Of a stretch of DNA of 64,000 bases, positions 1 to 64,000 are shown in pieces. Within the stretch, counting starts at the first letter, position 1, and the number at the start of each line of letters is the position of its first letter. The notes under the pieces are model-generated. The model was not told where the DNA came from and did not search any database. It saw nothing but the letters and a program-made list of their open reading frames with translations. A program made the position numbers and the translations under genes. Source of the DNA: a bacterium (GTDB lineage: Bacteria > Zhuqueibacterota > Zhuqueibacteria > Residuimicrobiales > Krinioviventaceae); contig JAKQIY010000061.1 in the NCBI GenBank assembly GCA_029561455.1, forward strand, positions 62,001 through 126,000, in the 5' to 3' direction.

Positions 1-172
1 ACAAACCAATCGTAATCGTATCCCCCAGATCGTGCAGGGCATCGGAGAGAATGGCCATAGAGCCGGTTAACAGTCCCCCGCCAAACTCTATGATGGTAAA
101 AATCAAATTCAGTGCAAAGGCAACGCGGAGGTTCGCCGGCGCCTCATGTACATGCTGATGTGAATGTGCCAT
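1..172 (-). CDS. Cation diffusion facilitator (CDF) transporter, N-terminal fragment
   Basis: The first 57 codons of a minus-strand gene that runs off the left edge. It begins with a His-rich stretch (MAHSHQHVHEAP), continues into a hydrophobic helix (NLIFTIIEFGGGLLTGSMAI) and then SDALHDLGDT, the transmembrane-2 HxxxD-type metal site typical of CDF exporters of Zn/Co/Cd/Fe. The ATG is at 170-172, and the feoB stop codon lies 12 bases away, so it is just downstream of feoAB and probably cotranscribed. An iron- or zinc-efflux role next to ferrous iron uptake is plausible, but specificity cannot be read from this fragment. Confidence 0.85.
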   Translation of the reverse strand, partial: MAHSHQHVHEAPANLRVAFALNLIFTIIEFGGGLLTGSMAILSDALHDLGDTITIGL

Positions 173-183
173 AAGTGTCCTGC

Positions 184-2322
184 CTAAAAGCCGGTAAGAA
201 CGCCGGCCTGGTAAACAATAAAGGAAACTAGCCATGCCAGCGCAGTTTGAAAAATAATTGAAAACAACATCCAGCGCACGCCGATTTCACGTTTCATAGC
301 CAGTATCGTTGCTACGCACGCCGTATAGAGCAGTATGAACACCAGGAATGTATATGCGCTCAAACCGGTAATGCCGTCGGCGCGCAGCTTGGCGGCGAGA
401 CTCACCGTTTCGTCTTCCGCATCATCGCCCATTTGATAGAGAACGCCCAGCGTTGAAACGACCACTTCTTTGGCGGCAAAGCCGGTCAGCAGTGAAACGC
501 TCATTTGCCAGTTGAATCCCAGCGGTTTAAAAACCGGTTCCAAAAACTTGCCGATCCTGCCGATATAGGAATGTTCCAGGTCTTCATAAACCATTTGTCG
601 CTGTAATGTTTTAATGTGTTCCGGCGCTTGCGGATCGACCGAGTTTTGCCACAGTTGTATTTCCACCTCATAGTTGCGGCTATAGTGCGTATTACGCGGG
701 AAATAGCCCAGCGCCCAGAGAATGACCGAGGCGATCAGGATTACTCCACCCATCTTTTGCAAATAGATTTTTGTTCGTTCCCAGATATGGATAACCAGGG
801 ACTTGCCGGTAGGCCAGCGGTAAGGCGGCAATTCCATAACAAAGGGTAGGCTCTCTTTTTTGAACAGCGTGCGCCGGTATATTCTGGCAATGATAATCGC
901 CATCACAATGCCCACTATATAGATTGAAAAAACCACATGCCCGGCAAAAGCGCCGAAAAAAGCTCCGGCAACGAGAATATAAACCGGCAGCTTGGCGCTG
1001 CAAGAGACCATCGGTAAAAGCAGGGTCGTAACCACCCGGTCTCGGTGCGATTCCAGGGTGCGGGTTGCCATGATAGCCGGTACGGTACAGCCAAACCCCA
1101 TCAGCATGGGGATGAACGATTTGCCGTGCAGCCCCAAAAAGTGCATAGGCCGGTCGGTAATAAAAGCCGCCCGCGCCATATAACCGGAATCTTCCAGCAG
1201 GGAAATGCCAAAAAACAGGATAACGATGTTTGGTAAAAACACAATCACCGCGCCCACCCCGCCGATAATACCATGCACGATCAAATCGCGCCAGGGACCA
1301 GGCGGCAGCGCGCCATCCAATAACGCTTGCAGCCAGCCGACTGCCGTTTCTATTGCGTTCATAGGCGCCTGGCCGACGGCAAAAGTAGCGTAAAATATCA
1401 GCCACATAATCAATAAAAACAGGGGATAACCCAAAAACGGATGGGTGAAAAAATTATCAATCTGCGTCGAAAGCTGCATGCGGTTGACGGATCGCTTTTT
1501 CACGACTTCGCGGACAATGCCGGCAACGTAGCCCAGTCGGCCTTCCTCAAAAGCCAGGTAAGGATCGAGGGAAATTGTGGCTTTGATGTGCTTTTGCGCG
1601 TGAGCGATCTTGTCCCGCAAATGCGGACGCTTTTCAATGTCTGCGCCATACTGCGCTTTAATTTCAACATCGTCTTCGAGCAGCTTTACAGCAATCCAGC
1701 GGGAATTGCTGTTTGCCAGCGGCAGGCCGCTCTTTTCAATCTCAGCGGCAATTTCGACGATCAAATCGTCAAGTTGTGAACCATAAGAAACCGGCGGATG
1801 ATGGTGGACAGTATGTTTGTTTTCATAAAGATCAATAACGGCCTGAAGTAATTTTTGCACCCCTTCACCCTTGCTGGCCACGGTGGTTACCACCGGCGCC
1901 CCCAGCAGTACGGATAATTTATCAATATCCATGCTTTGCCCGGATTTGACCAGTTCGTCCCACATGTTAATATCTATCACTACATCCAAACCCATAGCAA
2001 TAAGCTGGGTGGTTAAATATAAACTGCGTTCCAGGCAGCCGCCGTCGATAACATTGATAACAAGATCGGGCGATTCTTTGAGCAAAAAATCCCGGGCGAC
2101 TTTTTCGTCCAGAGATTGCGCCGTCAAACTATAAGTTCCGGGCAGATCGACTATGATGATATTATAAGGTTCCGCATAGACCGTACCGGTGCGTTTCTCC
2201 ACGGTAACTCCGGGGAAATTGCCGACTTTGTGCCGCGCCCCGGTAAGCGCATTAAATATCGAGGTCTTGCCGGAGTTGGGATTGCCGGCAAGGGCAACCA
2301 GTATTTCGCGATCGTTTTTCAT
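184..2322 (-). CDS. feoB: Ferrous iron transport protein B (FeoB)
   Basis: A 712-residue inner-membrane Fe(II) transporter with an N-terminal GTPase. Visible G motifs are G1 GNPNSGKTS (13-21), the FPGVTVEK switch region (about 36-43), G3 DLPG (59-62) and G4 NMWD (119-122). A helical spacer follows, then a membrane domain with two Gate-like repeats; the conserved segment MGFGCTVPAIMATRTLESHRDR is present. Length is normal for FeoB. The start overlaps the feoA stop by 4 bases, so the two are translationally coupled. FeoB imports Fe2+, the form available under anoxic conditions, which fits the nearby anaerobic ribonucleotide reductase. No FeoC is present. Confidence 0.97.
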   Translation of the reverse strand: MKNDREILVALAGNPNSGKTSIFNALTGARHKVGNFPGVTVEKRTGTVYAEPYNIIIVDLPGTYSLTAQSLDEKVARDFLLKESPDLVINVIDGGCLERSLYLTTQLIAMGLDVVIDINMWDELVKSGQSMDIDKLSVLLGAPVVTTVASKGEGVQKLLQAVIDLYENKHTVHHHPPVSYGSQLDDLIVEIAAEIEKSGLPLANSNSRWIAVKLLEDDVEIKAQYGADIEKRPHLRDKIAHAQKHIKATISLDPYLAFEEGRLGYVAGIVREVVKKRSVNRMQLSTQIDNFFTHPFLGYPLFLLIMWLIFYATFAVGQAPMNAIETAVGWLQALLDGALPPGPWRDLIVHGIIGGVGAVIVFLPNIVILFFGISLLEDSGYMARAAFITDRPMHFLGLHGKSFIPMLMGFGCTVPAIMATRTLESHRDRVVTTLLLPMVSCSAKLPVYILVAGAFFGAFAGHVVFSIYIVGIVMAIIIARIYRRTLFKKESLPFVMELPPYRWPTGKSLVIHIWERTKIYLQKMGGVILIASVILWALGYFPRNTHYSRNYEVEIQLWQNSVDPQAPEHIKTLQRQMVYEDLEHSYIGRIGKFLEPVFKPLGFNWQMSVSLLTGFAAKEVVVSTLGVLYQMGDDAEDETVSLAAKLRADGITGLSAYTFLVFILLYTACVATILAMKREIGVRWMLFSIIFQTALAWLVSFIVYQAGVLTGF

Positions 2323-2573
2323 TCCGTTTCCTGCACCGGTGCAACGCTGATTTTGGCCGCTTCCTTACGGCGAATACACAAATGGCCGTCATTGATCGAC
2401 ACTTCCAAAGGATCCCTGAACGGCGCACATTTAATCATTGTAACAATCCGGCCCGGCGCAAAGCCCAACAATACCAGCCTGCGGGTTACGGCAGGTTCGG
2501 CGTTGATGGCTGTTATTGTGGCCTGTTGGCCGCTTGTTAATTGTTCCAGATTCATATTTATTCTTTTATTCAC
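2319..2573 (-). CDS. feoA: Ferrous iron transport protein A (FeoA)
   Basis: An 84-residue SH3-like cytosolic partner of FeoB. The family pattern is visible: an initial hydrophilic SGQQATI strand, then the RRLVLLGFAPGRIVTMIKCAPFRDPLEV segment (in which LGFAPG corresponds to the usual LGLxPG turn) and a terminal ICIRRKEAAKI-like strand. It is the first gene of feoAB and probably of feoAB-CDF. Upstream it is divergent from dcd, with a roughly 195-base AT-rich spacer that must hold both promoters; no clear Fur box was seen by eye. Confidence 0.93.
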   Translation of the reverse strand: MNKRINMNLEQLTSGQQATITAINAEPAVTRRLVLLGFAPGRIVTMIKCAPFRDPLEVSINDGHLCIRRKEAAKISVAPVQETE

Positions 2574-2768
2574 GTTACTCCAAAAGGGGGTAATTTAGCT
2601 GTAAACCTTTACAAAAACAACAATTATTTTTTAGATATTTATCCAATTTTTTAAAACATTTCTTTCAGTGGAAATGCCGGTCAAAAATTTTTTGTTACTC
2701 CATTTACTGTCATATTTTTTATATTGCCAGGTTAAAAAAATTGATTATAACTAAAATGTGAGGCGACA

Positions 2769-3299
2769 GTGATACTCTCCGGTCTGGAAATTAAAAAACG
2801 GCTTGGTAAAGATATTATTATCGAGCCGTATGATGCAAATAAACTCAATCCCAACAGTTATAACCTCAGTCTGCATAATGAACTGCTGGTTTATGAAACC
2901 GAGCTATTGGACATGAAGCAGCGTAACCGGGCGCAAACCATAATCATTCCTGAAGAAGGCTATGTGTTGCAGCCGGGCAAATTGTACCTGGGTAGAACTG
3001 TTGAATATACCGGCACCGATAACCTGGTGCCGATGCTGGAAGGGCGGTCTTCGGTTGGCAGATTGGGCATGTTTGTGCATGTTACCGCCGGGTTTGGCGA
3101 TGTGGGATTCCACGGCTACTGGACCCTGGAAATAATCTGCGTGCAGCCGATCCGCATATACGCCGGGGTGCAAATTTGCCAGATCTATTATCATACGTTA
3201 CAGGGGGACTATGAAAAATACAGTAGCGGTAAATACCAAAACAACACCGGGGTGCAGCCCAGTTTGCTGTATATGGATTTTATTAACAAGAAATTATAA
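2769..3299 (+). CDS. dcd: dCTP deaminase
   Basis: A 176-residue trimeric deaminase converting dCTP to dUTP, which feeds dTMP synthesis. Family motifs are visible: the N-terminal MILSGLEIKKRL, LNPNSYNLSL, the active-site EGRSSVGRLG (91-100) and the TAGFGDVGFHGYWTLE block with the catalytic Glu at about 121. The aspartate-proline of the usual IDPGF turn is replaced (GDVGF). The start is GTG, supported by GAGG five bases upstream. No dUTPase-like fusion is seen, so whether it is mono- or bifunctional cannot be decided by eye. Nucleotide metabolism also follows on the other side of the repeat region (nrdDG, convergent). Confidence 0.93.
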   Translation: MILSGLEIKKRLGKDIIIEPYDANKLNPNSYNLSLHNELLVYETELLDMKQRNRAQTIIIPEEGYVLQPGKLYLGRTVEYTGTDNLVPMLEGRSSVGRLGMFVHVTAGFGDVGFHGYWTLEIICVQPIRIYAGVQICQIYYHTLQGDYEKYSSGKYQNNTGVQPSLLYMDFINKKL

Positions 3300-3318
3300 A
3301 GGGAATTTTTTCCGTAAG

Positions 3319-3381
3319 GGCAAAGCATTCGTTCCGGCTGGAGCATAAAACACATACAATTTCCGGCAAGAATGCTTTGCC
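3319..3381 (+). terminator. Inverted repeat after dcd, possible terminator
   Basis: Twelve-base perfect arms GGCAAAGCATTC (3319-3330) and GAATGCTTTGCC (3370-3381) sit 20 bases after the dcd stop and enclose about 39 bases, with a further CCGG/CCGG match inside. The tract after it is T-rich (3385-3400) without a clean run of U. A short alternative hairpin (CCGGCAA/TTGCCGG, 3363-3383) uses the same right arm. It could be the dcd terminator. Confidence 0.5.
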
Positions 3382-3529
3382 GGTTTAATTGTTTATTTTT
3401 TCACCATTGATCGCCCTGGATCTCATAATCCAGGGTTGTTGCATACTGACCAGGAAATGTCGTCTTGATACGTCCGTCCCGCTAAACGAGGCGAACTACC
3501 CGACGACCGGTTTTTCCGTTAAACCCCAT

Positions 3530-3651
3530 CATTGCCACGACCTTCAGGTCGTGGGACAAATAAAGCAAAAACAGGGCTTTAGCCTAAGATAGTGTTTGAC
3601 TAAAGTCAATTTTTAGTTTTAGTAATCCACGTCATAAATGACGTGGCAATG
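3530..3651. repeat. Palindrome-rich element (copy 1) with inverted ends
   Basis: The ends are inverted copies of each other: CATTGCCACG (3530-3539) and CGTGGCAATG (3642-3651). Between them lie four small palindromes: CCACGACCT/AGGTCGTGG, GGCTTTAGCC, GACTAAAGTC and CCACGTCAT/ATGACGTGG. The organisation resembles REP/BIME-type or MITE-like elements. No transposase or target duplication is visible. Confidence 0.7.
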
Positions 3652-3900
3652 AGCAAAAAGATTAACGCTCACCCCAAGTCAAGCCTGTAGGTCGGGCCTG
3701 CGGCCCGGCAGCAATTCAGTGTGGGCCACCTGGGGCACAGAACTGCTATAAAGATAACCCTATGACTCCGAACCTGTCCAGGCATGTACTGTATCTGCGG
3801 CGAGGTGGGCTACACTTTATAGTACACCGATCAGAAAATGTCGTCTCGTTACGTCCGCTGGGGCGGACTACTTGACGACCGGTTTCCCGTTAAACCCCAT

Positions 3901-4025
3901 CATTGCCACGACCTTCAGGTCGTGGGACAAATAAAGCAAAAACATGGCTTTAGCCTAAACAAGTATTTGACTAAAGTCAATTTTGTGTAGTTTTTGTAAT
4001 CCACGTCATAAATGACGTGGCAATG
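3901..4025. repeat. Palindrome-rich element (copy 2) with inverted ends
   Basis: Second copy of the element at 3530-3651, with the same CATTGCCACG/CGTGGCAATG ends and the same four palindromes. Differences fall almost entirely in the linkers between palindromes (for example around 3955-3965 and 3983-3993), which suggests that the palindromes are the conserved part. Confidence 0.7.
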
Positions 4026-4273
4026 AGTAAAAACGATTAACGCTCACACCAAGTCAAGCCTGTAGGTCGGGCCTGCGGCCCGGCAGCAATTCAGTGTGGG
4101 CCACCTGGGGCACAGGACTGCTATAAAGGAAAACCTATGAATTCGAACCTGTCTATGCTTGTGCTGTATGTGCGGCGAGGTGGGCTACACTTTATAGTAC
4201 ACCAGCCAGAAAATGTCGTCTCAATAAGTCCGTCCCGCCAAGCGGGGCGGATTACTCGACGACCGGCTCTTTC

Positions 4274-4343
4274 TAAATCTGTAACGGTCGTCGGGCAGGA
4301 CGGTCGATCACAGCGCGACCGACGAAAATCTGTTACGATCACC
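4274..4343. repeat. Imperfect inverted repeat between repeat array and nrdG
   Basis: The segments around GTAACGGTCGTCGG (about 4280) and CCGACGA followed by GTTAC (about 4319-4335) can pair with an internal bulge. It lies just beyond the nrdG stop codon and may form part of a transcription end for nrdDG, but no U-run is attached. Confidence 0.3.
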
Positions 4344-4354
4344 AATTATAATTA

Positions 4355-5041
4355 TTAAAGCGGGATCAAATCCGGGTTGGCCAGGTATTTCTGGAAATTC
4401 TGAATTTCCACATCGGTATACTGCGAGGCGTCGCGCAGGTTGTTATCCAGCACTTTGGCGGCGAGACTAAAATTTTGCAACTGATAATGCCCCTGGTTAC
4501 CGGCCAGATTCTGGATTTCTAACAAGTCGTGAATATTTAAAAACCGTTTCACGACCGTGGTGCGGAACATAAAAGACACCCCGGAATTTTTGATTATTTC
4601 AATACTGTTACGAATATCGTCCAGCCGCGCCTCAACCCCGCAGACCGCCGGGTATTTTGCCAGCGGCGCTTTAATATCCATGGCGATATAATCCACCAGG
4701 TTTTCCCGTAACAATTCATTCAATACCAGCGGGCGGCTGCCGTTCGTGTCCAGCTTGACCAGGTAATCCATTTTTTTGATGTCGCGAATAAAGTCCACCA
4801 AATCTTCCTGCAGGGTAGGTTCGCCGCCGGTAATGACGATGCCGTCTAACTGCCGGCGGCGTTTGGCAAATAACTGAAACAAGCTGTCCGTCGCTACTAA
4901 CGCGCCATATTGCTCCGGTAAAACCAGTTCGGGATTATGGCAAAACGGGCAGCGGAAATTGCATCCCTGTGTAAATACTACAGCGGAGAGTTTACCGGGA
5001 TAATCGATCAATGAAAATTTTTGCACACCGGCTATTTTCAT
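4355..5041 (-). CDS. nrdG: Anaerobic ribonucleotide reductase activating protein (radical SAM)
   Basis: A 228-residue radical-SAM activase that installs the glycyl radical on NrdD using S-adenosylmethionine and a 4Fe-4S cluster. The cluster motif CNFRCPFC gives Cys27, Cys31 and Cys34, followed by GGEPTLQ, the usual SAM-binding stretch. The length and the opening QKFSLIDYPGKLSAVVFTQGC match the longer NrdG subtype that resembles pyruvate formate-lyase activase rather than the roughly 155-residue E. coli form. The start overlaps the nrdD stop by 4 bases, so the pair is coupled. Confidence 0.95.
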   Translation of the reverse strand: MKIAGVQKFSLIDYPGKLSAVVFTQGCNFRCPFCHNPELVLPEQYGALVATDSLFQLFAKRRRQLDGIVITGGEPTLQEDLVDFIRDIKKMDYLVKLDTNGSRPLVLNELLRENLVDYIAMDIKAPLAKYPAVCGVEARLDDIRNSIEIIKNSGVSFMFRTTVVKRFLNIHDLLEIQNLAGNQGHYQLQNFSLAAKVLDNNLRDASQYTDVEIQNFQKYLANPDLIPL

Positions 5042-7149
5042 GCAGAAATTGTCTTTCGCATTTTAAATTCTTCCTGCTTGCCGTCATTCCACTGGGCCAC
5101 AGGGCGTAAATAGCCCACCACCCGGGAATAAACTTCACACTTTTGCGCACATTTGGGACAAAATTCCTTTTCACCATCGATATAGCCACAACTTGGACAG
5201 ACGCTAAAAGTCGGGGTTATGGTAAAATAGGGTAACCGGTAATTGTTGCAAATTTTACGGATCATGTTTTTCAAAGATTCGGTATCTTTGATGCGCTCGC
5301 CAAGGAACAGGTGAATAACCGTACCGCCGGTATAGCGGGTTTGGGTTTCATCCTGCAAATCCAGCAGGTCAAATATATCATCCGTATAATTGACGGGTAA
5401 ATGCGAAGAATTTGTATAGTACGGTGCCGCAGAAGAGCAGACCTTGTTCTCCAGGTCGATGGCGCTGATGATATTGGAATATTTACTTTTATCCAATTTG
5501 GCCAGCCGGTAGGTGGTGCTTTCCGCCGGGGTGGCTTCGAGGTTATAATTATTATCGGTTTCTTCCTGGAATTCCACCAGCCGGTTGCGCATATAATTCA
5601 ATACCCGCAGGCTGAACTGGCGGCCGGTCTCGGTGCCGATATTCTCGCCAATCAGGTTCACACAGGCTTCGTTCATACCGACAATGCCGATGGTAGCAAA
5701 ATGATTTTTCCAGTACTGGTTAAACCGCTGCTTGACGCTGCGCAGGTAAAATTTGGTATAAGGATAGAGATTGTCATCCGTAAAGCGTTCCAGGATTTTC
5801 CGTTTAGTCTCAAGACTATCCTTGGCCATGACCATCAGAGTGTTCAGGCGATCAAAAAATTCCTCTTCAGTCGATGACAGGTAACCCAGCCGGGGCAGGT
5901 TAATAGTAACAACGCCGACAGAGCCGGTGAGGGGCGCGGACCCAAACAAACCGCCGCCGCGATTCCGCAGCACCCGGTTATCGATACGTAACCGGCAACA
6001 CATACTGCGGGCATCTTCGGGGTTCATATCGGAATTGACAAAATTGGCGAAATAGGGCAAACCATATTTCGCTGTGCCTTCCCATAGCAGATCCAGGTTC
6101 GGATTATCCCAGTCAAAATCTTTGGTAATGTTATAGGTGGGAATGGGGAACGTAAATACCCGGCCTTTGGCGTCGCCCGCCAGCATCACTTCCAAAAAGG
6201 CCCGGTTGAACATATCCATTTCTTTAGTAAATTCTTTGTAGGTTTTGTCCTGCACTTCTCCACCGATGATCACGCCCTGATCCGCATAATAAGAAGGGAT
6301 GGTCTGATCGAGCGTAACATTTGTGAACGGCGTTTGAAAGCCGACGCGCGTGGGCACGTTGACATTAAATAAAAATTCCTGTAATGCCTGTTTCACTTCC
6401 GTATAAGTAAGATTGTCGTACTTGATGAACGGCGCCAGCAATGTATCAAAATTAGAAAAAGCCTGGGCGCCGGCAGCTTCACCTTGCAGGGTGTAAAAGA
6501 AATTGACGATTTGACCCAGGGCGCTGCGGAAATGTTTGGCCGGCTTGGATTCCAGCTTGCCGGAAGCGCCTTTAAACCCTTGCAGTAACAGATCGTACAG
6601 ATCCCAACCCACACAATATACGCTCAGTACTCCCAAATCGTGGATATGCATATCACCATTTATGTGCGCCTCGCGGATATGCGCCGGATAAATATTGTTC
6701 AACCAGTAAATTTTACTCACTTCGGCGGATATATAGTTATTCAACCCTTGCAGGGAAAAACCCATATTACTGTTTTCCCGAACCTTCCAGTCAGTTTTAG
6801 TTAAATATTGATCGACCAGGTCGACATTAAATTTGGAAGTGATCTCACGCATTTTGGCGTGCTGTTCACGATAAATAATATAAGCTTTGGCGGTTTTTTT
6901 ATAAGGGGAGGCTAACAGTACTTCCTCAACCAGGTCCTGAATTTGCTCTACTGTTACAATGTTATCATTTAACAGGTATTGAGCCAGGGATAATGTTCTT
7001 ATAGTTAATAATTTAGCGGTTTCCGATTCAAATTCCCCGCTTGCCTCTCCGGCTTTGGCGATAGCATTGGTGATCTTTTGCGAGTCAAAATCAACTACAG
7101 TGCCGTTTCGCTTTACAATCTTTCGGAAGGTTTTTAGTGCTACACTCAT
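5038..7149 (-). CDS. nrdD: Anaerobic ribonucleoside-triphosphate reductase (class III)
   Basis: A 703-residue glycyl-radical enzyme reducing NTPs to dNTPs without oxygen. Residues 1 to about 95 form an ATP-cone (KRNGTVVDFDSQKITNAI) for allosteric control. The catalytic barrel follows. The C-terminus has a Zn-type cysteine set (CPSCG at 651-655, CPKC at 664-667) and the radical motif RVVGY with the candidate glycyl radical at Gly679. The ATG is preceded by GGAGGAG. Upstream are paired NrdR boxes and a folded leader. It is the only ribonucleotide reductase in the window. Confidence 0.97.
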   Translation of the reverse strand: MSVALKTFRKIVKRNGTVVDFDSQKITNAIAKAGEASGEFESETAKLLTIRTLSLAQYLLNDNIVTVEQIQDLVEEVLLASPYKKTAKAYIIYREQHAKMREITSKFNVDLVDQYLTKTDWKVRENSNMGFSLQGLNNYISAEVSKIYWLNNIYPAHIREAHINGDMHIHDLGVLSVYCVGWDLYDLLLQGFKGASGKLESKPAKHFRSALGQIVNFFYTLQGEAAGAQAFSNFDTLLAPFIKYDNLTYTEVKQALQEFLFNVNVPTRVGFQTPFTNVTLDQTIPSYYADQGVIIGGEVQDKTYKEFTKEMDMFNRAFLEVMLAGDAKGRVFTFPIPTYNITKDFDWDNPNLDLLWEGTAKYGLPYFANFVNSDMNPEDARSMCCRLRIDNRVLRNRGGGLFGSAPLTGSVGVVTINLPRLGYLSSTEEEFFDRLNTLMVMAKDSLETKRKILERFTDDNLYPYTKFYLRSVKQRFNQYWKNHFATIGIVGMNEACVNLIGENIGTETGRQFSLRVLNYMRNRLVEFQEETDNNYNLEATPAESTTYRLAKLDKSKYSNIISAIDLENKVCSSAAPYYTNSSHLPVNYTDDIFDLLDLQDETQTRYTGGTVIHLFLGERIKDTESLKNMIRKICNNYRLPYFTITPTFSVCPSCGYIDGEKEFCPKCAQKCEVYSRVVGYLRPVAQWNDGKQEEFKMRKTISA

Positions 7150-7185
7150 CGGTTACTCCTCCACATAATATGTCCCGCCTGGTTT

Positions 7186-7348
7186 AATGAGGCTGCCATC
7201 TTTTTAATAGCGTCTAGAGAAAATATTACCCGGCAGAAAAGTCATTCGTTGCCATTATTTAAAACATTTTGGTTCGGTAATTTCCTGTATCTGAAAAAAA
7301 ATACAAAACCGAACCCTCATTCCGGGGAAGCGCCTCCCTGCCCCGGAA
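7186..7348 (-). promoter_or_regulatory. Structured nrdD leader with nested hairpins
   Basis: Reading on the minus strand, the leader holds: an 8-bp stem TTCCGGGG/CCCCGGAA (7341-7348 with 7320-7327); an 8-bp stem GGTTCGGT/ACCGAACC (7308-7315 with 7271-7278) that contains a second 5-bp TGTAT/ATACA stem; and a 7-base long-range match AATGAGG/CCTCATT (7315-7321 with 7186-7192) that would close the whole. This is unusually strong complementarity for an otherwise AT-rich spacer. No B12 box or other known riboswitch core was recognised. Confidence 0.45.
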
Positions 7349-7395
7349 CACTATATATATACCTTTGACCTCGTTATAAATACAATATATATGAT
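7348..7395 (-). promoter_or_regulatory. Twin NrdR boxes overlapping the nrdD promoter
   Basis: Two 16-bp elements resembling the NrdR box (ACACWATATATWGTGT) lie at 7348-7363 (ACACTATATATATACC) and 7380-7395 (ATACAATATATATGAT), each about 12/16 to the consensus. Their centres are 32 bp apart, three helical turns, the spacing known for NrdR pairs. On the minus strand they overlap a possible -35 TTGTAT and a -10 TATATA separated by about 18 bp, which would start transcription near 7345 with a leader of about 195 bases. Confidence 0.6.
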
Positions 7396-7761
7396 TTATC
7401 AGGAATTGTCAAGATGTTTATTTCATATTCTTGAAAAATTTTTTTCTTGTCGCATTTTACGGTATGATGAAAACATTCAAACTATAAAGTATTTATAGTG
7501 ATACCAGGATGAATACCTGCTTCATATAAAAACCTGAAATTCTTAAATTTTTCAGGCAGGATCATCGAACTAGGCTATATTCACAACATGAGTAATTCTC
7601 TAAAACTTGTTTCATTAAAAAAAATACATTACATTAACCATCGAGTTTATTTTCTATTGGTTTATTCTGTCTTGACCTGCAAACATTCTATTATCATTGA
7701 AACACTAAAAAATCATCCTCGTATAAATACTATAAAAATCTAAACCTTACCAGGACCTTTC
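7396..7761. other. AT-rich spacer upstream of the serine hydrolase gene
   Basis: About 365 bases between the nrdD promoter region and the hydrolase start at 7762. It is AT-rich with no long open frame, tRNA or strong hairpin seen. A CCAGGACC stretch just before the ATG at 7762 gives only a weak ribosome binding site. Confidence 0.4.
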
Positions 7762-9306
7762 ATGATGATAAAAATACTTTGCTTCACTACCTTTGTAATT
7801 CTCATACCTACCCTGTGTATGAGTATATCGTCGCCTGTAGCAATCCAACAAATTGATACCCTGATGAACAATTATTATGAAAATGGGTTATTTGACGGGG
7901 TTTTATTGGTAGCAGAAAAGAAGCACATCATTTACCATAAAGCTTTTGGACTTGCCGACCGGGAATGGAATATACCCATGACCACCAACACCAAATTTAA
8001 AATAGCTTCCATTTCCAAGCCTTTTACTGCCATAATAATATTACAATTAGTACAAGAAGGAAAAATCAAACTGGATGGAACACTTGCCGAATATATTCCG
8101 GATTACACAGGCGCTAAAAAAGATAGTATTACCATTCACCAATTGCTTACCCACACCTCAGGACTGATCGGTAATTTAAAGCCTGAAGATGAAGCGGTTC
8201 AGGAACGCCTTCCCCACGAACTGCGCAGTATGGTTCATTATGCCGAAGATGCCAGCCTGCTTTGCGAACCAGGCAGCGAATTTCATTACAGCAATTTTGG
8301 TTACAACATACTCGCCTTTATTGCAGAACAAGTAACAGGGAAACCTTTTGCTGTTCTGCTCCAGGAAAGAGTATTTACACCAGGTAACATGATAGATTCA
8401 AAGCAATATGTGAACACACAAATTGAACCCCGGCTTGCCAGGGGATACGAATATAAATTATTAACCGGTTATGAAAATACTACTTTTTTTGACAATTCTT
8501 TTGTAACTGGCTGTGGCGGGGTAATTTCAACCGCTGAAGATATGTTTAATTGGCATTGCGCCTTGTTTTCCGACCGGTTAGTAACAAATGAATTGAAACA
8601 ACTCATGTATAAACCGATAAAACAAGTACAATATGGTTATGGTTGGGGTATTAATTACAAAACCATAAATAATATCCAGGACACATTAATAATTACCGAA
8701 CACAGCGGCAGTATAAATGGCTTTGGCAGCTATTTTGGCCAGGTACTTGACGATACTACCTGTATCATAGTCCTTAAAAATTCCCGCGAAAATACTTTTA
8801 TCAATCCCGTTTTTGCTCCCGATATTGCCCGGGAAATTATCTCTCTTTTGTATAATGAAAAAGTGCCACCGCATAAAAAATCAATAGCCCGACATTTAGC
8901 CTTAATTATTGGTAAAGAGGGTTTTGACACGGCCAAAAAGGAATATTATCGAATAAAACAACAGGAATCGACCCGTTATTTACTCGACGAATCTGAGCTG
9001 AACAAATTGGGAATTGAGCTGTTGTTTAAATTTAAATTGCCGGACGAAGCGTTACATGTTTTTGCCCTGAACTTGGCAGAATTCCCTAAATCCTACAATA
9101 CCTATGATAGTTATGCTTATGCCTTGATGCAAAAACAGGAGTATGCCGCATCCATCCGTTATTATAGAGAAGGACTAGAAATACTGAAAAAGTATCCCCG
9201 GGAAAACGCCGGTCCGCAGATTGAAAAAGACGCCCAAAACGCCCTGGAATTTATAAAAGAAATGGAAAGCAAGCTGTCCACAGAAAAACGTGGCGACAAA
9301 CTCTGA
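7762..9306 (+). CDS. Secreted serine hydrolase, beta-lactamase class C / PBP4* family, with TPR-like tail
   Basis: A 514-residue protein with an N-terminal signal peptide (hydrophobic residues about 3-20). The penicillin-binding fold motifs are visible: SxxK as Ser83-Ile-Ser-Lys86, YxN as Tyr176-Ser-Asn178, and a HSGSINGFGS segment near residue 315 in the KTG/HxG position. Residues from about 385 onward form helix-rich repeats (ALHVFALNLAEFPKSYNTYDSYAYALMQ) like TPRs, as in many related hydrolases. Members include D-amino-acid peptidases, esterases and true beta-lactamases; the substrate cannot be assigned. It stands alone. Confidence 0.88.
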   Translation: MMIKILCFTTFVILIPTLCMSISSPVAIQQIDTLMNNYYENGLFDGVLLVAEKKHIIYHKAFGLADREWNIPMTTNTKFKIASISKPFTAIIILQLVQEGKIKLDGTLAEYIPDYTGAKKDSITIHQLLTHTSGLIGNLKPEDEAVQERLPHELRSMVHYAEDASLLCEPGSEFHYSNFGYNILAFIAEQVTGKPFAVLLQERVFTPGNMIDSKQYVNTQIEPRLARGYEYKLLTGYENTTFFDNSFVTGCGGVISTAEDMFNWHCALFSDRLVTNELKQLMYKPIKQVQYGYGWGINYKTINNIQDTLIITEHSGSINGFGSYFGQVLDDTTCIIVLKNSRENTFINPVFAPDIAREIISLLYNEKVPPHKKSIARHLALIIGKEGFDTAKKEYYRIKQQESTRYLLDESELNKLGIELLFKFKLPDEALHVFALNLAEFPKSYNTYDSYAYALMQKQEYAASIRYYREGLEILKKYPRENAGPQIEKDAQNALEFIKEMESKLSTEKRGDKL

Positions 9307-9446
9307 TATATTATATGATTCATTCAGGTATTAAATGTACTGTTTTATTACCTTGAATTTTTATCATTTATTTCCAATATTAATTACAGTAAATTCGGAT
9401 GGGTGACCCCCATTCCAAATTGACAATTATCACTACAATTATTACA

Positions 9447-9745
9447 ATGATCGAAAACGAATTTATTCAATCAACTTTTTCTCAATCCGGCGCCGATGTT
9501 TACGGCATAGCCAACATTGAGCGTTTTAAAAACGCTCTCCTAAATGCCGGATATGCCTGGATTCCTGTCCGCAATCGGCATTGAACGGCGCAACCATAGA
9601 TCAAAAACAATGCCGCAAGTTCTGCTTTTCCTGCAGCGAGGGTGGTGGCTGGCTGATCAATTGTAATACCTGCCGAACTAACTGTATGTCCGTTTTCCCG
9701 AACCTAACTCTTATTACACTTCCAGCCAAAAACCGGGATTATTAA
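9447..9745 (+). pseudogene. Decayed double 4Fe-4S cluster protein (epoxyqueuosine-reductase-like)
   Basis: An intact-looking N-terminus from the ATG at 9447 (MIENEFIQSTFSQSGADVYGIANIERF) runs in one frame to a stop at 9584. The continuation lies in another frame: from about 9540 to the stop at 9743-9745 one reads KCRICLDSCPQSALNG and then INCNTCRTNC, the two CxxCxxxC cluster motifs of the 4Fe-4S double-cluster domain. A complete relative has about 250-320 residues, so the middle is deleted and the frame is shifted. It is not likely to make a working protein. Confidence 0.7.
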
Positions 9746-10396
9746 CCTCAACAGTTAAACTTGTTCAAGCCACTGCCATTGTTTAGCCTTTGGTGTTTTT
9801 TACATTAAACACCAATTTCTCAGTAAATGGATTTTTTGATTACCGGGGTAAATAATAATTAGCACTATCTATAGGCATTCATAATTTCGAAACTTTTTTC
9901 TTGTAAAGTTTTGCAAAATTACTAAATTTACTTCATACGAAACAGCGTGGATTTTCTTCGGGTGGATATAGAATAAACGATTTTTTTGTTTTTATTAATA
10001 TGTTTTTAAACCACTTTCATTTTACTATTTAAAAATAATTAACCAGGCAGAACAATATATATTGGTTTTATGAATTGAATTTTGGTTTTATGAAATAATC
10101 CAATTCAGGTATTTTTTCCATATATTCTTTGTGTTGTATCCTGATAACAAGCGCCAGATAACCATATTGGCAAATATCGTGTTTATACCCTACCGTATCC
10201 AGGTAAAATGAGCGCTCCTAGTCAACTACCGGTTTGGGTTACTGCACTGTTGTAATTTGGAATGGCCGCGTCAGGCAAAATGACTGGTAAAGTTTTTCCT
10301 TCTGAAATTTCCCGGAACAAGGGACAAGTAGAAATTTTTTAGTAATTAATAACTACCACTATGTAAAACAAATCATTTTAAGGAAAGGAACCAGCT
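9746..10396. other. Non-coding, AT-rich stretch
   Basis: About 650 bases without a credible gene. It includes a short direct repeat (TTGGTTTTATGAA at about 10063 and 10082) and a weak hairpin TGGTGTTTT/AAACACCA near 9790-9815. Promoter elements for the gene at 10397 should lie at its right end, where AAGGAAAGGAA precedes the ATG. Confidence 0.4.
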
Positions 10397-11026
10397 ATGA
10401 AATCAAATTATTTAAAATTGCTATGCACAGTATTATTCCTTCTCGTTTGTACTGATTTTACAATGGCCCTTGACAACAATCGCAAGGGTATAACTCTTGG
10501 CATTGGCATTGGCAAATCGGATCTGACTTTTGATCTGGAACAAACCAATCTGCCGGTTCCTTACAATGACATAAATTTAGCTCGTCGCCGTAGTAATTTA
10601 AACAACATGGCCACTAATTTTAAGATAGGTTATGGAATCAATAATCATTTTTTACTTTACTGGAACAGCCGTGTAAGCTGGTTTGGTGAAGGGCCGTTGT
10701 ACAGTTCTTTGAACGATGAAAGCAACAATAAAATTACCTCCTTTATAACCGGTGTTGCCGGGCTGGGTTTTAGCTGGTATTTTCAGGACACAGTCCCATC
10801 GCCGTTTATTTGTGGTACAGTTGGCTATAGTAATGTCGGTAATAGGGACGCCGGCAAGAACCGTACGGGTTTTGGTCTGGGATTTGGAGCCGGTTATGAA
10901 TTTTCCCGGCACTGGAATGCTGAACTAGCTTTCAACCTGGGCGCGCCGGGAGAAAATAAAGCCGATGATTTAATAATTACAAATATTTTTTGTTGCATGA
11001 TAACGCTGAATTGGGTGATATATTAA
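10397..11026 (+). CDS. Outer-membrane beta-barrel protein, unknown function
   Basis: A 209-residue protein with a clear signal peptide (YLKLLCTVLFLLVCTDFTMA, cleavage about residue 24) followed by alternating glycine/aromatic strands (GITLGIGIGKS, FKIGYGINNHFLLYWNSRVSW, GVAGLGFSWYFQD, GFGLGFGAGYEFSRHWNAELAFNLG), typical of small eight-strand outer-membrane barrels of the OmpA/OprF-like beta-barrel type. No peptidoglycan-binding domain is attached. A good AGGAAAGGA binding site precedes the start. It is a single-gene unit followed by a hairpin; its ligand or function is not deducible. Confidence 0.75.
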   Translation: MKSNYLKLLCTVLFLLVCTDFTMALDNNRKGITLGIGIGKSDLTFDLEQTNLPVPYNDINLARRRSNLNNMATNFKIGYGINNHFLLYWNSRVSWFGEGPLYSSLNDESNNKITSFITGVAGLGFSWYFQDTVPSPFICGTVGYSNVGNRDAGKNRTGFGLGFGAGYEFSRHWNAELAFNLGAPGENKADDLIITNIFCCMITLNWVIY

Positions 11027-11056
11027 ACTATTTTGGGGGAATTTACTTGTAGCGCC

Positions 11057-11098
11057 GTAATATATCCCTCCCGATTTTGGGAGGGAGGGATATATTAC
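11057..11098. terminator. Strong hairpin after the barrel-protein gene
   Basis: Perfect 16-base arms GTAATATATCCCTCCC (11057-11072) and GGGAGGGATATATTAC (11083-11098) with a 10-base loop, about 30 bases after the stop of the barrel gene. No U-run follows, so it may stabilise the mRNA 3' end or act as a bidirectional terminator. Confidence 0.6.
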
Positions 11099-11232
11099 TA
11101 ATCATAAAAATAATTTTATTCGCTTGTTTTTACTTGTGGATTTTGTATATTTCAAGTTCATGGAATGGATATCAACAAAGTAAGAACAATGATAAAATTA
11201 TTTTTTATTAACAACTATTAACTCATTGTACA

Positions 11233-12753
11233 ATGGCAATCGAATTTTCACATGAATTAGATACTATTCGGTCGACTGTAAATGGTCAAAGCAATCGACA
11301 AGAACGATTGAATATCGGACAATTTTTAACACCTGTCCGCATTGCCCGGTTTATGGCTTCATTGTTTGAACAAGAAAAGCAAGATGTACGGATTCTCGAC
11401 GCCGGAGCTGGAGCAGGGGTTTTGTTTACATCGCTTCTAGAAACCATTTTAAATCGAAATGGCTCTCTTCGTTCTATTAAAATTATAGCTTATGAAAACG
11501 ACAAAAACATATTAGCTTATTTACATCAAGCTATGACCCGATGTGAAATGCTTTGTGGTCATGCAGGTATCCTTTTTAAATGGGATATCCGCAACGAGGA
11601 TTTCATCCAGGCAGCCATACATCAAACCGAAACAGGTTTTTTCACAGAACAGCAGGAACGCTTTACCCATGCCATTCTCAACCCCCCTTATAAAAAGATC
11701 AACAGTGAAACAACTACAAGACATTTGCTCAATTCGGCAGGGATTGAAGTCTCGAATTATTATGCGGCATTTGTTTGGCTGGCAGCGCAAATGCTGGAGC
11801 CAAACGGAGAAATGGTTGCCATTACTCCCCGTAGTTTTTGTAATGGCCCTTATTTTCGTAAATTCAGAATCAACTTTCTGAAAATGATGAGTTTAAATCA
11901 TATTCATATATTTGAATCCCGTAAAAACGCTTTCGGGGATGATGATGTATTACAGGAAAATGTAATCTATCATGCAGTCCGCAGATCCAATAAACCAGAT
12001 CATATTATCTTGTCTTCTTCTGACGGTTTGAACTTTGACGAGGTAAATAATAAAACAGTGCCATATAAATATATTGTTAACCCGGACGATCATGATGCTT
12101 TTATTCGTTTATTAATAACAGATACTGATGAACTTGTTATGAAACGTATGGATTGCTTTACAACATCTCTAACTAAATTGGGATTGGAAGTTTCTACCGG
12201 ACGGGTTGTCGACTTTCGCGCTCAAGAGTATCTTCGCGCTCTGCCGGAAAAGGATACGGTACCGCTCATCTATCCCTGTCATTTTGAGAACGGTTTTATA
12301 CACTGGCCAACTAATTCAGGTAAAAAACCCAATGCAATAATCAGCACTGATGAGACAAGGAGCCTCCTTATTGAACCAGGTTATTACGTACTCACCAGGC
12401 GTTTTTCCGCTAAAGAAGAGCGTCGGCGCATTGTAGCGGCCGTATTTGATCCGAATGTAATTAAAGCCTCGCTGCTTGGCTTTGAAAATCATTTAAACTA
12501 TTTCCATGAAAAGGGTAAAGGATTGCCGCCGGAGCTTGCCAAAGGGTTATGCCTGTACCTGAATTCTACCCTGGTGGACCAATATTTTCGCCTGTTCAGC
12601 GGCCATACCCAGGTCAACGCCACCGATTTACGAAAATTACGCTATCCCACCTGCGAACAATTATTGCGGCTTGGTTCCCATATTCAAGATCAAATTCCCG
12701 ACCAACAGACCATAGATGCCCTTGTAGAAAAAGAGTGTTGCAATAATGACTAA
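11233..12753 (+). CDS. Adenine-N6 DNA methyltransferase of a type II R-M system (BsuBI/PstI-associated)
   Basis: A 506-residue gamma-class N6-adenine methyltransferase. GQFLTPVRIARFMA (29-42) and ILDAGAGAGVL (54-64) form the AdoMet-binding region, and NPPY (150-153) is the catalytic motif IV. The large C-terminal part (from about 250) is the target recognition region. It overlaps the following endonuclease gene by 8 bases. By relation to BsuBI/PstI the pair probably acts on CTGCAG or a related site; that is inference. CTGCAG sites do occur elsewhere in the window (for example near 15534, 39461 and 50195) and so would need protection. Confidence 0.92.
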   Translation: MAIEFSHELDTIRSTVNGQSNRQERLNIGQFLTPVRIARFMASLFEQEKQDVRILDAGAGAGVLFTSLLETILNRNGSLRSIKIIAYENDKNILAYLHQAMTRCEMLCGHAGILFKWDIRNEDFIQAAIHQTETGFFTEQQERFTHAILNPPYKKINSETTTRHLLNSAGIEVSNYYAAFVWLAAQMLEPNGEMVAITPRSFCNGPYFRKFRINFLKMMSLNHIHIFESRKNAFGDDDVLQENVIYHAVRRSNKPDHIILSSSDGLNFDEVNNKTVPYKYIVNPDDHDAFIRLLITDTDELVMKRMDCFTTSLTKLGLEVSTGRVVDFRAQEYLRALPEKDTVPLIYPCHFENGFIHWPTNSGKKPNAIISTDETRSLLIEPGYYVLTRRFSAKEERRRIVAAVFDPNVIKASLLGFENHLNYFHEKGKGLPPELAKGLCLYLNSTLVDQYFRLFSGHTQVNATDLRKLRYPTCEQLLRLGSHIQDQIPDQQTIDALVEKECCNND

Positions 12754-13714
12754 AAAGTACCCGGCAAGAAAGATACAACAAAAAATTAAAGAAGCTCTGA
12801 GTGTATTAGAGTCACTTGGGCTTCCATCACAGCAGCAAAATGAGCGTTCCGCTTTGACGCTGCTTTCACTGTTATCGCTTAAGCCCGATGATCCCTGGGA
12901 AACCGCTGCCGCTCCTTTAATGGGCATAACCCCTATGATGGATTTCTTTGCCGAATATTATGATAAACATTATGCTCCTAATACGCGGGAGACGGTACGA
13001 CGGCAGACAGTACATCAATTTCTTCAAGCTGCTCTTATAGTAGCAAATCCCGATATCCCTTCCCGACCAACAAATAGTCCCAAAGCTGTCTACCAGATCG
13101 AACCCTCTGCTTTACAATTATTGCGTAATTTAGGAAAACCGGTTTGGGATACTCACCTGCAAGAATATCTGCAAACTGTTGAGACTTTGAAAAAACAATA
13201 TGCTCGAGAGCGGGAAACAGAACGTATTCCTGTCACACTATCCAAAGACCAAAAAATAAAACTCTCTCCTGGCGGACAGAATGTTCTAGTCAAAAAGATC
13301 ATTGATGATTTTTGCTCTATATTCACACCCGGTGGAATTGTAATATATGTTGGTGATGCGCAAAAAAAATGGGCTTATTTTGATTCGGAGTTGCTTGAAA
13401 AGCTGGGTGTTGCAGTAGAAGAGCATGGTAAAATGCCGGATGTGGTTGTTTATTATACAGAAAAAAACTGGCTGGTATTAATTGAAGCAGTAACCAGTCA
13501 CGGTCCGGTTGATGCAAAACGCCGCGGGGAATTGAAAGAACTCTTTACCGGAGCTAAAGTAGGTCTTGTTTACGTTACTGCTTTTATGGATCGAAGGACT
13601 ATGGTTAAATACCTTGCCGATCTATCCTGGGAAACCGAAGTGTGGTTAGCAGAAGCGCCTACACATTTGATCCATTTCAATGGCGAGCGGTTTCTGGGGC
13701 CGTATGAGGAATAA
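12746..13714 (+). CDS. Type II restriction endonuclease, BsuBI/PstI family
   Basis: A 322-residue endonuclease. The C-terminal half carries the characteristic BsuBI/PstI block: YVGDAQKKWAYFD (201-213), HGKMPDVVVYYTEKNWLVLIEAVTSHGPVDAKRR (227-260) and later VTAFMDRRTMVKYL with a terminal THLIHFNGERFLGPYE. The catalytic PD-(D/E)xK-like residues are probably Pro231-Asp232 and Glu247. Length matches PstI and BsuBI (about 315-325). The start lies inside the methyltransferase end, so modification is translated before restriction. Confidence 0.93.
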   Translation: MTKKYPARKIQQKIKEALSVLESLGLPSQQQNERSALTLLSLLSLKPDDPWETAAAPLMGITPMMDFFAEYYDKHYAPNTRETVRRQTVHQFLQAALIVANPDIPSRPTNSPKAVYQIEPSALQLLRNLGKPVWDTHLQEYLQTVETLKKQYARERETERIPVTLSKDQKIKLSPGGQNVLVKKIIDDFCSIFTPGGIVIYVGDAQKKWAYFDSELLEKLGVAVEEHGKMPDVVVYYTEKNWLVLIEAVTSHGPVDAKRRGELKELFTGAKVGLVYVTAFMDRRTMVKYLADLSWETEVWLAEAPTHLIHFNGERFLGPYEE

Positions 13715-13781
13715 GTTATAATATATTTCAGTAGTGTTTCAATTTAAAGAGATAATTTTTTACAGAATGAAAAGGGGTAAA

Positions 13782-14951
13782 ATGAATTCATTTAATTACC
13801 ATGAACTATATTCTTTGATAAAACCAAATGATTCTTGCTATGTTGAATTACATTCAGCACTGAAGCAACTTTTAAAAGATCACGACTTTTACACTAATAA
13901 AATTAAAAATATTGATTATAAAAATAGTATGAATGAATATTCATTTTTTATGAAAGATAAAAAAATCTATAGTATGAATACTGTTGAACTTGATGTGGCG
14001 CTAATAATAAATGAACCTAATAACACATACTTAAATTGCTTTGTTCCCCTCAATGAAACAAATAGAACTCTCGATGCTTTAAAATACATTATTCGTAGCT
14101 TTTCCCTGGATCAAATTTTAATGGACATTCAAGATAATGACTGGTTAACGAAACATGAAATTATTACCAGATGGCTCTGGATGACGGAACAAAAAAAAGA
14201 AATTACTAAAGGGAAAAAAATTAATTATCCATTTTTATGCAGAGTAGGGAGAAAAAATAATAGGAAAACATTAGACAGAGAATTTTTTACTTATTTAATT
14301 TTCGCCCCATCTTACAATAAAAGACATCAAAATAATATTTTATTACAAAAAAAAGGTGAACACCCTGATTTTATAGCGCTTGATAATTTTTCTAATCAAA
14401 TAGAACTTGAAATAACTGAAGCAATAGAAGACGAAAAATCTCCTCTTGAAGAGAAAAAGTGGGAACTCCTCATTGATAAAATCAATAAAGACTTGAAAAA
14501 ATACAATCTTGCAATTACAGTCATTACACGACCATCCTGGTCATTTTTATTAGATAATTATGACACATTTAAAGAATGGCTCAATAGTGTTCTAAAGAAT
14601 CAAATAGTTGGTCAATATACAAATAAGAATTTACATATATTCATTGATATAAATAAAAATGATAAAGGAATTACTATTCTTGATATGAGTGGTGATGGTT
14701 CAGGCATGCCTTCCTATGGTTATACAAACGAACAAAAAGTGTCAGAATCAATTATTCTTGCTATTAATAAAAAATTGAAAAAAGAATACACTAACAATCC
14801 TGTTCTTGTCATTTACTATAATACTGGCTTTTTTGATATTGATTTTAAAATTGTAGTCTCAAAATGCCAAAATAATGAACTAATAAAATTTCAAAAAATG
14901 TTTTCAGAAATTTGGATTGCAACAGATAAAGAAGCATATTTTTTAGTCTAA
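13782..14951 (+). CDS. AT-rich accessory protein with a putative PD-(D/E)xK nuclease motif
   Basis: A 389-residue protein, not recognised as a named family. The open frame extends 16 codons upstream to a GTG, but the ATG at 13782 is preferred because AAAAGGGG lies just upstream of it. The protein is very rich in Lys, Asn and Ile, and the DNA is clearly more AT-rich than its neighbours, suggesting transfer. Residues about 194-210 (HPDFIALDN...IELEIT) resemble the core of PD-(D/E)xK nucleases, with Asp196 and Glu208/Glu210 as candidate catalytic residues. It sits 67 bases after the endonuclease gene and may be a second nuclease or an accessory defence protein. Confidence 0.6.
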   Translation: MNSFNYHELYSLIKPNDSCYVELHSALKQLLKDHDFYTNKIKNIDYKNSMNEYSFFMKDKKIYSMNTVELDVALIINEPNNTYLNCFVPLNETNRTLDALKYIIRSFSLDQILMDIQDNDWLTKHEIITRWLWMTEQKKEITKGKKINYPFLCRVGRKNNRKTLDREFFTYLIFAPSYNKRHQNNILLQKKGEHPDFIALDNFSNQIELEITEAIEDEKSPLEEKKWELLIDKINKDLKKYNLAITVITRPSWSFLLDNYDTFKEWLNSVLKNQIVGQYTNKNLHIFIDINKNDKGITILDMSGDGSGMPSYGYTNEQKVSESIILAINKKLKKEYTNNPVLVIYYNTGFFDIDFKIVVSKCQNNELIKFQKMFSEIWIATDKEAYFLV

Positions 14952-15002
14952 TAAAGGTATAGGATTTAATCGTATAACATCAAAAATTTAAATACGAACT
15001 AC

Positions 15003-15134
15003 ATGAAAAAAGATCAATTCTCTGAACTCCTCGCCAGTATTAAAGAAGCCGGCGAAATCATGAAAGGCCAGAAAAAGCCCTCGCGACTTTTCACATTCGA
15101 AAAACCGAAAAATAAGGTAAACAAACAAAAATAA
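15003..15134 (+). pseudogene. Truncated HTH-type antitoxin / regulator N-terminus
   Basis: A 43-codon open frame. The sequence (DQFSELLASIKEAGEIM followed by KPSRLFTFE) is the pre-HTH segment seen in many HigA-like or XRE-type antitoxins, which normally continue into a VKxIRxxLGLSQ helix-turn-helix. Here it ends after KPKNKVNKQK before any helix-turn-helix, and no RelE/HigB-type toxin lies beside it. It is best read as a remnant left in the same accessory block as the R-M genes. Confidence 0.5.
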
Positions 15135-15369
15135 TATTACTCCCCTGCCTCCCTGCAATACCCCCTTTAAAACTCCTCCACGGTGAGTACTAAAATATCG
15201 GTAACTTACCCATCAGTATTCATTCTTGGCTCTAGAAAAGCCTCGCACCCCCTTGCATCTTTCATAGACAAATATCGCCCCTTTGTAGAAAACTCTTGGC
15301 ATTTTCCAAAAAAAATACTTATCATTAGTAAAAATCAAATCACCATTATACTAATTTCAAGGGAACACT
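15135..15369. other. Short spacer before the URO-D-type operon
   Basis: No credible gene; an open frame starting at 15183 overlaps the next gene in another frame and looks spurious. AAGGGA ends six bases before the ATG at 15370 and is the ribosome binding site. Confidence 0.4.
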
Positions 15370-16407
15370 ATGACCGATCAACAATGGCAAGAATTATTAC
15401 ACATATTGGCCGGGGAACAGCCGGCCAAACCGCCCATCGGCTTTATTATCGACAGTCCCTGGCTGCCGGGCTGGAGCGGCATGTCCACGCTGGACTATTA
15501 TACTTCCGATGACCTCTGGCTGCGCGCCAACCTGCAGGCCATCAACACCTTTCCGGAGGTGATGTTCCTGCCCGGCTTTTGGTCCGAGTATGGTATGTGC
15601 ACCGAACCCTCGGCGTTTGGCTCGCGCCTGGTATGGGCGGAACAGAACCTGCCGCATGCCGACCAGGTGGTCGCCTCAATGGAACAAATCCCCGGTTTGC
15701 AGCAGCCCCGCGTTACCACCGACGGCCTGCTGCCATTCATGATCAACCGCTTGAAATTAACCCAGCCCCAAATTCAACAGGCGGGACATAAAATCCGCTT
15801 TGCCATTGCCCGCGGCCCGCTCAACATCGCCTCGTTCCTGATGGGCACCACCGAGTTCCTAACCACCATGATGATGGATCCGGATAAAGCTCACGATCTG
15901 CTGGGTAAAATAACCGATTTCATCATTGCCTGGCTGGAATACCAGCGCTTTACCTTCCCCACTATAGACGGCATCTTTATCCTCGACGATATAGTCGGCT
16001 TTGTTGGCGACCAGGAATGCCGGGATTTTGTGGCGCCGTACCTGACAAAGATCTTTGCCGCTTTTAAAGCCTCGGTGCGCTTTTTCCATAACGACGCCCA
16101 GGGCCTGGTGTGCGCTCCCTATCTCGAAAGCATGGGCATCAACCTGTTCAATTTCAGCTTTAACCATACCATGCAGGAAATGCGCGACCTGGTGGGCGAC
16201 AATGTAACCCTGCTCGGTAATGTGCCGCCGCGCGATATTCTGGCCCAGGGCACAGCCCAGGATGTTAGCAAAGCCGTCCGTGAAATGGTCGATTCCATTC
16301 AGGACAAACGCCGTATTATCTGGTCCTGCGGCGGCGGCATGCCCCCGGATGTATCCTCAGAAAACATTAACGCCTTTATTGCCGCTATCAAGGATTGTGT
16401 AAAATAA
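15370..16407 (+). CDS. Uroporphyrinogen-decarboxylase-like (URO-D superfamily) protein
   Basis: A 345-residue TIM-barrel protein of the URO-D/corrinoid methyltransferase superfamily. Segments such as FIIDSPWLPG, GPLNIASFLMG, DPDKAHDLLGKITDFIIAWLEYQ and GNVPPRDILAQGTAQDVSKAVREMVD match the fold. The His-x-Cys metal-binding motif of MtaA/CmuA methyltransferases is not intact (FHNDAQG), although a Cys is retained late (SCGGGMPPDVSSENI). It heads an operon with DUF6807, ThuA and Gfo/Idh/MocA genes (18-33 base gaps), so it is more likely catabolic than part of haem synthesis. Confidence 0.8.
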   Translation: MTDQQWQELLHILAGEQPAKPPIGFIIDSPWLPGWSGMSTLDYYTSDDLWLRANLQAINTFPEVMFLPGFWSEYGMCTEPSAFGSRLVWAEQNLPHADQVVASMEQIPGLQQPRVTTDGLLPFMINRLKLTQPQIQQAGHKIRFAIARGPLNIASFLMGTTEFLTTMMMDPDKAHDLLGKITDFIIAWLEYQRFTFPTIDGIFILDDIVGFVGDQECRDFVAPYLTKIFAAFKASVRFFHNDAQGLVCAPYLESMGINLFNFSFNHTMQEMRDLVGDNVTLLGNVPPRDILAQGTAQDVSKAVREMVDSIQDKRRIIWSCGGGMPPDVSSENINAFIAAIKDCVK

Positions 16408-16425
16408 CCTACGGAGAGTTCCGGA

Positions 16426-17682
16426 ATGTTGAAAAAAACATCTCTGCTTATAATAACGCTGCTTATTGTAACGGTAGTTTCTGCCGCCGATTATCCATTA
16501 AAAATCAAGGTTAGCGCCGGAGCATACGAACGTCACAATACCCCGGTCTGCCTGCCGCTCGATTACCTTCCCGCTCCCGGCGATGATAAAACCTTCATCC
16601 TGGTTGAACTCTCCGGTAAAAACCGCATTCCAACACCCTGCCAGGTGGAAGCCGGGTATAACAGCAAATTATGGTGGATCCTCTCCGGCGTTACCCCGGC
16701 CGGGAAAACCAGAATGTATGAACTGGCGCTGGCCGATTCTGTTGTTGCCCCCGCCGCCGTGCAGGTGAGCATGGATGACGCCGTAATTCTTGTTCACCGG
16801 GGCGATCAAAAGGTGCTGCAATACAACCATGCTGTCGTTAACCCACCGGCCGGAATCGATCCCCTGTTCAAACGCAGCGGGTTTATCCATCCGCTGTGGT
16901 CGCCTTCAGGTGCAGTCTTGACCCGCATCCAGGCGCCGGATCACTATCATCATTACGGCATCTGGAATCCCTGGACCAAAACCAAATTCGAGGGCCGCAG
17001 TGTGGATTTCTGGAACCTGGGCGAAGGCCAGGGCGCCGTGCAGTTTGCCGGGGTGCAATCCCTGGTGAGCGGGCCGGTTTATGGCCAATTCCGGGTCTTG
17101 CAGGAGCACATCGACTTTAGCGCACAAGGGCCGGACAAAACCGCGCTGCATGAAGTGTGGGATGTGCGGGTGTGGAATATCTCCGGTACCGAAACGCCGG
17201 TTTGGCTATGGGATTTTACGTCTATTCTGAACTGCGCCTCATCGCCGGTGGAGCTGGAAGCTTACCGTTATGGCGGCGGCATTGGATTTCGCGCCACCCA
17301 GGACTGGGGGAGAGATAATTCACGCATTTTAACTTCAGAAGGCAAAACCATTGCCGACGCCGACGGCAGCGGCGCGCGCTGGTGCGATGTGAGCGGCGCG
17401 TCCGCAGCCGGACAACGCTCCGGCATTGTGTTCATGAGCCATCCCGCCAACCGGGCGCATCCTGAACCCATGCGCGTATGGCCGGCGGATATGAACGGCG
17501 GCATCGGTAATGTCTATTTTGAATTTTGCCCCATTCGCCATAAAAGCTGGTACCTGCTGCCGGGCAACGACTATGTTTTAAAATACCGACTGCTGGTTTA
17601 TGACGGAGAAATGTCCCCGGCTGTTGCAGAGTCCACCTGGAAAAATTTTGCATACCCGCCGGTGGTGGAAATCATTCATTAA
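16426..17682 (+). CDS. Secreted DUF6807 (PmoA-like) family protein
   Basis: A 418-residue protein with a signal peptide (LLIITLLIVTVVSAA, cleavage about residue 21). Conserved blocks of the DUF6807 family are recognisable: SGFIHPLWSPSGAVLTRIQAPDHYHHYGIWNPWTKTKFEG (about 145-185) and the late segment RSGIVFMSHPANRAHPEPMRVW. The PmoA label given to some members does not imply methane oxidation. In many FCB and Planctomycetota genomes these proteins accompany ThuA and Gfo/Idh/MocA proteins in sugar-degradation clusters, as here. Gaps of 18 and 19 bases place it in the operon. Confidence 0.78.
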   Translation: MLKKTSLLIITLLIVTVVSAADYPLKIKVSAGAYERHNTPVCLPLDYLPAPGDDKTFILVELSGKNRIPTPCQVEAGYNSKLWWILSGVTPAGKTRMYELALADSVVAPAAVQVSMDDAVILVHRGDQKVLQYNHAVVNPPAGIDPLFKRSGFIHPLWSPSGAVLTRIQAPDHYHHYGIWNPWTKTKFEGRSVDFWNLGEGQGAVQFAGVQSLVSGPVYGQFRVLQEHIDFSAQGPDKTALHEVWDVRVWNISGTETPVWLWDFTSILNCASSPVELEAYRYGGGIGFRATQDWGRDNSRILTSEGKTIADADGSGARWCDVSGASAAGQRSGIVFMSHPANRAHPEPMRVWPADMNGGIGNVYFEFCPIRHKSWYLLPGNDYVLKYRLLVYDGEMSPAVAESTWKNFAYPPVVEIIH

Positions 17683-17701
17683 AACTATCAGGGAGGATAA
17701 A

Positions 17702-18457
17702 ATGAAGATAAAAAGTGTTATTTCTTTACTCCTCATCATACTGCTGGTCGCTGCATTTTCATGCCAATCCGGTAAAAAACGGGCGTTGGTATATAGCAAA
17801 AACGGTGAAGGCTATGTGCACGACAATATTGCCGCCAGCGTGCAGGCGGTTAGCGAACTGTGTATGGAAATGGGCGTTGCGGTCGAGGCCACGGACGACC
17901 CGTCCGTATTCAACGATGCAAAGCTGCAAACCTTTTCCGTGATCATTTTCTGCAATACCAATAACGATGCCTTTGCCAATGATGAACAACGTGAGGCTTT
18001 TAAAAAGTATATTCAATCCGGCGGCGGGTTTGTCGGCATCCATTCCGCCTGCGGCTCGGAGCGGAACTGGCCCTGGTTTTGGGCTATGCTCGGCGGTAAA
18101 TTTCTGCGCCACCCCTCTTTGCAGCCCTTTGCCATTAAACCTGTTGATAAACAAGATCCTGCATCCTGTTTTCTTCCCGATCCCTGGCAATGGGAAGATG
18201 AATGTTATTATATCGATCATCTGAATCCGGATATACACGTCCTGCTGGCAGTCGATTTGACGACTATCGACGACCCGGATCGGGCCACATATCCCGGCGT
18301 CACTTTTGGCGACCTGTTCCCCCTGGCCTGGCGCCATGAATACGACGGCGGCCGCCAATTCTATACCGCGCTCGGCCACAAAATTGAACACTATGCCGAT
18401 GCCAATTTCTTAAAACACCTGCAGGCAGGTATCAACTGGGCTATTAGCAAAAACTAG
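17702..18457 (+). CDS. ThuA-domain lipoprotein
   Basis: A 251-residue protein starting at the ATG preceded by GGAGG (an upstream extension to 17600 lacks such a site). It has a lipoprotein signal with the lipobox ending at Cys21 (VAAFSC). The ThuA-like fold shows ALVYSKNGEGYVHDNI, SVIIFCNTNN, GGGFVGIHSACGSE and a late RHEYDGGRQFYTALGH. ThuA-like proteins are linked to sugar (keto-glycoside or trehalose) use. It is predicted to be lipid-anchored facing the periplasm, with its substrate shared with the Gfo/Idh/MocA enzyme next to it. Confidence 0.85.
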   Translation: MKIKSVISLLLIILLVAAFSCQSGKKRALVYSKNGEGYVHDNIAASVQAVSELCMEMGVAVEATDDPSVFNDAKLQTFSVIIFCNTNNDAFANDEQREAFKKYIQSGGGFVGIHSACGSERNWPWFWAMLGGKFLRHPSLQPFAIKPVDKQDPASCFLPDPWQWEDECYYIDHLNPDIHVLLAVDLTTIDDPDRATYPGVTFGDLFPLAWRHEYDGGRQFYTALGHKIEHYADANFLKHLQAGINWAISKN

Positions 18458-18490
18458 CGGTTCATAACCCGCACTATGAAAGGATTAAAA

Positions 18491-19885
18491 ATGAATACCA
18501 AAACAAAAGGCACTAGTCGGCGTGAATTCATAAAAACAACCCTGGGCACAGCAGGACTGCTCTCCTTTCCCGCAATCGTTCCCGCTTCGGTGTTTGGTAA
18601 AGATGCCCCCAGCAATAAAATCCAGGTTGCCCAGATAGGCTTTGGCCGCATAGCTATGAGCCACGATCTGCCGGAAACCATGGTCAGCGATGATGCACGG
18701 GTGATTGCCGTAGCGGACCTGGACAGTAACCGCCTGCAGCAAGGCAAACTCTATATCGAAAACTGGTATAAAATGCAAAAAAAAGCCGCTCCTTATATCG
18801 AGGTGAAAACATATTCCGATTACCGGGAAATGCTGCAAAACCCGGAAATCGATGCGGTCATCATCAGCACGCCGGATCACTGGCATGCGCAGCCGGCCAT
18901 TGAAGCGGCCCTGGCCGGCAAAGATGTGTACCTGCAAAAACCGACTTCACTGACCATTACTGAAGGACGGCAATTGAGCAATGTTATCAATAAAACCGGG
19001 CGTATTCTGCAAATCGGCAGCCAGCAGCGTTCCATGCCACAATTCCGCATTGCCTGCGAACTGGTGCGCAACGGCCGTATCGGTAAACTGCATACCATTA
19101 AAATAGGCCTGCCGGGCGACCCCTCCGGCCCGGAAGAACCGGAAATGCCAATCCCGGCCAACCTCAATTACGAAATGTGGCTCGGTTCCACCCCGTATGT
19201 CTATTACACCGAAAACCGCGTTCATCCGCAAAACAGTTATGACCGACCAGGCTGGCTGCGCTGCGAACAGTTCGGCGCCGGCATGATCACCGGCTGGGGC
19301 GCGCATCACCTCGATACCGCCAACTGGGCAATGGGTACAGAATATACAGGGCCAATTGAAGTTGAAGCTACTGCCGAATTTCCCAAATCCGGTTTGTGGA
19401 ATGTACATGGCCCGTTCAACGTTATTGCCAAATTTGCCAACGGCGTTACCATGCAGGTCAATGGTGAACTGCCCAATGGCGTGCGTTTTGAAGGCGACGA
19501 AGGCTGGATTTTTGTGACCCGCGGTAATTATAACGTAACCGCCACCGACCCGGTAAGCAAACAACAAACCGCCCAGGCGCTGGAAGCCGGCGACCCGAAA
19601 ATTCTCACCTCGAAAATTGGCGAGCATGAAATCCATCTGCATGTCAGCGAGCAGCAACATTTGGACTGGCTGCACAGCATTAAAACCCGCAAGCCGCCGG
19701 TGGCCCCGGTAGAAGTCGGCCACCGCGCCTGCTCCAACTGCCTTGTCAGCCATATTGCCATGAAACTGGGCCGCAAGCTCTACTGGAATCCGCAACAGGA
19801 GCACTTTATAAACGATGATGAAGCAAACGCCATGCTGTCCCGCCCGCAGCGTTACCCCTGGGGGACGGATTATATAAAAGGATAG
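18491..19885 (+). CDS. Gfo/Idh/MocA family oxidoreductase with Tat signal
   Basis: A 464-residue NAD(P)-dependent sugar oxidoreductase. The ATG at 18491 is preferred over one 15 bases upstream because AAAGGA is well spaced from it. A twin-arginine signal (TSRREFIKTTLGTAGLLSF) indicates export of the folded, cofactor-bearing protein. The Rossmann segment is AQIGFGRIA; the usual EKP motif appears as QKP (LQKPTSLTITEG). GWGAHHLDTANWA is the substrate/catalytic region. It ends the operon; with ThuA and DUF6807 it probably oxidises a sugar or sugar derivative in the periplasm. Confidence 0.9.
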   Translation: MNTKTKGTSRREFIKTTLGTAGLLSFPAIVPASVFGKDAPSNKIQVAQIGFGRIAMSHDLPETMVSDDARVIAVADLDSNRLQQGKLYIENWYKMQKKAAPYIEVKTYSDYREMLQNPEIDAVIISTPDHWHAQPAIEAALAGKDVYLQKPTSLTITEGRQLSNVINKTGRILQIGSQQRSMPQFRIACELVRNGRIGKLHTIKIGLPGDPSGPEEPEMPIPANLNYEMWLGSTPYVYYTENRVHPQNSYDRPGWLRCEQFGAGMITGWGAHHLDTANWAMGTEYTGPIEVEATAEFPKSGLWNVHGPFNVIAKFANGVTMQVNGELPNGVRFEGDEGWIFVTRGNYNVTATDPVSKQQTAQALEAGDPKILTSKIGEHEIHLHVSEQQHLDWLHSIKTRKPPVAPVEVGHRACSNCLVSHIAMKLGRKLYWNPQQEHFINDDEANAMLSRPQRYPWGTDYIKG

Positions 19886-20284
19886 TGATTTAATCCAGTG
19901 GAGGCCGCCGGTGAGATCAAGCTGTAAAAAAGATCATTTTAAATTCAACGTTATCGGTTGTAACGGCTTGCGCAAAGGCGTCCTCCTCTTATACTCCGGC
20001 TTGTACTAAAAGTGGTTATACTACTGGACACTAATGTGGCGTACAGGCGCCCCGGTTATAACAACTGTCCCTTCCGGGCAACAGTCACTTCGGCAATTGC
20101 AGTAATTCCCGGTTTTTTCCATCATTTTTCAAAAATCACCCATACCATCAATTAAACATAAAATATTATTTTTATTATACTTGTTGATAATGGAAAAATT
20201 TTAAAAATGTTTTACATATTTGTAATTATGTGGAACAGTTTTTGTAAAGGATTAGCTGTAATTAAAAAAGGAATGTGTTTCAAA
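19886..20284 (+). other. Spacer upstream of the GYF-MinD ATPase gene
   Basis: About 400 bases with no convincing gene or structured RNA. An open frame upstream of 20285 extends the ATPase by 26 residues of hydrophobic/lysine character, but these do not fit the domain start. AAGGA at about 20268-20272 is followed by two ATGs, at 20273 and 20285. Confidence 0.35.
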
Positions 20285-21376
20285 ATGGATGGATTATACA
20301 TAAAGACCCCGCAGACCCAGTTTGGTCCAATTAACAAGGCAGATGCGGAACGGCTAATTCGTGATGGTATTTCAACAGCACAGGACCTGGTGTGGAATAT
20401 ACGTGATAATACCTGGAAACAGCTGGGCTCATGTGAAGAGTTCCGTCCATATTTTGATGAACAAAAAAACAAAAAGAAAACCGCCAAAGTCGTTGCATTC
20501 GCAAGTGGTAAGGGTGGTGTTGGGAAAACGGCGTTAACCGCTTCGATGGCCATTGAGCTTGGCAAGATGGGCAAAAGAGTGGTTGTTGTTGATGCCGATT
20601 TTGGCGGTCCCGATTTACACGAATGGATGGGCGTCAGCCGGCCGTCGGTTACGCTCAATACATTCTTTACATACAGAAATGTTGATTTTAATCACCTGCT
20701 TTCAACCACACCTTATAAAGGTGTTAAACTGATCAGTGGTGAAGTGGGAAAAATTGAATACGCCAATCCGCGCTTTTTCAAACGTCAAAAATTCCTGCGT
20801 CAGCTCCATTCCCTGGACACCGACTTTGTGTTTGTCGATCTCAGTCCCGGGGTTGCTTTTTCAACGGTAGATATTTTCCTCGCCTGCGATGAAGGTATTG
20901 TTATCACGGTTCCTGAACCCACTTCTTTTATGGATGCCTTTAACTTTATTCGCAGTTGCCTGATCCGCAAACTGTTATTATACATGGATTTCAGCGAGTA
21001 TACCATGAAGAAGCTCCGTGAGTTTGAAGACTGGGACTGGATTAAATACGATAAATCGTTGCTGGATATTTATGAAAAGATCATGCTCAAAGATCCCCGC
21101 GCCGCTTCGATCATGATTGCGGTTATTCAAAAATTCAAACCGCGAATTATCTCCAATATGGTCTATAATAAAGCCGAAGTGAGAGAAGCCAGCGCATTTA
21201 AACTGAAACTGAAACAATTGCTGCTGATCGATGCCATTTTTCTAGGCTATATCGAATTCAATCCCGATATGCGGCGTTATGCCAAAGAGAAAAGACCCTT
21301 TATTTTATCCATGCCGGAAGAAGCCGAAATTACTAAAGTACCGCAGATTAAAGTGGATTTCTCCCGCGATAAATAG
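20285..21376 (+). CDS. MinD/ParA-like ATPase with N-terminal GYF_2-type domain
   Basis: A 363-residue cytoplasmic P-loop ATPase. Residues 1-57 resemble the GYF_2/DUF4339 domain (LYIKTPQTQFGPINKADAERLI, DLVWNIRDNTWKQL), a peptide- or partner-binding module. The deviant Walker A of the MinD family, SGKGGVGKT, is at 74-82, then VVVDADFGGPDLHEWMGV (switch I/Walker A') and FVFVDLSPG (Walker B). An unusual insert of about 70 residues (LLYMDFSEYTMKKLREFEDWDW...) follows. It resembles FleN/MinD-type positioning ATPases, but no flagellar, partition or division gene is adjacent. The start could also be 20273. Confidence 0.82.
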   Translation: MDGLYIKTPQTQFGPINKADAERLIRDGISTAQDLVWNIRDNTWKQLGSCEEFRPYFDEQKNKKKTAKVVAFASGKGGVGKTALTASMAIELGKMGKRVVVVDADFGGPDLHEWMGVSRPSVTLNTFFTYRNVDFNHLLSTTPYKGVKLISGEVGKIEYANPRFFKRQKFLRQLHSLDTDFVFVDLSPGVAFSTVDIFLACDEGIVITVPEPTSFMDAFNFIRSCLIRKLLLYMDFSEYTMKKLREFEDWDWIKYDKSLLDIYEKIMLKDPRAASIMIAVIQKFKPRIISNMVYNKAEVREASAFKLKLKQLLLIDAIFLGYIEFNPDMRRYAKEKRPFILSMPEEAEITKVPQIKVDFSRDK

Positions 21377-21900
21377 TCTTTACACAGGGGGTTTTTTTCA
21401 GGTTCTTCAACTTTTCCCCACCCTTAAAATACCATTTTTATATTGGTAAAGTGCGGTATGGCTTTTTGTATTTTCACAAAATTATAAATTCCTATCATTT
21501 ATTATAAACTGGCTGCTCAACCTGCCGATCGGCGTTGTTGTGGCAATTTTAAATTTATACTCTCCGTGATCATTATTAAATTTCCTGTAAAGTAATTTTC
21601 ATCACACTCGGCTCTTTTTATCCGGTTATCCCGGAAATAACCGTTCCGGGTTTTTGTTATAATGAATATATAATACATACCGGTGTATGTATATAATGTT
21701 ATTTTATTACCGGAATAGACTCTGCCTTATAGGGTTGCCGGTGTTGTTCTTTAAAAATTGCATTTTTGTGACCCAGGTCGTACTTTTTTTTGGCAATTAT
21801 TCGTTTAATTACCTGGATATAACAAAACCGTATTCATGCCAGTCCCTGAATATTTGTAATATGAGACTGGAAAATTGTAATAAACAAGTGATTGGACACT
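21377..21900 (+). other. Spacer between ATPase gene and outer-membrane locus
   Basis: About 520 bases, AT-rich, with one terminator-like hairpin at 21630-21658 and no credible gene. Promoter elements for the outer-membrane locus should lie in its last 200 bases. Confidence 0.35.
21630..21658 (+). terminator. Rho-independent terminator-like hairpin
   Basis: Perfect 7-base stem CCCGGAA/TTCCGGG (21630-21636, 21644-21650) with a 7-base loop and then TTTTTGTT. It lies 250 bases after the ATPase gene stop. Confidence 0.65.
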
Positions 21901-22362
21901 ATGAAAAAAATCTTTATCCTGATCCTGTTGCTGCCGGTGCTAAGCTGCGAAATTGACCATGGTCTCGGTACCATGGATTCGCGTATAACCGGTAAGATCA
22001 TTTTCATCAATCCGGATAAAAAACCGGATTATGTTGAATCGGTGCGTATTGTCGCTGTAGCCAATTACCCGCCGGAATCGCTGGGCGACCTGGTGATTAC
22101 CAACACCTCGGTGAACCTGAGCAAGGAGCAGCCCGAATATTATATTCCAGCGCCATTGGCGACCTATCACCTGGTTGGCGCTATTTTCAAAGAAAAAGGC
22201 CACAATTGGGACTATGGAAACCTGTTGAGTTATTATGGATTTGATCCGGTCAATTATAAAATTGACATCATTCCCATTGTATTATCAAAACAACATCCCA
22301 TTGCGTACAACATTGACATTATTTGTGACTGGTCCCTGTTACCTGAAAAGAAAGAAAATTAA
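21901..22362 (+). CDS. Small lipoprotein preceding a TonB-dependent receptor
   Basis: A 153-residue lipoprotein; the signal ends in the lipobox LSC (Cys16). No named family was recognised. The body is beta-rich (SRITGKIIFINPDKKPDYVESVRIVAVANYPPES) and ends with a YNIDIICDWSLL motif. It resembles the C-terminal half of the lipoprotein at 28253 (ITFNGPFPKDTYATAIAAYHTRIP and the end GIDILADWNNIK), so the two appear to be related, one or two repeats long. It lies 5 bases before the receptor gene and is probably its surface partner. Confidence 0.7.
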   Translation: MKKIFILILLLPVLSCEIDHGLGTMDSRITGKIIFINPDKKPDYVESVRIVAVANYPPESLGDLVITNTSVNLSKEQPEYYIPAPLATYHLVGAIFKEKGHNWDYGNLLSYYGFDPVNYKIDIIPIVLSKQHPIAYNIDIICDWSLLPEKKEN

Positions 22363-22367
22363 CCGGT

Positions 22368-24512
22368 ATGATAAAAAGAACTCTAATAATAATCCTTCTG
22401 GCACTTTTGCCGGCAATTAATCCGGCGCTGGCTAAAATAGCCGGTACTATACAAGGCCGGGTTTTCTCCGCAGAGGACAACGAGCCCCTAGCCGGCGCCA
22501 ATGTGTTTATTGTCAATACCTTTATTGGCGGCAGCGCCGACGCCCAGGGTCATTTTATTATCACGGCGCCTCCCGGCAGTTATAGCCTCAAAGCCAGTTA
22601 TATCGGCTTTAAATCTGCCGAGCAGTCCGTTACCGTAATAACCGACCGTACCATTGAGGTGGATTTCAAGTTAACCGCCACGCCGCTGCAATCGGAGCAG
22701 ATCATTATCACCGGCTCGCGGCAGCCGGAAACGCTGTCGTCCGCAGCATCCAGCATTAATATTCTGGGTAGCGCCGATATCAAGCGGCGCAACAATTTCC
22801 GTATCGACGACGCCCTGCTCAGCGTCCCCGGTGTAACGATGGTCGGCGAAAATGTCAACATCCGCGGCGGCTCCGGTTATAACCGGCTCGGTGGCAGCCG
22901 CTCGCTGGTACTTCTTGATGGCGTGCCGATCCTCACCAGCGACCTGGGCGGCGCCAACTGGAATATTTTACCGGCCACCGAAATTGAGCACATCGAAGTG
23001 CTCAAAGGCGCGGCTTCATCTCTATATGGCTCCGGCGCATTGAGCGGCGTCATCAATGTGTTTACCAAGCTGCCGGGCAGCAAACCAGGGCTATCGGTTA
23101 AACAAACCTCCGGACTTTATGACGAGCCCTCCGTACCGGAATGGAAATGGACCGAAGACCGCTTGTATAATAATCGCACCGATGTCAGCTTTACCGATAG
23201 CTGGGGGCCGGTTGGCCTGCGCCTGGCGGTATCTAATCATCGTTCCACCGGCGACCGCGAAAACGGCTTTTTCGACCGCTGGTATTTTACCGGTAAAGCC
23301 AATTTTCAACTACCGGCACAGTCCACGCTGACCCTGTTCTCAACATATAGCCGTGAAGATCGTGAACTGTTTTTACAATGGATGGAACAGGATCACGCCC
23401 TGCAGGTGCCGCCCACAGAAAAAGGCAACCGCTATATAATGGATGGTTATGTGGGATATGCTGTTTACAATAAACTCTTTTCACCGGTACTATCGACCAA
23501 ACTGCGCTTGTCCTATAACCAGCAGTTGGTAGGTATTCCGTTCAATATCCAGAATGCCTTTACCCCGGCGGTGGGGTTGAGCGGCGAACTGCAGGTGAAT
23601 TGGAAACCGGCCGACACACACAGCCTGTCCCTGGGTATTGATTACAAGCATGACCAGGTCGAGTCCAAATACTATGGCACCCGCGAAGCCAATGGCATTT
23701 CTCCCTATATCCAGGAAATCTGGCAGGTTTCAAACCTGATCCAGGTAAATACCGGTTTGCGCTGGGATACCTACACCCTGGTCGGAGATTCAATAGAACA
23801 CCAGCTGAATCCAAAAATCGGCGCCAGTTACCAACCCTGGTTCGGCACAATACTGCACTTCTCCGTCGGCAGGGGCTTTCGCGCCGCCACGGTTGTAGAA
23901 CGTTTTATCGATGTGGGCTCCAAGGATTTCAAAGCCCTGCCCAACCCGGACCTGGAGCCGGAACGTTCCGTATTGTTCGACGCCGGGTTGCGTCAAGATA
24001 TTGGCGAAAATGCCTATGCTGAATTGACATTGTTTTCCAGCACCTATAAAAATCTCATCGAACCGACGCTACGTTCCGATTTAACCGCCCTGTTTTTAAA
24101 CTATGAAAAAGCTCGTATCCAGGGCATCGAAACCGAATTCCGCTGCAACCTGCTGAACGACCATGTGCGTCTGCAAGGTTCAGCCACCTGGATGGACCCT
24201 GTGGAAGTGGCTACCGGTGAACCCCTGTTGTACCGGCCGCGTTTTATGGCGTTTTTTTCGCCCTCGCTATCCTGGGGGGGGGTTATGCTGGAAACCGATT
24301 TCCGTTATATGAGCAAACTACGCAAAGTCGCGGTTTATCCATTGGATGAACGGGTGCCTACCAAAGTGTGGGATGTACGCCTGAATTACAAACGAGACCC
24401 CTATTCCGTACAATTTTATATTAAAAACGCTTTAAACTATAACTATACAGTATCTGAACGGGTGCTGGGTGAAATCCGCAATTTTGGTATCTCGCTCGGC
24501 GCTGATTTTTAA
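22368..24512 (+). CDS. TonB-dependent outer-membrane receptor (copy A)
   Basis: A 714-residue receptor. After a signal peptide (about 1-23) there is a carboxypeptidase-regulatory-like domain (GTIQGRVFSAEDNEPLAGANVFIVNTFIGGSADAQGHF), then a plug domain (IDDALLSVPGVTMVGENVNIRGGSGYN, LVLLDGVPILTSDLGG, IEHIEVLKGAASSLYGSGALSGVINVFTK) and a 22-strand type barrel ending LGEIRNFGISLGADF, with a final aromatic residue. It imports a ligand with TonB energy. Homologous to the receptor at 29134. The ligand is unknown; both neighbours are uncharacterised lipoprotein/secreted families. Confidence 0.92.
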   Translation: MIKRTLIIILLALLPAINPALAKIAGTIQGRVFSAEDNEPLAGANVFIVNTFIGGSADAQGHFIITAPPGSYSLKASYIGFKSAEQSVTVITDRTIEVDFKLTATPLQSEQIIITGSRQPETLSSAASSINILGSADIKRRNNFRIDDALLSVPGVTMVGENVNIRGGSGYNRLGGSRSLVLLDGVPILTSDLGGANWNILPATEIEHIEVLKGAASSLYGSGALSGVINVFTKLPGSKPGLSVKQTSGLYDEPSVPEWKWTEDRLYNNRTDVSFTDSWGPVGLRLAVSNHRSTGDRENGFFDRWYFTGKANFQLPAQSTLTLFSTYSREDRELFLQWMEQDHALQVPPTEKGNRYIMDGYVGYAVYNKLFSPVLSTKLRLSYNQQLVGIPFNIQNAFTPAVGLSGELQVNWKPADTHSLSLGIDYKHDQVESKYYGTREANGISPYIQEIWQVSNLIQVNTGLRWDTYTLVGDSIEHQLNPKIGASYQPWFGTILHFSVGRGFRAATVVERFIDVGSKDFKALPNPDLEPERSVLFDAGLRQDIGENAYAELTLFSSTYKNLIEPTLRSDLTALFLNYEKARIQGIETEFRCNLLNDHVRLQGSATWMDPVEVATGEPLLYRPRFMAFFSPSLSWGGVMLETDFRYMSKLRKVAVYPLDERVPTKVWDVRLNYKRDPYSVQFYIKNALNYNYTVSERVLGEIRNFGISLGADF

Positions 24513-24548
24513 CCAATAATGACGACTAATAAAAGGATGACAAATAAT

Positions 24549-26207
24549 ATGAAATGGAAAAATTTGCTCTGGCTGGCGTTTTTACTCTTGACGACCGGCG
24601 CCTTTCCACAAACCAAAACCCTGGACCGGCAATATGTGCCGATCATCCTCAGCAATAGCGTGCCGCCGATCTATAATATCAATATAAATGAATGGACTGC
24701 TTTCAGATACGACCGCTCATCCAAAACCTGGCATGGTGTTCCCTTCCAGGTCGATGAAGTCCGGGTAACCGGGCACTATCAGCGCGATGTTACCCAGATC
24801 TATCCGGAAATTGATCAAAACGATGAAATTGTCTTCATGCCCGAAGACCTTGGCGACCGGGCGCCGCAATCCGCCTGGGTCGATGTGACAGGTTCTGATA
24901 AAGTGGATCGTATTGAAGTGCAAATAACCGACCCCCTGGATACCGGCAAAACCGGCTGGCTGTACCTGTTTAAAAATGTCAACAATCCGCCCATCATTCC
25001 CGGATATTTTACTTATGGAAAACCGGCAACAACAACTTCGGCGGATACTTTGATAACGAATTCATACCGGCTGGTGCACAATGGCGTGGGCATGCCGGAA
25101 AAATTATCATTCAGCCCCGCTTTCAGCGGTGATTTTATCGACCGGCTTAAATTCCGCTTTTCGGGTAAACCGGCGCTGGGCAGCGCTTATAATATTACCG
25201 AAAATGGTCTCTATGCGCAAACTTCGCCGCTATCCACTTTTCCCGGCTCGGTTCGCTACTTTCGCGATGTTCGGGATCGGATAAAAATTCCCATCACCCT
25301 AGTTGGCGATAAAGACTTTAACCCGAACCTGCAATATTTCCCCTATTCCGTCAGCGGCCAGGTGAGCCTCGATATTACCGGCGGCTACATTTCACTAGCC
25401 GGTGTCAAGTTGATACGCTTGTCGGTTGATCTTGCCCCGGATGCTGCAGGAATGAACTTTTTCTCGGAAAAGAACAGCGCCGGCCAGCCGATTAACGGCA
25501 GTCCCGATACTCCGGACAAAACCATTACCGACCCGAACACCCTGAACTGGTTCATGGCTACAGGCCCCCAGGGAACTGTTGTAATGAATCTGAAACTTCC
25601 GGCCGTAGAAAATGCCACCACCCAGTTATATTACCGTGATAACAGCGCCGGGGGCAGCGCCGACGGCACTGACGATACCGGCGATAATCAGTCCTGGGGC
25701 GATATGGGTATCTATATCAGCACCACCGGCGACTATATATCGACCACCAAACTGGAAGTCGTGTTTACAATGTATTTCATTAACCAAAATTTCACCGCCA
25801 ACGCTGCGGAAATGGGTGACAAGATCAGGGACTGGCAGGAGAACCCCTGTACTGTTAGCGCTGTTTTACAATCGTATGACGCCACCCGGATAAATAAGAA
25901 GACCTATAAACCAACTACATTTCAAATGTCCCAGCCCTATCCCAATCCGTTTCACCATCAAAGCGGTTCTTTGGCATTTTCATTTACCAGCGCCAAACAG
26001 CGCGACGATTATACGTTGACGATCTATAATATCCTTGGTCAGGAGATCAGGAGATATGCCAATATCTATGCGTTAAAAGACAGCAAGAGAATAGTATTTT
26101 GGGATGGCCGCAATTCCGGCGGCGTCCTGGTCATGCCGGGTACGTATTTCTATAAATTACAAAACTCGCGCGACTCGTTAACCGGCAAATTTATAATTAT
26201 TCCGTAA
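24549..26207 (+). CDS. Large secreted protein of unknown family with T9SS sorting domain (paralogue A)
   Basis: A 552-residue secreted protein. The ATG at 24549 starts a typical signal peptide (WKNLLWLAFLLLTTGAFPQ); ten upstream codons add polar residues only. The middle, about 20-440, has no recognised domain but includes acidic, Asp-rich turns (DENDEIVFMPEDLGDRAP-like, QNDEIVFMPEDLGDRAP) and GDNQSWGDMGIYIST. The C-terminal ~90 residues (SQPYPNPFHHQSGSLAFSF, WDGRNSGGVLVMPGTYFYKLQ) are a FlgD-like type IX secretion sorting domain. Paralogue of the next gene, sharing the DEIVFM/GDRAP and SGDQGT-like blocks. Confidence 0.75.
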   Translation: MKWKNLLWLAFLLLTTGAFPQTKTLDRQYVPIILSNSVPPIYNININEWTAFRYDRSSKTWHGVPFQVDEVRVTGHYQRDVTQIYPEIDQNDEIVFMPEDLGDRAPQSAWVDVTGSDKVDRIEVQITDPLDTGKTGWLYLFKNVNNPPIIPGYFTYGKPATTTSADTLITNSYRLVHNGVGMPEKLSFSPAFSGDFIDRLKFRFSGKPALGSAYNITENGLYAQTSPLSTFPGSVRYFRDVRDRIKIPITLVGDKDFNPNLQYFPYSVSGQVSLDITGGYISLAGVKLIRLSVDLAPDAAGMNFFSEKNSAGQPINGSPDTPDKTITDPNTLNWFMATGPQGTVVMNLKLPAVENATTQLYYRDNSAGGSADGTDDTGDNQSWGDMGIYISTTGDYISTTKLEVVFTMYFINQNFTANAAEMGDKIRDWQENPCTVSAVLQSYDATRINKKTYKPTTFQMSQPYPNPFHHQSGSLAFSFTSAKQRDDYTLTIYNILGQEIRRYANIYALKDSKRIVFWDGRNSGGVLVMPGTYFYKLQNSRDSLTGKFIIIP

Positions 26208-26360
26208 AATTCTGTTGCATAGGAACAATTATTTAATATATATTGTTCTAGAACTTTACAGTGATTCATGATTTCAATCACACAGACCTATAACAGGAAT
26301 GTGTATATTATAAACAAGATAATCTGACTGGTTATACTAAAAACAACAGAGAGGCAAAAA

Positions 26361-28121
26361 ATGAAAAAATTCACCCCATATATACTGGCGCTTGCCGCGC
26401 TGTTTATCATCTCCCAATCTATTGCAAATGCCAGCACATTGCAGGAAGACCGCGAATATCAGCCGGCCGTTTTAACCGCGCAATCGCTGGGCAGCTTTCA
26501 GGGCTTGCCGGTGAACCAGATTTATGCCTATGCCTACAATGCCGGCAATGGAACCTGGTCCATGATCCCGTTTCAAATTGATGAAATGACCTATGGCCCT
26601 AATCCTCTGAGCGGCGTTGGTAAAGAAAAATGGTTCTACTTTACCGAAGTATGGGCATATATTGATTCAATTACCACCAAAACGCATAATGGCGTTTTTG
26701 ACGACCATGATGAGCTGGTGTTTATGGTGCGCGATATGGGCGATCGGGCGCCGAATAACAAATCGACCTGGATCGACAATGAAGATTCAAAAAAGTACTC
26801 CCGCCTGGAAATTGCCCTGTATGATTCGAATTTAACTACAAAAAGAGCGTATGTTTACCTGTACCGCTCCGCTACATTGAGCAAAAACGATATACCCCGC
26901 CCCTATGAAATGTCGTTCAACGAAGCGACAAACACCGTATCCACCAAATACTATGATTTAACTTTCGGCAATCCCGGCATGGTCAGCGGTATTGCCATTA
27001 AAGCTCCCGGTGGCAGCGGCCTGGACATTCTCGACCGTTTGAAACTGCGCGCCAATGTGCTGTGGAGCACCGCTTTCGGGGTGCTGCCGGTCATGTTTGT
27101 GGAAGAAAGCTTGTACAGCGACAGTCTCTATTACACTAAAGACCCGATCGTGCGTTTTATCCGCCTGTTTGATTTCAGCTTTCAATCCGGTTCCATCAAA
27201 TATAAAGACCATGCGTTCAATGTCGATACCAAATTCTATCCCTTTAACGGCACCATCCGCGGCGGCTCGGAATTATCAACCGATTCCCTGTCCGAGATCG
27301 AACCCGAACCAATGGATATAAAATTTATGGATTTGCGTTACTCGTGGGATTACAACGTCAATGCTTCCGGCATGAAATTTTATAATCCGTACAACAATGG
27401 CTTGGTGGTGGACGGAACCCCGGATAACATAACCACCACAATAGACAGACCTGCCGATAAAACTAAACGCATCCCGGTTTGGAACATGATCTCCGGCGAT
27501 CAGGGTACGGTCTTTTCTTATGGTAAATTTTCCAATACTAAATTCACCACATTCAAGTTATATTACTGGGACAATAAAAACGGCGGCGCCGCCGACCAGA
27601 ATATTTTTGTCGATCTGGCCAAAGACACCGGCGACGAAGTATCGTATGGCGACCATGGGGTCTTGATGCAGGCATCGATCAACGACACCCTGGAACTGCT
27701 GTTAAACTATACCCTGTATATGCTGCCGGAGAAAAATGTCGACAGAGCCTTTGCCGAACAAATGGCCGCTAATGTTGCTACAGGAATTGAACTGGCGACC
27801 CCGATCGTTTTAGGCGTCAATGACAATAACCAATCGCTGCCGACAGGGTTTACTTTATCGCAAAACTATCCCAACCCGTTCAATAATTCCACTCGCATCA
27901 CTTTTGAACTGGAACGCGCCGGGGATATTTCCCTGCTTGTATATGATACGGCCGGCCGGCTGGTCAAAACCCTGGCTAAAGACAAGTTTGCCGCCGGGTT
28001 ACATGACCTGCACTGGAACGGCACGGATAATAGCGGTCTGGAAGTTCCGTCAGGCATGTATTTCTACAAATTACAGGCCGGCCAGGAAACCATTGCCAAA
28101 AAACTGCTGCTGATAAGATAA
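26361..28121 (+). CDS. Large secreted protein of unknown family with T9SS sorting domain (paralogue B)
   Basis: A 586-residue protein with a signal peptide (PYILALAALFIISQSIANA). Shared features with the previous gene include an opening of the form QEDREYQPAVL, then VPFQIDE-like FQIDEMTYG, DELVFMVRDMGDRAP, ILDRLKLR, SGDQGTVFSYG and GDEVSYGDHGVLMQASI. The C-terminus (NYPNPFNNSTRITFELE, GLEVPSGMYFYKLQAG) is the type IX sorting domain. GAGAGGCAAAAAATG gives a usable binding site. The acidic DxD-rich turns might bind metal ions, but that is speculation; function is unknown. Confidence 0.75.
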   Translation: MKKFTPYILALAALFIISQSIANASTLQEDREYQPAVLTAQSLGSFQGLPVNQIYAYAYNAGNGTWSMIPFQIDEMTYGPNPLSGVGKEKWFYFTEVWAYIDSITTKTHNGVFDDHDELVFMVRDMGDRAPNNKSTWIDNEDSKKYSRLEIALYDSNLTTKRAYVYLYRSATLSKNDIPRPYEMSFNEATNTVSTKYYDLTFGNPGMVSGIAIKAPGGSGLDILDRLKLRANVLWSTAFGVLPVMFVEESLYSDSLYYTKDPIVRFIRLFDFSFQSGSIKYKDHAFNVDTKFYPFNGTIRGGSELSTDSLSEIEPEPMDIKFMDLRYSWDYNVNASGMKFYNPYNNGLVVDGTPDNITTTIDRPADKTKRIPVWNMISGDQGTVFSYGKFSNTKFTTFKLYYWDNKNGGAADQNIFVDLAKDTGDEVSYGDHGVLMQASINDTLELLLNYTLYMLPEKNVDRAFAEQMAANVATGIELATPIVLGVNDNNQSLPTGFTLSQNYPNPFNNSTRITFELERAGDISLLVYDTAGRLVKTLAKDKFAAGLHDLHWNGTDNSGLEVPSGMYFYKLQAGQETIAKKLLLIR

Positions 28122-28152
28122 TAGTATAAAGACAATAAAACGAACTTGTACT

Positions 28153-28184
28153 CCGGGCGGAAAAACACCTTCGCCCGGTTTTTT
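28153..28184 (+). terminator. Rho-independent terminator
   Basis: Stem CCGGGCG/CGCCCGG (28153-28159, 28172-28178) with a 12-base loop, followed by TTTTTTC. It ends the transcription unit 21901-28121 and separates it from the second lipoprotein-receptor pair. Confidence 0.85.
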
Positions 28185-28252
28185 CATAAAATTATCAAAT
28201 AATTCTAAGGCCCTTACACACGTATTCTTTGCAAAGAGAGGAGCGGTGATAT

Positions 28253-29104
28253 ATGTTGAGGCGAATTTTTTCACATCCCCGAACCGGTTCCCCGGGATGG
28301 CGAATTGCGCTGCTAATTGCCTTGCCGGTGTTGTTCCTGCTGGCCTGTAGTAATGATCATGGCATTGCGCCCCTGCCCGGCGCCTTGCAGTTGCAACTGA
28401 AATTCTATAGCAAACAAATACCGGAAGGTACCCAGGGCGTTTATTTATTCGTGGCTCCTAAATTCCCGCCGCACGCTATCAATGAAATGTTCATGAGTCC
28501 CAACAGTTTGCCGCTCGGCAAGGATACAATTTATACAACCATGAATCTGCCTTATGGTCATTATGAAGCAATCGGTCTGTGGTGGTATAACAAAAAAACC
28601 ATCTCCAACCTGGCCGATGCCTATAACCTTAAATCAGTCGCCACTCTCGACACTCAATACGTGTACCAGTTTGATATTACCAAAGAGGAACCGGTGCATA
28701 GTACGGATATGTGGGTGGACTTACGGCAGATGAACCGCGACGCTTTTATCGAAGGGACGATCACTTTTAACGGCCCCTTCCCGAAAGATACCTATGCCAC
28801 TGCTATTGCCGCATACCATACCCGCATACCGACCGCCAAAATTGATTTCCTCGCCTTACTTGAATCCATGGATTTTTCCATCGGCGAAAATCCCTACCAT
28901 TACAAATTACCGATCAAAAGCGCTAACCGGATTGTTTTCCTGGTGGTTTTCTGGCTTTCGGATACTGGCGGCCTGGATAATTTTCAAATGCTGGGTTATT
29001 ATGAAGACCCGAAAAAACCGGGAGTGCCGGGGCAAATTAAACTCAAATCCGGCAAGACGGCTACAGGTATCGATATCCTGGCCGACTGGAATAACATCAA
29101 GTAA
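28253..29104 (+). CDS. Lipoprotein preceding the second TonB-dependent receptor
   Basis: A 283-residue lipoprotein, preceded by GAGAGGAGCGG. A basic N-terminus and a hydrophobic core end in the lipobox LLAC (Cys32). The rest appears to be two related beta-rich repeats (about 40-145 and 155-283); the second resembles the lipoprotein at 21901, including the shared terminal DILADWN/DIICDW element. The family was not recognised. It lies 29 bases before the receptor gene and probably forms its surface partner, repeating the arrangement of the first pair. Confidence 0.7.
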   Translation: MLRRIFSHPRTGSPGWRIALLIALPVLFLLACSNDHGIAPLPGALQLQLKFYSKQIPEGTQGVYLFVAPKFPPHAINEMFMSPNSLPLGKDTIYTTMNLPYGHYEAIGLWWYNKKTISNLADAYNLKSVATLDTQYVYQFDITKEEPVHSTDMWVDLRQMNRDAFIEGTITFNGPFPKDTYATAIAAYHTRIPTAKIDFLALLESMDFSIGENPYHYKLPIKSANRIVFLVVFWLSDTGGLDNFQMLGYYEDPKKPGVPGQIKLKSGKTATGIDILADWNNIK

Positions 29105-29133
29105 TAATATCAAATCCCGCTGAAAGGTGACCC

Positions 29134-31317
29134 ATGACTCTTTTAAATAAATTTGTCAGTTATTGCCTTTTCCTTGCACTCCTTGCCGGCTATGGAAACG
29201 CTTTTGCCGCGATCACCGGCGTTATCAGGGGTTCCGTTATCGATATAAAGACCAAAGAACCGCTGCAGGCGGTAAATATCGTTGTGCAGGGGACGGTGCG
29301 CGGCGCCAGCACGGATGGTAAAGGGCAATTTATCATTCAGAACATGCCTCCGGGCGTCTTTACCCTGCGGGCTTCGATGATCGGCTACCGCACCATTACT
29401 ATTGCCGATGTTAAAGTCCAGCCGGATCGCGAAAGCGTAGCTAATTTCCTTTTGGAAGAAACCGTTCTCGAATACGATCCTATTGTGGTTCTGGCCGGAA
29501 AAATGCAGCAGCGTCTCGACCAGACCAGCGTTTCCATGTCGGTGGTAACATCAAAGGATATTGAGCGCCGCAACCCCACCAGTATTATCGAAGCGCTGGA
29601 AACCGCGCCGGGGGTGAACTTTATTGGCGACCAGATCAACATCCGCGGCTCGACCGGCTTTACCTTCGGCGCCGGCAACAAAACCCTGCTCTTGCTCGAC
29701 GGCGTGCCGGTTTACGCCAGCGACACTGGCGCATTCAACTGGGATATGCTGCCGCCGCTGGATATTGAACAAATTGAAGTATTGAAAGGCGCAGGTTCAA
29801 CCCTGTGGGGCTCCTCCGCCCTCGGCGGCGTCGTCAATATCATTACCAAAGACCCGTCGCCGGAAGGTGAACTGCTGTTTGCCTATTCCGCCGCGAAAAA
29901 TGATAAACCCTATTATAGCGAATGGGAATGGACCGATCCCGACCGGCTGCATTACACCCGCGAAGATATGAGTTACAGTAAACGCCTCGGCAATATGGGG
30001 TTCCGGATTTCCGGCAGCCGCTTCTTTTCCACCGGTCATACCGAACTGGGAGACTTTAAAAAATATAATCTCACCGGCAAGGTCGATTACCGTTTCAAGA
30101 ACGGCATCAAAGTAATGGCTTATACTGCCTATAGCAATATCAACAAAGGCTTTTTTCTGCAATGGAAAGGACAAAACGATCCGTACCAGGTGGATGTGAC
30201 CAACCTTTCCAACCGCGGCAAAGTGAACCAGATCAGTATCTATACCAAAATCGCCATACCGCTTTCGGCGCGATTTGCCATTAATGCCCGCGCCTCACTG
30301 AACCGCTCTCTGCTGGGCAACCAGTTCGGTCGCGACGCCGATTTTAACCCGGCTTATGGTCAGGGTGGTGAAATTCAGGCGGACTGGATTCCCTATCCCG
30401 GTCATGTCATCACCTTTGGTACGCAATACCAGTCCGATAAAGGCAGCACTAAATATTTCGGCGAACATGAAGGTTTTTTCCTCGGCCCGTTTATTCAGGA
30501 CGAATGGAAAGCCCGTGAGAACCTGCGCATCACTACCGGCGTAAGGTATGATCGTTACAAGCTGGTCAAAGGCGAAAAGGAAGACCTGTTCAGTCCGCGT
30601 TTTGGCATTAACTGGCAGCCCTGGCCCACTACCAGCCTGCGCGGTTCGGTGGGCAGCGGTTTCAGGGCGGCGACCATTATCGAACGCTTTCTTGAACTGT
30701 CGATCATGAACTTTAAAGTTCAAGCCAACCCGGATCTGAAATCAGAAAGCTCCTGGGCGTATGACCTGGGTGTGCGGCAATATATAAACCAGGACTGGAA
30801 TGTCGATGTATCTTTCTTCCGTAACGATTATTGGGAGTTGATCGAAGCGCACCTTGACCTGATCCGCGGCCAGATCCAGTTCCGCAATATTCCCCGCGCC
30901 CGCATTCAGGGCATCGAGGCAACGACCAATTTCAGCTACCCGGTGTTCCTCTTCGGCGTTGACTGGACACCCGGCATTCAGGCCAGTATAACCTGGATGG
31001 ATCATGAAGATCTGAAATACCATCAACCATTGACCTACAGACCTAATATATTGTCAACGATTAAAACATCGCTCAAGGCAAAAAACACCACTTTGCAGGT
31101 GGATTATCGTTACGCCAGTGAAATCGATGAAGTAAAAATCTACCCCATTAACGACCGCGTGCCGATGAAATTTGTCGATCTGCGGCTGGATTATGACTGG
31201 GGGCCGCTCACCGTACAGCTTGGCGTTATCAACCTGTTCCAGTATAATTACGCCCCGCGCGAAACCGACCTGATGCCTATGCGCACCTATACCGTAGGAT
31301 TAAAAGGACGAATATAA
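29134..31317 (+). CDS. TonB-dependent outer-membrane receptor (copy B)
   Basis: A 727-residue receptor with a signal peptide, a carboxypeptidase-regulatory-like N-domain (GVIRGSVIDIKTKEPLQAVNIVVQGT, with DGKGQFIIQNMPPG), a plug (IIEALETAPGVNFIGDQINIRGSTGF, LLLLDGVPVYASDTGAFNWD, IEQIEVLKGAGSTLWGSSALGGVVNIITK) and a barrel ending with MRTYTVGLKGRI. It is clearly homologous to the receptor at 22368 over the whole length, so the locus carries a duplicated receptor. The ligand is unknown. Confidence 0.93.
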   Translation: MTLLNKFVSYCLFLALLAGYGNAFAAITGVIRGSVIDIKTKEPLQAVNIVVQGTVRGASTDGKGQFIIQNMPPGVFTLRASMIGYRTITIADVKVQPDRESVANFLLEETVLEYDPIVVLAGKMQQRLDQTSVSMSVVTSKDIERRNPTSIIEALETAPGVNFIGDQINIRGSTGFTFGAGNKTLLLLDGVPVYASDTGAFNWDMLPPLDIEQIEVLKGAGSTLWGSSALGGVVNIITKDPSPEGELLFAYSAAKNDKPYYSEWEWTDPDRLHYTREDMSYSKRLGNMGFRISGSRFFSTGHTELGDFKKYNLTGKVDYRFKNGIKVMAYTAYSNINKGFFLQWKGQNDPYQVDVTNLSNRGKVNQISIYTKIAIPLSARFAINARASLNRSLLGNQFGRDADFNPAYGQGGEIQADWIPYPGHVITFGTQYQSDKGSTKYFGEHEGFFLGPFIQDEWKARENLRITTGVRYDRYKLVKGEKEDLFSPRFGINWQPWPTTSLRGSVGSGFRAATIIERFLELSIMNFKVQANPDLKSESSWAYDLGVRQYINQDWNVDVSFFRNDYWELIEAHLDLIRGQIQFRNIPRARIQGIEATTNFSYPVFLFGVDWTPGIQASITWMDHEDLKYHQPLTYRPNILSTIKTSLKAKNTTLQVDYRYASEIDEVKIYPINDRVPMKFVDLRLDYDWGPLTVQLGVINLFQYNYAPRETDLMPMRTYTVGLKGRI

Positions 31318-31332
31318 TACTCTATATTGGGA

Positions 31333-31371
31333 AAAAAGCCGATTATTTTAAAAATAACCGGCTTTTTTTTG
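31333..31371 (+). terminator. Rho-independent terminator after receptor B
   Basis: AAAAAGCCG-A-TTATTTTAAAAATAA-CCGGCTTTTTTTT: a stem with complementary arms AAAAAGCC(G)/(C)GGCTTTTT and an AT-rich continuation, with eight T at 31363-31370. Confidence 0.8.
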
Positions 31372-31519
31372 GCAATCACCATGTCGGGTGGGTCTTGTTT
31401 CATCCAAAAGACATTCCGTTTACCACAAATTATAATTCAAAAAAAATCAGAATACAATAACGGGACAAGCCCCACCAGCCAATAAAAACAATTCATAATA
31501 TTCTATTTTGAAATTTTGA

Positions 31520-32494
31520 TTACGCTTCCTTTAACGCCTCTTCCCGTTCCACAAGCAATTTTTCTACATCATTTATATCATCCGGCGACAACGTCCAATC
31601 CGCGGCGTTGGTAAAATCGTCGAGTTGTTCAGGCCGGCGGGCGCCGACTATGGCCGCCGTCACTTCCGGGTTGCGCAGGGTCCAGGCTATTGCCAGTTCC
31701 TGGGTGGTTTTGCCATTGCGGGCGGCAATAGCGGATAATCCTTCCACCAGCCGCAGGTTGATACTTAATTCCGGTTCCTGAAAATGCGGGTCGCGCGAAC
31801 GATGATCCGTTGCCGGTAAGGTGGCCGATCGCTCACGGGTAAACGCGCCGGTCAGCAAGCCCTTGAACATGGGACTGTAACCGACAATCCCGATATTATG
31901 ACGTTTGCACCAGGGCAGAGTTTCCTTTTCAATCCCGCGTACCAGCATACTATAAGGTGGTTGCAACGACGCCACCGGGTGGATCTCTTCAATGCGCGCC
32001 AGTTGAGCAGCGTTAAAATTACACACTCCGCCGTAATGCACTTTGCCTTCGGCGACCAGTTCGGCAATGGCGCTCCAGCCTTCTTCTATATCTTCCTCCG
32101 GCATGGGCCAATGCAACTGGTAAAGATCGATCCGCTCTATTTGCAGGCGTCTCAGGCTGTCTTCACATTCTTTAATGATATTATCGCGCTTGAGATTATA
32201 ATCAATCTCTTTATTTTTATTCCACACCCGCGCGCACTTGGTGGCAATATATGGTTTTTCCTGCATTCCTTTTAACGCCTTGCCCACCACGGTTTCACTG
32301 TGCCCCAGGCCATAAACGGCCGCCGTATCGATCCAGTTAATGCCCAAATCCAGCGCCCTGTGGATCGTAGCAATAGAAAGGTCATCATCCTGCGGGCCCC
32401 AGCCAAACTTCCAGTCCTCGCCGCCCATTGCCCAGGTGCCCAACCCAATACCGGTAAAATGAAATTCTGTCCATCCCAATTTGTTCTTTTTCAT
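31520..32494 (-). CDS. Aldo/keto reductase
   Basis: A 324-residue NAD(P)H-dependent oxidoreductase of the aldo/keto reductase family. An upstream TTG adds 13 residues, but the ATG at 32494 starts the standard MKKNKLGWTEFHFTGIGLGTW beginning. The catalytic tetrad is visible as DTAAVYGLGHSE (Asp, Tyr), IATKCARVW (Lys) and YQLHWPMP (His). GNIGIVGYSPMFKGLL-type and IVGARRPEQLDDF regions bind the cofactor. It is closest in pattern to the YajO/Tas-like general reductases. It is convergent with the outer-membrane locus and divergent from the next gene; its substrate is unknown. Confidence 0.92.
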   Translation of the reverse strand: MKKNKLGWTEFHFTGIGLGTWAMGGEDWKFGWGPQDDDLSIATIHRALDLGINWIDTAAVYGLGHSETVVGKALKGMQEKPYIATKCARVWNKNKEIDYNLKRDNIIKECEDSLRRLQIERIDLYQLHWPMPEEDIEEGWSAIAELVAEGKVHYGGVCNFNAAQLARIEEIHPVASLQPPYSMLVRGIEKETLPWCKRHNIGIVGYSPMFKGLLTGAFTRERSATLPATDHRSRDPHFQEPELSINLRLVEGLSAIAARNGKTTQELAIAWTLRNPEVTAAIVGARRPEQLDDFTNAADWTLSPDDINDVEKLLVEREEALKEA

Positions 32495-32595
32495 ATTTTT
32501 CCCAAAGGTTTTACTTGCTTTTTCCTTAATCAATTAGTATAATTTATAATAACGTTTATTAAAAGCAATCAAATAATCATTAAAGATGATTAACC

Positions 32596-33951
32596 ATGAA
32601 ATCATGGGTAAAAGACATAGTCACTTTTTTCAGGTCATTGCACGAGTTCATCACGCATGACTTGTGGGCCCTGGATTTCAGCAAAGTATCACGCGCCCGG
32701 GCATTGTTTTACAAGCAATTGCTCATCATTTTCCTGGTAGGCCGGGGTTTTTTCAGCGACCGTCTGCTTATCCGCGCTTCCGCCCTGGTCTATGCCACAT
32801 TACTATCAATAGTTCCGCTTCTGGCGGTGATGTTTTCCCTGCTCAAAGGCTTTGGCTATCATAATAAAATGGAACCGGCGCTGATAAAACTGATGGAGCC
32901 CCTGGGGCCGCAGGCGGTTCAGGCTATTGTCCCTCCTATCATCAGTTTTGTCGATAACATCAAGGTCGGGGCGCTGGGCTCGGTAGGTTTTTTATTGCTC
33001 TTTTTGTCGGTCTTGTCGATTGTTAACAATATTGAACGGGCCTTTAACGATGTGTGGAAAATCCGTAAAACCCGCAGTATCCACCGCCGCTTTACAGACT
33101 ATGTCAGTGTTTTAATCGTCGGTCCGTTGCTGGTTTTTTTATTTATGGGTGTTTCCGCTTCGTTACAAAGCCTGGTCATTGTTCAGGCTATCAGTAAAAT
33201 TCCCGGTATTCCGTTTTTGTATAATAAAACAGTGCCGTTTCTATTCACATGGGTTTTTTTCTTCTTTGTACTGAGCTTTGTTCCCAATACCAAAGTCAGA
33301 TTCCGCTCGGCGTTGTGGGGTTCTGCGCTTTCGGCCGTTTTATGGGTTATGTCCAATTATTTCTTTGCTCATTTTATCGTCAGTTCGTATCAGTATGGCG
33401 CGCAAACGGCTATTTACGCCGGTTTTGCCACGTTGCCGCTTTTTTTATTGTGGATATATATTAGCTGGGCAATTATGCTGTTGGGTGTGGAAATTTCTTA
33501 TGTGCATCAAAACAGCGATAAAATTTCCTGGGAACTGCGCGATACCAATTACAGTCACTTTTTAAAAGACAATGCCGCCCTTAAGCTCATGTTATTTTGC
33601 GGGGAAAGGTTTCACAAGGGAGAAAAAGCGCCGGTTATTTCTGAAATGATCGAGACCTTTGACCTGCCGCAGCCCTTGGTGCTCGATATTCTCAATTTGC
33701 TGGTAGATCAGGGATTGCTGTATATCATAGAAAGCGATCCGCCAGGATATGCCCCGGCTAAAAGCCTGGAAAACATTTCCGTTTTTGAAATCTATGATAA
33801 AACCGGTTCCTTTGGTATAAATCATATTCAGGATGAGGAACAGAACAAGCTCGGTTCAATTGCCGCTTCCATCCGGGAACAATTGCACAAAACCATGCAC
33901 AAAACTTTCGCCGCGAAATCGCTGCTGGATTTACTGAATAAATCAGTTTAA
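32596..33951 (+). CDS. YihY/BrkB (UPF0761) family inner-membrane protein
   Basis: A 451-residue membrane protein. After a cytoplasmic N-terminus (about 1-50), six hydrophobic segments run from about 55 to 300, with the family motifs RASALVYATLLSIVPLLAV and LPLFLLWIYISWAIMLLGVEISY. The remaining 140 residues (GEKAPVISEMIETFDLPQPLVLDILNLLVDQGLLY) resemble a winged-helix domain, as in several YihY relatives. Once called ribonuclease BN, but that activity belongs to another protein; the true role is unclear. Confidence 0.85.
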   Translation: MKSWVKDIVTFFRSLHEFITHDLWALDFSKVSRARALFYKQLLIIFLVGRGFFSDRLLIRASALVYATLLSIVPLLAVMFSLLKGFGYHNKMEPALIKLMEPLGPQAVQAIVPPIISFVDNIKVGALGSVGFLLLFLSVLSIVNNIERAFNDVWKIRKTRSIHRRFTDYVSVLIVGPLLVFLFMGVSASLQSLVIVQAISKIPGIPFLYNKTVPFLFTWVFFFFVLSFVPNTKVRFRSALWGSALSAVLWVMSNYFFAHFIVSSYQYGAQTAIYAGFATLPLFLLWIYISWAIMLLGVEISYVHQNSDKISWELRDTNYSHFLKDNAALKLMLFCGERFHKGEKAPVISEMIETFDLPQPLVLDILNLLVDQGLLYIIESDPPGYAPAKSLENISVFEIYDKTGSFGINHIQDEEQNKLGSIAASIREQLHKTMHKTFAAKSLLDLLNKSV

Positions 33952-33972
33952 AAAACATAAACAGGGGACTTT

Positions 33973-35676
33973 ATGACCAGATCGTTATTATTGATTTTAG
34001 CGTTCCTGAGCCTTTTTACACCTGTTCAGTCGCAGATCATTCTCAGTGAGATCATGTTCAATGCGGCCGGCAATGAGCGGTATAACGAATTTATTGAAAT
34101 TTTCAACAGTTCGGCCCAGACCGTCGATCTTTCCGGCTGGATGATCGGGGACAGCGACAAATACAGCCCTATCATTGCCCTCGACCAGGGTTTGCTTTTA
34201 CAACCGGGGCAGTATGGCCTTATTCTGGTCCCAACCTACTTCACCGCTAGCAACCAGTATGCCGGCTTGATCCCCGCTTCTGCGTTGCTGCTGACCACAA
34301 CCCTTTCCCAGCTTGGCGCAAATGGCCTGGCTAACGACAGGGCCGAAACAGTATACCTCTACCGGGCCGACAGCAGTGTGGCCGATTGCCGCCAATATCA
34401 TATTCCCAATGACGATGGCATTTCCGATGAAAAAAGGCTGCTGACCGGCGGCAATGAGGATACAAACTGGGGGCATTCGCTGACTGTGAACGGCAGCCCC
34501 GGAGCGGTTAATAGCATTGCGCCTAAAGAATATGATGCGGCGCTGAATATCGATTCTTTACATATAACCCCCGGCGCCCCTGCCTGGGGAACGCCAATCA
34601 CCATCGAAGCAACAATAGAAAATGCCGGTGTAAAAGAGCTAAATGATATCCGCATAATTGTTGCTATACGTTCGTTTGCCGATGCCGCTCTGCCTGCGGT
34701 TGTGGATAGCTGCGTTATCCACTATTTACCGCCGCAGCAATCGACCGGCATCAGTATGATAATGCACAATATCCCATCCGGGGCCGATTCCCTGACTATA
34801 CGGGTTGTACAGGCCCAGGATCAGGAGCCGGCTAATAATTTTTACGCCGGGGAACTGGTTTGTGGTTATCCCGAACTGGCGCTGGTAATCAATGAAGTTA
34901 TGTTTGCGCCCCTCTCCGGCTTGAGTGATTGGGTAGAGCTGTTCAATCCCGGTTTTAAACCGGTAACCATAAAAGACTGGCAGATAAAGAACGAGCACTC
35001 TGCGCGGATTGCGCTTACAGATTCGCTTATAATAATACCACCCCGGTACTATGTCGTTATTGCTCAAGATTCGACAATTTTTAAAGTCATCAGTTCTCCG
35101 GCGCCGGTTGTAATCTGTAATAAATTTCCATCCCTGGGCAACGATACCGATTCGCTGGCAGTATTTGACGGCGCGGGAATGATCATCGACCGGCTTTCAT
35201 GGACTAGTGGCGCTGAAAATAAAAGGGGCATCTCCCTGGAACGGGTCAACCCGGATAATCCCTCAAATTATAAAAACAACTGGACTTGTTGCCTGGCAGG
35301 GGACGGGCACACCGCCGGGCAGGTCAACAGCGTTTACAGTAAAAACCTGCCGGCAGCAACGCGGCTGCTCATTTCTCCCGATCCGTTTTCTCCGGATAAC
35401 AACGGCCACGACGACCAGGCGGCCATACAGTATACCCTGCCGGAGTTCACAACTGTGATCAATATCCGGATATTTGACGTCAAAGGCCGGCAAGTGCGGT
35501 TTTTACAGAACAATCAACCCGCTGCCGCCACAGGAACGGTTTTTTGGGATGGCCGCGATGATGAAGGGTTATGCTGTCGGGTGGGTATTTATATCATTAT
35601 GCTGGAAGCCAGGAATTCCCGCGATGAATGGCTCGAAAAAGTTTATGGGACGCTGGTTCTGGCAAAAAACCTTTAA
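33973..35676 (+). CDS. Secreted protein with two lamin-tail domains and T9SS/FlgD-like C-terminus
   Basis: A 567-residue secreted protein. A signal peptide (about 1-20, PVQSQ) is followed by a lamin-tail domain (IILSEIMFNAAGNERYNEFIEIFNSSAQTVDLSGW), a CARDB-like Ig domain (about 200-300, PAWGTPITIEATIENAGVKELNDIRI), a second lamin-tail domain (LVINEVMFAPLSGLSDWVELFNPG) and a FlgD-like sorting domain (SPDPFSPDNNGHDDQAAIQYTL, WDGRDDEGLCCRVGIYIIMLEA). Such proteins are cell-surface or secreted in FCB bacteria. AGGGG precedes the start by 7 bases. Confidence 0.85.
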   Translation: MTRSLLLILAFLSLFTPVQSQIILSEIMFNAAGNERYNEFIEIFNSSAQTVDLSGWMIGDSDKYSPIIALDQGLLLQPGQYGLILVPTYFTASNQYAGLIPASALLLTTTLSQLGANGLANDRAETVYLYRADSSVADCRQYHIPNDDGISDEKRLLTGGNEDTNWGHSLTVNGSPGAVNSIAPKEYDAALNIDSLHITPGAPAWGTPITIEATIENAGVKELNDIRIIVAIRSFADAALPAVVDSCVIHYLPPQQSTGISMIMHNIPSGADSLTIRVVQAQDQEPANNFYAGELVCGYPELALVINEVMFAPLSGLSDWVELFNPGFKPVTIKDWQIKNEHSARIALTDSLIIIPPRYYVVIAQDSTIFKVISSPAPVVICNKFPSLGNDTDSLAVFDGAGMIIDRLSWTSGAENKRGISLERVNPDNPSNYKNNWTCCLAGDGHTAGQVNSVYSKNLPAATRLLISPDPFSPDNNGHDDQAAIQYTLPEFTTVINIRIFDVKGRQVRFLQNNQPAAATGTVFWDGRDDEGLCCRVGIYIIMLEARNSRDEWLEKVYGTLVLAKNL

Positions 35677-35681
35677 TGCTG

Positions 35682-36635
35682 TTACTGGTTTTCACCCTGT
35701 TCTTGTTTTTTCTCTTTGGCTAATTCAAGCTCTTCCAGTTTCTCAAGTTCTTTTTCCAGGTCTTTTAAAAAAGAATCCGCTAGCACATTTTGCGGCATAA
35801 ACTGATGCGACGAATCGAGAACGCCGGATAAAATAAGGGTTTTGCCCACATCTTCCAAATGCTGACTGAGCTGGGGAATTTGTCGCAAGGTAAATTTCAA
35901 ACTTACTAACGGATCTTCACCAGGCGGTGGCGGTGGAATATGACGCCAGATGAGCCGTTGCTGCCGTTCCAGCTTTTCGATTTGCTTTTGCAAATCTTCA
36001 TCGCTTTCAAAATTCAGCTTTTTTTTCAGATTGACATCCAGAGCAACAGTAATGCCGCTATCGGCCTGAAAGACAACCTGGCGGCGCAAGTGCTTCAGGG
36101 TAGAATCTTTTTGCCAGAGATTTTGCATTTCCCAATGCAGATCTTTCATTTCCTGCAACTGGCTGGCAAGGGCATTTTTCTTCTTTTCATCCCATTTGTA
36201 TTGCGGTGGTGGTCCCCACTTGAACCGATCCCGCTTAAATACTTTATTAAAAACCGGCGGTACAGGTTGCGTTGGCCGCTCGGTTTTGACGCTGCGTTGC
36301 GGTTTTTCATCCAATTCAAAGATCTGTATCACTTCTTCGGGAGGTAATAGTGTGTCCTGTACCGTTAAATTCAAAATATCTGCGGCAACTTGTTCAATTT
36401 CTTCCGGGGCGACCTGGTTTCTATCCGCCTTGACCATAAAATCATCGATCTTTTGCCGTAATACTTCTTTTTGCTCGCTCTCGGGTACCATCGCCAGCAG
36501 ATCATCGCCAAACATTTGCAATGAGGAACTGAGAATATTATCTTTAACTTGTTGATCCTTGACCATTATGAAAAAAATGGCTGCCGAGAGGATCAACACC
36601 AGAAAACCGACCAGAATATTTTTTATTACCTTCAT
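35682..36635 (-). CDS. Membrane-anchored coiled-coil protein, unknown function
   Basis: A 317-residue protein with one N-terminal transmembrane helix (ILVGFLVLILSAAIFFIMV) and a long, highly charged remainder. The ATG at 36635 is chosen because GGAG lies 7 bases upstream; a TTG 12 bases further up lacks a site. Coiled-coil-like regions are at about 55-90 and from about 195 to the end (KLNFESDEDLQKQIEKLERQQRL, FLKDLEKELEKLEELELAKEKKQEQ), with a Pro-rich linker (PTQPVPPVFNK, PPPPPGEDP). No family was recognised. It is tail-to-tail with the lamin-tail gene (5 bases apart). Confidence 0.7.
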   Translation of the reverse strand: MKVIKNILVGFLVLILSAAIFFIMVKDQQVKDNILSSSLQMFGDDLLAMVPESEQKEVLRQKIDDFMVKADRNQVAPEEIEQVAADILNLTVQDTLLPPEEVIQIFELDEKPQRSVKTERPTQPVPPVFNKVFKRDRFKWGPPPQYKWDEKKKNALASQLQEMKDLHWEMQNLWQKDSTLKHLRRQVVFQADSGITVALDVNLKKKLNFESDEDLQKQIEKLERQQRLIWRHIPPPPPGEDPLVSLKFTLRQIPQLSQHLEDVGKTLILSGVLDSSHQFMPQNVLADSFLKDLEKELEKLEELELAKEKKQEQGENQ

Positions 36636-36697
36636 AATACACTCCAAACAATAAACGGAGAAAACCGGCGCTGAAATAAAAATAACCTGTTACCGGT

Positions 36698-37582
36698 TTA
36701 TTTAGGAACAATCAGCCTGAGCGCCTGCGGCTGAATGGAAATATGTAAATGTGTGCCTGCATCCACCGGCTCGCCGTCATAGTGAAAGGGACCCGGCTTT
36801 TCGCGGATGATTTGCACCGATTTGACCCGGTACCGCTCATACTTGCGGATTTTATCAATTTTACCGGTAAAAATTTTTGGCAAATGAAAAAGCGCATAAC
36901 CTAATTTTACCCGGTGTAATACACAGACATCGAGATAGCCGTCGTCCGGATGGGCGTCCGGGGCAATAATGGCACCCACACCCCATTGCCGCTGGTTGGC
37001 AATGGTTACCAGCAATGCCGGGATTGCAACTTGCTTGCCGTCGAATTTCAAAATGAACACTTCCGGTTTGTAAAAGAGAAATTCCCTAAAGCCGATATAA
37101 AAATAAGGCAATGGTCCGCGGATATTGCCTTCGTCGAATATCTTGCCAACTACCGCATCGAATCCCATCCCGGTGACGATGAAAAAGGTGCGGTCTTCAA
37201 TTTTCCCGGCGTCGATGGTTCTTACCCGGCCATTCACTAGCAGGCGTGTGGCGCGGTTGATCGACAACGGTATGTTCATATTGCGCGCCAGGCCATTGCC
37301 GGAGCCAATCGGTATTATGCCGGCGGTCGTATCGGTATACAACAGGGCGGTGGCGACTTCATTTACTGTGCCGTCGCCGCCAACAGCCACAACTGCGTCA
37401 TAACCGTTTTGCGAGGCTGCTTTAGCCATCTCGTGCGCATGCCCGCGGTAGCGGGTTTCCTCAAAATCGTATTCAAATGGGGCTTTATTCAAAGAACTGG
37501 TAATTAACTTCCGGATGATCAGCGGACTGCGAATAAGACCGGATGTGGGATTATGTATGAATTTTACTCGCCTTAATTCCAA
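36698..37582 (-). CDS. Diacylglycerol/lipid kinase (DagK/YegS family)
   Basis: A 294-residue lipid kinase. The family ATP-binding motif GGDGTVNEV is at about 68-76, followed by IPIGSGNGLARNM (about 92-104) and ITGMGFDAVVG-like VTGMGFDAVVG. PDDGYLDVCVLHRV-type PDDGYLDV late in the chain is also typical. It phosphorylates diacylglycerol or a related lipid in phospholipid recycling. It is 62 bases upstream of the coiled-coil gene on the same strand. Confidence 0.93.
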   Translation of the reverse strand: MELRRVKFIHNPTSGLIRSPLIIRKLITSSLNKAPFEYDFEETRYRGHAHEMAKAASQNGYDAVVAVGGDGTVNEVATALLYTDTTAGIIPIGSGNGLARNMNIPLSINRATRLLVNGRVRTIDAGKIEDRTFFIVTGMGFDAVVGKIFDEGNIRGPLPYFYIGFREFLFYKPEVFILKFDGKQVAIPALLVTIANQRQWGVGAIIAPDAHPDDGYLDVCVLHRVKLGYALFHLPKIFTGKIDKIRKYERYRVKSVQIIREKPGPFHYDGEPVDAGTHLHISIQPQALRLIVPK

Positions 37583-37752
37583 ATTCTGTTTTTCCAGGTT
37601 TTCACTTTAAATCAACAAGGTTAATTATCATATCTTCAAAACGGATTATTGTGGATAACCTCAATCCATTTAATGCTAGGGATGGGCTATCCAACATGAC
37701 GCCAAACAGTACAAAATATAATATAAAAGGTTACGGGAAAAAACCAAAACAA

Positions 37753-38511
37753 TTATGCTCTTTTACGCGCCAAAAAGATAGCTGTTCCACTAAAATAATT
37801 ATATGGCGCTTTTTCAAAACTACCCAAAACCTGGATGACCTCAAAACCAGCCAGCTTTAACAACAATTCCATTTCATAACGGAATACATAACGGTATTTC
37901 ATTTTACAGATTTTATCTTTTTTCCCGTCCTGCCGGTAGGTGTTTTGAATGGCCAGGACCTGTATTGCCGGGTTGTGTTCAATATGACAGGATATGGAAA
38001 CGCCGGCTTCCGGGTCTGCCAGTTCATCCTGATTTATCTCATCATCCCAGGCAGAGTTTTCAATAACATGATATAACGGCACAAACACATCGATTGCCAA
38101 AACCCCGCTGGGGGTTAAATGGTCATAAATACATTGTAGTGTTTGCAGCTGTTCTTCCTGGGTTTGATTGTGCAAAAAAGCCCGAAACGGCACAATACAC
38201 AAGGGGAAACGTTCTTCAAGTGAGAAACTGCGCATATCTCCCAGGACTAGCTTGATGCTGTTCTGTTCATTATCCGGTAAAGTGGAAATATTTTGGGCCG
38301 CCTGTTTTAGCATGGGCATAGAATTATCCATGCCGACCACCTCATACCCTGCTTCCGCCAGTAACATGGAAATCCGCCCGGTGCCGGCGCCAATTTCCAG
38401 TACCGGTGCTCCATATTGTTGCGCCAATGATAAATAAAAATCGAGATCATCCTCTTTATGACCATATTCCAGGTCATAAAATGCTGCAAACTTGTCGTAC
38501 ATGGCTGTCAT
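37753..38511 (-). CDS. Class I SAM-dependent methyltransferase
   Basis: A 252-residue methyltransferase starting at the ATG 38511 (an in-frame GTG at 38535 and an ATG at 38502 are alternatives). AdoMet motifs: YDKFAAFYDLEYGHKEDDLDFY, VLEIGAGTGRISMLLAEAGYEVVGMDNS (motif I, about 40-65) and LVLGDMRSFSLEERFPLCIVPFRAFLH (motif II/III). The late RQDGKKDKICKMKYRYVFRYEMELLLKLAGFEV segment is typical for small-molecule methyltransferases. The substrate is unknown. It is convergent with nothing nearby and followed by the frr terminator on its other side. Confidence 0.88.
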   Translation of the reverse strand: MTAMYDKFAAFYDLEYGHKEDDLDFYLSLAQQYGAPVLEIGAGTGRISMLLAEAGYEVVGMDNSMPMLKQAAQNISTLPDNEQNSIKLVLGDMRSFSLEERFPLCIVPFRAFLHNQTQEEQLQTLQCIYDHLTPSGVLAIDVFVPLYHVIENSAWDDEINQDELADPEAGVSISCHIEHNPAIQVLAIQNTYRQDGKKDKICKMKYRYVFRYEMELLLKLAGFEVIQVLGSFEKAPYNYFSGTAIFLARKRA

Positions 38512-38560
38512 AGCAACTCTCAATAAAAAATTCACAAATCGGTTTCAGCTAAAAATAAAA

Positions 38561-38592
38561 ATGACCGCTGCCATGTTCACAGCAGCGGTCAT
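38561..38592 (-). terminator. Rho-independent terminator after frr
   Basis: Perfect 11-base stem ATGACCGCTGC/GCAGCGGTCAT (38561-38571, 38582-38592) with a 10-base loop. On the minus strand it is followed by TTTTTATTTTT, so it ends the ribosomal-protein-pyrH-frr unit. Confidence 0.88.
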
Positions 38593-38614
38593 CACAATTC
38601 TCTGTGAATAAAAC

Positions 38615-39172
38615 TTATATTTCCATGATATCTTTTTCTTTGGCATTTACCAGGTCATCAATTTTCTTGATAAAATCATCGGTCAGTTTCTGGGTTTCAT
38701 CCTGGGCTTTGTGCAAACTGTCTTCCGAAATCTGGTGGTCTTTTTCCAACTTTTTCAGCTTTTCATTAGCGTCACGGCGAATATTTCGAACGGCTATTTT
38801 ACTATCCTCACCGGCTTTTTTTGCCAGTTTAACCAGGGAATGGCGGCGTTCTTCAGTCAATTGCGGAATTGGTACCCGAACAACAATACCATCGTTGGTC
38901 GGATTTAGACCGAGATCGGACTTTAAAATTGCTTTTTCAATTTCTCCCAGCATTTTTTTATCCCAGGGCTGCACGACTATCAGCCGGGGTTCCGGGGCGC
39001 TGACATTGGCGACCTGCCTGATGGGCATTTTACTGCCGTAATATTCCACCGAGATGGTATCCAGCAATGCCGGGGAGGCCTTGCCGGTGCGCAATTTGGC
39101 AAATTCAACTTTTAAACTTTCCAGCGCCTGTTCCATACGCTTTTTAGCGTCATTTTTGGTTTCTTCAATCAT
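38615..39172 (-). CDS. frr: Ribosome recycling factor
   Basis: A 185-residue factor that splits post-termination ribosomes together with EF-G. The start at ATG 39172 lies one base after the pyrH stop. Typical segments: KRMEQALESLKVEFAKLRTGKASPALLD, VSAPEPRLIVVQPWDKKMLGEIEKAILKSDLGLNP, VRVPIPQLTEERRHSLVK and KLKKLEKDHQISEDSLHKAQDETQKLTDDFIKKID. Length matches bacterial RRF (about 185). Last gene of the tsf-pyrH-frr series. Confidence 0.97.
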   Translation of the reverse strand: MIEETKNDAKKRMEQALESLKVEFAKLRTGKASPALLDTISVEYYGSKMPIRQVANVSAPEPRLIVVQPWDKKMLGEIEKAILKSDLGLNPTNDGIVVRVPIPQLTEERRHSLVKLAKKAGEDSKIAVRNIRRDANEKLKKLEKDHQISEDSLHKAQDETQKLTDDFIKKIDDLVNAKEKDIMEI

Positions 39173-39173
39173 A

Positions 39174-39917
39174 TCATTCACCAATTACTTTGGTTCCAAT
39201 ATTTTTACCTAAAATGATTTGCTTTAAATTTTCCGGTTCTTTTAATTTGAACACGATTATGGGTAAATTATTTTCCATACACAATGTCACTGCGGTCGTA
39301 TCCATCACTTTGAGACGTTTTTCCACAACCTGCATATAGGTTAATTTATCAAATCTTACCGCATCGGGATAAATTTGCGGATCTTTATCGTAAACGCCGT
39401 CGACCTGGGTTCCTTTGAAAATTGCGTCGGCTTCAATTTCTATGGCGCGTAGCGCTGCAGCGGTATCGGTAGTAAAATAGGGATTGCCGGTACCGGCGCC
39501 GAAAATGACCACTTTGTTATTTTCCAGGTGTGCAATAGCTCGCCGCCGGATAAAAGGTTCGGCCAGTTCTTCCATTTTTATAGCGGTCATAACCCGTGTG
39601 GGCACGTTATATCTTTCCAGGTAATCCTGCAGGGCGAGTGAGTTAATCACAGTGGCAAGCATGCCCATATAATCCGCCGTTACCCTGTCCATGCCGCGGG
39701 CGCTGGCCGACAAACCGCGAAAGATATTACCGCCGCCGACAATTATACCAACCTGCACACCCATATTGTAAATTTCACTGATCTCCTGGCTGATTTTGTC
39801 AACTGTTTCAGGATCAATCCCCAGTTTTTTGGTATCACCCATCAAAGCTTCGCCGCTCAATTTCAGCAGGACGCGTTTGTACACAGGTTTTATGCCGGTT
39901 TTCGCTTTCTTTTCCAA
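39174..39917 (-). CDS. pyrH: UMP kinase
   Basis: A 247-residue hexameric kinase converting UMP to UDP with ATP, an amino-acid-kinase fold protein. Visible: [57 protein letters not shown], and [26 protein letters not shown], all standard. It shares the region with pyrRBC, so three steps of the pyrimidine pathway are close together. A hairpin separates it from tsf. Confidence 0.97.
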
Positions 39918-39948
39918 AATTACCTTAACATTTATACCCTATAACAAA

Positions 39949-39974
39949 AGAGCAAAAGTATTTACTTTTGCTCT
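39949..39974 (-). terminator. Hairpin between tsf and pyrH
   Basis: Perfect 12-base arms AGAGCAAAAGTA/TACTTTTGCTCT with a 2-base centre (39949-39974), followed on the minus strand by TTTG. It may cause partial termination between tsf and pyrH or act as a processing site. Confidence 0.5.
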
Positions 39975-39980
39975 CGAAAT

Positions 39981-40574
39981 TTATTCGCCTAACTGAAAAC
40001 GGATGAACCGTTTTATGACGATATTTTCACCTAACTTGGCAATTAACTGATGTAATAAATCCTTAATGGTAATATCAGGATTTTTGACAAAAGCCTGTTC
40101 AAGCAGGCAGTTTTCCTGGTAAAACTTGTCCAGCTTGCCGCTGACCATTCTTTCAATAACATTTTCCGGCTTGCCTTGTTCACGTGCCTGGGCGCGATAT
40201 ATTTCCAGTTCTTTATTTATCAAGTCCTGGGATACTTCTTCGCGGTCTACTACCAGCGGTTTAGCCGCGGCAATATGCATGGCAACATCTTTACAAAATG
40301 TCTGAAAATCATCGGTGCGGGCTACAAAATCGGTCTCGCAATTTATTTCAACCAACACACCCAGGCGGCTGCCGGGGTGGATATAATGCTGAATGAGCCC
40401 TTCCTGGGTCGATCTGCCAGCTTTCTTTTCAACTTTCTGGAGGCCTTTTTTGCGTAAAAAATCGATAGCCTCATCCATATTTCCATTTGCTTCTTCCAGG
40501 GCCTTTTTGCAGTCCATCATACCGGCGCCGGTTTTTTCACGTAATGTTTTCACATCCGAAGCTGAAATGGCCAT
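39981..40574 (-). CDS. tsf: Translation elongation factor Ts
   Basis: A 197-residue nucleotide exchange factor for EF-Tu. The N-terminal UBA-like part (VKTLREKTGAGMMDCKKALEEANGNMDEAIDFLRKKG) and the TDFVARTDDFQTFCKDVAMHIAAAKP core are standard. It is a short EF-Ts with a single core subdomain, like Thermus and many FCB relatives rather than E. coli (283 residues). The spacer to rpsB is 159 bases. Confidence 0.97.
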   Translation of the reverse strand: MAISASDVKTLREKTGAGMMDCKKALEEANGNMDEAIDFLRKKGLQKVEKKAGRSTQEGLIQHYIHPGSRLGVLVEINCETDFVARTDDFQTFCKDVAMHIAAAKPLVVDREEVSQDLINKELEIYRAQAREQGKPENVIERMVSGKLDKFYQENCLLEQAFVKNPDITIKDLLHQLIAKLGENIVIKRFIRFQLGE

Positions 40575-40733
40575 TTCTGTCTCCTTAATCTATTTTCATC
40601 TGCAATCCGGTGCAGGAATCGGGTTATGTGAATTTTTTATCTATTTGTAGACTCTTACTGAATTCTGCGGTTGCCGAAAATGCAACCGTTCATAACTCAC
40701 AACACCGGATGCTGATAATTATCATTCCGTTAA

Positions 40734-41501
40734 TTATTCTTCATCATCTTCTATTTTAATCGCCAGAGCCGGTTCTTCTTCCGTATCGGCTTCTTCCGCC
40801 ATTTGTTTTGCTACCTGGTTGGCTTTGCCTTCAATAATAGCTTCGACGAATGTATGGGTTACCAGGTTAATGGCTTTGAACGCATCATCATTACAGGGAA
40901 TCGGGTAATCGATTAAATCGGGGTCCGAATTGGTATCCATTAGTGCAAAAACCGGAATTCCCAGCCGGATAGCTTCCTGGAGGGCGATCATTTCTTTTTT
41001 AGCATCGACAAGGAAAAGAGCCGAGGGTAAATGGTTCATATCACGAATGCCACCCAACACCTGGTTGAGTTTTTCCTTTTCGCGTTCTATTGTCAAAATT
41101 TCTTTTTTGCTGAGTTTATCATAAGTGCCGTCGGTGGCCTTTTTTTCAAGATTTTTCAATCTTTTAACACTCTTTTTTATCGTAATAAAATTGGTCAGAG
41201 TGCCGCCCAGCCAGCGTTCAGTAACATAAGGCATACCGCATCGTTCGGCTTCGATTTTGATAATATCTTTGGCTTGTTTTTTGGTTCCTACCATCAGAAC
41301 TGAACCGGCTTCGTTGCGCACAATGTCGGTTATTGCCTGGCAGGCATTTTGGAGAAGGACCAGGGTTTTGTTTAAATCGATAATGTGGATGCCATTTCTT
41401 TCCATAAAAATGTATTCTTTCATTTTCGGATTCCATCTGCGGGTGAGATGGCCGAAATGACAACCTGCTAACAATAAATCCTGAATTGTTACTTTGGGCA
41501 T
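40734..41501 (-). CDS. rpsB: 30S ribosomal protein S2
   Basis: A 255-residue ribosomal protein. The signature LLLAGCHFGHLTRRWNPKMKEYIFMERNGIHIIDL and TERWLGGTLTNFITIKKSVKRL are canonical, and LFLVDAKKEMIALQEAIRLGIPVFALMDTNSDPDLIDYPIPCNDDA is the C-terminal signature. An acidic tail (EEADTEEEPALAIKIEDDEE) is an extension often found in this group. It is preceded by a leader hairpin. Confidence 0.98.
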   Translation of the reverse strand: MPKVTIQDLLLAGCHFGHLTRRWNPKMKEYIFMERNGIHIIDLNKTLVLLQNACQAITDIVRNEAGSVLMVGTKKQAKDIIKIEAERCGMPYVTERWLGGTLTNFITIKKSVKRLKNLEKKATDGTYDKLSKKEILTIEREKEKLNQVLGGIRDMNHLPSALFLVDAKKEMIALQEAIRLGIPVFALMDTNSDPDLIDYPIPCNDDAFKAINLVTHTFVEAIIEGKANQVAKQMAEEADTEEEPALAIKIEDDEE

Positions 41502-41530
41502 TTTTCTACCTCATTTTGGGGTTAATCCGC

Positions 41531-41573
41531 CATTCTCCGCAAAGAACCAAAAGGCACCCCTGTCTGGAGAATG
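41531..41573 (-). promoter_or_regulatory. Leader hairpin before rpsB
   Basis: Perfect 8-base arms CATTCTCC/GGAGAATG (41531-41538, 41566-41573) enclose 27 bases in the rpsI-rpsB spacer on the minus strand. No U-run follows before the rpsB start, so it looks more like a translational leader (S2 autogenous control is known in other bacteria) than a terminator. Confidence 0.4.
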
Positions 41574-41598
41574 TGAGTATTTTTGTTAATTGTAAAGA

Positions 41599-41991
41599 TT
41601 AACGTTTGGAGAACTGGAACCGTTTTCTGGCGCCGGCCTGGCCGTATTTCTTACGTTCAACCATACGGGGATCGCGGGTCAAAAAGCCGTTTTGACGCAG
41701 CATTGGGCGTAATTCTTCATTTGATTTTACCAGAGCGCGGGCAATTCCCAACAAAATGGCGCCCGATTGTCCGGTTAAACCACCGCCGCTAACAAAAGCT
41801 TTAATATCATATTTACCGATATTGTTGGTAACAACCAGTGGTTGTTCAACGATCATTTTCAGGGTATCACGCTTAACATAGTCAAACAATTCTTTATTAT
41901 TGACTTCAATTTTTCCGTTACCCGGTTTTAAATATACTCGCGCAACAGCATTTTTACGACGCCCGGTTGCGTAGTAATAATTTTCCTTCAA
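41599..41991 (-). CDS. rpsI: 30S ribosomal protein S9
   Basis: A 130-residue ribosomal protein. [27 protein letters not shown] and [19 protein letters not shown], plus the C-terminal [28 protein letters not shown], are the canonical S9 segments; the extreme SKR tail contacts the P-site tRNA. It follows rplM with a 39-base gap, the usual rplM-rpsI pair. Confidence 0.98.
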
Positions 41992-42030
41992 TTCTTTTCT
42001 CCTTTATTCCTGGCTTGATAAAAGATTTAC

Positions 42031-42459
42031 TTAAACATGCAACGGTTCAGGGGTCTGGGCCTGGTGCGGATGCTCGCCTGCTGTATATATTTTCAGCTTT
42101 TTCAGCAGCTTGCGTCCCAAACGATTATGCGGCAACATCCCTTTTACAGCTTCCCGTAAAATCTCTTCCGGTTTCGTCTGCATTACCACATTGTAAGTGG
42201 CGGACTTCAGACCACCCGGATAGCCGGAAAATCTCCAGTATAATTTCTGTTCCGCTTTTTTTCCCGTTATACGAATCTTGTCGGCATTAACGACAACAAT
42301 ATAATCGCCTACATCAGCATGCGGCGCCCATATCGGCTTTTGCTTGCCGCGCAATACCTGCGCTATTTTACTGGCAAGGCGTCCCAGGATCAAACCTTCG
42401 GCATCAACAATATACCATTTCTGGTCAATATCCTTGGGTGTTGGTGAATATGTTTTCAA
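42031..42459 (-). CDS. rplM: 50S ribosomal protein L13
   Basis: A 142-residue ribosomal protein, exactly the usual length. The start is placed at a TTG (42459) because GGGAG lies nine bases before it and the protein then begins with KTYSPTPKDIDQKWYIVDAEG like its relatives. An ATG ten codons upstream (42489) adds MTLLKWEILA, has no binding site and is probably not used. HADVGDYIVVVNADKIRITGKK and AVKGMLPHNRLGRKLLKKLKIY are characteristic. Confidence 0.95.
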   Translation of the reverse strand: MKTYSPTPKDIDQKWYIVDAEGLILGRLASKIAQVLRGKQKPIWAPHADVGDYIVVVNADKIRITGKKAEQKLYWRFSGYPGGLKSATYNVVMQTKPEEILREAVKGMLPHNRLGRKLLKKLKIYTAGEHPHQAQTPEPLHV

Positions 42460-42552
42460 GGCTAAAATCTCCCATTTTAATAATGTCATAGAATGTAAAT
42501 TTATAAAAAAAAATATTAATATGCAAGAATTTTGTATATCATCAGGGCTTTT

Positions 42553-43857
42553 TTATTTTTTTTTCTCCGCATCGCTCATCCAATATAAACTGCGGTTAAT
42601 TACACAGGTGGCTTGGCCGGTCAGGGTTTGCCCGGCAAATGCGGTATTGTTTGATTTTGAATAAAACTTGTCGATTTCAACAGTAAAACTGCAGGACGGA
42701 TCAAACACAGTTAAATTTGCAGCAGCGCCTTCTTTGATGACAGGAATATCTAAATTCAATACTTTACGCGGCCCGATACTCAATAGTGAAATAGCTTTCT
42801 CTAACGGTATTGTGCCTTTTTTTACCAGATGAGTATTGACCAGCGGCAACAGCGTTTCCAGCCCGATCATCCCAAACGGCGCCTCGGCAAATTCTACATC
42901 CTTTTCTTCGATGGAATAGGGGGAATGATCGGAAACCAGCGCGTCGATTGTGCCATCAATTAATCCCTCCAGCAAGGCGTCGCGGTCATCCGGCTGACGC
43001 AAGGGGGGATTGATTTTCAGGTTGGTATCGAACGTTGTCATTGCCTCGTCGGTCAGGAACAAATGATACGGTGTAACTTCACAGGTAATTTTCAAACCTT
43101 CCTGTTTGGCGCTCCGGATCAATTCCACACTGCGCCGGGTACTGATATGTGCAAAATGAATCCGCCCGTCGGTGAGCCGGGCCAGGGCAATATCCCTGGC
43201 GATCATCACTTCTTCCGCCGCTCCCGGGATCGGCATTAAACCGAGGCGGGTGGAAACAATACTTTCATTTATTTGTCCTTTGGCGGACAAATGCAGATCC
43301 TCGCAGTGGGCAATGATCGGTAAATTATACATGCCGGCATATTCCAGCGCCCGCCGCATTACAGCCGAGTTCACTACCGGGCCTTCATCGTCCGAAAAGG
43401 CAACTGCACCGGCGCGTTGCAATTCCGCCATTTCTGTCAGTTCGGCTCCGGCGCGCTTTTTAGTCAACGCCGCAATCGGATGGACATTAACCAGTTCCTG
43501 TTCGGCACGTTTTTTTACAAATCGAACCACTTCCTGTTTATCGCAGGCAGGATCAGTATCGGGCATGGCACAAATTTCGGTCAAACCGCCCGCCATTGCC
43601 GCGGCACAGCCGCTGGTAATGGTTTCCTGATCCTCCCGTCCCGGCTCACGTAAATGAACATGCATATCAATCAAACCCGGTAAAATCAATTGTCCGGGAA
43701 CCTCGATTATTTTACCCTGAAATTCGGAAGTTGCGATTACACCGATTTTATCGATCTTGCCATTTACAACAACCAGGTCGGCCGGGGTTTGCTCGCCGGT
43801 TGTCGGATTCAAAATTTTACCGCCCCTGAGTAAAAGTTTGGTCGCTTTTTCACTCAC
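42553..43857 (-). CDS. pyrC: Dihydroorotase
   Basis: A 434-residue zinc enzyme (class I) closing carbamoyl-aspartate to dihydroorotate, step three of pyrimidine synthesis. The start is placed at GTG 43857 (AAAGGG 7 bases upstream), 16 bases after the pyrB stop. An ATG further upstream would overlap pyrB and lacks a site. Zn ligands lie in DMHVHLREPG (about 49-58), with CAMPDTDPACD, a later HCED segment and DHSPYSIEEKD. The end SNNTAFAGQTLTGQATCVINRSLYW is the usual C-terminus. Confidence 0.95.
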   Translation of the reverse strand: MSEKATKLLLRGGKILNPTTGEQTPADLVVVNGKIDKIGVIATSEFQGKIIEVPGQLILPGLIDMHVHLREPGREDQETITSGCAAAMAGGLTEICAMPDTDPACDKQEVVRFVKKRAEQELVNVHPIAALTKKRAGAELTEMAELQRAGAVAFSDDEGPVVNSAVMRRALEYAGMYNLPIIAHCEDLHLSAKGQINESIVSTRLGLMPIPGAAEEVMIARDIALARLTDGRIHFAHISTRRSVELIRSAKQEGLKITCEVTPYHLFLTDEAMTTFDTNLKINPPLRQPDDRDALLEGLIDGTIDALVSDHSPYSIEEKDVEFAEAPFGMIGLETLLPLVNTHLVKKGTIPLEKAISLLSIGPRKVLNLDIPVIKEGAAANLTVFDPSCSFTVEIDKFYSKSNNTAFAGQTLTGQATCVINRSLYWMSDAEKKK

Positions 43858-43873
43858 ACAAATACCCTTTTTT

Positions 43874-44803
43874 TTATACTGATGCTTCCACACCGCTCAA
43901 CAGCAGTAACACCGCCATTCTAACCGCCACTCCATTGGTTACCTGCTGTAAAATTAAAGAATGCTCCGAATCTGCAACGTCACTATCCAGTTCAACACCC
44001 CGGTTAATTGGACCCGGATGCATTATTGTAATATCTTTTTTTGCTCGCTCTAATCGTTCTCTGGTAATACCAAATTCCGTATGGTATTCCCGAATTGACG
44101 GGAACAACCCTGCATCCTGACGCTCAAGTTGAATACGTAAAACATTAAGGGCGTCGGCCCATTCTATGGCTTCATTTACATTATATGTAACTTGTACGCC
44201 CAGTTTTTCTATATCCCTGGGAATCAATGTTTTCGGGCCGCAAACCATCACCTGAGCGCCCATGGTCAGCAAACCAAAAATGTTGGAAGTTGCCACGCGG
44301 CCATGAGTAATGTCGCCGACAATCGCAACTTTTAATCCCTCCAGGGAACCGAATTTTTCCCGCAGCGACATCATATCCAGCAACGCCTGGGTGGGATGTT
44401 CATGCATGCCATCGCCGGCATTGATTATTGCGGCATCCACGCATTTGGTTAAAAACAAGGGCACTCCCGCCGCCGCATGGCGCACGACAACCATGTCGAT
44501 ATTCATGGCTTCAATATTACGAATCGTATCGCGCAGGGTTTCGCCTTTTTTAACGGAACTGGTAGAACTTGAAAAATTGACGGAATCGGCGGACAGTCGC
44601 TTTTCGGCCAGTTCAAAGGATATCCGGGTGCGGGTGGAATTTTCGTAAAACAAGTTCACTACAGTTTTGCCGCGCAGGGTTGGCACTTTGGGAATTTCCC
44701 GGCTTAGGATTTCTTTAAATGATACAGCCGTATCCAGTATCAAAGTTATATCCTCTCTGGAAACTCCCTCCAGCCCCAGCAAATGTTTGATTGATAACGA
44801 CAT
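43874..44803 (-). CDS. pyrB: Aspartate carbamoyltransferase, catalytic subunit
   Basis: A 309-residue enzyme joining carbamoyl phosphate and aspartate. Motifs: FYENSTRTRISFELAEKRL (carbamoyl-phosphate loop STRTR, about 54-58), SSSTSSVKKGETLRDT (the 80s loop), GDGMHEHPTQALLDM and IMHPGPINRGVELDSDVADS (aspartate binding). Its ATG shares a base with the pyrR stop (TAATG), so it is translationally coupled. No pyrI regulatory subunit is present. Confidence 0.97.
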   Translation of the reverse strand: MSLSIKHLLGLEGVSREDITLILDTAVSFKEILSREIPKVPTLRGKTVVNLFYENSTRTRISFELAEKRLSADSVNFSSSTSSVKKGETLRDTIRNIEAMNIDMVVVRHAAAGVPLFLTKCVDAAIINAGDGMHEHPTQALLDMMSLREKFGSLEGLKVAIVGDITHGRVATSNIFGLLTMGAQVMVCGPKTLIPRDIEKLGVQVTYNVNEAIEWADALNVLRIQLERQDAGLFPSIREYHTEFGITRERLERAKKDITIMHPGPINRGVELDSDVADSEHSLILQQVTNGVAVRMAVLLLLSGVEASV

Positions 44804-45360
44804 TATTCCTCCTCCCTGGGGGCTTCAACAAGGTACACACAATCTTCGCCATCAACTTCTTTTAACCTGACCTGTATTTCTTCGCCTACCGAGGTCTTGA
44901 TCGCTTTGCCCACATAATCTGCACTGATTGGCAATTCGCGGTGCCCACGATCAACCAGCACAGCGAGTTGAATGCTGGACGGACGGCCAAAATCCATCAG
45001 GGCATCCAGGGCGGCGCGGGAAGTTCTGCCGGTATAGAGCACATCATCGACCAGAATCACATCCACATTATTGATCAGAAAAGGAATATTGGTCACCTGA
45101 ACTTGTGGCTGCTTTAACCGCTTGCGAAAATCATCGCGGTACAGAGTAATATCCAACAATCCCAGGGGCACATTTTTGTTTTCCAGGGCGTTAATTTTTT
45201 GCACCAGCCGCTCGGCCAAAGTTGCGCCCCGGGTCCTCACACCAACCACCACCAAATGGTCAACACCCTTGTTGCGTTCAATGATCTCCACAGCAAGCCT
45301 GGTCAGGGTTCGCTGCAATCCCTCGGCGTCGATAATAATGTCTTTTATTTTTGCTTGCAT
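44803..45360 (-). CDS. pyrR: Bifunctional pyr operon regulator / uracil phosphoribosyltransferase
   Basis: A 185-residue phosphoribosyltransferase-fold protein. The PRPP loop VILVDDVLYTGRTSRAALDALMDFGRP and the RGHRELPISADYVGKAIKTSVGEEIQVRLKEVDGED end are diagnostic for PyrR, which senses UMP by binding mRNA leaders in Bacillus-like systems. It is first in pyrRBC, where PyrR-dependent control of its own leader would be expected; a possible attenuator lies upstream. Confidence 0.96.
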   Translation of the reverse strand: MQAKIKDIIIDAEGLQRTLTRLAVEIIERNKGVDHLVVVGVRTRGATLAERLVQKINALENKNVPLGLLDITLYRDDFRKRLKQPQVQVTNIPFLINNVDVILVDDVLYTGRTSRAALDALMDFGRPSSIQLAVLVDRGHRELPISADYVGKAIKTSVGEEIQVRLKEVDGEDCVYLVEAPREEE

Positions 45361-45386
45361 ATTATTACTTTATAGTTAGGATGATT

Positions 45387-45462
45387 GTTCCTGATGTGGA
45401 ACTGACCGGTTTGCAAAAAAATACCTTCAGGAAAGCTTCGAGAAGGCATAAGAAACCGGTTT
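45387..45462 (-). promoter_or_regulatory. Possible attenuator leader of pyrRBC
   Basis: On the minus strand: AAACCGGTTT (45453-45462), then a small hairpin CCTTC/GAAGG (45442-45446, 45424-45428) followed by TATTTTTTT, then a second AAACCGGT (45405-45412) able to pair with the first, then GTTCC/GGAAC (45398-45402, 45387-45391). Alternate pairing of the ACCGGT copies against a terminator-like stem looks like transcription attenuation. The terminator stem is only 5 bp and no Bacillus-type PyrR-binding loop was recognised. Confidence 0.3.
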
Positions 45463-45559
45463 GGCTAATCTATATAATATCATAAAGAAACTTTATATTT
45501 GCAAGTTGTTTTTTTTAGAAATTCAAATTCATAAACCTGTTTACCTGAAAGGATAGCCA

Positions 45560-45901
45560 ATGCCTCCTTACGCCAAAAAATTCAATCCCGGTGAAGTCAT
45601 CTTGATCTATTTTCAAGAAAAACCCACAGTGTTTGCCAGAATTGAGGATATTCGTCCGGATAGAAAAAAAGGCTGGTGGCAATTGACCTTTCTACCGCTT
45701 GCTTTGCCTCTGCAGTTAATTACCTGGACGCTCGATGATGACCAGGTACGGGGCGCTGCATTTACCATGCAACAGGAACCTATCCGGTTGGAACGTGTTG
45801 ATTCGCCGCGGCCGACGATTGACACCGATTCGCCGGACACTCCCGGCGACCCTGCAAAAAAAACCGGCGGGCGTATTGTCTCAATGTTTGACGAGCAGTA
45901 A
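45560..45901 (+). CDS. Small conserved-looking protein, unknown function
   Basis: A 113-residue protein with a good site (AAAGGATAGCC before the ATG). The first 80 residues form a likely beta-barrel (FNPGEVILIYFQEKPTVFARIEDIRPDRKKGWWQLTFLPLALPLQLITWTLDDDQVRGAAFTM), reminiscent of short OB/SH3-like folds. The rest is Pro/Asp-rich and probably disordered. No signal peptide, so cytoplasmic. The family was not recognised. It is divergent from pyrR, and the next gene is convergent with it. Confidence 0.65.
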   Translation: MPPYAKKFNPGEVILIYFQEKPTVFARIEDIRPDRKKGWWQLTFLPLALPLQLITWTLDDDQVRGAAFTMQQEPIRLERVDSPRPTIDTDSPDTPGDPAKKTGGRIVSMFDEQ

Positions 45902-45903
45902 AC

Positions 45904-47586
45904 TCACCGTGGGAAAACCAGATCATTTCCTTCATTTGCCCACCTGGAGCGTACTGTGATTGAATCGGGATACATATAAATCCTGTCCGCCGGTTTGTAC
46001 GGCCAGGCTTCGCCATAACTATAAGCTTTATTCCCGTCATCATCCCGGAATATTATGATTTTATATAGTCCGGGTAAAATCCCTTTAAATAAATACTCTC
46101 CCTCGCCTTTTATCCACTTTTCATAATTAATGCCTTTTTCGGCAATGGCTTGTAAATAAAAAGCCCCGGTTCCGGCGCTATCCGCATCGCTAACCGAGCC
46201 TGAAAGTTCCGAAAGCGTATCAGGATTCACGGTTGTAAAACGTTTGACGAACAAAGTATCGGCGTACTGGTTGCCGAAATGATCAACCAGAGAATCGACC
46301 GGGAACTGTGCCAGGTACAGAGTTTCAACCGCCAGCGGGTCTTGCGGTATAAATGTAAAATGAGCGCCGTTATGCCAGGTAAAGGCGCCTTTAACCGTAT
46401 TGCCAACCGTATCCTGCAGGGAAAAAAACTTTTCCACAGATTTTTTATCCAGCGTTTCAGTAAAAAACATATCGAGCCTGGTATTGGTTAAAATATTTAC
46501 AGCGCTGTCGGCCGGCAGCATAGTCATAAATGCCGGGCCCAGGGTGTCGGGGCGGGCGCTGCCTTTAAAGGCGATATGCAGCGTGTCGGCGGCGAGCCGG
46601 TGACCGGTCAGGTCTTGTCCATAATGGACAAACACAAAATATAACGAATCGGCAAGTTGTTTTTCTGTGGTTAAATATACCAGGGAGGGGTTTAGAATAT
46701 TATGAAAAGCATCAATTATCGCCAGGGTATCACTATGAGTGCAGAGCACGTAATTGGCTGGGCGCTCCAGGCTGTCCGGCGCCATCTTTTCTGAAAAACG
46801 AAGTTCCACATGATGCTGGTCGAGGGCCGACGCCGTACGCAGCTCAGGCGCCGTCGTATCGCGCAAGGCTATTTTAAAATTCACATTAGCTTCGGTAGAA
46901 TTCTCTGGCGTTAAAAATAAATCACGGGCGGCAACCCCCAGTAAATCATATTCGGCGTCATAATGGTTATTCATGTCACGGTCATTTACGGCCAGCAAGC
47001 GATAATTGCCCCAGGCCAGGTGCGACAATTCATAATCACCATCGCTGCCCACCTGGGTAATGTACAAGGGAAAATTTTGCGCCGGGTTGGGGTCCGGGGT
47101 TTCCTTTAAATCATAGGCCCAAATCTGGGTTCCCTGCACCGGAGAATCACTATATACAAAACCTTTTACTAAAGCTATATCAAGCACCGCCCCGGTGGAA
47201 AAAGCGAGCGTATGTGACGCCTTCATAGCATTGTTGCGGCGATCTTTGGTGCCGGTGCCAATGGTAATAATATAGGTGCGGTTTAACGCCAGGGGCTCGT
47301 TAAACTCAATTTTTAGTTTTTTACCCTTCCACTTGTATTTAATTTTTTCTCCAGGGAAAGGTGTTATAAAGATCGCCTCTTCGCAGGTATTGTGATCGAC
47401 TAGTTCACTAAAGACTAATTCTATTTTAGTGTCTACAGAAACATTCGTAGAATCAGTAGCCGGGATTGTGCTGACAATATATGGAGGTCGTTTATCCACC
47501 GGGCCGCCCGGCGGATACCCCTGCTTGGCGCAGGTAATAAGTAAAATACCCGCCCAAATCAAAAACACAAGTTTAATATGCCTCAT
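45904..47586 (-). CDS. Lipoprotein with Ig-like (Big_5/SbsA-type) domains
   Basis: A 560-residue lipoprotein; the ATG at 47586 (GAGG just upstream) opens a signal with lipobox ITC (Cys19). It starts with the recurrent AKQGYPPGGPVDKRPPYIVSTIPATDSTNVSVDTKIELVFSELVD, the Ig-like bacterial domain (Big_5) typical of FCB lipoproteins. Further repeats follow (APELRTASALDQHHVELRFSEKMAPD, PDTLGPAFMTMLPADSAVNILTNTRLDMFFTETLD). A late region (GSVSDADSAGTGAFYLQAIAEKG...GLYKIIIFRDDDGNKAYSYGEAWPYKP) resembles a carboxypeptidase-regulatory-like domain. Function unknown; outer-membrane or surface location is likely. Confidence 0.82.
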   Translation of the reverse strand: MRHIKLVFLIWAGILLITCAKQGYPPGGPVDKRPPYIVSTIPATDSTNVSVDTKIELVFSELVDHNTCEEAIFITPFPGEKIKYKWKGKKLKIEFNEPLALNRTYIITIGTGTKDRRNNAMKASHTLAFSTGAVLDIALVKGFVYSDSPVQGTQIWAYDLKETPDPNPAQNFPLYITQVGSDGDYELSHLAWGNYRLLAVNDRDMNNHYDAEYDLLGVAARDLFLTPENSTEANVNFKIALRDTTAPELRTASALDQHHVELRFSEKMAPDSLERPANYVLCTHSDTLAIIDAFHNILNPSLVYLTTEKQLADSLYFVFVHYGQDLTGHRLAADTLHIAFKGSARPDTLGPAFMTMLPADSAVNILTNTRLDMFFTETLDKKSVEKFFSLQDTVGNTVKGAFTWHNGAHFTFIPQDPLAVETLYLAQFPVDSLVDHFGNQYADTLFVKRFTTVNPDTLSELSGSVSDADSAGTGAFYLQAIAEKGINYEKWIKGEGEYLFKGILPGLYKIIIFRDDDGNKAYSYGEAWPYKPADRIYMYPDSITVRSRWANEGNDLVFPR

Positions 47587-47858
47587 AGTCCTCAAAAATT
47601 TTTTTATAAAATTATATATTAATATCACCAATAACAAGAAATTTTTAAATAATTTGAAATTGTTACAGAGTGAAACAGTTATGCCGGTTAAAACAAGCGG
47701 ACATTATATCTGCAAAAACCAGAAAATCGGCTTGCCGTAACATCATAAAATACAAGCTGCTGTAAACAACAAATAGTTCCATGCCCCTGAATTTTTTACC
47801 GGCTTGCGGTGTGATTTTTGCTATAGTTTTTTAAATATTATATAAATACAGGATTATT

Positions 47859-48782
47859 ATGAAAAATACTCTATTTAAAAGTGCAATTCTGCTTCTGCAT
47901 ACCCTGTTTGTTTCTTTTTCTGTTGCCAACGAAGGTTCAGTCCATATTACCTGGGACCCGGTAACGGTTGACATTAATGGAAATGCCGAAGAAATAATTT
48001 ATTACTATATATATTGCGACGATTCTCCCTATATCGAACCGCTAAAAGAGCTGTTAGTGGGAGCAACGGCTGATAATAATTTTTATTACACCGATGACAG
48101 GTTGTTAAATCCCGAAATTCAATTACATTTTCTAGTTACTGCTGTGGATGTTTTTGGCAATGAATCGGGTTTTGTGCCGGACAATACCTTGCCGGTGAAA
48201 CTGACCGATTATAATCTTGAAGAAGAAAATGGCGCTGTGGTAATCAGCTGGACAACACAAAGCGAAAAAGATATCCTTGGTTATAATATATTCAAAGCCA
48301 CCGACAAGAATAGCGACTGGAAAAAAATGAATCCGACTCTTATTAAAAGCGCCGGCGGGGCGACCGTTAAAACTGAATACAGTTACAGGGATAGTACCGC
48401 GGTTCCCCTGCAAACCTTGTATTACAAGCTGGAATCAGTAGAGATTGACGGTCAATCGACCATGCACGAGATGAAAAGTATTTATGTAACTACCGGCAAG
48501 CCGGATAAATATACAATAACCCAAAATTATCCAAATCCCTTTAATCCACAGACAACTATTGATTACGCAGTACCTGAAGGCTGTCGGGTTCAGGTTATTA
48601 TTTACAATACCCGCGGAGAAAAAGTTCAACAGCTGGCAGATCACTTTCACCCAGCCGGAATATATTCAATTAAATGGGATGGCCGTAATTATTATGGCGC
48701 CAAAGTATCATCTGGGGTTTATTTCTATAAAATTATTACCCAGGATTTTACTGAAATTAAAAAAATGATCCTGGCAAAATAA
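47859..48782 (+). CDS. Secreted fibronectin-like protein with T9SS sorting domain
   Basis: A 307-residue secreted protein. A signal peptide (about 1-23) is followed by two fibronectin-III-like stretches (ITWDPVTVDINGNAEEIIYYYIYCDDSPY; VVISWTTQSEKDILGYNIFKATDKNSDW), the second typical of surface proteins in this group, and the sorting domain NYPNPFNPQTTIDYAVPEGCRVQVIIYNTRGEKVQQL...WDGRNYYGAKVSSGVYFYKIIT. The canonical NYPNPFNP motif is the clearest type IX signal in the window. Confidence 0.88.
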   Translation: MKNTLFKSAILLLHTLFVSFSVANEGSVHITWDPVTVDINGNAEEIIYYYIYCDDSPYIEPLKELLVGATADNNFYYTDDRLLNPEIQLHFLVTAVDVFGNESGFVPDNTLPVKLTDYNLEEENGAVVISWTTQSEKDILGYNIFKATDKNSDWKKMNPTLIKSAGGATVKTEYSYRDSTAVPLQTLYYKLESVEIDGQSTMHEMKSIYVTTGKPDKYTITQNYPNPFNPQTTIDYAVPEGCRVQVIIYNTRGEKVQQLADHFHPAGIYSIKWDGRNYYGAKVSSGVYFYKIITQDFTEIKKMILAK

Positions 48783-48831
48783 CCAGACAGAAAAATTCAC
48801 TTTTAGAAATCATCGTCCAATCACCAAACAT

Positions 48832-48854
48832 AATGATAGCTCGGTTCTATCATT
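48832..48854. terminator. Hairpin after the fibronectin-like gene
   Basis: Perfect 8-base stem AATGATAG/CTATCATT with a 7-base loop, 50 bases after the stop. No U-run follows, so it is only a possible 3' end structure. Confidence 0.35.
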
Positions 48855-48970
48855 GTGTTAATTGGCAGTTTTATTGTAATTATTGGAAAAAGCAGATAAA
48901 AACCTTGCATTTAAATTTTTCCTGATGTATCATATAAATTCAAAATTTTTAAAAAATAATCTGAAAATTC

Positions 48971-51900
48971 ATGAGTTATCGCTTTAAAAAATATCTTCGC
49001 AACAGCCAGGCGGCCAGTAATAAAAGAGGTGAGTCGTTGTATCGCCGGAAACGAGTCACTTTATTGAAAACCGACCGGCATGGGTTTATTGCACAAGTAA
49101 AAGACGGCTTGACTTTTACAGTTCATGCGGAGACAAACAATGATGAATTGTTGGCTAGCTGTTCCTGCGAAAGCTGGTCAAAATGTGAACATATTGTCGC
49201 CGCTCACCTGGCCTGGGAAAACTGGCTCAATACCAATAAAGACAATGACAATCAACCGAAACACCCGGAATGGAAAAGCTTTTTTTCAAAAATTCTGGAA
49301 CAGACAGACAACTCTATTCTCCGCCAGCAAAAAGGCAGTCAGCAATGGAAACTGGTATACATTTTAAAATTTGCCCATAATTGCTGGTTCCTTTCTGTAC
49401 AAAAAGCTTACATTAAAAAGGACGGCATTCTGGGCCGTGTTACCAATATCGGCGCTTTTGATCCGCAATCAAAAGAAATGCTCTTTTCAGAAAACGACCC
49501 GGTTATCATATCCTATCTGCAAAAAAGAGAAGAAAGCCATAACTCCTTTTTTAGTTATGACTTTTTCAGTATTTCTTACGATAATGCCCAGAACAGCTCC
49601 AGCCTGGAATATGGCGCACAGCTTGGCCCGTTGCTTGAATTGATGAGAGAAAGTAAACTTTTTATCTCTTCGGAAAACAATACCATCGAGCCGGTAACAT
49701 ATAGCGACCAGGAATGCCATATTGAATTTTCATTTACTGAAGATAACGACAATTATACACTCTCACCCTGGTTTGTTTGCAATGGAACCAGACAAATCTT
49801 TAATTCCGAATTCCATGTCCTTTCCGAACAACCGGTGTGGGTGTTCAAAGGTCATACCCTGTATAAACTAAAAAATCCAAAAATAGCCGGTCTGCTTTTG
49901 CCCTTTAGCAAAGAAGAGATCGTTCTGCATATTCCAAAAAAAAAATTTCCGGAATTCCTGGAAAAAAACTATTCACAGCTCAGCCCTTTCGGCTCAATTC
50001 CCCTGCCGGATTCATTTCCTGTTCAGAAAACCTCCACCTATAACGGGAAAATCCTTAATTTTAAAGAAAACACCGACTATTTGGAAATGGCGCTGCAATT
50101 CGATTATAAATGTCATATCATTGATTATACCGACCAAAGAAACAATATCTTTAAAAAGAACAAAGCGGAGGTGTTACTCATCAACCGGGATCTGCAGGGT
50201 GAAAATGAAACCTGGAATGACCTGGCTGCCTCCGGTTTGCGCATCACACCACGCGGGTCTTTACGTATCGGCCATGCCAATGCCCAAAAATGGCTGTTCG
50301 CCAATTTACCTGCTTTTAAAGATAAAGGTTTTCAGATCAGTGGGCTCGACAAACCCGGCAAGTACAAGATTCGCACCGGCGAACCTACAGTTAAAATTGC
50401 CGTTACCACTAAAATCGACTGGTTTGATCTTAACCTGGAAATTGACATTGAAGGGGTGAAGCTGTCATTAAAGGAATTACGTGCGTCATTACGCCAGAAC
50501 AAAAGAATAGTGCGCCTTGAAGACAAGAGCATCGCCCAGCTTTCCGAAGAATGGTTTAAAAAATTTAAACATTTGTTTAATTTTTCGGAAATCCAGGATG
50601 ATCATATTAAAGTCGCCAGGCACCACATAACCCTGATCGATTTATTGTTTGAGGAAGTGACCAATAAAAACCTGGATGCGGCATTTCAGGAAAACCTGCA
50701 AAGATTAACTAATTTTAAAGGGATTGACCACATCGCGCTGCCGCAAAACATGCAGGGAATTTTACGCGAATACCAGGTAGCGGGACATGACTGGCTGCAC
50801 TTTTTAAAAGAATATTCTTTCGGCGGCTGTCTGGCCGACGATATGGGTTTAGGCAAAACTCTGCAAACCTTGACCCTGCTGCTCAGGGAAAAACAAGCCG
50901 GCAACACCATTCCCAGCCTGATCGTTTGCCCCACCTCGGTGGTATTCAACTGGGAAAAAGAGGTTCAGAAATTTACCCCGCAACTCAAAACCTTGTTGCA
51001 TACGGGAAACGTGCGCAGCAGATCCACAGATGATTTTGCCGGACACGATATTATCCTGACCAGTTATGGCATTATGCGCCGCGATATTGCTTTTTTAAAA
51101 GATTTCGAATTCTTTTATACAATTCTGGATGAATCACAAAAAATTAAAAACCCGCTTTCGCAGACTGCCAAAGCAGCCCGTATTTTAAAAGCCCGTCACC
51201 GCCTGGTTTTGACCGGCACCCCGGTTGAAAACAATACTCTGGAATTATGGTCGCAATTCTCATTCCTCAACCCCGGCTTGCTGGGTTCGTTAAACTATTT
51301 TAAAAAAGCTTTTACTTATCCCATTGAAAAAAAACAGGATCATGAAACCGCCGGATTACTGCGGAAATTGGTCTATCCCTTTGTGCTGCGCCGTACCAAA
51401 GAATATGTAGCCAAAGAATTACCGCCCAAGAACGAACAAACCGTGTATTGCGTTATGAATCCGGCCCAGGAAAACCTCTATCAACAATGGAAAAATTATT
51501 ACCGGGCGATAATTTTAAACAAGATCGAAACAGAGGGTCTGGATAAAGCCCGAATGAATGTATTGGCCGGCCTGGTCAAATTACGGCAAATTGCCTGTCA
51601 TCCCGTCCTGGTTGACAAAACCATAGAGGAAGATTCCGGAAAATTTGAGTATTTAAAAGAAATTCTGGAAGAGATCATTTCCGAAGATCACAAAGTGTTG
51701 TTGTTTTCTCAATTTGTGCGCATGTTAAAACTTGTCCAAAAATTTCTTGATGATAATGGTATAAAATATGTTTATCTTGATGGTAACACTATTAACCGTC
51801 AGGAAATTGTCGAGCAATTTCAGAATGACGGAGAAATAAAAATTTTCCTGATCAGCCTCAAAGCCGGCGGTACCGGATTAAATCTTACAGCGGCTGACTA

Positions 51901-52141
51901 TGTTATCCATTACGATCCCTGGTGGAACCCGGCAGTCGAAGTCCAGGCTACAGACCGGGCGCATCGCATCGGTCAGGATAAAAAAGTGTTCGTTTACCGG
52001 CTGATTACCAGGAATTCTGTGGAAGAAAAAATGTTAGAGTTACAAGCCAGAAAACAAAAACTGGTTTCCGATCTTATAACTACCGATACCGGCTTTTTAA
52101 AAAACTTGTCCGGTGATAATATTGAATTTTTATTCAGTTAA
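48971..52141 (+). CDS. SWIM zinc-finger SNF2-family helicase
   Basis: A 1056-residue ATPase. An N-terminal SWIM finger has Cys64, Cys66, Cys72 and His74 (SCSCESWSKCEHIVAAHL). A central region of about 400 residues links it to a SNF2 motor: Walker A DDMGLGKTLQTL (about 623), Walker B DESQ (about 719, where DEAH/DEAQ is usual), LTGTPVENNTLELWSQFSFLNPG, VLRRTKEYVAKELPPK, LLFSQFVRMLKLVQ and DPWWNPAVEVQATDRAHRIGQDKKVFVYRL. It is a typical bacterial SWIM-SNF2 protein that translocates on double-stranded DNA. The 87-residue gene that follows may be cotranscribed. Confidence 0.92.
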   Translation: MSYRFKKYLRNSQAASNKRGESLYRRKRVTLLKTDRHGFIAQVKDGLTFTVHAETNNDELLASCSCESWSKCEHIVAAHLAWENWLNTNKDNDNQPKHPEWKSFFSKILEQTDNSILRQQKGSQQWKLVYILKFAHNCWFLSVQKAYIKKDGILGRVTNIGAFDPQSKEMLFSENDPVIISYLQKREESHNSFFSYDFFSISYDNAQNSSSLEYGAQLGPLLELMRESKLFISSENNTIEPVTYSDQECHIEFSFTEDNDNYTLSPWFVCNGTRQIFNSEFHVLSEQPVWVFKGHTLYKLKNPKIAGLLLPFSKEEIVLHIPKKKFPEFLEKNYSQLSPFGSIPLPDSFPVQKTSTYNGKILNFKENTDYLEMALQFDYKCHIIDYTDQRNNIFKKNKAEVLLINRDLQGENETWNDLAASGLRITPRGSLRIGHANAQKWLFANLPAFKDKGFQISGLDKPGKYKIRTGEPTVKIAVTTKIDWFDLNLEIDIEGVKLSLKELRASLRQNKRIVRLEDKSIAQLSEEWFKKFKHLFNFSEIQDDHIKVARHHITLIDLLFEEVTNKNLDAAFQENLQRLTNFKGIDHIALPQNMQGILREYQVAGHDWLHFLKEYSFGGCLADDMGLGKTLQTLTLLLREKQAGNTIPSLIVCPTSVVFNWEKEVQKFTPQLKTLLHTGNVRSRSTDDFAGHDIILTSYGIMRRDIAFLKDFEFFYTILDESQKIKNPLSQTAKAARILKARHRLVLTGTPVENNTLELWSQFSFLNPGLLGSLNYFKKAFTYPIEKKQDHETAGLLRKLVYPFVLRRTKEYVAKELPPKNEQTVYCVMNPAQENLYQQWKNYYRAIILNKIETEGLDKARMNVLAGLVKLRQIACHPVLVDKTIEEDSGKFEYLKEILEEIISEDHKVLLFSQFVRMLKLVQKFLDDNGIKYVYLDGNTINRQEIVEQFQNDGEIKIFLISLKAGGTGLNLTAADYVIHYDPWWNPAVEVQATDRAHRIGQDKKVFVYRLITRNSVEEKMLELQARKQKLVSDLITTDTGFLKNLSGDNIEFLFS

Positions 52142-52163
52142 AAAACAGAGCTGTGGAGGGTTT

Positions 52164-52427
52164 ATGATCATCGATCAAAAATTTTTCGATCTGACTGTAA
52201 AAAATTATCTCAATTTCATTAAAGACGACATTGAAAAGATGCCACCGCAACGCCAGCAGGAAATCCTCGGCGTAATGAATTATATGCGCAAGATTAATCT
52301 GGCCAATATTTCAGAAAAAGACTGGAAAGTTGTATTAATGGCAACAAAACTGTTTGATAATACCCCCTATAAAAATGATATCATGGCGATATTCAAATAT
52401 GTAAATGAAAAATTTTTAAAAAGTTGA
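52164..52427 (+). CDS. Small helical protein, unknown function
   Basis: An 87-residue acidic/basic helical protein. The ATG at 52164 has an excellent site (GGAGGG). It is not a recognised family. No signal or membrane segment is seen. It starts 22 bases after the SNF2 helicase stop and is probably translated from the same mRNA, so a helicase-associated role is possible but unproved. Confidence 0.6.
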   Translation: MIIDQKFFDLTVKNYLNFIKDDIEKMPPQRQQEILGVMNYMRKINLANISEKDWKVVLMATKLFDNTPYKNDIMAIFKYVNEKFLKS

Positions 52428-53139
52428 GAATCCGGCATTAACCGGTTAAACTGGTTTATTCCTGCCGGGGGAAGTAAATCTGATATGTTTTGTAAAACAG
52501 TGTGTTTTACAGTTTATCCTTTTTTAACTGATTTTTTATATAGCGTGCGAAGAATTTAATGTTGCGAGCAGGAGGGGTTATGCCTTCTTTTATCTTAAAC
52601 GCTTATTTCAACTTACAGCCATAAAAAATAAGCCTCTATGCTTTTCTGTGGGTAATTTTACCACTTGAACCATTGTTAAAAGTATAAAGGCTCAATATGA
52701 ACACATTATATCAAGTTCTCTTAATATAAAGACGTGGAAAGATTTTATTCTTTTTCCCTCTGCGTCCTTCGCAACCTTTGCGGTTTCATTCTTATATTTT
52801 ACCGCAGAGGTCGCCGGGAACGCGGAGTAAAGCTTAATTATTTGTTATTCTTTTAATTACTCATTTATTACTATATGATTTTATTCTTTCAATTTCTTTT
52901 TGATCAAAAAGGATAGAATTTTAACAAATTTTATTATTATTCAAGTATCAATAAAAAAGCCCTTTATATATTGAATTGCTTTTACACATCACTTAATTCA
53001 TATTTTTGAAAAGAAATTTGAATTATTTACTTGAATGATTCAAGTTCTTTTTTTCAAAATTTCCCACTAAAAACAATATTGAGCTTTTTTGTTCTTAAAC
53101 TAGTGAAAGGATTTCCCACCACAAACATTATAGAGCCAC
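52428..53139. other. Non-coding stretch with degenerate repeats
   Basis: About 710 AT-rich bases. Besides the inverted repeat at 52756-52830, it contains two degenerate copies of a roughly 25-base segment beginning TTTCCCAC (53060 and 53112) and a small palindrome CTTGAATGATTCAAG (53030-53044) followed by TTCTTTTTTTC, a weak terminator on the plus strand. Confidence 0.45.
52756..52830. repeat. Imperfect inverted repeat of CTCTGCG/CGCAGAG type
   Basis: The left arm (CCTCTGCGTCC, CGCAACCTTTGCGG) and the right arm (ACCGCAGAGGTCGCC, GAACGCGGAG) are imperfect inverses around an AT-rich centre. Its GC content stands out from the surroundings. It resembles the common dispersed palindromic repeats with a CTCTGCGxCC / CCGCAGAG core seen in many bacterial genomes. 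Confidence 0.55.
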
Positions 53140-54189
53140 TTATTTGATATTAATAATCCCCGTGTGTTCGGATGTAACAAAGCCGATAATTGCCGCGGTT
53201 TCGCCGGCGTCGGTCAATTCGCGCTGTAATTGCCGGGCTTGTGCTTCCGGAACCGCAAACAACAGTCCGCCCGACGTTTGCGGATCGCAAAGCAGGTATT
53301 GCGCCGACAAATCAAAACGGGAATGCCAAGTTATATTAGGCGCGGTATACAAATGATTCGCTTTGGTGCCGCCGGGAATAAAACCTGCGCGCGTCGTTTC
53401 CAGCGCTGCCGGGATAATCGGAATATCCTCATAAAGTAATTCAAAACCCACCCCACTCCCTGCCGCCATTTCCAAAGCATGGCCCAGCAATCCGAAACCG
53501 GTGATATCCGTACAAGCATGAACTCCAACATGCTGACTAATTTCAGAAGCGGTTCTGTTTAGCTTTGCCATTTGCCTGGATACTGCCGCAATAACCCGTT
53601 CATCGGCCTTGCCGGCTTTAAGTGCTGTAGTTATAGTGCCGGTGCCAAGCGGCTTGGTCAGGATCAAAACATCGCCCGGCTTGGCGTTACTGTTGGTTAA
53701 AATCTTGCCGGGATGGATCAAGCCGGTAACCGCCATGCCATATTTCAACTCGCTATCGGAAATAGTATGTCCGCCTAAAATGATCGTATCCGCTTCCCGG
53801 GCTTTGTCGGCGCCGCCCTGCAGAATATCGGCCAGCACCTGCAAGGGGAAAATATCTTTGGGAAATCCGGCGATATTCAGGGCAGAGAATGGCCGTCCGC
53901 CCATTGCGTAAACATCGCTCAGCGAATTCGCTGCTGATATTTGTCCGTACATATACGGATCATCGACAATGGGTGTAAAAATATCGACGGTTTGCACCAA
54001 TGCCAGTTCGTCAGTTAATCGAATAACACCGGCGTCATCAGCCGTATTCAGTCCGACCAGGACCCGTTCATCAGTAATGGGAGGCAGTTTTTCCAAAACT
54101 GCGGCCAGTTCATTTGGCGCAAGTTTGGAAGCTCAGCCAGCGCATTTAACAGTTTCGGTCAAACGCTTGGGTGTAAATTGTTCGGGCAT
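53140..54189 (-). CDS. selD: Selenide, water dikinase (selenophosphate synthetase), UGA-containing selenoprotein
   Basis: A 349-residue enzyme making selenophosphate from selenide and ATP. Reading through the TGA at 54133-54135 as selenocysteine (codon 19) gives LTETVKCAGUASKLAP, matching the family LTxxVKCAGCAAKL active site: Sec19 takes the place of the catalytic Cys and Lys22 the catalytic Lys. Without readthrough the protein would appear to start at a downstream TTG (54096) and lose the active site. The rest is standard (DDAGVIRLTDELALVQTVDIFTPIVDDPYMYGQISAANSLSDVYAMGG; DPQTSGGLLFAVPE). ATG 54189 is preferred; 54195 is an in-frame alternative. Confidence 0.93.
54091..54135 (-). other. SECIS-like element downstream of the selD UGA
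   Basis: Two bases after the UGA (54133-54135) begins a stem: TTCCAAAC (54123-54130) pairs with GTTTTGGAA (54091-54099) with one bulge, then TGCG-CCA with TGG-C-CGCA (one bulged C) around the 7-base loop AATGAAC (54108-54114). The loop starts 18 bases after the UGA, in the bacterial SECIS range. Coding constraint and structure coincide, which is the normal bacterial arrangement. Confidence 0.7.
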
Positions 54190-54270
54190 ATCCATTCCAT
54201 TAAAAGTTAATTTGCAAATATATAAATAAAGTTGAAATAACCAAATATATTTTTAAAAAGTATTGTAATG

Positions 54271-54300
54271 AAAAAAAAAGCCCTCCGTTACAGAGGGCTT
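54271..54300 (-). terminator. Rho-independent terminator after tRNA-Asp
   Basis: Stem AAGCCCTC/GAGGGCTT with a 7-base loop, followed on the minus strand by nine T (54271-54279). It closes the transcript containing the tRNAs and separates it from selD. Confidence 0.92.
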
Positions 54301-54309
54301 GATGCTGTG

Positions 54310-54383
54310 CGGGGCCGACGGGGCTCGAACCCGCGACTTCCGGCTTGACAGGCCGGTGTGCTAACCAACTGCACCACGACCCC
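54310..54383 (-). tRNA. tRNA-Asp (GTC)
   Basis: A complete cloverleaf on the minus strand: acceptor GGGGTCG/CGGCCCC, D arm GTGCAGTTGGTTAGCAC, anticodon loop CCTGTCAAGCC giving GTC, and T arm GCGGGTTCGAACCCC. Discriminator G; CCA is not encoded (CAC follows). Located 95 bases downstream of tRNA-Val. Confidence 0.97.
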
Positions 54384-54478
54384 GACTTGAGCATATTAAA
54401 ATACAAAATTTCTTTTCAAAAAGCAATGGAAAATTTCGTTTCCATAAAAAAGGCCAACGACTTGTTTGTTGGCTGGTG

Positions 54479-54553
54479 TGGGCGATACTGGGGTCGAACC
54501 AGTGACCTCCTGCTTGTAAGGCAGGCGCTCTAGACCAACTGAGCTAATCGCCC
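54479..54553 (-). tRNA. tRNA-Val (TAC)
   Basis: A complete cloverleaf on the minus strand: acceptor GGGCGAT/ATCGCCC, anticodon stem CCTGC/GCAGG with loop CTTACAA giving TAC, and T arm ACTGGTTCGACCCCAGT. Discriminator A; CCA is not encoded. Its 5' end is 5 bases after the stop of the small membrane-protein gene. Confidence 0.97.
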
Positions 54554-54558
54554 GATTT

Positions 54559-54819
54559 TTACTGTTGCGGTTCCTTGTCCTTCTTGCTGCGCCAAAATAT
54601 TGCCAGTGGCACAAGAATACAATAGCCGATTACCAGCAGTATTGGGGCAAGGGTTAACGACCAAAAACTTTCCGCCGGTCCTTTGGATAAAAAGACGTAC
54701 CCGACAACAATTACCAGCGCCCCAAGTCCGAATAACTGGTAATTTCGGGCGGTTAAATCCAAAAACACTGCCTGGTGTTTTTTGGCGTTAGAAACATTTT
54801 TAATTGTTTTCGTTTTCAT
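54559..54819 (-). CDS. Small two-helix membrane protein, DUF3098-like
   Basis: An 86-residue protein with a basic N-terminus and two transmembrane helices (about 31-48 YQLFGLGALVIVVGYVFLS and 57-77 TLAPILLVIGYCILVPLAIF) ending in a charged tail RSKKDKEPQQ. The layout fits the DUF3098 family of Bacteroidota-like organisms. The ATG at 54819 is preferred; the longer frame to 54858 adds a hydrophobic stretch with no binding site. It is downstream of the MFS gene (48 bases) and just upstream of the tRNAs. Confidence 0.65.
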   Translation of the reverse strand: MKTKTIKNVSNAKKHQAVFLDLTARNYQLFGLGALVIVVGYVFLSKGPAESFWSLTLAPILLVIGYCILVPLAIFWRSKKDKEPQQ

Positions 54820-54867
54820 AGTAAAAAATAATTTAGTAATTATTAAAATCAGAGTCAAGTGATTTAA

Positions 54868-56190
54868 TCAGGTAACACTGCCTTTTTTCAGCCTGTGATG
54901 AAAATCCGGCACTCCCCGCAGCACCAGCAAGCCGATCATCATTATTATGGCCAGGGAAATAATTGCCGCCCGGTAACCGAACATCAATCCCCGGTGTTTA
55001 CAGATAATTATGACCAGGCTCCAAATTAAAGGCCCTAAAATAGCCGCCAGTTTGCCCGACAAAGCGTAAAGCCCAAAAAACTCACCCAGGTTTTCCCTGG
55101 GAGCCAGGGTGATCAACAGCGGCCGGGCAGAAGTCCAGGTTGAACCCAATAAGGCGCCCAAAATACCGCCCAATATCCAGAACATGGTACTATTGGTAGT
55201 AAGCGCCAGAAATACCAGACAAATGATCCACAGGGTAATGACTGTCATTAATGTTTTTTTAGGCCCATAATGGTCGGTCAGAATTCCGCAGATTGCCGAC
55301 CCAATAATGGCAAAGGGAATGAGGATAATAAAAAACAGGTTCGCTTTCTCGCTGCCGAACCCCATAATTATTTGTATGGTAACCCCCATTTTAACAACCA
55401 CTGTTTCAACACTATCCTCAAAAATCAATTTGGCGATCAGAAACCGTAACAATCCCGGATGTTTCTGGGTGTCGCGAATTGTGCGAAAAACTTTATTATA
55501 CGATTGCCTGAGAGACCAGTTTTTCTCCGGGCCGCTGCTCCAGGCAGATTCTTTGACAAAAATAAAAACCGGAATTGCAAACACCAGGAATAAAATTGCG
55601 GTTGGAATAAATGCGGCTATAGCGCCGCCGCGGACGACTCCCGGAATTTTTAACCCGAAAGCTTCGCCTTCCACAAAAAGCCGGGCTATCACCAGGCCGA
55701 TGATGGAACCGAAATACCCTATCGCTACGCCATACCCGGAAACCCTGCCAATTGTTTTGGGCGTGCTGACCACCGGCATCAGCGCATTATAAAATACCAA
55801 CCCGCCCTGGTATGTATAATTTGCCAACACATACAAGATCAATACAATGGGCACCAATAGACTGATTGTAGTTATTTGCTGCCCGGCCATGCCGATTAAA
55901 AAAATACTGCCTATACAGACCCCGGTAAATAACATCAGGCCGGCGAGTTTTTTATTTTTGCAATCCGACCAATCGCCAAAAACAGGCATGGTAATCGCAA
56001 CCAGCAGCATGGAAAAAGAATAGACCAGCGATTCATAAGCTTCATTCTGACCCAATTCCTTGATAAACCAGGTGCCAAAATAAAGCGACACAATATTCAT
56101 TGAATAAGCGGTATTGGCAAGATCATACAATATCCAGGAAATGGTAGCCATTTTGGACGGTTTGTAGGACAAGCGGTCGGGTGACTCCAT
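54868..56190 (-). CDS. MFS transporter, UMF1 (Atg22-like) family
   Basis: A 440-residue inner-membrane transporter with 12 hydrophobic segments. The opening (SKMATISWILYDLANTAYSMNIVSLYFGTWFIKELG) is the signature of UMF1 family proteins, and loops such as VFGDWSDCKNKKLAGLMLF and GILTDHYGPKKTLM show the MFS A-type motif. Eukaryotic relatives export amino acids from vacuoles; the bacterial substrate is unknown. The gene starts 4 bases after the roadblock gene, so it belongs to the MglA operon. Confidence 0.88.
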   Translation of the reverse strand: MESPDRLSYKPSKMATISWILYDLANTAYSMNIVSLYFGTWFIKELGQNEAYESLVYSFSMLLVAITMPVFGDWSDCKNKKLAGLMLFTGVCIGSIFLIGMAGQQITTISLLVPIVLILYVLANYTYQGGLVFYNALMPVVSTPKTIGRVSGYGVAIGYFGSIIGLVIARLFVEGEAFGLKIPGVVRGGAIAAFIPTAILFLVFAIPVFIFVKESAWSSGPEKNWSLRQSYNKVFRTIRDTQKHPGLLRFLIAKLIFEDSVETVVVKMGVTIQIIMGFGSEKANLFFIILIPFAIIGSAICGILTDHYGPKKTLMTVITLWIICLVFLALTTNSTMFWILGGILGALLGSTWTSARPLLITLAPRENLGEFFGLYALSGKLAAILGPLIWSLVIIICKHRGLMFGYRAAIISLAIIMMIGLLVLRGVPDFHHRLKKGSVT

Positions 56191-56194
56191 GGGG

Positions 56195-56629
56195 TCAGGC
56201 TTCCATTTCGCAAAGCTGGGTTAAAGTTTTTTGTAATTTGTTGGTTATATTGCGGTAATATTGTCCTGCCGGCACAGTAGCCACAATTGTTGCATCCTGC
56301 CCGAAAAACGGAATATAACGAAAGATCACCCGTTTGCCGTTAGAGCCGGACACCACGATTTCGTTGATATGTCCCAGGTCGCTGATGCGGTTGATATTTT
56401 TCCGTACCGTGGCCATGAACAATGAAACCTCGATAGATTCCGGGTTATCCCCCTGCGAGGAAAGCTGGTTGGCAATAATGGGCAGGCCGTCTTCATTGTA
56501 AATGGCTATTGTTTCAAACAGGCCCGATTTAACAAGGTTGGTAAATATAGTCTCAATTTTATTTTGTAGCGATGTTTTGCTCCCGGAGACACTGTTATAT
56601 TTTCCATTAAACGGTATGCCGCCGCTCAT
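56195..56629 (-). CDS. Roadblock/LC7-domain protein (distal)
   Basis: A 144-residue protein. The segments LQNKIETIFTNLVKSGLFETIAIYNEDGLPIIAN and ATVRKNINRISDLGHINEIVVSGSNGKRVIFRYIPFFGQDATIVATVP fit the roadblock/LC7 fold of MglB, a GTPase-activating partner of MglA. AAGGA precedes the ATG. It is separated by 31 bases from mglA and by 4 bases from the MFS gene. Two roadblock genes flank one MglA gene, so each may form part of a heteromeric regulator. Confidence 0.75.
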   Translation of the reverse strand: MSGGIPFNGKYNSVSGSKTSLQNKIETIFTNLVKSGLFETIAIYNEDGLPIIANQLSSQGDNPESIEVSLFMATVRKNINRISDLGHINEIVVSGSNGKRVIFRYIPFFGQDATIVATVPAGQYYRNITNKLQKTLTQLCEMEA

Positions 56630-56660
56630 ATCTGCTATTCCTTATTAATATACTATTAAA

Positions 56661-57233
56661 TCAGGCATTGACCATGATCAAATCTATTACACTGCGCAGC
56701 GTTTCAAAAACCCCCTTGCCGTTCAAGGCCACGGCCTGATGCCAGGGGACATTTAAAAAATTCAAACTGGCCTGCATAGATTCAATGCTCATAGAATTAA
56801 CCAAGTCGCGTTTATTATATTGTATAACCCAGGGAAATTTATCCAGTGATTGCTTTTGAGCGATCATTTTTTTCTCCAGGTCTGCAAGTGTGTCGAGATT
56901 TTCTTTCATCCGCGCCGGCTGTGAATCGGCAACAAAAACTACGGCGTCTGCGCCGCGCAATATAATTTCGCGGCTAAAACCATAATGTTTTTGACCCGGA
57001 ATTGTATACAAATGAAACCGGGGGCGCTTGTTGTTGATCCGTCCGAATTTTAATTGTAAAAAATCAAAATACAGGGTGCGCTCGTCTTTGGTTTTAAGAC
57101 TGACCAGTTCTCCCCTGACTGAAGGATCAAGTTGTGAGTATATATATTCCAGATTTGTGGTTTTACCACCCAGCCCGGGTCCATAGTATACTATCTTGAA
57201 CTGTATTTCCTGCCTGAGTTGATCTATATACAT
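56661..57233 (-). CDS. MglA-family Ras-like small GTPase
   Basis: A 190-residue GTPase. The P-loop GPGLGGKT is at 18-25 followed by TNLEYIYSQLD, the MglA-type switch I; the G3 motif is TIPGQ (77-81) in FHLYTIPGQKHYGFSREIILRGADAVVFVADSQ, and G4 is NKRD (140-143). In Myxococcus MglA sets cell polarity and motility with its GAP MglB. Here two roadblock proteins (57244 and 56195) lie on either side at 10 and 31 bases. The process controlled in this organism is unknown. Confidence 0.93.
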   Translation of the reverse strand: MYIDQLRQEIQFKIVYYGPGLGGKTTNLEYIYSQLDPSVRGELVSLKTKDERTLYFDFLQLKFGRINNKRPRFHLYTIPGQKHYGFSREIILRGADAVVFVADSQPARMKENLDTLADLEKKMIAQKQSLDKFPWVIQYNKRDLVNSMSIESMQASLNFLNVPWHQAVALNGKGVFETLRSVIDLIMVNA

Positions 57234-57243
57234 GTTGAATTAT

Positions 57244-57762
57244 TTACTTTATTCCAAAATACTTGTCCAATTCCTTACCTAATAACGACTTGAATTCTAC
57301 ATCCAAAAATTGTGAAGCTTTGGCATGTTCTCTGGCTAGTTCTTCCAGTATTTTTTCCAGTTTTTCCACGGTATTATGAGTTAAAATCCGTACCATACCC
57401 ATTGCTACACTTTTATCGAACAGAATGATCATTATATATTCTTTGCTGACATTACACATATAAATATTACGATTTACACCCTCGTGGTAAATAAACCGGA
57501 ATCGTTCCTTTTCCTTTACCAGTTTGGCCATTTCAGCGGTTGCAGCAAAGGTTCCGGCCGCCAGCGCCGTCATTGCAATAATATCGACATCCTCAACATC
57601 CTGGTCGTAAGCGATCGGGTAGCCGTTCATATCGGCAAAAATTGTCAGTTGCGCCTGTAAGCGGCTGCGCAGATCTGCCAGTATTTTGATGATATTATGG
57701 TACATCGTTTCGGAAAAAACCATCCGCTTCCCGTTGCTGCTGCGTGCTTGTTGTGGTATCAT
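57244..57762 (-). CDS. Roadblock/LC7-domain protein (proximal)
   Basis: A 172-residue protein. IKILADLRSRLQAQLTIFADMNGYPIAYDQDVEDVDIIAMTALAAGTFAATAEMAKLV and FIYHEGVNRNIYMCNVSKEYIMIILFDKSVAMGMVRI are the roadblock/LC7 core, close to MglB-like proteins with ALAAGxFAAT motifs. It precedes mglA by 10 bases, the usual mglBA order. The start has AGGACAAG upstream. The C-terminal 30 residues are a charged helix. Confidence 0.85.
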   Translation of the reverse strand: MIPQQARSSNGKRMVFSETMYHNIIKILADLRSRLQAQLTIFADMNGYPIAYDQDVEDVDIIAMTALAAGTFAATAEMAKLVKEKERFRFIYHEGVNRNIYMCNVSKEYIMIILFDKSVAMGMVRILTHNTVEKLEKILEELAREHAKASQFLDVEFKSLLGKELDKYFGIK

Positions 57763-57789
57763 ATTCTTGTCCTGATTTTTATAATCTTA

Positions 57790-58518
57790 TTATCTTCCAT
57801 GTTTCAAACGTTCTATTAAAAACTCTGGAAAGTCCAGAGACATCATAGCCTTTTGTGTTGTATAAACATCATAACTCACACGGATATTTTGATATACTTT
57901 TTTTTCCGAATCAAAAATTCCAAATGCAGCCAGAGAACTGTGATCACGTGGTTGGCCGACACTGCCGACATTTATAATGTATCTTTTTCCTTCTTCTATT
58001 ATCTTTTCTCTATCATAAACCATATCCGGTTGTTTTTTGCCATTAGAAACAAAAATAACCGGTAAATGCGAATGCCCGACAAAACAACAGCGCTGTTCAA
58101 AACAATCAAAATTTATCAATGCCTGTTGCGGGGTCAAAATATAACCCCATCGTTCCGGGCTGATTGCAGTAGCGTGAACAAAAAAAGTATCGGTTCCGGT
58201 TGCCTGGATCGGCAGCGCAGACAGGTATTCTTTACTTTCCTCATTGAGTACAGAACGGGTCCATACCATTGCTTTTTGTGCATAGATATTAAAATATTCC
58301 AGATCCAGCAAATCAACTGCGGCATAATCATGATTCCCGGCAATTACAATATCGGCATATTTTTTTACCACTGCGACACATTCGTTGGGATATGGTCCAT
58401 AACCGACAATATCTCCCAGACAAACGATCTTGTCACATTTTTCGGTTTGAATTTGCTCCAGTACCTGTTCCAGCGCCGCATAATTGCTGTGTATATCTGA
58501 AATTATTGCATATTTCAC
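57790..58518 (-). CDS. Calcineurin-like metallophosphoesterase
   Basis: A 242-residue metal-dependent phosphoesterase. Metal ligands are visible in AIISDIHSNYAALEQVL, CLGDIVGYGPYPNECVA, VIAGNHDYAAVD, FVHATAI and FVGHSHLP, and the order matches the class containing YfcE and diadenosine tetraphosphatase-like enzymes. The start is GTG at 58518. It is the first gene of the five- or six-gene minus-strand operon. Its substrate is not clear. Confidence 0.88.
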   Translation of the reverse strand: MKYAIISDIHSNYAALEQVLEQIQTEKCDKIVCLGDIVGYGPYPNECVAVVKKYADIVIAGNHDYAAVDLLDLEYFNIYAQKAMVWTRSVLNEESKEYLSALPIQATGTDTFFVHATAISPERWGYILTPQQALINFDCFEQRCCFVGHSHLPVIFVSNGKKQPDMVYDREKIIEEGKRYIINVGSVGQPRDHSSLAAFGIFDSEKKVYQNIRVSYDVYTTQKAMMSLDFPEFLIERLKHGR

Positions 58519-58852
58519 TTGTAACCAATTCCGAAGCTGGTTAACTTTTCAAGGATTTTCCTGTTTTCACGATCCTTTATTGAAAGATCAATTCAATATA
58601 CCATTTGGAAAAAAGTAATGCAAGAAATATTTTCAGTTTTTTTTGTGATTAAATTTTTTAAATTATAAGATAATATATCCGGTTTTATAGATCAGATATT
58701 TTGACAAAAAAAGAGCGTATTCATGAGCCTGGAATTTTATCATCTTTTTTTGATTGCAGTACTCTAGTATTATTTAAAATCTCAACCTGACTAGCAACTA
58801 CCTGGCTATTGCGGGCCTTTATGTATAAAACAGTGAAACAGAGGATCAAAAA
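58519..58852. other. Divergent promoter region
   Basis: About 330 AT-rich bases between the divergent phosphoesterase and SGNH genes. No gene or strong hairpin is seen. It must hold both promoters. Confidence 0.4.
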
Positions 58853-60163
58853 ATGGAACGTCGGCAATTCCTCAAGTATGCTTTGACCGGAACGCTCTCT
58901 TTACCTGCTTTTACCATTCTTGGTCAATGTGGCAGCAACAAAGCTGTGCAAAAACAATCCGCGTTGGTCAACAAACAGCGTGTTCTCTTCCTGGGCGATA
59001 GCATTACCCAGGACGGCACTTATATTAATTATATCGAAACTTTTTTAACTGTTAAATATCCTGAAAAAAACCTGGAAATTATTGATCTGGGATTAAGCAG
59101 TGAAACCGTGTGCGGTCTGACCGAACCCAAACACCCCTATCCCCGGCCCAATGTCAACGACCGGCTGCCCCGTATCCTGGAACGCGTCAATGCGGATATT
59201 GTTGTGGCCTGCTATGGAATGAATGATGGTATTTACGCACCGTTAGATCAGAACAGGTTCAAAGCATACCAGGACGGCATATTAAAGATGGTCAATGCCA
59301 TTAAGGAGACCGGCGCAACCCTGTATTTACTCACTCCACCGCCTCATGATGCACAACCGGTTAAACCTAAAGTCGTACCCGAAACCCATTCGCCGTTCAC
59401 ATTTGACACGCCTTTTGAAAAATACGATGCCGTACTCAAAGAATATGGCGACTGGATCAAAAGTCTGCAAATACCTGGCGTTATCCCCGTCGATATTCAT
59501 CAACCCATGAATGATTTTCTGTTTGCACAACGAACCGTAACCCCGGATTTTTTTCTGGCCCGCGACGGTGTGCATCCGGGACCATTGGGGCACTGGATCA
59601 TGGCGATAACCCTCCTGAACGCCTGGGGCGAATCGCCCATGGCAACAATTGCTGAAATTGATGCGCGCAAGAAACGCGCCCGCCAGGGTAATATCAAAAA
59701 CCTGGTGGTAAAGGACGAGGCGTTGTCTTTTTCCTGGCCGGTACACCTGGCTTTTCAGTTCAATTCGACGTTACCCGATGGTATGCGTAACCTGGAAACA
59801 AAACTGCTCAAACACCTGCTTTATATCAAAAACTATCCCTTCCCCAGGGCAAACCTGGTCGAAGGCGAAACCGTTATTGCTACGCTGTCCTCCCAGCAAC
59901 TTGCCGATGGCGTTGACCTGTCCGCTTTCCCGGCATTGTCGCTTAACAAAAGAAGCGTTAAACTGTTGAATATGATCGGCCAAAAAAGGCGTATATACGA
60001 TTATTCCCTGTTGTTTGACATTGGCCATACCCTGCCCACCGGGATGACGCCTATGCCTCTGGATAAAGCCACGCTGCGCGCCGATGAATTAAAACTACAG
60101 ATCAAAGAACTGGCTTTCCCGCTTCCGGTTGAAATGCGACTGGTACCGGTAGTGTCTGAATAA
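58853..60163 (+). CDS. SGNH/GDSL hydrolase, exported
   Basis: A 436-residue hydrolase. A twin-arginine-like start (ERRQFLKYALTGTL) ends in a lipobox-like LGQC (Cys26), suggesting a Tat-exported lipoprotein. Block I FLGDSITQDG (Ser50), block III GMNDG and block V RDGVHPG (Asp and His) are the catalytic elements. The last 150 residues have no recognised domain. Relatives include acetylesterases and rhamnogalacturonan acetylesterase; the substrate is unknown. The gene stands alone before the phosphomutase. Confidence 0.88.
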   Translation: MERRQFLKYALTGTLSLPAFTILGQCGSNKAVQKQSALVNKQRVLFLGDSITQDGTYINYIETFLTVKYPEKNLEIIDLGLSSETVCGLTEPKHPYPRPNVNDRLPRILERVNADIVVACYGMNDGIYAPLDQNRFKAYQDGILKMVNAIKETGATLYLLTPPPHDAQPVKPKVVPETHSPFTFDTPFEKYDAVLKEYGDWIKSLQIPGVIPVDIHQPMNDFLFAQRTVTPDFFLARDGVHPGPLGHWIMAITLLNAWGESPMATIAEIDARKKRARQGNIKNLVVKDEALSFSWPVHLAFQFNSTLPDGMRNLETKLLKHLLYIKNYPFPRANLVEGETVIATLSSQQLADGVDLSAFPALSLNKRSVKLLNMIGQKRRIYDYSLLFDIGHTLPTGMTPMPLDKATLRADELKLQIKELAFPLPVEMRLVPVVSE

Positions 60164-60228
60164 AAACAGGATCCGGCTTTCTTATAGACCCGGAATAACA
60201 ATAATTTTTAAAACTATCGAGGTTTTAC

Positions 60229-61593
60229 TTGAAAGAACTGAAAAATTTAATGATCTCCGTTTCCGGGGTACGCGGAATTGTGGGCGAAGGACTAACTCCT
60301 GATGTGGCAATGCGTTTTGCCCAGGCGTATGGTAGTGAATTCGGGCCGGGTAAAATTGTGGTTGGCCGCGATTCAAGAGCAACTGGTGAAATGGTTAAAC
60401 ATGCGGTTTGGGCCGGGTTAATGTCGGTTGGGTGCGACGTGGTTGATCTTGGTATATGCACTACTCCCACAACTGAACTGGTAACGGAAAAACCGGAACA
60501 CGCCGGCGGTATCATCATCACCGCCAGTCACAATCCCAAAGAATGGAATGCGCTCAAATTACTGGCGCCCAGCGGCCTGTTTTTAACGGCAGCCGAGGGT
60601 GAAAAAGTGTTGCAGCGCGTGCAAAACGATGATTATACCTATGCCCCCTGGAACAAGATGGGCACAATCATCCCTTATGAACATGCCGTTGCCGGGCATA
60701 TCGATAGAATTCTCAAGCTAAAACTGATCGACGCGCAGCAAATAAAAAATAAAAAGTTTAAAATTGTTGCCGATTGCTGTAACGGCGCCGGCGGCACCAT
60801 TCTGCCGCAACTGTTCCAGGCGCTGGGCTGTGAGGTGATATTTTTAAACCGCGAACCGAACGGCCTGTTCCCGCGCAGTCCGGAACCGATACCGGAAAAC
60901 CTGGGCGACTTGAGCCGGGCGGTTAAAGAACATCACGCCGACCTCGGTATAGCCGTCGATCCGGATGTGGATCGGCTGGCGCTGGTTGCCGATACCGGCC
61001 AGCCCCTGGGTGAAGAATTTACCCTGGCTTGCGTAATCCGTTTTGTACTATCCAAAACTCCCGGCGATGTGGTTGTCAACGCCTCAACCACGCGGGTGAT
61101 CGACGATCTGGCGGCGGAAGCAGGCGTGCGTGTTCATCGTACCCGGGTTGGTGAAATAAATGTCGCCGTCAAAGCCCTGGAGATCGGAGCTGTGATGGCC
61201 GGCGAAGGGAACGGCGGCGTGATGTACCCGGAAATCCATATCGGCCGGGACGCCCCGGTGGGAATTGCCCTGGTTCTGCAATACCTGGCCGAAAAAAACA
61301 TGAAAATATCGGCCCTGGCGGCGCAATTTCCGCAATACACCATGATCAAGGACAAGATCACCCTGCCCTTTGGCGCCAATGCCGCCGCAGTGGTGGAAAA
61401 ATTACATCAAGCCCATGCTGCCGACCGTCTGGATTTGATCGACGGCGTCAAGATCCTCTATGACAAAGCCTGGGTGCATATCCGCGCTTCCAATACCGAA
61501 CCGATCATTCGTATTATTGCCGAAGCCCCTACGCAGCAGAGAACCCTGGAAATGGTAGAGCAATTCAAACAAGAAGTGATCAGGTTACAATAA
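60229..61593 (+). CDS. Phosphohexomutase (phosphoglucosamine/phosphomannomutase family)
   Basis: A 454-residue alpha-D-phosphohexomutase. The start is TTG, supported by GAGG six bases before it. The phosphoserine site is in IITASHNPKEWNALK (Ser100), the metal loop is DPDVDRLALV (about 244-253) and the sugar loop is GEGNGGVMYPEIH (about 325-337), followed by the phosphate loop RASNTEPIIRIIAEA. By sequence it could be GlmM or ManB/PGM; the GEGNGG loop fits GlmM-like enzymes in this group. deoC follows after 16 bases, suggesting cotranscription. Confidence 0.88.
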   Translation: MKELKNLMISVSGVRGIVGEGLTPDVAMRFAQAYGSEFGPGKIVVGRDSRATGEMVKHAVWAGLMSVGCDVVDLGICTTPTTELVTEKPEHAGGIIITASHNPKEWNALKLLAPSGLFLTAAEGEKVLQRVQNDDYTYAPWNKMGTIIPYEHAVAGHIDRILKLKLIDAQQIKNKKFKIVADCCNGAGGTILPQLFQALGCEVIFLNREPNGLFPRSPEPIPENLGDLSRAVKEHHADLGIAVDPDVDRLALVADTGQPLGEEFTLACVIRFVLSKTPGDVVVNASTTRVIDDLAAEAGVRVHRTRVGEINVAVKALEIGAVMAGEGNGGVMYPEIHIGRDAPVGIALVLQYLAEKNMKISALAAQFPQYTMIKDKITLPFGANAAAVVEKLHQAHAADRLDLIDGVKILYDKAWVHIRASNTEPIIRIIAEAPTQQRTLEMVEQFKQEVIRLQ

Positions 61594-61609
61594 AATATTC
61601 GGACATTAA

Positions 61610-62359
61610 ATGCACGAAAAAGAAATAGACAATCTCATAGACAAGGTCCTTGCCGAACTTGCTGGTAACTCCCCGGTAATGACAAGGCAGCATAGCATAC
61701 CCGGCAGTTCACAGCAACTGGCGTCTATGATAGATCATACCCTGTTAAAACCTGAAGCCACCCGGCAGCAGATTGAACAACTCTGCCGGGAAGCCATTCA
61801 GTTTGGTTTTGCCACTGTATGTGTTAATCCCACCTGGGTGAAAATTGCTGCTGATTTAGTGCATAATAGTACGGTCAAGGTTTGCTCCGTCATCGGATTC
61901 CCGTTAGGAGCCAATACCCAGTGTTTAAAAGTCGATGAAGCCAAACGCGCGGTTGCCGACGGTGCGCAGGAAATAGATATGGTCATGAATATCGGCAGGT
62001 TCAAATCCGGCGACCTCGATTTTGTTTTTACCGATATACGCCGGGTTTTGGAGGCGATCAAACCGGCGCACCTCAAAGTGATTATTGAAACCTGCTTGCT
62101 CACCGATGAAGATAAAGTCGCCGCCTGTATTGTCGCTCAACAGGCTGGGGCGCATTTTGTTAAAACTTCTACAGGATTTGCCAACGGCGGCGCTACCGGC
62201 AGCGATGTAGCACTGATGCGCAGAGTGGTGGGCGATAGTTTGGGCGTTAAAGCAGCCGGCGGCATTCGCGACCGGCAAACAGCGTTGGCGATGATCCGTG
62301 CCGGCGCCAGCCGCATAGGCGCCAGCGCCGGTGTTGCAATAATTAATGAAAAAATCTAA
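61610..62359 (+). CDS. deoC: Deoxyribose-phosphate aldolase
   Basis: A 249-residue class I aldolase cleaving 2-deoxyribose-5-phosphate to acetaldehyde and glyceraldehyde-3-phosphate. The Schiff-base lysine lies in [15 protein letters not shown] and the proton-relay lysine in [39 protein letters not shown] and [11 protein letters not shown] are standard. An N-terminal extension of about 35 residues precedes the core. It is probably cotranscribed with the phosphomutase. Confidence 0.96.
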
Positions 62360-62556
62360 ACAGTATAATCCGGGGGCGGTTTTCTTTATTAAAATGATTA
62401 TCTGCCGAAATATATTTTGAATACTTTTCCCCTTGTTTGCATCTAATTACAAGAAAAAGGAAAAACATAAAAACGACTGCTTATTAAAAAAGCAAACGAT
62501 CATTAATACAGTAATAAAGATACTTTATAATAATAGCAGGAAATTCAGGAGTAAAT

Positions 62557-62862
62557 ATGCTGAGAGTAACACAGGAAGCAGAAAATGCCTTTAAAGAACT
62601 GGCGCAGGAACAGGGTGCAACCCCGATATTTCAAATAATGGTTATGGGCTTTGGCTGAGGCGGCCCAAGTGTAGGCCTGGTTCAGGCTTTTGATAGTGTC
62701 AATCCCGAACATTTGTCGCATGATATACAGGGAGTAAAAATCGTCTGGGATCGTAAAGTTGATCAAATGACTCAATATTATGGTGCACTGATCGTGGATT
62801 ATGTCAAATTTTTTACCAAGGGTAGATTTGTCGTCGCCTTTGACAGGGCATCATCCTGTTAA
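62557..62862 (+). CDS. HesB/IscA-like selenoprotein (UGA-containing)
   Basis: A 101-codon gene read through an in-frame TGA at 62656-62658 (codon 34). AGGAG lies 6 bases before the ATG. Around the UGA it reads MGFGUGGPSVGLVQAF, where IscA/HesB proteins have a conserved Cys (the GxGCSG position), and it continues with HDIQGVKIVWDRKVDQMTQYYGALIVDYVK like the family's VKVxVDxxSxxYLDGxxIDYV. The usual C-terminal CGC is replaced by a single terminal Cys (Cys101). HesB-like selenoproteins are a known class; a redox or Fe-S role is inferred. Confidence 0.85.
62656..62687 (+). other. SECIS-like hairpin of the HesB-like selenoprotein gene
   Basis: After the UGA (62656-62658) a perfect 5-bp hairpin GCCTG-GTT-CAGGC spans 62675-62687, its loop beginning 21 bases after the UGA with G first, as required for SelB. 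An outer GGCC/GGCC pairing (62662-62665 with 62674-62677) is a competing alternative. Confidence 0.6.
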
Positions 62863-62893
62863 TCCCTGGTTTTGCAGATATATAAATACTAAA

Positions 62894-62935
62894 AACCCCG
62901 GTTCAATTACTTGTTCCGGGGTTATATTTTTTTAC
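62894..62935. terminator. Bidirectional terminator between selenoprotein and HU genes
   Basis: Perfect 8-bp stem AACCCCGG/CCGGGGTT (62894-62901, 62916-62923) with a 14-base loop. On the plus strand ATATTTTTTT follows; on the minus strand TTTTTAG follows. It serves both convergent genes. Confidence 0.85.
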
Positions 62936-63207
62936 TTTTTGTTGACGGCTTCTTTTAGCGCTTTTCCGGGTACAAATTTGGGGACTTTTTTCGCAGCAAT
63001 CGTAATGGCTTTACCGGTTAATGGATTTCTGCCCTTACGCTGGGGTTTGGCGTTGACTTTGAAAGTTCCGAAACCGATCAAAGCTACGGAATCGCCCTTT
63101 TTCAACGCATCGGTGATCGCGGCAAACACGGATTCGACAACCACTTTGGCTTCTTTTTTGGTTTTGGTTACTTCAGCCACCTTATCAATTAATTCTGCCT
63201 TGTTCAT
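62932..63207 (-). CDS. HU family DNA-binding protein
   Basis: A 91-residue histone-like protein. [89 protein letters not shown] shows every HU feature, including GFGTF, the RxGRNPxTG arm tip and the KFxPGKxLK end. AGGAGG precedes the start. It acts as a dimer to bend DNA; a single HU copy is seen here. Confidence 0.97.
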
Positions 63208-63760
63208 GTATCCTCCTCTTAAAATTTTTAAACCTTCAGATCAGCTAACCCCCTTTATGAAGGATTTTAGCTAAATCCGCGACTTGTTATTATTTATTAA
63301 ATTTTATTTCTCCACAAAAAAGCCGACAACATATAGCATAAAAAATTTAAATTGCCGAAAAAAATTTTATACCAGACAGATTTATTTCATTAATATATAT
63401 TCAGTTTTGACGGGGTAGCACACTGCCTGTTAATCCTTGTATTATAATAATATAATAAAAATTTTTAAAAAACAACTGTAAAATTTATTTCCTGCAAAAT
63501 TTTTTACTTTCAATGATGGTAAAAAATTGTTTTCCAAGTTATTATAATTTATTATTTTATATGCTTTTTGCCCGTTTTGTTGACAATAAATTATTTTGGA
63601 ATAAACTGCTTAAATATAAAAAATTGTGCCTCTTACCCCTTCTCTATCCATTCTTTCAGTTATTCTAATAAAACCTGGCCGGTTGAACTATGCTTCCCTT
63701 TTCCCAGTGGTTATCGGGCATTCCCTTTATCAGGGAATGCCCGATTGTATCGAAAAACTC
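63208..63760. other. AT-rich spacer upstream of HU, with a strong hairpin
   Basis: About 550 bases, over 70% AT in parts. Holds the HU promoter region. The only clear structure is the hairpin at 63713-63745. A 66-codon open frame at 63568 has no binding site or family and is not called. Confidence 0.4.
63713..63745. repeat. Perfect 14-bp hairpin
   Basis: ATCGGGCATTCCCT (63713-63726) pairs with AGGGAATGCCCGAT (63732-63745) around a 5-base loop. It lies just after the stop of the minus-strand gene at 63761, so it is probably its 3' end structure, although no U-run follows. Confidence 0.65.
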
Positions 63761-64000
63761 TTATTTGATCTTTTTAGCCGGCACTTGTTGATTTGACTGA
63801 TAAAGGATCAGTCCGGTCACTTTACCTTCCTGCTTTTGAAACAGGATCTGTGCATCAACAACTTTTAAAAAGAATTTTTCTTCCGACTCGGGGTAAATTT
63901 CCACCTGCGGCTGGCCGGTGGCTTGAATATATAATTGCTCATTCTGTAGGCTTACTTTAATGATAAACTGGGGGTTGATTTCATACTCGCCGATATATTG
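63761..64000 (-). CDS. C-terminal fragment with DUF3471-like domain
   Basis: The last 79 codons of a minus-strand gene entering from the right edge. YIGEYEINPQFIIKVSLQN, LYIQATGQPQVEIYPESEEKFFLK and VDAQILFQKQEGKVTGLILYQSNQQVPAKKI match the C-terminal DUF3471 lipocalin-like domain found after beta-lactamase-type serine hydrolases or peptidases, so the missing part may be such a hydrolase. A paralogue of the hydrolase at 7762 is possible but not shown. Confidence 0.75.
   Translation of the reverse strand, partial: QYIGEYEINPQFIIKVSLQNEQLYIQATGQPQVEIYPESEEKFFLKVVDAQILFQKQEGKVTGLILYQSNQQVPAKKIK

Follow-up and report, generated by a model that had tools for sequence, protein, structure and literature searches.

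Selenophosphate synthetases (SelD) that themselves contain selenocysteine (Sec) are a well-known selenoprotein type, represented by the bacterial SelD-Sec, e.g. of Pasteurellales and Clostridia, and by the eukaryotic SPS2. In an ocean survey, approximately 5.6% of the Sec-SelDs carried a CxxU motif (PMC2398784). Every selenoproteome known by the time of PMC1794560 contained FdhA or SelD, and SelD can maintain the Sec trait where FdhA is missing (PMC1794560). Fusions of NifS with SelD have been reported in very few bacteria, and that of Geobacter sp. FRC-32 has both Sec and CxxU (PMC2398784, PMC4561486). For KSB1 genomes, a survey recorded the genes selA, selB and selD, but no selC (PMC9012183). 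The gene described here is a further member of the Sec-SelD type. It resembles the known members in the predicted Sec at the single known catalytic-loop position, a bSECIS-like hairpin directly downstream, two AIRS domains and the Sec trait of the genome, but has the minority CxxU motif, with Cys three residues ahead of Sec, Ser at the position of E. coli Cys19, and a hairpin loop without the consensus G.

The gene was found in a stretch of 64,000 nucleotides (the window) belonging to a genome of 5.85 Mb that is 98.8% complete. With TGA translated as U, the minus-strand frame 54189-53140 reads MPEQFTPKRLTETVKCAG-U-ASKLAPNELAAVLEKLP... and ends with the stop codon TAA; the UGA at 54135-54133 is its single internal stop. 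The features of the gene are as follows.

53140..54189, minus strand: selD coding sequence, 349 residues with Sec19 (translation with TGA as U, TIGR00476, Pfam AIRS and AIRS_C)
54133..54135, minus strand: in-frame UGA, predicted Sec19 (sequence; aligned with E. coli Cys17; TGA in 26 of 40 relatives)
54142..54144, minus strand: Cys16 codon, forming the C-A-G-U (CxxU) motif with Sec19 (sequence; motif kept in close relatives)
53140..54096, minus strand: mechanical ORF with a TTG start, 318 amino acids, active site missing (program-made ORF list)

An alternative in-frame ATG start lies at 54195 (MDMPEQ...). The TTG at 54096 is the start that gene callers would pick, with the loss of the catalytic loop; reading through the UGA corrects a selD model that routine annotation would cut short. 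The preliminary description of this DNA had claimed that the frame upstream of the 54096 ORF runs on through a UGA (LTETVKCAG-U-ASK), that this UGA lies in the SelD catalytic region, and that the N-terminal truncation is only apparent, all of which is borne out by the frame and by the alignment given below.

Translated through the UGA, the protein scored 385 bits against the selD profile TIGR00476 (cut-off 125) over profile positions 1-310 of 311, and aligned across nearly its full length with SelDs of solved structure (1e-62 to 1e-69); Pfam assigns it the AIRS and AIRS_C domains. Such family membership, by the curated TIGR00476 cut-off, predicts an enzyme that would form selenophosphate from selenide and ATP. 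In the alignment with these structures, U19 and K22 occupy the positions of E. coli Cys17 and Lys20, respectively, the catalytic residues of the SelD N-terminal loop. The position of E. coli Gly14 is Cys16 here, giving C-A-G-U, and that of E. coli Cys19 is Ser21.

Immediately upstream of the gene, the following elements were located.

54215..54245, minus strand: promoter-like TTTG-N19-TATATTTG, just upstream of selD (weak; ~1.8 matches expected by chance in the window)
54278..54300, minus strand: terminator-like hairpin after tRNA-Asp (weak; 3 found vs 2.6 expected)
54309..54383, minus strand: tRNA-Asp(GUC), upstream neighbour of selD
54478..54553, minus strand: tRNA-Val(UAC), upstream neighbour of selD

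The motif TTTG-N19-TATATTTG follows the Bacteroidota-type promoter consensus. The terminator-like hairpin after tRNA-Asp weakly suggests that selD is on its own transcript.

Exactly one in-frame TGA was present in at least one SelD of 26 of the 40 related genomes, the same genus included, and it was at the same codon in those relatives whose sequences were inspected. Such recurrence in independent genomes argues against a sequencing error for TGC or TGT, a possibility that the preliminary description had raised. An error of this kind, or a recent pseudogene, could be suspected because the genome is an assembly of 85 contigs and the copy is known from assembled sequence, not raw reads; however, the single-TGA SelDs of the relatives, the intact and conserved remainder of the frame and the RNA folding excess after the UGA (see below) make it exceedingly improbable.

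The 14 codons before the UGA differ from those of each of twelve close relatives by 5-9 synonymous and 2-4 nonsynonymous changes. The sequence KRLTE(T/S)VKCAG ahead of the UGA is kept in these relatives, the nonsynonymous changes being mostly N-terminal to KRLTE. Since the codon changes are mostly synonymous, the stretch before the UGA is evidently translated. This bears on the reading in which the UGA is a true stop and a shorter protein, begun at TTG 54096, functions without the N-terminal catalytic loop. An ORF of 318 amino acids does exist, but the codons upstream of the UGA are under protein-level constraint, the UGA stands in place of the catalytic Cys codon in a SelD that is intact in other respects, and the genome has no other SelD to supply SelA; we therefore regard a true stop as very improbable. 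A global reassignment of UGA was also considered and rejected, as UGA is the stop codon of 7 out of 40 long ORFs in the window. For three of these seven, the extended frame beyond the UGA was inspected by eye and gave no recognisable selenoprotein.

The RNA downstream of the UGA folds into the structures listed here.

54091..54130, minus strand: predicted SECIS hairpin, full form, with a lower stem, internal bulges, an apical stem and the 7-nt loop AAUGAAC (MFE -17.1 kcal/mol, z -2.6)
54104..54118, minus strand: apical stem-loop core, conserved (90% of cells paired; 3 of 5 pairs changed on both sides, a count in which shared ancestry overstates independence)
54084..54102, minus strand: overlapping alternative 8-bp hairpin with a GGA loop (81% of cells paired across relatives; -7.7 kcal/mol alone)

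The full hairpin is the minimum-energy fold and begins 2 nt after the UGA; for this selD alone, ~2% of codon-preserving randomisations fold as stably. Over the 48 nt after the UGA, 34 Sec-type genes gave a mean z of -1.5 relative to such randomisations, whereas the same region of 22 Cys-type homologues showed no folding excess (mean z -0.1), and the apical part alone gave -1.5 and +0.1, respectively, all of these being means over genes that are related to each other and so are not independent trials. Across 20 members of the class, the covariation score of the apical stem 54118-54104 exceeded that of every one of 500 shuffles and of every slid version, with the same caveat of common descent. 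At the outermost apical pair, the change goes with codon changes of the Ala/Ser and Ala/Gly kind and could represent a single event. Conservation of the lower stem is confined to close relatives and breaks down in distant ones, and the alternative hairpin is widely kept as well.

The bacterial SECIS model has an apical loop of 3-9 nt, an upper stem of 4-16 bp, a UGA-loop distance of 16-37 nt, an MFE of -7.5 or lower, and a G within the first two positions of the apical loop (PMC13188914). With its 7-nt loop, 18 nt from the UGA, and -17.1 kcal/mol, the hairpin lies within the length, spacing and energy limits, but the only G of AAUGAAC is at position 4; several relatives, e.g. L075, L076 and L090, do have the G where the model places it. 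A search of Rfam gave no match near the gathering score at the UGA. Consequently, of the bulged hairpin with a 7-base loop that had been proposed to begin two bases after the UGA, the fold itself stands and the apical stem is conserved, but the lower stem is not, and the loop departs from the guanosine rule. The loop without the consensus G, the lower stem unconserved in distant relatives and the overlapping alternative hairpin count against the Sec model.

The genome as a whole contains four of the four components of the Sec-decoding trait, SelA, SelB with its domains, tRNA-Sec and SelD, all on different contigs. The tRNA-Sec is canonical, with a UCA anticodon, G73 and an encoded CCA. An intact second selD together with absent Sec machinery, which the preliminary description had named as the opposite outcome, was not encountered: the only other SelD match in the genome scored 49 bits, under the TIGR00476 cut-off, and SelA, SelB and tRNA-Sec are present. 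The earlier statement that the UGA shows Sec use holds for Sec use, which follows from the machinery, but not for a single selD UGA as its proof. At least two further UGA selenoprotein genes were found among the families searched. One is a SelW-like (Rdx) gene with a CDMU motif, MKITIEYCDMUNYYPKAA (L106, minus strand, ending near 1501; C29:292938-293141), and the other encodes a peroxiredoxin in which UGA occupies the peroxidatic position (GDFTFVUATE) and is followed by a strong hairpin (L110 1052-1450, plus strand; C43:17051-17449). The genome search found neither MnmH nor a PF00384 molybdopterin oxidoreductase, so that one would expect neither selenouridine nor a formate dehydrogenase belonging to the latter family. 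The idea that, MnmH and molybdopterin oxidoreductase being missing, SelD is the sole selenoprotein was rejected on account of the SelW-like and peroxiredoxin UGA genes. The selenoprotein set of this genome agrees with the observation of PMC1794560.

The UGA in 26 of 40 relatives, the codon constraint, the folding excess, the Sec machinery and the two additional UGA genes make SelD a selenoprotein supported by all computational tests applied, and the UGA at codon 19 is almost certainly read as Sec. We hold it highly probable that the product is a selenophosphate synthetase with Sec inserted at this codon.

The source organism is of the uncultured KSB1 type, because G011, a relative from the same order, and KSB1 bacterium Bin_298 have identical SelDs. 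A tRNA-Sec with the UCA anticodon occurs both here and in 27 relatives, one of them G011; a complete Sec trait is thus documented in a KSB1-type genome. Two genomes, G035 and G039 (95% and 94% complete; L073, L078), have a Sec-SelD and tRNA-Sec and gave no SelA match at all, which may be due to incompleteness or to another Sec synthase. G035 also has a second tRNA-Sec-like copy with an unpaired acceptor stem (L145 523-600, plus strand), probably a pseudogene, its intact tRNA-Sec being elsewhere (L146).

A tree of 80 SelD rows pairs the window gene, as sister, with that of its own genus. The two belong to a well-supported and almost wholly Sec clade of their class, which adjoins a group with a Calditrichaceae sequence; because of this placement, selD looks vertically inherited. 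Two Blautia SelDs (L029 and L031, ~5001-5990) have Cys (AAGCGAK) within a clade of Sec forms, likely a Sec-to-Cys change. Among the 40 related genomes, 14 have a Sec-SelD only, 12 have both a Sec-SelD and a long Cys-SelD, and 8 have the long Cys form only, the rest giving partial or no matches. All 19 long SelDs scanned, 18 from the same class (L053, L054, L056-L068, L071, L074, L101) and one from a Bacteroidota-labelled record (L038), have a class-V aminotransferase (NifS-like, PF00266) N-terminal to SelD, always with Cys (GLGCACK). They share an N-terminally extended Cys-SelD with the Ndh-SelD (COG1252-SelD) fusions, but differ in the PF00266 domain; the Ndh-SelD identity was rejected, as Pfam gives PF00266 in all 19, and no NADH-dehydrogenase domain was found in them at E <= 1e-15 (E <= 1e-3 for L064). 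Like the fusion of Geobacter sp. FRC-32, they have the class-V aminotransferase domain N-terminal to SelD, but they contain Cys where that protein has Sec and CxxU. The fusions form one clade of the tree, often occur in genomes that also have a Sec-SelD, and were not found above the cut-off in the genus of the window. Measured against the NifS-SelD cases of PMC2398784 and PMC4561486, and with newer literature covered in part, a clade-wide Cys-type NifS-SelD coexisting with Sec-SelD seems to be new. A SelD at a contig end (L098 1-1030, plus strand; G014) is like a NifS fusion (Cys) in its first part and, from about residue 160, like the Sec-SelD of its genus neighbour, being either a recombination product or an assembly chimera.

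For the mechanism, we infer that the hairpin immediately 3' of the codon-19 UGA would direct SelB, with its Sec-tRNA-Sec(UCA), to this codon, and that Sec19 would replace the catalytic Cys. The enzyme would then make selenophosphate, which SelA would use to form Sec-tRNA-Sec, serving SelD itself and at least the SelW-like protein and the peroxiredoxin. Because the genome search turned up no second SelD, making the enzyme in the cell would require the enzyme's own product, and a cell that had lost SelD may have no way to resume Sec synthesis. Judging by gene content, relatives with a fused Cys-SelD would have an obvious restart route, which the window genome appears to lack.

Two additional tRNA genes with a UCA anticodon are relevant here.

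L141 5482-5579 (C67:20481-20578), minus strand: tRNA-Sec-like gene, UCA, 98 nt (see also L012 and L014)
L141 8759-8856 (C67:23758-23855), minus strand: tRNA-Sec-like gene, UCA, 98 nt (see also L012 and L014)

They lie 3.3 kb apart on contig C67, flank a secreted-protein gene, and scored 53.7 and 48 bits (gathering 47); ARAGORN missed them by default and reported them only with introns allowed. Their acceptor stem, GACGGGA/UCCCGUC, is fully paired and unlike that of tRNA-Sec, and they have U73 rather than G and no encoded CCA. The copies are 90% identical over a duplicated 195-bp unit, with 5 differences in the 98 nt of the tRNA vs 13 in the 92 nt upstream (Fisher p 0.046), and a new complementary acceptor stem is not expected of a decayed copy. 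No Sec or tRNA-synthetase genes, and no selB* or cysS*, were found near them; the 195-bp unit was not found in viral contigs (as an exact pattern), phages or plasmids, nor the tRNAs in the relatives searched.

A published precedent is selC* tRNA-Cys(UCA) (PMC7609411). The extra tRNAs are like it in the tRNA-Sec-like body and D arm, the UCA anticodon and U73, but selC* tRNA-Cys has 8/4 acceptor/T stems with a bulged A, whereas the extra tRNAs have a 7-bp acceptor stem, a T stem of 5 bp in one copy and 4 bp in the other, and no adjacent selB* or cysS*; by these features they appear to resemble selC* tRNA-Cys without matching it. The precedent, and the two genes with their own fully paired acceptor stem and U73, raise the possibility that one of them decodes the selD UGA, in part or for the most part, with an amino acid other than Sec, e.g. 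Cys. We consider this very unlikely, as the extra tRNAs are not 8/4 and lack a neighbouring selB* or cysS*, the genome retains intact SelA, SelB and canonical tRNA-Sec, the same UGA occurs in relatives where no such tRNA was found, and U73 is also present in the Gly and Thr tRNAs of this genome, as well as in its Cys tRNA. Insertion of Sec at codon 19 thus remains our preferred reading.

There being no selenium-independent SelD, it is conceivable, though we think it very unlikely, that under selenium shortage the two tRNAs, charged with Cys or another amino acid, read the selD UGA to give a selenium-independent starter enzyme; the NifS-fused Cys-SelD may do the same job in relatives. If the extra tRNAs serve Sec UGAs, residue 19 of SelD could sometimes differ from Sec. 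The clade alternates between Sec-SelD alone, NifS-fused Cys-SelD alone and both, and with this the start-up of a self-dependent SelD becomes testable.
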